The notes under the pieces are model-generated. The model searched no databases, had not been told where the DNA came from, and saw only the letters and a program-made list of their open reading frames with translations. From contig JAAFKL010000402.1 of the NCBI GenBank assembly GCA_021399405.1, positions 1-16,157 of the forward strand: a stretch of 16,157 bases of DNA. Direction: 5' to 3'. This DNA comes from Candidatus Heimdallarchaeota archaeon. GTDB taxonomy: Archaea > Asgardarchaeota > Heimdallarchaeia > Heimdallarchaeales > Kariarchaeaceae. This document shows positions 1 to 16,157 of the stretch, one piece after another. The position numbers and the translations under genes were made by a program. The first letter of the stretch is position 1. The number at the start of each line of letters is the position of its first letter.

Positions 1-344
1 CCTGAGCTGTGAGACATGAAATGTTTTAATTTAATCTCATTCTCTTTGCCATTCAGTTGCAATGGTAGGTGCTTGGAGATCGGATCATCAATTGACAATT
101 GTCCTCGTTCCGCCAGCATTAGCATGGCCAAACAGGTGAAGGACTTGCTTAATGATCCAACATTGAATATTGATTGATTATTACATTCACTTGGATTATC
201 AACAGCAAGGGTCCCATAGCTTTTTGCATAGGCAGTCTCCTCGGTGGTCAATATCCCAATCGAGAAACCAATACTCTTCTTCTCAGAGAGTAAATCAGAT
301 ACAAGCCCATCTATTCTCCCAAAATTGTCTCTGTGTAGTTCCAC
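1..344 (-). CDS. Serine beta-lactamase-like hydrolase, N-terminal part (cut by window edge)
   Basis: The reverse strand reads an open frame of 114 codons from a GTG at 344-342 to the window edge, so only the N-terminal third is present. The product looks like the class C beta-lactamase/penicillin-binding-protein family of serine hydrolases. There is a first strand pair (SIGFSIGILTTEE), then FNVGSLSKSFT carrying the SxxK nucleophile motif (S-L-S-K), then helix LAMLMLAERGQLSIDDPISKHLP and the LKHFMSHSSG segment typical just after it. The YxN and HxG motifs would lie outside the window. An in-frame stop at 353-351 sits three codons upstream of the GTG, and no ATG fits the family start, so GTG is the likely start. 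No signal peptide is visible, so the enzyme may be cytoplasmic. The substrate cannot be told (esterase, peptidase or amidase). Confidence 0.8.
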   Translation of the reverse strand, partial: MELHRDNFGRIDGLVSDLLSEKKSIGFSIGILTTEETAYAKSYGTLAVDNPSECNNQSIFNVGSLSKSFTCLAMLMLAERGQLSIDDPISKHLPLQLNGKENEIKLKHFMSHSS

Positions 345-1760
345 GATGTCTTATATTTTAGACCTGTTTATGAATAAACCTTCTATACCAAAGAATATTA
401 CCGTTTACTGTTTGTATTTTTCACCAGTCTTATTTATTTTACACTCAAAACCGCAAATAGTAGGTAAGGGAAACAACCTTCGATGGTATTGCACCACTCC
501 CCAAAGAGATAGAATATGCCACCTTGATCGCAAAAACATTGCCTAGCATCATCATATACAGATTAAAACCGGTTGGATCATAATACCAATCACCCAATCT
601 AATATTTCGGGTATTACTTGGGCTTTGATACACATTATTGTTCAATTATGCAATTATTTCACAATGAAGCGTTTTATGATCGTTTCGAGGGGTTTCTGAA
701 TTGTTCAATTTAACAGGCTCTTGTTATAGTTTACAACAGGGCAATTAGGTTTACAATTTATTGTATCCAGATCGGTTATAACATATGGAATATCATTAAT
801 AGATAAGATAATAGTTGAATTAATTAATTTGAGTTATCGAGTAAATTAATAAAAAATTGTCTAATTTTATGGTAGCAATATATAAATAAGTTAAGTATAT
901 GGCTGATAAATCTCACTTATTGTGTTGTAAAAATATTATATCATATAATAAATGTAATTATTCATATTCATTACTAAAAAATAGAATATAGTCCTAAATT
1001 TAATAGAGAATAATGCAAATTATATATGATTATATAGTTTAAGATTGTCGTTAAAGTGATTTATATCTTATAAATTACATGAAATATAATTCTTATACTA
1101 TGAATTATACTATAAACAAATCATTAATTGACCTTTAAATATAAAACTATAAGCTTAAATGACTATTTATTTAGAATTAAGCTCTAAATAGAATGTCAGA
1201 TTAATATGTCATTAATCCATCTGAAATATAATAATATGAGATCTAAATACATAAAATATGTAATGTATATAGTACCATTGGAGTACAAAATAACACAAAA
1301 AGTATGAATTTTCAGTATAAAAAGTATCAAATAGCTACAAAAATGTTACTATGAATTGGTGGTAAACACTATATTATAGATATTTGTTAAACCTATGTAA
1401 TCAGCTTATATGTTTAAATGTGTTGATTACAAAGCCTGTAACTAGCTAATAAAAAGATCAATAATATAATAAAAAGTAACATAAAATGGCACATTAAATA
1501 GGAACTACATATAAATATAAACAAAACACTTAATGAAAACTCACGCATATTTATCCTCTATAATTGAAAGATGTATCCAATTCTAGGAAAAGTATTACCT
1601 TTTAGAATCGATTAATTAAATTGAATTGCACACACTCCATATTCACTCCGAGATTGTGGCCAAACAAATAACAAACTTGGTCTGATTTACTCTGGTTTAT
1701 TTTAATTAACCGTGTTTCATGTACACAAATTTAATAGAACTTAATCATCTGACAATCTGT
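345..1760. other. Long region without a supported gene; AT-rich desert from about 650
   Basis: No convincing gene is seen between the serine hydrolase start and the FKBP start. Bases 361-645 have near-coding composition and hold a 66-codon minus-strand frame (TTG start, stop near 445) resembling one hydrophobic helix, possibly a remnant. From about 650 to 1700 the sequence is extremely A+T-rich with stops in all frames. Small inverted repeats are present (TATTTAG/CTAAATA at 1168-1190; TGTAATCA/TGATTACA at 1396-1431), at a level chance could give. A motif at 1271-1286 recurs in the second desert (see findings). No tRNA, rRNA, CRISPR or insertion-sequence signature was seen. Confidence 0.6.
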
Positions 1761-2222
1761 ATGACCAAGATCAAAGATAAAGACGTAGTAAAATTTCACT
1801 ATGTCGGCACATTCCCAGATTCTGGCGAAATATTTGATACCTCTATTGAAGCCACTGCAAAGGAACATGGAATCCATAATCCAGAAAGAGACTATAGACC
1901 ACTAACAGTAACTATTGGTGAGGGACAAATAATACCTGGATTGGAGAAAGCACTTCTTGATATGGCTCTTGAAGAAACAAAAACTATTGATGCTTCGGCA
2001 GTGGATGCTTATGGGGAAATTGATGAAACCCGAATTATGCAACTACCCAAGGCACCTTTTGGTGAGAGGGATATTGATCCCGAAGTTGGCATGATGTTAC
2101 AAACTGAAGGTGGCATCGCTACCATCACAGAAGTAAATGATGAAACAGTCACCCTCGATTTCAATCACGTACTTGCAGGTAAAGCATTGAGATTTGAAGT
2201 TACTATTGCTGCGATTAACTAA
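1761..2222 (+). CDS. FKBP-type peptidyl-prolyl cis-trans isomerase, SlyD-like
   Basis: The product is a 153-residue prolyl isomerase and chaperone of the archaeal/SlyD FKBP family, expected in the cytoplasm. The FKBP core is split. The N-terminal part has VVKFHYVG (9-16) and FDTS (25-28, with active-site D26). The GEGQIIPGLEKALLDM segment (53-68) lines the proline pocket. An insert-in-flap chaperone domain (about 85-135) follows, and the closing strand carries NHVLAGKALRFEV (135-147). Length fits the long-form family, with no His/Met-rich SlyD tail. An ATG at 1719 would add 14 residues unlike the family. ATG 1761 puts MTKIKDKDVV at the usual N terminus, and a T/A-rich box near 1696-1706 would start transcription downstream of 1719. 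It stands alone downstream of the AT-rich desert. Confidence 0.9.
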   Translation: MTKIKDKDVVKFHYVGTFPDSGEIFDTSIEATAKEHGIHNPERDYRPLTVTIGEGQIIPGLEKALLDMALEETKTIDASAVDAYGEIDETRIMQLPKAPFGERDIDPEVGMMLQTEGGIATITEVNDETVTLDFNHVLAGKALRFEVTIAAIN

Positions 2223-2312
2223 ACTTATCTCTGCAAAATTAGCTGAAGTACTAATAAGCATCAATTTTCAAAAAATAATATTTAACTTTCGCTATAGATT
2301 AATATAACCTCA

Positions 2313-3065
2313 ATGGTCTCAACTGCCATCATGAGTTTGAAGAAGCACATTTGGATGATGATTCCAATCTTGGTAATTCTGCTTTCAGGCACTTTGTTAG
2401 TAAATGGAAATACTGTTTGGCAGGATACATTTGATGATTCCAACTCACTTGATAATTATGAGATTGTCAATGGTGAACTTCGATCAGATGGTGTTTTAAC
2501 CTCTCTAGGTTGTGATTCAGTGGATTGCGTAGTTGGTTCAGCTGCATTTTATCGTAACAGTTTGGGATCCACCGGGACCTGGAGCTTCGATTTTAACCTT
2601 ACTTCAAACTTTAATATTTATTTTATTGGCATTGGTAAAGTCTCTGGACATGCATTATTTCCCAAAGAGGGCTATAATCTCATAATTCGTCCATCTCTAA
2701 AATTGGTAGTACTAGATTATGTCACCTCACCCATCACCAACCTTGCTAGCTATGAATCAAACATATCCCTAGTCGGTTGGATGCATATTGATATCACTCG
2801 TGATGAATCTGGAAATATAATTGTTTACCTTGATGGAAACGCAATAATAGAGACCACACAGAAAGATTTAACCAATTCTGAACATATTAATATTCAGTTA
2901 TCTAAGGATTCACAGCTTGATAACCTAATTTATAGCAATTCAGTAGATTTACCAACTGAAAAATCGAACAATGACGATAGTCCAATAATGATGAACATTA
3001 TTCTTTCTGCCCTTATTCTCGTTGTTTTCAATCGAAAGATCAAAAATTATCGACAACAGCTCTGA
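2313..3065 (+). CDS. Exported LamG-like beta-sandwich protein with C-terminal membrane anchor
   Basis: This predicted surface protein has 250 residues. A signal peptide is formed by a basic start (SLKKH) and the hydrophobic run MMIPILVILLSGTLLV. The ectodomain begins DTFDDSNSLDNYEIVNGELRSDG, the usual opening of LamG/DUF1080-type concanavalin-like sandwiches, and continues with alternating strands. VYLDGNAI near residue 171 is the typical late strand. C67 and C72 could form a disulfide. A short anchor (225-239) is followed by a basic tail. ATG 2331 (MSLKKHIW) is an alternative and perhaps better start, because a TATA-like CTATAGAT lies at 2291-2298. The 3' end overlaps the convergent zinc-ribbon gene by 26 nt. 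The ligand (glycan or other) is unknown, and no catalytic residues are recognisable. Confidence 0.75.
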   Translation: MVSTAIMSLKKHIWMMIPILVILLSGTLLVNGNTVWQDTFDDSNSLDNYEIVNGELRSDGVLTSLGCDSVDCVVGSAAFYRNSLGSTGTWSFDFNLTSNFNIYFIGIGKVSGHALFPKEGYNLIIRPSLKLVVLDYVTSPITNLASYESNISLVGWMHIDITRDESGNIIVYLDGNAIIETTQKDLTNSEHINIQLSKDSQLDNLIYSNSVDLPTEKSNNDDSPIMMNIILSALILVVFNRKIKNYRQQL

Positions 3066-3897
3066 TAAACATGGTATTGTAAATTGTGAATAACCACACC
3101 ATAATCGCTGTAGTAGCGAATAATAATAAACACAAGGAATATCCATAACCAGTCATACTACGATAGTAAACAACCGCATGGATGGCAAGAAATATGACTA
3201 TAAGGATTGTAAGAGTAGTAAATATGATTTGTACCAGTTCCAGCCCCTCTTTTCCCTCAAAAATGTACACGTAGATCATGGTGGGATAAATGAATAAATC
3301 CTTGACAATAAGCGTTATACTCCACAATCCAAAGTATCTGGAGTTAATTTTCAAACCCGTGTGTACTTCGACAGACTCAAATACAAGTTTAGTAAAAACC
3401 ACAGCCCCGAACAGCACCATCATATGTCCCCATGCCAATTGGATAAATAATTTAATCCCCTCCTTTACTGTTCCCCCTTCACCAAATATGGCTTCTACCA
3501 GGAGAAAAGTAAGAGCAAAAAATAAACTGGATACCACAATGAGCAGTGTACTCATAGTGCTGAAGCTCTCATTACTCACAATACTGACAGTAGAGTCAGT
3601 ATCAAATCTAAGACTAGAGGTAACCGTTTTCCTGGTCAATTTTTCTTGATGTGGGAGTAGAAGTATTTTGTCTACTTTCTTTGTTTTCATAGCAGGTCGA
3701 GGTGTAATTACAGCTTTTATTTGCTGATCTGCAGTGCAAAATGGACAAAATTTACTATCTAAAGGGATCAAAGCGAAACATCTGGTACAATTAACATTTC
3801 CTTCAACTATAGGGGTCCCACAAATATTACATGCTCGCCAGCCTAGATTGATTTCTGCACTACAATTACTACAATTTCCAATTCTACTGCCAGTCAC
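3040..3897 (-). CDS. Double zinc-ribbon, five-helix membrane protein (possibly Yip1-like)
   Basis: A cytosolic N terminus carries two zinc ribbons as four CxxC knuckles: C9/C12 with C23/C26, and C37/C40 with C51/C54. A polar linker (60-112) follows, then five predicted membrane helices (about 115-137, 148-170, 188-212, 221-246, 252-274). Zinc ribbons joined to a five-helix membrane domain recall archaeal zinc-ribbon/Yip1-domain proteins, but no diagnostic Yip1 residue can be pointed to, so that name is only a suggestion. The start is GTG at 3897, just after the stop of the upstream gene at 3901. A GGAGGG purine run lies at the end of that gene. The tight spacing implies co-transcription and perhaps a joint complex. 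The 3' end overlaps the convergent LamG-like gene. Confidence 0.72.
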   Translation of the reverse strand: MTGSRIGNCSNCSAEINLGWRACNICGTPIVEGNVNCTRCFALIPLDSKFCPFCTADQQIKAVITPRPAMKTKKVDKILLLPHQEKLTRKTVTSSLRFDTDSTVSIVSNESFSTMSTLLIVVSSLFFALTFLLVEAIFGEGGTVKEGIKLFIQLAWGHMMVLFGAVVFTKLVFESVEVHTGLKINSRYFGLWSITLIVKDLFIYPTMIYVYIFEGKEGLELVQIIFTTLTILIVIFLAIHAVVYYRSMTGYGYSLCLLLFATTAIMVWLFTIYNTMFIRAVVDNF

Positions 3898-3900
3898 CTT

Positions 3901-4614
3901 TCAAACTTCCCTCCCAAGCGGTAATTGTATAAAAATCCGTAAAATTTGATAATTGAAGGTCCAGGTAAGGAAAAATGCAAATACAGAAATTGTGAAGGCA
4001 AGTATTTGGGTATCTTCACGCTCTTTTGGTCGATTCAACCGATCCACAACAATAGGAATCAACAAGATAATGGTCAAAATCCATAAAATACCGTCTAATA
4101 CAAAAAATGGGGTTTCATTGCTTTGAGTATCAAATCCCTCTTCTTGGAATAATATTTTTCCATACTCAACGAGAGCAAATAATATATAGAGTAAATCTCT
4201 CAATATTGCAAACTGAGCAACTAGAGTCACATTATACATCACAATTGTTGTGTCTCTTTCTTCAGTACCCTTGAAAATGTAAGAATATGCGAAGTACAAC
4301 AGTGGATAGAAGGTCATGGTCAATATTGCAGTAATGATAATTACAAGTGGGTCAACCTCTCCCATCACAAATTGTCCAGGCTCAGTCGGTTTACTCGCTT
4401 CCCAATAGCTATCTAACCGTCTACGGATGATTTCACGGATAGCTGAAGTGATTCCAGCAATTATCAGAGTAACTATTAAAACCCGTTTAACATCTTCCCA
4501 GTCTCTCTCATCCCTGAAATTGGCAAAAAATACACCCCATTTTGATAAATAATTAGATTTTACACTCTCAGAAGTCGTAGACATAAAATTCAGTATAAAA
4601 TTTTCGTTCATCAA
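3901..4614 (-). CDS. Five-helix integral membrane protein, unknown function
   Basis: The product is a 237-residue membrane protein with a hydrophilic N terminus rich in charged residues (FRDERDWEDVKR) and about five helices (near 43-60, 89-114, 126-150, 170-191, 203-230). A charged loop (61-87) separates the first two. It is the first gene of a two-gene unit with the zinc-ribbon protein, 3 nt apart. The matching helix count suggests the two could be distant relatives or partners in a membrane complex. ATG 4614 is taken as start, and an internal ATG at 4584 is possible. I do not recognise a named family. A Yip1-like fold is conceivable from helix count and the aromatic/charged N terminus, but unproven. 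No catalytic motif is seen. Confidence 0.65.
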   Translation of the reverse strand: MMNENFILNFMSTTSESVKSNYLSKWGVFFANFRDERDWEDVKRVLIVTLIIAGITSAIREIIRRRLDSYWEASKPTEPGQFVMGEVDPLVIIITAILTMTFYPLLYFAYSYIFKGTEERDTTIVMYNVTLVAQFAILRDLLYILFALVEYGKILFQEEGFDTQSNETPFFVLDGILWILTIILLIPIVVDRLNRPKEREDTQILAFTISVFAFFLTWTFNYQILRIFIQLPLGREV

Positions 4615-4680
4615 TAAATAGGTTTGTTGAATTTCCCATTAAGAAACCCTGTTCGTACAAATATCTTAACAATTTCTAAA

Positions 4681-4688
4681 TTTATATG
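4681..4688 (-). promoter_or_regulatory. TATA-like box for the minus-strand membrane-protein pair
   Basis: On the reverse strand this reads CATATAAA, in the 185-nt gap between divergent genes. It would place a start site near 4655, about 40 nt before the ATG at 4614. The box is AT-only in an AT-rich gap, so chance is a real alternative. Confidence 0.22.
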
Positions 4689-4799
4689 TGATTTAATCTG
4701 ATAAACAAACTAAATCCAAACATTTGAACTGCCTTATTAGATATTTAATCAAAATTTCTTTACTGAGCGTTTTTATGCAATGATGGTGGTTGACATTTA

Positions 4800-5465
4800 A
4801 TGAGCAATTTAAGGAATCTAAAATATTTTGTTCCTTTGGTTTTATTGTTTTTTACACCAATCTCAGCATCGATTCATCTAGCACCCAGTATAGTCGATAA
4901 ACCAGATGACCTAATTTACGAGGTAGGGATGACAAACAACATACTGGTATGGGTATTTCAAGCTGGGGAATCTAATGATGATCCCAGTAAGTACACTGCT
5001 AAACTGGATGGGGTTCCAATTGTAAATCATACACTTGCTGACTGGAGTGATCTCACAGAAATAGTGATTAATGTAGATGGGCTGGCTTTGGGAAGTTATG
5101 TTGTATCCATAGAAGTCAACGATACTGGGACGGACGCATTGCAAGCAGCTTCAGCTTTTGATAGCGTAAATGTACACGTAGTTGAGGACACGGCAAATCC
5201 CTTTCCATCAACAATGTCCACCATAACAGCAACACCAACAACCGAAACCACTTCGGCAACATCGACTACTACAACTGCAGTTTCCACATCAAATCCTGTC
5301 TCAGAGGCTGTCGACAGAATTAATGAGGGTAAAACATCAGTATCAGATAGTAAAACAACAGACTCGACATCGAGTGTAAGCCTACCAAACTCATTTTACT
5401 CGATAACTATTTCTCTCCTTTCAGTAGGTATATTAACAAGGCGTATGAGGACCCGATATGCGTAA
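4800..5465 (+). CDS. Surface protein: Ig-like domain, Ser/Thr stalk, C-terminal anchor (paralog 1)
   Basis: A 221-residue exported protein. The signal peptide (1-24) is LKYFVPLVLLFFTPISAS. One Ig-like beta-sandwich (about 33-129) holds DLIYEV, NNILVW, DWSD and the strong VDGLALGSY motif (92-100). A Ser/Thr-rich, probably glycosylated stalk (136-195) is followed by a short hydrophobic segment (198-213) with an Arg-rich end, suggesting a membrane anchor with the ectodomain outside. The downstream gene is a paralog with the same layout: the pair shares DLxYEV, LxW, DWxD, IVxxVDGLAxGSY and IE. The 3' end overlaps the next ATG by 8 nt, so the two are translated from one message. This Ig style is common in Asgard archaeal exported proteins. 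Partner or ligand is unknown. Confidence 0.75.
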   Translation: MSNLRNLKYFVPLVLLFFTPISASIHLAPSIVDKPDDLIYEVGMTNNILVWVFQAGESNDDPSKYTAKLDGVPIVNHTLADWSDLTEIVINVDGLALGSYVVSIEVNDTGTDALQAASAFDSVNVHVVEDTANPFPSTMSTITATPTTETTSATSTTTTAVSTSNPVSEAVDRINEGKTSVSDSKTTDSTSSVSLPNSFYSITISLLSVGILTRRMRTRYA

Positions 5466-6018
5466 AATAGGATTACTTTCTATTATTTTTCTTACGATGC
5501 TCTTGATGGGTCAGACCTCTCTGGCTGCGGTTCACTTGCCTCCTAAGGCGATAAAAAAGGCAGCGGACCTCAGCTATGAGGTAGATACGACTGGTAACAC
5601 CTTGATTTGGCAATATGAGGCCGAAGAAGGGGCTGATTTACCAGGAACCTATATTGTTTTCATGGATAATGTTGCACTTGTAGAGCATGATGGAGTTGAT
5701 TGGGAAGATAAGGTAGATATTGTCGTTGATGTTGATGGTTTGGCAATCGGTAGCTATACTTTCAAAATAGAAATCACGGATCATGATACCAGTGATGAGG
5801 CAGCAATAACCACATCAGATGAAGCATTAGTCACCGTAGTTGCAGAATTAGCCACATCATCTTCCACCAGCACTTCCTCCTCACCTATGGGCACAACTAG
5901 TACTCCTGAGAGTAGTACGGAATCCGATACTAATCTGCTCTTTGTTCCATTTTTAGCCATGTTACTGGCAATTGGCATTGGTGTACCAATTCTAAAATAC
6001 AAAGATTTCAAACAATAA
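5458..6018 (+). CDS. Surface protein: Ig-like domain, Ser/Thr stalk, C-terminal anchor (paralog 2)
   Basis: A 186-residue exported protein, paralogous to the gene it overlaps. The signal peptide (1-24) is MRKIGLLSIIFLTMLLMG then QTSLAA. The Ig-like domain (36-128) carries DLSYEV, NTLIW, DWED and VDGLAIGSY. The Ser/Thr stalk (131-158) is about half the length of the first paralog's. A clearer membrane helix follows (159-179) with a KYKDFK tail. The Ig domain is more acidic than in paralog 1. The ATG lies inside the stop region of the upstream gene, so expression is probably coupled. Its stop abuts the stop of the convergent gene with no gap (6018/6019). The pair may form a heteromer at the surface, by analogy only. 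Confidence 0.75.
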   Translation: MRKIGLLSIIFLTMLLMGQTSLAAVHLPPKAIKKAADLSYEVDTTGNTLIWQYEAEEGADLPGTYIVFMDNVALVEHDGVDWEDKVDIVVDVDGLAIGSYTFKIEITDHDTSDEAAITTSDEALVTVVAELATSSSTSTSSSPMGTTSTPESSTESDTNLLFVPFLAMLLAIGIGVPILKYKDFKQ

Positions 6019-6705
6019 TTACACACTAAACTCTTGAAACTTGAATATAATTAGTGTAGAGGTTACAAAAGCAAGCATTCTATCGGTGGGATTTGACACT
6101 TCCAACGCAATCTTAGTTTCCCTAATTGCCGTTTCCTCATCACTGAGATCCACAATTTTACTGAATCTTGTATTGAATACATGATCTTGAGCAACTTGAC
6201 ATTGAATATTCATATATCTTCCCTCATTGGAGCCCTCCAGATCATAATCTATCTTGATTGGTTGTTCCTGAATCAATTTAAAAAAGACAGATCCAGACCC
6301 TCTATTCGGCGAACCCTTGATAACAAAATTATATCTTGCACGTTTCCCCCGATCCATGATTTGATATCCTGAGCGCCCCCTGCGTCTAATTTTACCATTA
6401 TGAGCAATCCGATTGACAATTGGATCGTGTAAAAATAAGTCCCATCCCCTACCAGCAAATTGCCAGATTATAGCTATTATCACTCCAAATGCTACAAATG
6501 GCCTTGCAGGTATGAAATTCTCCCCAAATGCCACTCTCATGTACTCGGTAAATGCGATGAAAATTGCTACGAAAAATACTGAAATTCGAATATCCAAGGG
6601 TTCCATACGTATTTCAGCAATGATTTTGTTACTTTTCTCTTCCCGAAGTCGCATTAATTTCTTTGACATTACCGAAAGTTCTCTCAGGAGTGTGTACTTT
6701 TCCAT
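6019..6705 (-). CDS. Two-helix membrane protein with cytosolic C-terminal domain, unknown function
   Basis: A 228-residue protein with a charged, probably helical N terminus (LRELSVMSKKLMRLREEKSN). Two closely spaced membrane helices (about 39-57 and 66-84) form a hairpin, leaving both ends on the same side, likely the cytosol. The remaining 140 residues start with a very basic patch (KIRRRGRSG, 105-113) and then look like a mixed beta-rich domain. No family is recognised and no catalytic motif is visible. The basic patch after the second helix agrees with the positive-inside rule. The ATG is at 6705-6703; a second Met at codon 13 is possible. It is divergent from the M28-type gene across a 224-nt gap. 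Confidence 0.62.
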   Translation of the reverse strand: MEKYTLLRELSVMSKKLMRLREEKSNKIIAEIRMEPLDIRISVFFVAIFIAFTEYMRVAFGENFIPARPFVAFGVIIAIIWQFAGRGWDLFLHDPIVNRIAHNGKIRRRGRSGYQIMDRGKRARYNFVIKGSPNRGSGSVFFKLIQEQPIKIDYDLEGSNEGRYMNIQCQVAQDHVFNTRFSKIVDLSDEETAIRETKIALEVSNPTDRMLAFVTSTLIIFKFQEFSV

Positions 6706-6929
6706 AATCGGCTTCTATTCCAATATGATATCTCCTCTTTGCCTTATTATCTTTGTTTAATAAAAATTGACCAAATCCGCTCTTGATCACTTTTTTGTAA
6801 CAATAATGACAGGAAAATAATAAATTGAGGAACTATTTGCTTTTTACCGATTGAATTCCACACCTGCTGTCATCATTATAAGTTGCTTAAGTCGATCAAT
6901 TTTTCAAAGCTTATTCAGCCACAACAGTA

Positions 6930-8060
6930 TTGAGATTACTAGGCAGGAAAGCTTGGATTCAGGCTATTCTTTCAATTGTAATAATTGTCTATGCTTCAAC
7001 TATTCCCAGCATTTCTGCTGACTTAAGAGCTGAAAGCCCAATAAATAGCGCTTCCATTCGGAATTATCTTCAGGATCAGATCGATTTGGGTCCAAGAATT
7101 CCAGGAACACAGGCTTCTCTGGACTTCAGTACTTGGCTTCATGACACAGTTAACTCCACAAAATGGCAGATTACCACTCAAAATTATACTATTAGCGATA
7201 TTGAATTAAGAAATTATTGGATTACCAAGGCGGGAGAGCCAATCACAGATTATCCTGAGTACATTATTGGTGCACATTATGATTCCCGATTACATGCTGA
7301 CAAGGAATGTGGAAAATCAACAGATTGTGCTCCAGTTCCGGGTGCCAATGATGGTGCTTCCGGAGTGGCAGGAATATTGGAACTGATGAAACACATTCCT
7401 GACGAATTGGCATCTCATATTGGATTTGTTTTGTTTGATGCAGAAGATCAAGGTGGTCTTACTCTCAACAATGATCTTTGGGGTTGGATCTGGGGATCAG
7501 AATACTTTGTTGACCAGATGAGTACAGAACAAATAGATGCGACAAAAGCTTTTGTATTATTTGATATGATTGCCGATGATGACTTTAGATTACCATTTGA
7601 GCCAAATAGTGATTCTAATTTAGTTGCAGAAATTTGGGGTATGGCAGACCAATTGGGGTATGGGTCAATATTTGTCGAAGAGCCGGGAACGGGCCTAATA
7701 GATGATCATATACCTTTTCGAAATGTTGGCATCCCTTCAATTGACATAATTGATTTCACTTATCCTGAGCACCATACCACTTTGGATGACATGGATCATG
7801 TGAGTGAGGTGAGTGTTGCAATTGTTGTTGATGTGATTCTTGCCTGGTTAATATTGGATGTCGCCACCACTTTATCATTAACAAATGATTATTCTAGCCT
7901 ACTCAGCACTGATCAACCCCCGAGCCGAACCAGTACAACTAACGGATCAGTAATATCAACTAAGGAATCTGATAGTAATTACCTTCCGTTTGTTCTAATT
8001 GGGTCTTCAATCTTTGTCCTAGTTATTATGCGATTTCTTATTAGCTCAAAAAATCGATAA
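6930..8060 (+). CDS. Membrane-anchored M28-family / glutaminyl-cyclase-like zinc enzyme
   Basis: A 376-residue exported metalloenzyme. The TTG start gives a signal sequence (RKAWIQAILSIVIIVYAST). The M28 zinc motifs appear in order: AHYDSR (H116), NDGASG (D141), DAEDQGG (E172 base, D173), FDMIADDD (D212) and HHTTLDD (H282). The DDHIPFRNVGIPS segment (258-270), the VLFDMI segment and the tryptophan-rich loop before SEYF resemble glutaminyl-peptide cyclotransferases more than M28 aminopeptidases. It could therefore cyclise N-terminal Gln of exported proteins, or be an aminopeptidase; sequence alone does not settle this. After the catalytic domain come a Ser/Thr-rich linker (about 325-348) and a C-terminal helix (351-370) with a basic tail, so it probably sits outside the membrane, like its surface-protein neighbours. 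No in-frame ATG gives a better signal peptide. Confidence 0.82.
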   Translation: MRLLGRKAWIQAILSIVIIVYASTIPSISADLRAESPINSASIRNYLQDQIDLGPRIPGTQASLDFSTWLHDTVNSTKWQITTQNYTISDIELRNYWITKAGEPITDYPEYIIGAHYDSRLHADKECGKSTDCAPVPGANDGASGVAGILELMKHIPDELASHIGFVLFDAEDQGGLTLNNDLWGWIWGSEYFVDQMSTEQIDATKAFVLFDMIADDDFRLPFEPNSDSNLVAEIWGMADQLGYGSIFVEEPGTGLIDDHIPFRNVGIPSIDIIDFTYPEHHTTLDDMDHVSEVSVAIVVDVILAWLILDVATTLSLTNDYSSLLSTDQPPSRTSTTNGSVISTKESDSNYLPFVLIGSSIFVLVIMRFLISSKNR

Positions 8061-9139
8061 ATCATTAGTTTAAACTGAGAATTATAGTTTTATCTAGACG
8101 ATTTGTGGATTACCTAGTGTTATTTGTTGTTCCCAATTGAAATTCTATTTGCTGCCGTATTGAGTATTTTATTTAGGTTTTAATCAATTATATTTACTTC
8201 ATTTCTAGAACTTTGAGGCAATCTAAATTGATTGAAATAGTTTCATAATAACTAGAAATGGAATATTATATCGCGAGATATTGTTTATCATTTCACTATA
8301 TATCGATAACAACTTGATTTTATTAATAGCTATAAAATTGTTTTATTATAACTATCATATATTTTCAAAACAAAATGATTGAACAAATTATACAAAGACG
8401 GATTCTTAATATAATGATTGCCAATAAATAATATTTGAATAGATATTAAACACTTTTATCTCAAATATATGTTGTATTTTAATGTATTATTTTTAATTAT
8501 TCTAATATCCATATTTATGATGCAGAAATGGAAATAAGCTTGAATATTAAAACATAAATTTGCGGATTAACTAGATATACAGGGTCGACTAAACCCTTTA
8601 ATTCCGAATTCAAATCATATAATTTATGAAATAAAACCAAATTTAGAAAGATTATTACTTAATAAATTGATTATAATATCATTGAGGTAAATGATATACA
8701 TTTATTTGATGAATTTCACAAATATACAGAAAATTGAACATCCACATTTAAATTAGCTAGAATACATTTGAAATATAAAAATTCGAAAATATACTACAAA
8801 TCAAATACAAATCATACAGTACCATTATCAGTACTAAAAAACATGAGATTCAATTAATATTATGATATATATATGAAATATAGAACATATTCGTTTCTAC
8901 TTATAGAATTAAAACCAGTAATTTATGTTTAGGTGATAATCATTATATGATGTGTTACTGTTAATATGTGATTGATTTTTGATGAAAAAACCATCTTCCC
9001 AATTATTGATGGTAGGGTGGCTGAAATCCAAAGTAACTAAAACATACTAATTATTCCTTCATTCATCTAGAAATATAATTAATTATATTTGCTTTGCTGA
9101 ATTATATAAGAGATTATTCTTACTAAATCGCTTTCTTAG

Positions 9140-9153
9140 TTGATGAACATCAA
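9140..9153. promoter_or_regulatory. Inverted repeat, possible operator of the redox-signalling operon
   Basis: TTGATG-AA-CATCAA is a perfect 6-bp inverted repeat with a 2-nt centre. It lies about 20 nt upstream of the TATA-like box and about 80 nt before the GTG of the receiver/flavoprotein gene. Position suits an upstream regulator site, but a repeat this short can arise by chance in AT-rich DNA. Confidence 0.25.
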
Positions 9154-9170
9154 TAATAATCAAAAACGAA

Positions 9171-9180
9171 GATATAATAA
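9171..9180 (+). promoter_or_regulatory. TATA-like box before the receiver/flavoprotein gene
   Basis: GATATAATAA is preceded by the purine-rich AACGAA, which could serve as a BRE. It would give a start site near 9200 and a leader of about 35 nt before the GTG at 9236. No strong Shine-Dalgarno is seen ahead of that GTG. Confidence 0.33.
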
Positions 9181-9235
9181 ATTCAAAAAGACATCACTAG
9201 GAAAAGTTAATAATGAATGTCTTTAAGTTCAATTA

Positions 9236-10882
9236 GTGACAAAGAAAAAACCAGTCATACTTGTTGTCGATGACGAGGTAGAGGTTCTAAACGCAATCAT
9301 TCGTGATTTTCGTTCCAAGTACGGTAAAGAATATCGGATTGTAAAAGCAACATCTGGTGAGGAAGCTTTAGAAGTAACTGAAAGTCTCAAACAAAGAGGG
9401 ATCAACATTGCCCTCATTGCTAGTGATCAAAGAATGCCAGGAATTGATGGTACTGAATTTTTAGAAGAAGCAATTAAATTATACCCTCAATGCAAAAGGA
9501 TTCTTCTTACTGCATATGCCGATACACAAGCGGCGATTCAAAGTATCAATGATATTGGTCTTGACTATTATCTAGTCAAACCATGGGATCCACCTGAACA
9601 ACATTTGTTTCCAATTGTTGATGATTTACTTTTTGATTGGGAAGCAACAAGTGATTTGGAATATACAGGAATTCGAGTTGCAGGATATTTGTGGTCCTCT
9701 GCTTGCCATATAGTAAAAGATTTTCTTGCTAGAAATTTGATCCCCTACCAATGGTTAGATCTCGAACTTGATGAAGAGCATCAATCATTAGTAAAAACAA
9801 TTACTGATGACTTAAATCAAACACCAATTGTATTCTTTCCTGATGGTGAGAAATTAATACAACCAACTATAGATGAATTAGCAAAGAAGATTGGTCTACA
9901 TACTGATGCAAAGGCACCTTTCTATGATTTAATCGTGATAGGTGCAGGTCCAGCAGGACTAGCAGCAGGTGTCTATGGTGCGGCTGAGGGTCTTAATACC
10001 ATAGTAATTGAAAAAGAAGCTCCGGGAGGTCAAGCTGGTACAAGCTCAAGGATTGAAAACTATCTTGGTTTTCCCAAAGGATTGAGTGGTGCAGATTTAA
10101 CCAGACGTGCTGTGGCACAGGTTGAACGCTTGGGTGCTGAATTACTGCTAACCAAGGAAGTTATGAAAGTTACTATTAATGATAATTATAAGATTGTTAA
10201 ATTAAATGACGGTGTAGAATTAAGATCCAGAGCTTTGATGGTAGCAACAGGGGTTGAAGTAAATGAATTCAAGGTACCTGGGATAGAAAAACTAAGTGGT
10301 TCAGGTGTTTATTATGGTGCTTCACTCACCGAGGCTGCCTCTTATCGAGAAAAAGAGGTATTCGTGCTTGGTGGTGGAAATAGTGCAGGTCAAGGAGCAA
10401 TGTTCTTCTCTCTCTATGCTTCGAAGGTACATGTGGTGATCCGAAAACCCAATCTTGAGGAAACAATGTCAAAGTATCTAATCGATAGAATTGATGCTGC
10501 AGAAAATGTTGATCTTGTTGCTGATACTGAGATTACTGAATTAATTGGAGAAGATAGGTTGGAGCAACTAATCCTGTGTAACAAGATTAGCGGAGATACG
10601 AAAACTGTAGAAGCATCTGCACTTTTCATCTTTATTGGTGCTCGCCCTAGAACTCAAATGATTAAAGATTTCGTTGAGCATGATGAATTAGGTTTTATCA
10701 AAACGGATAGTTCCTTGGATAAGTGGAAGCAGAAACGTGCTCCCTTCCATTTCGAAACCACAACTCCTGGGATTTTCGCAGTGGGTGATGTACGTTCTGG
10801 ATCCAGTAAACGAGTTGCAGCAGCTGTTGGTGAAGGTGCAGTTGCTGTGCAGATGATCCACAGATATATATCAACGGTTTAG
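9236..10882 (+). CDS. Response-regulator receiver / glutaredoxin-like / thioredoxin-reductase-like flavoprotein fusion
   Basis: A 548-residue cytosolic protein of three modules. Residues 5-130 form a receiver: acidic pair D12/D13, phospho-acceptor D64 in ASDQRMPG, T92 and K115 in VKPW. Residues 148-222 resemble glutaredoxin (SSACHIVKDFLARNLIPYQW and the TPIVFF cis-Pro strand), but the CPYC site reads SSAC, leaving only C157. Residues 230-548 are a thioredoxin-reductase-like FAD/NAD(P)H oxidoreductase: FAD GAGPAG (236-241), nucleotide site GGGNSAG (379-385) and the second FAD motif IFAVGD (513-518). The redox CxxC expected near 361-367 reads GASLTEA, and C86, C157 and C448 are the only cysteines. 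It is therefore not a classical thioredoxin reductase. Receiver/TrxR fusions are known in bacteria. The partner kinase gene starts 10 nt downstream. GTG start; no upstream alternative fits. Confidence 0.9.
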   Translation: MTKKKPVILVVDDEVEVLNAIIRDFRSKYGKEYRIVKATSGEEALEVTESLKQRGINIALIASDQRMPGIDGTEFLEEAIKLYPQCKRILLTAYADTQAAIQSINDIGLDYYLVKPWDPPEQHLFPIVDDLLFDWEATSDLEYTGIRVAGYLWSSACHIVKDFLARNLIPYQWLDLELDEEHQSLVKTITDDLNQTPIVFFPDGEKLIQPTIDELAKKIGLHTDAKAPFYDLIVIGAGPAGLAAGVYGAAEGLNTIVIEKEAPGGQAGTSSRIENYLGFPKGLSGADLTRRAVAQVERLGAELLLTKEVMKVTINDNYKIVKLNDGVELRSRALMVATGVEVNEFKVPGIEKLSGSGVYYGASLTEAASYREKEVFVLGGGNSAGQGAMFFSLYASKVHVVIRKPNLEETMSKYLIDRIDAAENVDLVADTEITELIGEDRLEQLILCNKISGDTKTVEASALFIFIGARPRTQMIKDFVEHDELGFIKTDSSLDKWKQKRAPFHFETTTPGIFAVGDVRSGSSKRVAAAVGEGAVAVQMIHRYISTV

Positions 10883-10892
10883 GTGATATTTT

Positions 10893-12737
10893 ATGGAAAG
10901 ATCAGATTTTATTAAGAGTGTGGACCTTTTTTCAGGTCTTAATAAAACAGATATAAATCAGCTTTGTGCTATCTCAGACGATATACACTTCTCTCCTGGT
11001 GATATGTTGTTTAATGAGGGAGAATTCTCAAATACAGCATATATTATTCAAGAAGGTCAAATTGAAGTATTCAAGTCCCATGGGGGTCGAAATGTGTTAC
11101 TGGCTGTTCGAAGTGTAGGCGAAATTGTTGGAGAATCTTCAATTTTTGAGGAAAAGCAACACGAATCTACAGCTATAGCAAGATCAGAGGTCAAGGTTAT
11201 CTCAATTAACAAAGAACAGATGGATAAATTGACTGAAATGAGTCCTCATGCTTCGAGAGCAATGTTTCATACAGTTCTATCCAGACTTAGATCAAGACAG
11301 AGACTTTTACAGCAAAGTGAAAAAATGGCTCAGTTAGGCACTCTATCTGCGGGTTTGGCTCATGAATTAAATAATCCTAGTTCAGCTGTTTCGAGAGGTG
11401 CAAGTCAGATGTCAGAAGCCATGGATAAACTATTAGCATCTGCAAGAGAGGTTCAAGATCACACATACACCACAGAACAGCAAAGTTATGTCGAAGAGCT
11501 GGTAAGATTGGTTAAAAGTAGCTCTCTCAACCCTCCAGATATGGATTCTGTGACCCGGGCAGATTTGGAAGAAGTTATAGAAGACTATCTTGAAGAGCAT
11601 AATGTTGAAAATGCTTGGGAACACGCTCCCCAGTTGGCTAATATGAATCCCGCAGCCTCTCAATTTGAGAAATTATCCAATCTCTTTGATAGCAATGAAA
11701 TTAATCGATTAATCACTTATTTTAGCAATATGGTGATGGTTTACAGCTTATTTACTGAAGTGTATCATGGGGCAGATCGGATCGGATCAATCGTGAGCGC
11801 TTTGAAGGAGTATTCCTACCTAGATCAGGCTCCTGTGGGTGAAATTGATCTGCATAAGGGGCTTAACAATACTTTGGTCATTCTGAGAAATAAGTTGAAA
11901 GATGGAATCAAGGTAATAAAGGATTATGACACCTCGATTCCTAAGGTGGAAGCCTATGGAAGTGAATTGAACCAAGTCTGGACCAATCTCATTGATAATG
12001 CCGCCTATGCAGTTGATGGAGCGGGTGAAATCACTATTAAAACAAGATTGAACAGTGATTGGGTAACCATCGAGATCAGAGATAATGGTGCAGGAATACC
12101 AGAAGATGTGAAAAAACGGATATTTGAACCATTCTTCACCACAAAGCCTGTTGGCAAGGGTAGTGGGCTAGGTTTGGATATAAGCTATAACATCATTGTC
12201 AACAAGCATATGGGGGACTTAAAGGTATTCTCTCAACCAGGAAACACCTGTTTTAGGGTCATATTACCGGTTAATTTTGCTACATTAAAATCCGGTACAT
12301 CACCCATAGATTTACTTCTGACGCCTTCTGATGAGAAATTAATAGATATTTTGAAATCAACTAAGCAGATCGCAGTAGTGGGGATTTCCCGAGACGAGAA
12401 TCAACCCTCTAATTCCATTTCGAAATATTTGATAGAACATGATTACAATATTATACCTGTAAATCCTAATTATGGAGAAGTATTGGGTAAGAGAGCCTAT
12501 CCTGACCTAACACAAATAGATGATAAAATAGATGTAATACTTGTATTTCGTCAAAGTGAAGCCGTCCTATCCATTGTGAATGATGCAATTGAAATGACTC
12601 ACAAACCCCGAATTATTTGGATGCAGGAAGGAATTATTAATGACGAGGCAGCTGAATTGGGGCTTTCTCATGGAATTGATGTAGTTATGAATCAATGTAT
12701 GAGGATTAATCATCAGCGTCTTAAGAAACATATTTGA
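10893..12737 (+). CDS. cNMP-binding-like / histidine kinase / CoA-binding domain fusion
   Basis: A 614-residue soluble sensor kinase and likely partner of the upstream receiver. Residues 10-125 form a CAP_ED (cyclic-nucleotide-type) barrel with GEIVGESSIF, but the usual phosphate-binding Arg is replaced (HESTAIA), so the ligand may differ. The dimerisation helix carries the phospho-acceptor H157 in GLAHELNNP. About 110 extra residues (170-285) separate it from the second helix (GADRIGSIVSALKEY). The ATPase domain has N365/N369 (N box), DNGAGIP (397-403), FEPFFTTK (411-418) and GKGSGLGL (421-428). Residues about 482-614 are a CoA-binding/YccU-type Rossmann domain: VVGISR, IPVNPNYGEVLGKRAYPDL, DVILVFRQSEAV, IIWMQEGI and a final NQCM. 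This last domain on a histidine kinase is unusual. ATG is preceded by GGTGAT at a suitable distance. No membrane segment. Confidence 0.9.
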   Translation: MERSDFIKSVDLFSGLNKTDINQLCAISDDIHFSPGDMLFNEGEFSNTAYIIQEGQIEVFKSHGGRNVLLAVRSVGEIVGESSIFEEKQHESTAIARSEVKVISINKEQMDKLTEMSPHASRAMFHTVLSRLRSRQRLLQQSEKMAQLGTLSAGLAHELNNPSSAVSRGASQMSEAMDKLLASAREVQDHTYTTEQQSYVEELVRLVKSSSLNPPDMDSVTRADLEEVIEDYLEEHNVENAWEHAPQLANMNPAASQFEKLSNLFDSNEINRLITYFSNMVMVYSLFTEVYHGADRIGSIVSALKEYSYLDQAPVGEIDLHKGLNNTLVILRNKLKDGIKVIKDYDTSIPKVEAYGSELNQVWTNLIDNAAYAVDGAGEITIKTRLNSDWVTIEIRDNGAGIPEDVKKRIFEPFFTTKPVGKGSGLGLDISYNIIVNKHMGDLKVFSQPGNTCFRVILPVNFATLKSGTSPIDLLLTPSDEKLIDILKSTKQIAVVGISRDENQPSNSISKYLIEHDYNIIPVNPNYGEVLGKRAYPDLTQIDDKIDVILVFRQSEAVLSIVNDAIEMTHKPRIIWMQEGIINDEAAELGLSHGIDVVMNQCMRINHQRLKKHI

Positions 12738-12770
12738 TACAGGTTTAGCTATTTGATTTTTATTCCTTAA

Positions 12771-12780
12771 GCTATAAATA
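12771..12780 (+). promoter_or_regulatory. TATA-like box before the DUF427 gene
   Basis: GCTATAAATA is the clearest archaeal-type TATA box in the window. It lies 33 nt after the kinase stop and predicts a start near 12802, some 15 nt before ATG 12818. This supports separate transcription of the DUF427 gene and the downstream ATG over the GTG at 12809. Confidence 0.4.
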
Positions 12781-12817
12781 ACCCAGTGCCAAAACTACAG
12801 CTAAGTAAGTGAATATC

Positions 12818-13102
12818 ATGGCAAGAGCAGAATGGAATGGCCAAATAATTGCAGAAAGTGAAGATTTTGAGGTTGTTGAGGGTAATATCTACTTTCCTCC
12901 TCAAGCAATAAACAATGAATTTTTCAAACAAAGCGATAATCAAACAACTTGTTTTTGGAAAGGAGTTGCCTCATACTACAATATCGAGGTAGATGGGAAA
13001 ACCAATGTAGATGCAGCCTGGTATTATCCAGATCCAAGTGCAAAGGCCAACAATATCAAGGATTATATTGCATTTTGGAAAGGAGTGTCTGTAACCCGCT
13101 AA
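12818..13102 (+). CDS. DUF427 family small protein
   Basis: A 94-residue protein that nearly fills a single DUF427 domain. It has ARAEWNGQIIAESEDFEVVEGNIYFPP at the N terminus, TTCFWKGVASYYNIEVDG in the middle and AAWYYPDPSAKANNIKDYIAFW at the end, the conserved segments of the family. The molecular function of DUF427 is unknown; it is a small mostly-beta cytosolic fold. A GTG at 12809 would add three residues, but ATG 12818 matches the family start and the TATA spacing. It lies between the redox-signalling pair and the ergothioneine genes on the same strand. Two FWKG segments (near residues 46 and 87) come from related strands. Its single Cys (in TTCFW) is not part of a metal motif. Confidence 0.85.
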   Translation: MARAEWNGQIIAESEDFEVVEGNIYFPPQAINNEFFKQSDNQTTCFWKGVASYYNIEVDGKTNVDAAWYYPDPSAKANNIKDYIAFWKGVSVTR

Positions 13103-13606
13103 TTATGCTATCAATGAAATAAACTATTTAAAATTCGCATAATATTCAATAATCACACAAACTATACTATCTGAAACATAAATTATTGCAGCTTCCACCT
13201 GATATTGCTTATATCTCAATGAATTGTAATTACTGACCCCCTTGATGGATACAATCTATAATCAATCTAGCTACTTACTTTCCCACTAGATTTGTGATAA
13301 ATAATCAATAATTGATCAATAATTGTCTCAATGTGATTGTAGATCATCTACAAATAATCCCCATATTGATGATAATGAGGGTTTTATCTACACATTTATC
13401 CTCGTATCTGCATATTCTAGTACACAATATCCATACAATCACTTTGATTATAACATAAACCAAAATTTCATGTCCTGAATCATCAATTTAGGCGTCTGCA
13501 TATCTAACTATACGCAATTATTACTAATGCTCATTCTTTATTCAAAATAATTTCAGACTAATCGAGTGGTTTTAATAGAGTTCAGAGTTACAAAAGTTGA
13601 TTATTA
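13103..13606. other. 500-nt intergenic region upstream of EgtB with palindromes
   Basis: No gene longer than a few dozen codons is seen. It holds a tandem 11-bp repeat TCAATAATTGA/TCAATAATTGT (13305-13326) centred on the palindrome ATTGATCAAT. Eleven bases on is a near-continuous palindrome TTGTAGAT-C-ATCTACAA (13337-13353). Another ATCTACA follows at 13388-13394. A weak T/A box (TTTTAATAG, near 13570-13578) precedes EgtB. Clustered symmetric sites would suit regulator binding, but they lie over 200 nt from the EgtB ATG. Confidence 0.5.
13337..13353. repeat. Perfect 8-bp inverted repeat (1-nt centre)
   Basis: TTGTAGAT-C-ATCTACAA is the longest compact palindrome I found in the window. It is next to the tandem TCAATAATTG repeats and has a half-site ATCTACA about 35 nt downstream. 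It could be an operator; a chance origin is not excluded. Confidence 0.4.
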
Positions 13607-14905
13607 ATGCTAGAAGAGATCGACATTGCCAACCCAAAAACAAAAAATGAATACTTAGATTATTACAAACGCATTCGAGCGAGGACCGAGAAACTTGCAG
13701 AGCCACTGGAAAAAGAAGATTATGTGATACAAGCGGTAACCGATGCAAGTCCAGCAAAATGGCATCTCGCACATGTTTCCTGGTTTTATGAAACCTTCAT
13801 TCTCAAGGGTTTTGATGCTGGTTACAAACCACTTAATGAGATGTATAATTTTATCTTCAACTCATACTACAATGATGTTGGAGAATTTTTCCCAAGGCCT
13901 ATGAGGGGTACTTTGTCTCGTCCAACAGTATCAGAGGTGTATGATTTCAGAAAGTATATTGACGATTCTATGCTAAATGTTCTAGATGGCATCACGGATA
14001 ATAGTATATTGCAAACATTTACAATTCTTGGAGGAAATCATGAACAACAACATCAAGAATTGATGATGACGGATATCAAACATAATTTTGGATCAAATCC
14101 ATTGTTTCCAGTATACAAACCCACACCCACACTTGATGAAAAAGATAGTGAACCAGTTTCTAAGATGACTTTCATTCCCTTTGAGGGTGGAATCAGTGAA
14201 ATTGGTAACAAGTCAGAAGGCTTCGCTTTTGACAATGAGATGCCTGTTAACAAAGTATATCTCAATGATTACAAACTAGCTAACAGATTGGTAACCAATG
14301 GTGAATTCATCAAAATGATAGAAGCAGGAGTTTACCAAGATTTCAAATATTGGTTATCTGATGGTTGGGACATAGTCAAGCGAGACGAATGGAAAGCACC
14401 ATTACATTGGCATAAGATAAATGATGAATGGCATACATTCACACTGGCAGGTCTGAAAAAAATAAATCTAAACGAACCAGTAACCCATGTTTCATACTTT
14501 GAAGCTGATGCGTATGCTAAATTTGTGAATAAAAGATTACCCAGAGAAACAGAGTGGGAAAATGCAGCACTTAAATCCAATCTTACTCCAGCAGAAGGTA
14601 ATTTCTATGAAACAGGATATTTACACCCCAAGGTAGTGGATCTAGAAAAAGCAAATGAAGGAGATAAACTATTACAAATGTATGGTGACGTATGGGAATG
14701 GACTGGTTCCGCCTATCTACCATACCCTGGTTTCTCTGTATTAGCCGAAGGAGTATCTGAATACAACGGTAAATTCATGAATGCACAATGGGTATTGAAA
14801 GGAGGGTCATGTGTGACTCCGATTGATCACATCAGAACCAGCTATCGTAACTTCTTCCAGAGTGATAAACAATGGCAATTCACAGGTATTAGATTGGCAG
14901 AATAA
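13607..14905 (+). CDS. egtB: Hercynine oxygenase / ergothioneine sulfoxide synthase EgtB
   Basis: A 432-residue non-haem iron enzyme that joins hercynine to cysteine or gamma-glutamylcysteine through an O2-dependent C-S bond. The N-terminal DinB-like bundle (about 10-165) provides the iron ligands: H56 in WHLAHVSWFYETF, and H145/H149 in NHEQQHQELMM. The C-terminal formylglycine-generating-enzyme-like domain (185-432) shows EMPVNKVYL, PVTHVSYFEADAYAKFV, LPRETEWENAA, GDVWEWT, YPGF, LKGGS, RTSYRNFF and TGIRL, all family hallmarks. Length is usual. Whether the sulfur donor is Cys or gamma-Glu-Cys cannot be read safely here, but no EgtA or EgtC gene is adjacent. EgtD follows 125 nt downstream on the same strand, completing the core pathway. 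The enzyme needs oxygen, suggesting at least intermittent oxic life. ATG start with no clear Shine-Dalgarno. Confidence 0.93.
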   Translation: MLEEIDIANPKTKNEYLDYYKRIRARTEKLAEPLEKEDYVIQAVTDASPAKWHLAHVSWFYETFILKGFDAGYKPLNEMYNFIFNSYYNDVGEFFPRPMRGTLSRPTVSEVYDFRKYIDDSMLNVLDGITDNSILQTFTILGGNHEQQHQELMMTDIKHNFGSNPLFPVYKPTPTLDEKDSEPVSKMTFIPFEGGISEIGNKSEGFAFDNEMPVNKVYLNDYKLANRLVTNGEFIKMIEAGVYQDFKYWLSDGWDIVKRDEWKAPLHWHKINDEWHTFTLAGLKKINLNEPVTHVSYFEADAYAKFVNKRLPRETEWENAALKSNLTPAEGNFYETGYLHPKVVDLEKANEGDKLLQMYGDVWEWTGSAYLPYPGFSVLAEGVSEYNGKFMNAQWVLKGGSCVTPIDHIRTSYRNFFQSDKQWQFTGIRLAE

Positions 14906-15009
14906 TGCTTTGTATTTTCACTTGAAATTATATTCTTAGCTCTCTCAAAAACGCCTTTCCTTAATGAAATTGCTTTAATATTAACCAACGAAATGAGCTG
15001 ATAATCAAC

Positions 15010-15021
15010 TGCAAATTTGCA
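15010..15021. promoter_or_regulatory. 12-bp perfect palindrome just before EgtD
   Basis: TGCAAATTTGCA ends 9 nt before the GTG of EgtD. In this position it could be an operator blocking transcription or translation start. A T/A box (TTTAATATT, about 14973-14981) lies upstream at a distance giving a start site close to the palindrome. A chance palindrome is possible, as bases are strongly A/T-biased. Confidence 0.28.
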
Positions 15022-15030
15022 TTTTAATTA

Positions 15031-16062
15031 GTGATAATATTGGTAGCAAAATACATTAAATTACAACAAGAAGATGAAAAAACAGCATCAGCAAGATTTG
15101 CAAAAGATGTATTTTTAGGATTTATGAGAACACAAAAAATCTTGCAAAGCAAATACATGTATGATACAGTTGGAAGTCAAATTTATGAAGAGATAATGGA
15201 TCTAGATGATTATTATTTAGTTAAAGCAGAATATGATTCCTTGGAGAATTCAAAAACAAAACTAGCAGAATTATTTTCAACAAAAAAGGTTAATTTAATT
15301 GAATTAGGTGCAGGTAACGGATACAAGACAAAAATACTTCTTCAGGCAATGATAGAAAAAAATATCAATTTACGATATACTCCAGTTGATATTTCCGAAG
15401 GAGCAATGATAGAACTTATCGATTCTCTTAATACTGGATTTCCTACACTGAAAGCAGAAGGTTTAGTTGCAGATTATTTTGATGCATTAGAATATTTAGA
15501 AGAACATCGAGAGCCTGATGTCCATAATATTGTATTATTTCTAGGCTCTAATATTGGTAATTTTGATTTTGACGATGCTGTGGATTTCATTTTCTCGTTA
15601 TGGAGATCATTGAAAATTGGTGATTTTGTTTTTATGGGCTTTGATTTGAGAAAAGATATCGATATGATGATTGCTGCTTACAACGATAATAAAGGGGTTA
15701 CAAGCAAATTTAATCTGAATGTTCTAAATAGAATTAATCGAGAACTAGGGGGAGATTTCGATACCACTAAATTCAAACATTACGAACCTTATAATGTTAA
15801 TACTGGGGCCATGGAGAGCTATTTAATTAGTCTAGAAGATCAAGTTGTGAATATAAAATCAATCGATCGTGCGTTTCATTTCAAGAAATGGGAACCAATT
15901 TTTATGGAACATAGTTACAAATATTCGAAGGAAGATATTGTTAATTTAGCTAATATTACTGGTTTTAGAGTTGAGGGTTTCTTTTATGACGATAACAAAT
16001 ATTTTGTCAATTCATTGTGGTGTGTTAAACCCAAAGACAATATTGAGCAGCACAATATTTGA
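15031..16062 (+). CDS. egtD: L-histidine N-alpha-methyltransferase EgtD
   Basis: A 343-residue SAM-dependent enzyme that trimethylates histidine to hercynine, the EgtB substrate. Family segments appear in order: KYMYDTVGSQIYEEI (41-55), DDYYLVKAE (59-67), SAM motif LIELGAGNGYKT (89-100), PVDIS (118-122), VLFLGSNIGNF (168-178), FDLRKD, AYNDNKGVTSKFNLNVLNRINRELGGDF, the histidine-pocket ME pair (M261/E262) and MEHSYKYS (292-299) with E293 and S295. The usual GE before that last motif is WE (287-288), a small change. Length is slightly above the usual 320. GTG 15031 is the annotated start; TTG 15040 is an alternative, since the first residues (MIIL) are not conserved. It forms the ergothioneine core with the gene 125 nt upstream. 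Product could stop at hercynine if EgtB were inactive, but EgtB looks intact. Confidence 0.92.
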   Translation: MIILVAKYIKLQQEDEKTASARFAKDVFLGFMRTQKILQSKYMYDTVGSQIYEEIMDLDDYYLVKAEYDSLENSKTKLAELFSTKKVNLIELGAGNGYKTKILLQAMIEKNINLRYTPVDISEGAMIELIDSLNTGFPTLKAEGLVADYFDALEYLEEHREPDVHNIVLFLGSNIGNFDFDDAVDFIFSLWRSLKIGDFVFMGFDLRKDIDMMIAAYNDNKGVTSKFNLNVLNRINRELGGDFDTTKFKHYEPYNVNTGAMESYLISLEDQVVNIKSIDRAFHFKKWEPIFMEHSYKYSKEDIVNLANITGFRVEGFFYDDNKYFVNSLWCVKPKDNIEQHNI

Positions 16063-16086
16063 TTTTCTTAACTGAATTCTTCATAT

Positions 16087-16157
16087 TTATGGCATTAACT
16101 CATTCTCTATTTTGTGACCTTCATCTTTGATTAGCTTCTTCACTTTCTTAAAATTAA
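16087..16157 (-). CDS. Probable 3' end of a minus-strand gene (cut by window edge)
   Basis: The reverse strand reads 22 codons without a stop from the window edge to TAA at 16089-16087. The product ends in a lysine-rich, helix-like tail (NFKKVKKLIKDEGHKIENEL then MP). Codon choice and composition look coding, unlike the deserts. It would be convergent with EgtD, with a 24-nt gap. Too short to assign a family. Confidence 0.4.
   Translation of the reverse strand, partial: NFKKVKKLIKDEGHKIENELMP

What the first reader, a model, noticed from the sequence alone, without database searches (positions are those of the whole stretch)
10893..12737. Histidine kinase with a C-terminal CoA-binding (YccU-type) domain and an N-terminal cNMP-like sensor
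The kinase core is complete (H157, N, G1, F and G2 boxes) and is followed by a full CoA-binding-type Rossmann domain with its hallmark segments (VVGIS, VNPNYGEVLG, VFRQSEAV, WMQEG, final Cys). Free-standing YccU-like domains bind CoA or nucleotides. I know of no standard architecture placing one at the end of a histidine kinase. It could make the kinase respond to CoA, acyl-CoA, CoA disulfide or NAD(P)-type status, linking metabolism or redox state to phosphorylation of the partner receiver.
Basis: partly seen in the sequence, partly recalled or inferred. Interest (0 to 1): 0.75.

Follow-up and report, generated by a model that had tools for sequence, protein, structure and literature searches.

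The report
CoA-domain sensor kinase in Asgard archaeon
A real sensor kinase with a CoA-binding domain at its tail sits beside its likely target, a phosphorylatable flavin enzyme, on what looks like an Asgard archaeal contig; the same design is common in bacteria, from which it was probably borrowed, and what it senses has yet to be tested.

Summary
In detail: 10893-12737 is one intact 614-aa ORF with a cNMP-like domain, a complete histidine-kinase core and a C-terminal CoA_binding_2 (YccU/PH1109-type) domain. The claim that this architecture is unknown does not hold: 118 of the 120 listed relatives carry the same three Pfam domains. The nearest named relatives are Kariarchaeaceae and Heimdallarchaeota.

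Ten bases upstream lies REC + glutaredoxin-like + thioredoxin-reductase-like (9236-10882). In 37 kinase loci from Chloroflexota genomes that partner is upstream on the same strand in 30; the CoA domain is fused in 2, a separate ORF just behind the kinase in 6, not found in 29. A tree nests the Asgard proteins in a mainly fused clade that holds named bacteria. The partner lacks the thioredoxin-reductase CxxC in 120 of 120 aligned homologues. The three Asgard kinases covering the site lack the usual cNMP-pocket Arg.

Best reading: a soluble two-component system in which CoA or CoA-thiol status tunes a kinase that phosphorylates a non-thiol flavoenzyme. Ligand, phosphotransfer and enzyme activity are inferred. 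A variant of a known kind.

The parts
9236..10882 (+). Partner: REC (about 1-138) + glutaredoxin-like (about 145-226) + thioredoxin-reductase-like flavoprotein (about 229-546), 548 aa, GTG start; D64/T92/K115 phosphorylation site kept, CxxC absent
10893..12737 (+). Sensor histidine kinase: cNMP-like + DHp/CA + CoA_binding_2, 614 aa
10986..11234 (+). cNMP-binding-like domain (residues 32-114); pocket Arg replaced (H90, E91)
11361..11363 (+). Phospho-acceptor H157 in the AHELNNP H-box
   Evidence: H in 120 of 120
11460..11690 (+). Helical insert in the dimerisation domain (about residues 190-266), the least conserved part of the kinase core
11964..12272 (+). HATPase_c catalytic domain (residues 358-460)
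12363..12713 (+). CoA_binding_2 domain (residues 491-607)
12696..12698 (+). C602, conserved Cys near the end of the CoA domain
   Evidence: C in 119 of 120, one row gapped

Best explanation
A soluble, two-gene two-component system. The kinase (H157) is predicted to phosphorylate D64 of the REC domain of the upstream flavoprotein and so switch its activity or partners. The C-terminal CoA_binding_2 domain is an added regulatory input, predicted to bind CoA or a CoA derivative (a mixed disulfide at C602 being possible) and to bias the kinase. The core pair, cNMP-HK plus REC-Grx-TrxR-like, is widespread in bacteria; the CoA domain joined it in some lineages as a gene behind the kinase and in others as a fusion, and the fused form passed to Kariarchaeota-type Asgard archaea, where the cNMP pocket lost its Arg. 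Shown: domains, conserved catalytic residues, gene order, separate and fused states, nesting in the tree. Inferred: ligand, direction of the effect, phosphotransfer, what the flavoprotein reduces, direction of transfer between domains of life.
For: Domains and residues. REC D12, D13 and D64 in 119 and T92 and K115 in 120 of 120 aligned partners. Genes 10 bases apart. The listed relatives of the two proteins share nine longest-contig lengths, the window's own 16157 included, among them those of the four nearest kinases P0002-P0005 (equal length taken as same contig). Partner upstream on the same strand in 30 of 37 loci (29, one in the wider stretch) and just before the kinase on Nostoc, Gloeothece, Streptomyces and Paraburkholderia plasmids. 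CoA domain fused in 2 and separate just behind the kinase in 6 of 37; in L042 and L043 a possible ATG of the separate ORF overlaps the kinase's end. CoA domain nearly as conserved as the catalytic domain (mean majority frequency 0.75 against 0.79, 118 rows). Window, P0002 and P0004 form a 100/100 clade inside a 38-row, mainly fused clade (100/99) that holds named Chloroflexota and Bipolaricaulia rows. The flanking FKBP's first named relatives are Thermococcus, and its best-ranked relative on a contig over 1 kb lies on a 16263-base contig, the length of that of the Kariarchaeaceae kinase.
Against: No ligand, kinase or phosphotransfer data. 29 of 37 loci, and all six plasmid kinases fetched, have no CoA domain in the stretch looked at, so it is dispensable for the basic system; the 37 were picked by similarity to a fused query, which would favour fused ones. 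Five of 37 loci have no partner nearby and two have it on the opposite strand. Domain placement is not modelled with confidence (pTM 0.51).
Confidence: 0.5

Rival explanations
1. The C-terminal domain belongs to the enzyme side, not the sensor side: it holds CoA (or a CoA disulfide or persulfide) for the flavoprotein, the kinase serving as the scaffold that brings both together.
For: The CoA domain occurs with the gene pair both as a separate gene and as a fusion. The downstream EgtB and EgtD-like genes point to another small thiol. C602 conserved in 119 of 120.
Against: No Cys at the CxxC positions of the flavoprotein in 120 of 120 homologues; the most Cys-rich column of the partner has Cys in 73 of 120, so thiol-disulfide exchange by the usual route is unlikely. 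The window's own partner does have a Cys at 157 of the glutaredoxin-like part.
Confidence: 0.15
2. The domain binds a nucleotide other than CoA (NAD(P), ADP, a dinucleotide) and reports energy or pyridine-nucleotide status.
For: Rossmann-type fold; CoA binding by this domain family is recalled from solved relatives, not tested here; R553, M577 and G580 are V, F and N in PH1109 (alignment).
Against: The closest solved relatives of this segment by sequence are PH1109, entries deposited as CoA-binding proteins, and TT1466, and the fold matches PH1109 at 0.9 A.
Confidence: 0.2
3. The domain is structural only: it stabilises the kinase or mediates assembly, with no ligand signal.
For: Many homologues do without it (29 of 37).
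Against: Its hallmark residues are nearly as conserved as the catalytic core, unlike the linker before it (0.75 and 0.79 against 0.48).
Confidence: 0.12
4. The window's kinase is bacterial contamination in an archaeal bin.
For: Only two kinase relatives in the list carry an Asgard name (P0002, P0004); the same doubt was raised in print for REC-TrxR genes of Heimdallarchaeota (PMC5847659, passage).
Confidence: 0.05

Closest known systems
REC-thioredoxin reductase response regulators ('Mycobacterium-like'), noted in two Heimdallarchaeota by PMC5847659 (listing and passages seen; supplements not seen)
   Same: The partner gene is of this kind, and the window looks to come from the same archaeal group.
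   Different: In that paper's main text CoA and cNMP do not occur, so the kinase half is not described there in those terms; here the reductase part is found to lack CxxC.
CoA_binding_2 / PH1109 / YccU proteins (PF13380; 2d59, 2d5a, 3q9n, 2duw)
   Same: Profile 121.5 bits, best solved match by sequence, 0.9 A fold match.
   Different: Single-domain chains of about 140 residues in those entries; here C-terminal to a kinase.
Hybrid histidine kinases (C-terminal REC)
   Same: An alpha/beta domain placed after the catalytic domain.
   Different: No Response_reg match in the kinase.
Thioredoxin reductase / AhpF
   Same: The partner's fold and FAD/NAD(P) segments.
   Different: No CxxC; fused to REC.
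Asgard two-component kinases surveyed in PMC10343646 (abstract, outline and passages seen)
   Same: Same archaeal group.
   Different: That survey reports only PAS and catalytic domains for its Heimdallarchaeota kinases; CoA and cyclic nucleotide do not occur in its main text.

Membership tests
Histidine kinase | H-box His, N, G1, F and G2 boxes | tested here: met
Histidine kinase | Autophosphorylation and phosphotransfer | not testable with these tools
   needs protein
CoA_binding_2 (PF13380) | Profile score above gathering cut-off | tested here: met
   121.5 against 22.8 bits
CoA_binding_2 (PF13380) | PH1109-type fold | tested here: met
   2d59, 0.9 A over 134 columns, TMt 0.91
CoA_binding_2 (PF13380) | CoA is bound | not testable with these tools
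   needs protein
Cyclic-nucleotide-binding domain (PF00027) | Profile score above cut-off | tested here: met
   64.5 against 27.5 bits
Cyclic-nucleotide-binding domain (PF00027) | Phosphate-binding Arg of the pocket (role recalled) | tested here: not met
   H90 in the window; Y in P0002, Q in P0004; R in 116 of 120, one row gapped
Response regulator (partner) | Acidic pair, phospho-Asp, Thr and Lys | tested here: met
   D12, D13, D64 in 119 of 120 (one gapped), T92 and K115 in 120 of 120
Thioredoxin reductase (partner) | Redox-active CxxC | tested here: not met
   Residue 361 Gly in 120 of 120; 364 (365 in another printed alignment) never Cys; also no Cys at 361 or 364 in 41 of 41 rows from fetched loci, four genomes counted twice
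Glutaredoxin (partner middle domain) | CxxC active site | tested here: not met
   S154 in 120 of 120; residue 157 is S in 75 and C in 41, and C in the window itself (SxxC)
Hybrid histidine kinase | C-terminal REC | tested here: not met

The most novel reading that the evidence does not exclude
A cytosolic CoA-thiol sensor: the kinase reads free CoA against CoA disulfide (perhaps by CoAlation of C602) and phosphorylates a flavin reductase that has abandoned the usual thiol chemistry, giving direct kinase control of an electron-transfer enzyme by CoA redox state. An Asgard archaeon acquired it from bacteria and, its cNMP pocket being defunct, relies on the CoA input alone.
Probability: 0.2. Interest if true: 0.65.

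Novelty: new variant of a known kind. Interest (0 to 1): 0.42.

Why it matters
If the domain senses CoA, this is a direct wire from central metabolism or thiol redox state to a phosphorylated enzyme rather than to transcription, and the separate and fused versions give ready-made test material. The Asgard case adds a bacterial-type signalling gene pair with archaeal neighbours, bearing on a doubt about contamination that is in print.

Tried and rejected
Frameshift or joined-gene artefact: rejected, near relatives keep the fusion. Unique architecture: rejected. Thioredoxin reductase activity of the partner: rejected as a label because CxxC is absent. Loss of the cNMP Arg as an Asgard-only event: too strong; among 74 kinase cores position 90 is R in 57, and distant bacterial rows lack it too, two of them (L052, L053) because that region there reads like a receiver and not a cNMP domain. 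RNA element in the window: 0 Rfam matches at gathering score.

Literature (open-licence PMC papers only, all 10 searches used): 0 papers; 1 (PMC10343646, passages seen); 8 and 1 (of these only PMC5847659 opened, passages seen); 2 (listing only); one search matched 1,189 papers on either of two terms, of which the 10 listed are about acyl-CoA-binding proteins, a different family, and none of the 10 holds PH1109.

A link between losing the CoA domain and losing the partner (L010, L011, L023, L025 have neither and form one 100/100 clade) rests on a single event and is not used as evidence.

Full report
OBSERVATION. The window encodes one uninterrupted 614-aa protein at 10893-12737. Pfam finds cNMP_binding at 32-114, HATPase_c at 358-460 and CoA_binding_2 at 491-607, all above cut-off. 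In 120 aligned homologues (the window plus the other 119 of the 120 listed) H157, N160, N161, N365, N369, D397, G399, F415, T416, T417, K418, G423, G425 and G427 are in 120 of 120; in the CoA domain G497, F552, W576, G580, C602 and R604 are in 119 and R553 and Q578 in 118. The AlphaFold model (50 of those 120 rows) has mean pLDDT 81.7 but pTM 0.51, so domains are credible and their mutual placement is not. Foldseek matches the C-terminal part to PH1109 entries 2d59 (0.9 A, 134 columns) and 2d5a (1.7 A); by sequence PH1109 is also the top solved hit.

NOT A RARE ARCHITECTURE. Of the 120 listed, 118 carry PF00027, PF02518 and PF13380 together; the two others are a 506-aa entry without the cNMP match (P0003) and a 482-aa entry named 'partial' without the CoA match (P0004). 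Named sources are Kariarchaeaceae, Heimdallarchaeota LC_2, Chloroflexota including Anaerolineae, and Bipolaricaulia. That the window is Asgard is inferred from its nearest named relatives; no whole genome is held for it.

PARTNER. The upstream gene (9236-10882, 10 bases before the kinase) is REC, a glutaredoxin-like stretch (weak mycoredoxin match at 150-219, below that family's cut-off) and a thioredoxin-reductase-like flavoprotein; its model (42 of 120 rows, pLDDT 82.4, pTM 0.67) matches thioredoxin reductases. The listed relatives of kinase and partner share nine longest-contig lengths: the window's own, 16263, 11748, 61762 and 112305 (the four nearest kinases) and four more (119 of 120 partner values typed). 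Equal length is taken as the same contig and could be chance for the short ones. In 120 aligned partners REC D64, T92 and K115 stand in 119, 120 and 120. The positions that align with the CxxC of 7jyp are Gly361 in 120 of 120 and residue 364, which is L, V, M, I or T and never Cys; 4zn0 aligns its second Cys with residue 365, also never Cys. The glutaredoxin-like site is S154 in 120 of 120 with S (75) or C (41) at 157; the window has C there. Thioredoxin reductase is thus right as a fold and doubtful as an activity.

SURVEY. In 150 genomes of the class of G005 (its locus is titled Anaerolineae bacterium), 9 had a kinase hit at E<=1e-100; in 400 genomes of the phylum of G109, 30 had one at E<=1e-80 (the two sets overlap). 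I examined 37 kinase loci, one for each of 37 genomes (L010, L011, L022-L029, L040-L066); a second, lower-ranked place in G239 was given no locus and was not examined. All were chosen by similarity to the window's fused kinase. The REC-flavoprotein is upstream on the same strand in 29 plus one more in a wider stretch (L030 for L022, small opposite-strand ORFs between), on the opposite strand in 2, and not found in 5, wider stretches included. The CoA domain is fused in 2, a separate same-strand ORF within 243 bases behind the kinase stop in 4 and overlapping it in 2, and not found in 29. In L042 an ATG in the CoA frame overlaps the kinase stop (ATGA), and in L043 one starts 8 bases before the stop codon; start codons are not proven, but these look like coupled gene boundaries rather than sequencing slips. 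On plasmids the kinase without CoA domain lies directly behind the flavoprotein in Nostoc, Gloeothece and Streptomyces, annotated as 'FAD-dependent oxidoreductase' and 'ATP-binding protein', and in an unannotated Paraburkholderia record. In Deinococcus the matched kinase lies 5.6 kb from the flavoprotein while another 'ATP-binding protein' follows it directly, and in Mycolicibacterium no partner was found in the stretch. I fetched 6 stretches, from 6 of the 16 records with a match.

HISTORY. A tree of 74 kinase cores (the window, 30 of the 119 other listed proteins, 43 loci) puts the window with P0002 and P0004 (100/100), then P0005 (100/99) and P0006 (100/95), inside a clade of 38 rows (100/99) of which 32 were labelled fused; P0004, a partial entry, was so labelled although its record shows no CoA domain. 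L040 is fused but lies in another clade with three separate-gene loci (100/100). The fused state needs 4 changes on the tree, at least 3 forced by well-supported branches. I read this as two fusions and two later losses, and as transfer from bacteria to archaea; the root is a midpoint, so direction is inference. The flanking FKBP (1719-2222) has its best-ranked relative on a contig over 1 kb on one of 16263 bases, the length of the Kariarchaeaceae kinase's contig, and its first named relatives are Thermococcus, with a bacterial name further down. This argues against contamination, the doubt raised in PMC5847659 for bacterial-type response regulators of such archaea (passages).

INPUT DOMAINS. 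Family members mostly carry the pocket pattern G[ED]..GE.....R.A[ST]; position 90 is Arg in 116 of 120, the exceptions being the window (H), P0002 (Y), P0004 (Q) and P0003 (gap). Among 74 cores it is Arg in 57, so loss also occurs in distant bacterial rows. Without the two incomplete rows P0003 and P0004, the CoA domain has mean majority frequency 0.75, the catalytic domain 0.79, the cNMP domain 0.75, and the linker before the CoA domain 0.48. Fused CoA domains, separate ones behind kinases, and CoA ORFs elsewhere (L003-L006, L014, L019) share the same hallmark segments with small variations.

MECHANISM. Shown: architecture, conserved catalytic residues on both proteins, gene order, separate and fused CoA domain. 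Inferred: a CoA-type ligand (from the domain family), regulation of the kinase by it, phosphotransfer to D64, and a hydride-transfer activity of the flavoprotein on an unknown acceptor. Rivals are listed with their tests.

CONTEXT. Downstream lie DUF427 (12818-13102), EgtB (13607-14905; 530.5 bits, cut-off 360) and an EgtD-like gene (15031-16062; 275.3 bits, just under the NCBIfam cut-off of 290.9). Ergothioneine genes beside a CoA-domain kinase fit a small-thiol theme, but 504 bases without a clear ORF separate DUF427 from EgtB, so a common operon is not shown.

VERDICT. Observation confirmed, interpretation partly supported. The architecture is common in sequence databases, and I found no description of its function with the searches made.

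Noticed in passing
window 13607-14905 and 15031-16062: Ergothioneine biosynthesis genes EgtB (530.5 bits) and EgtD-like on a contig that looks Asgard, with a DUF427 gene before them.
   Followed up: partly
window 9236-10882: The 'thioredoxin reductase' part of this REC fusion has a YYGA segment (120 of 120) where the CxxC should be; the usual name of the family may mislead.
   Followed up: yes
window 4800-5465 and 5458-6018: Two overlapping, similar-looking predicted secreted proteins with Ser/Thr-rich stretches and a C-terminal hydrophobic segment (by eye); no convincing Pfam match.
   Followed up: no
window 3040-3897 (-) and 3901-4614 (-): A zinc-ribbon protein with hydrophobic stretches and a second hydrophobic protein side by side.
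   Followed up: no
window 3-344 (-): Gene of the PF00144 class (beta-lactamase/esterase fold) cut off at the contig edge.
   Followed up: no
L052 and L053: Relatives in which the N-terminal stretch reads like a receiver domain in place of the cNMP domain, with the flavoprotein on the opposite strand.
   Followed up: partly
L030 5948-7116: Small opposite-strand ORFs, one resembling a PIN-type toxin by eye, between flavoprotein and kinase.
   Followed up: no
L069 5422-5775: In Streptomyces a UBP-type zinc-finger gene follows the kinase, where some Chloroflexota loci have the CoA gene.
   Followed up: no
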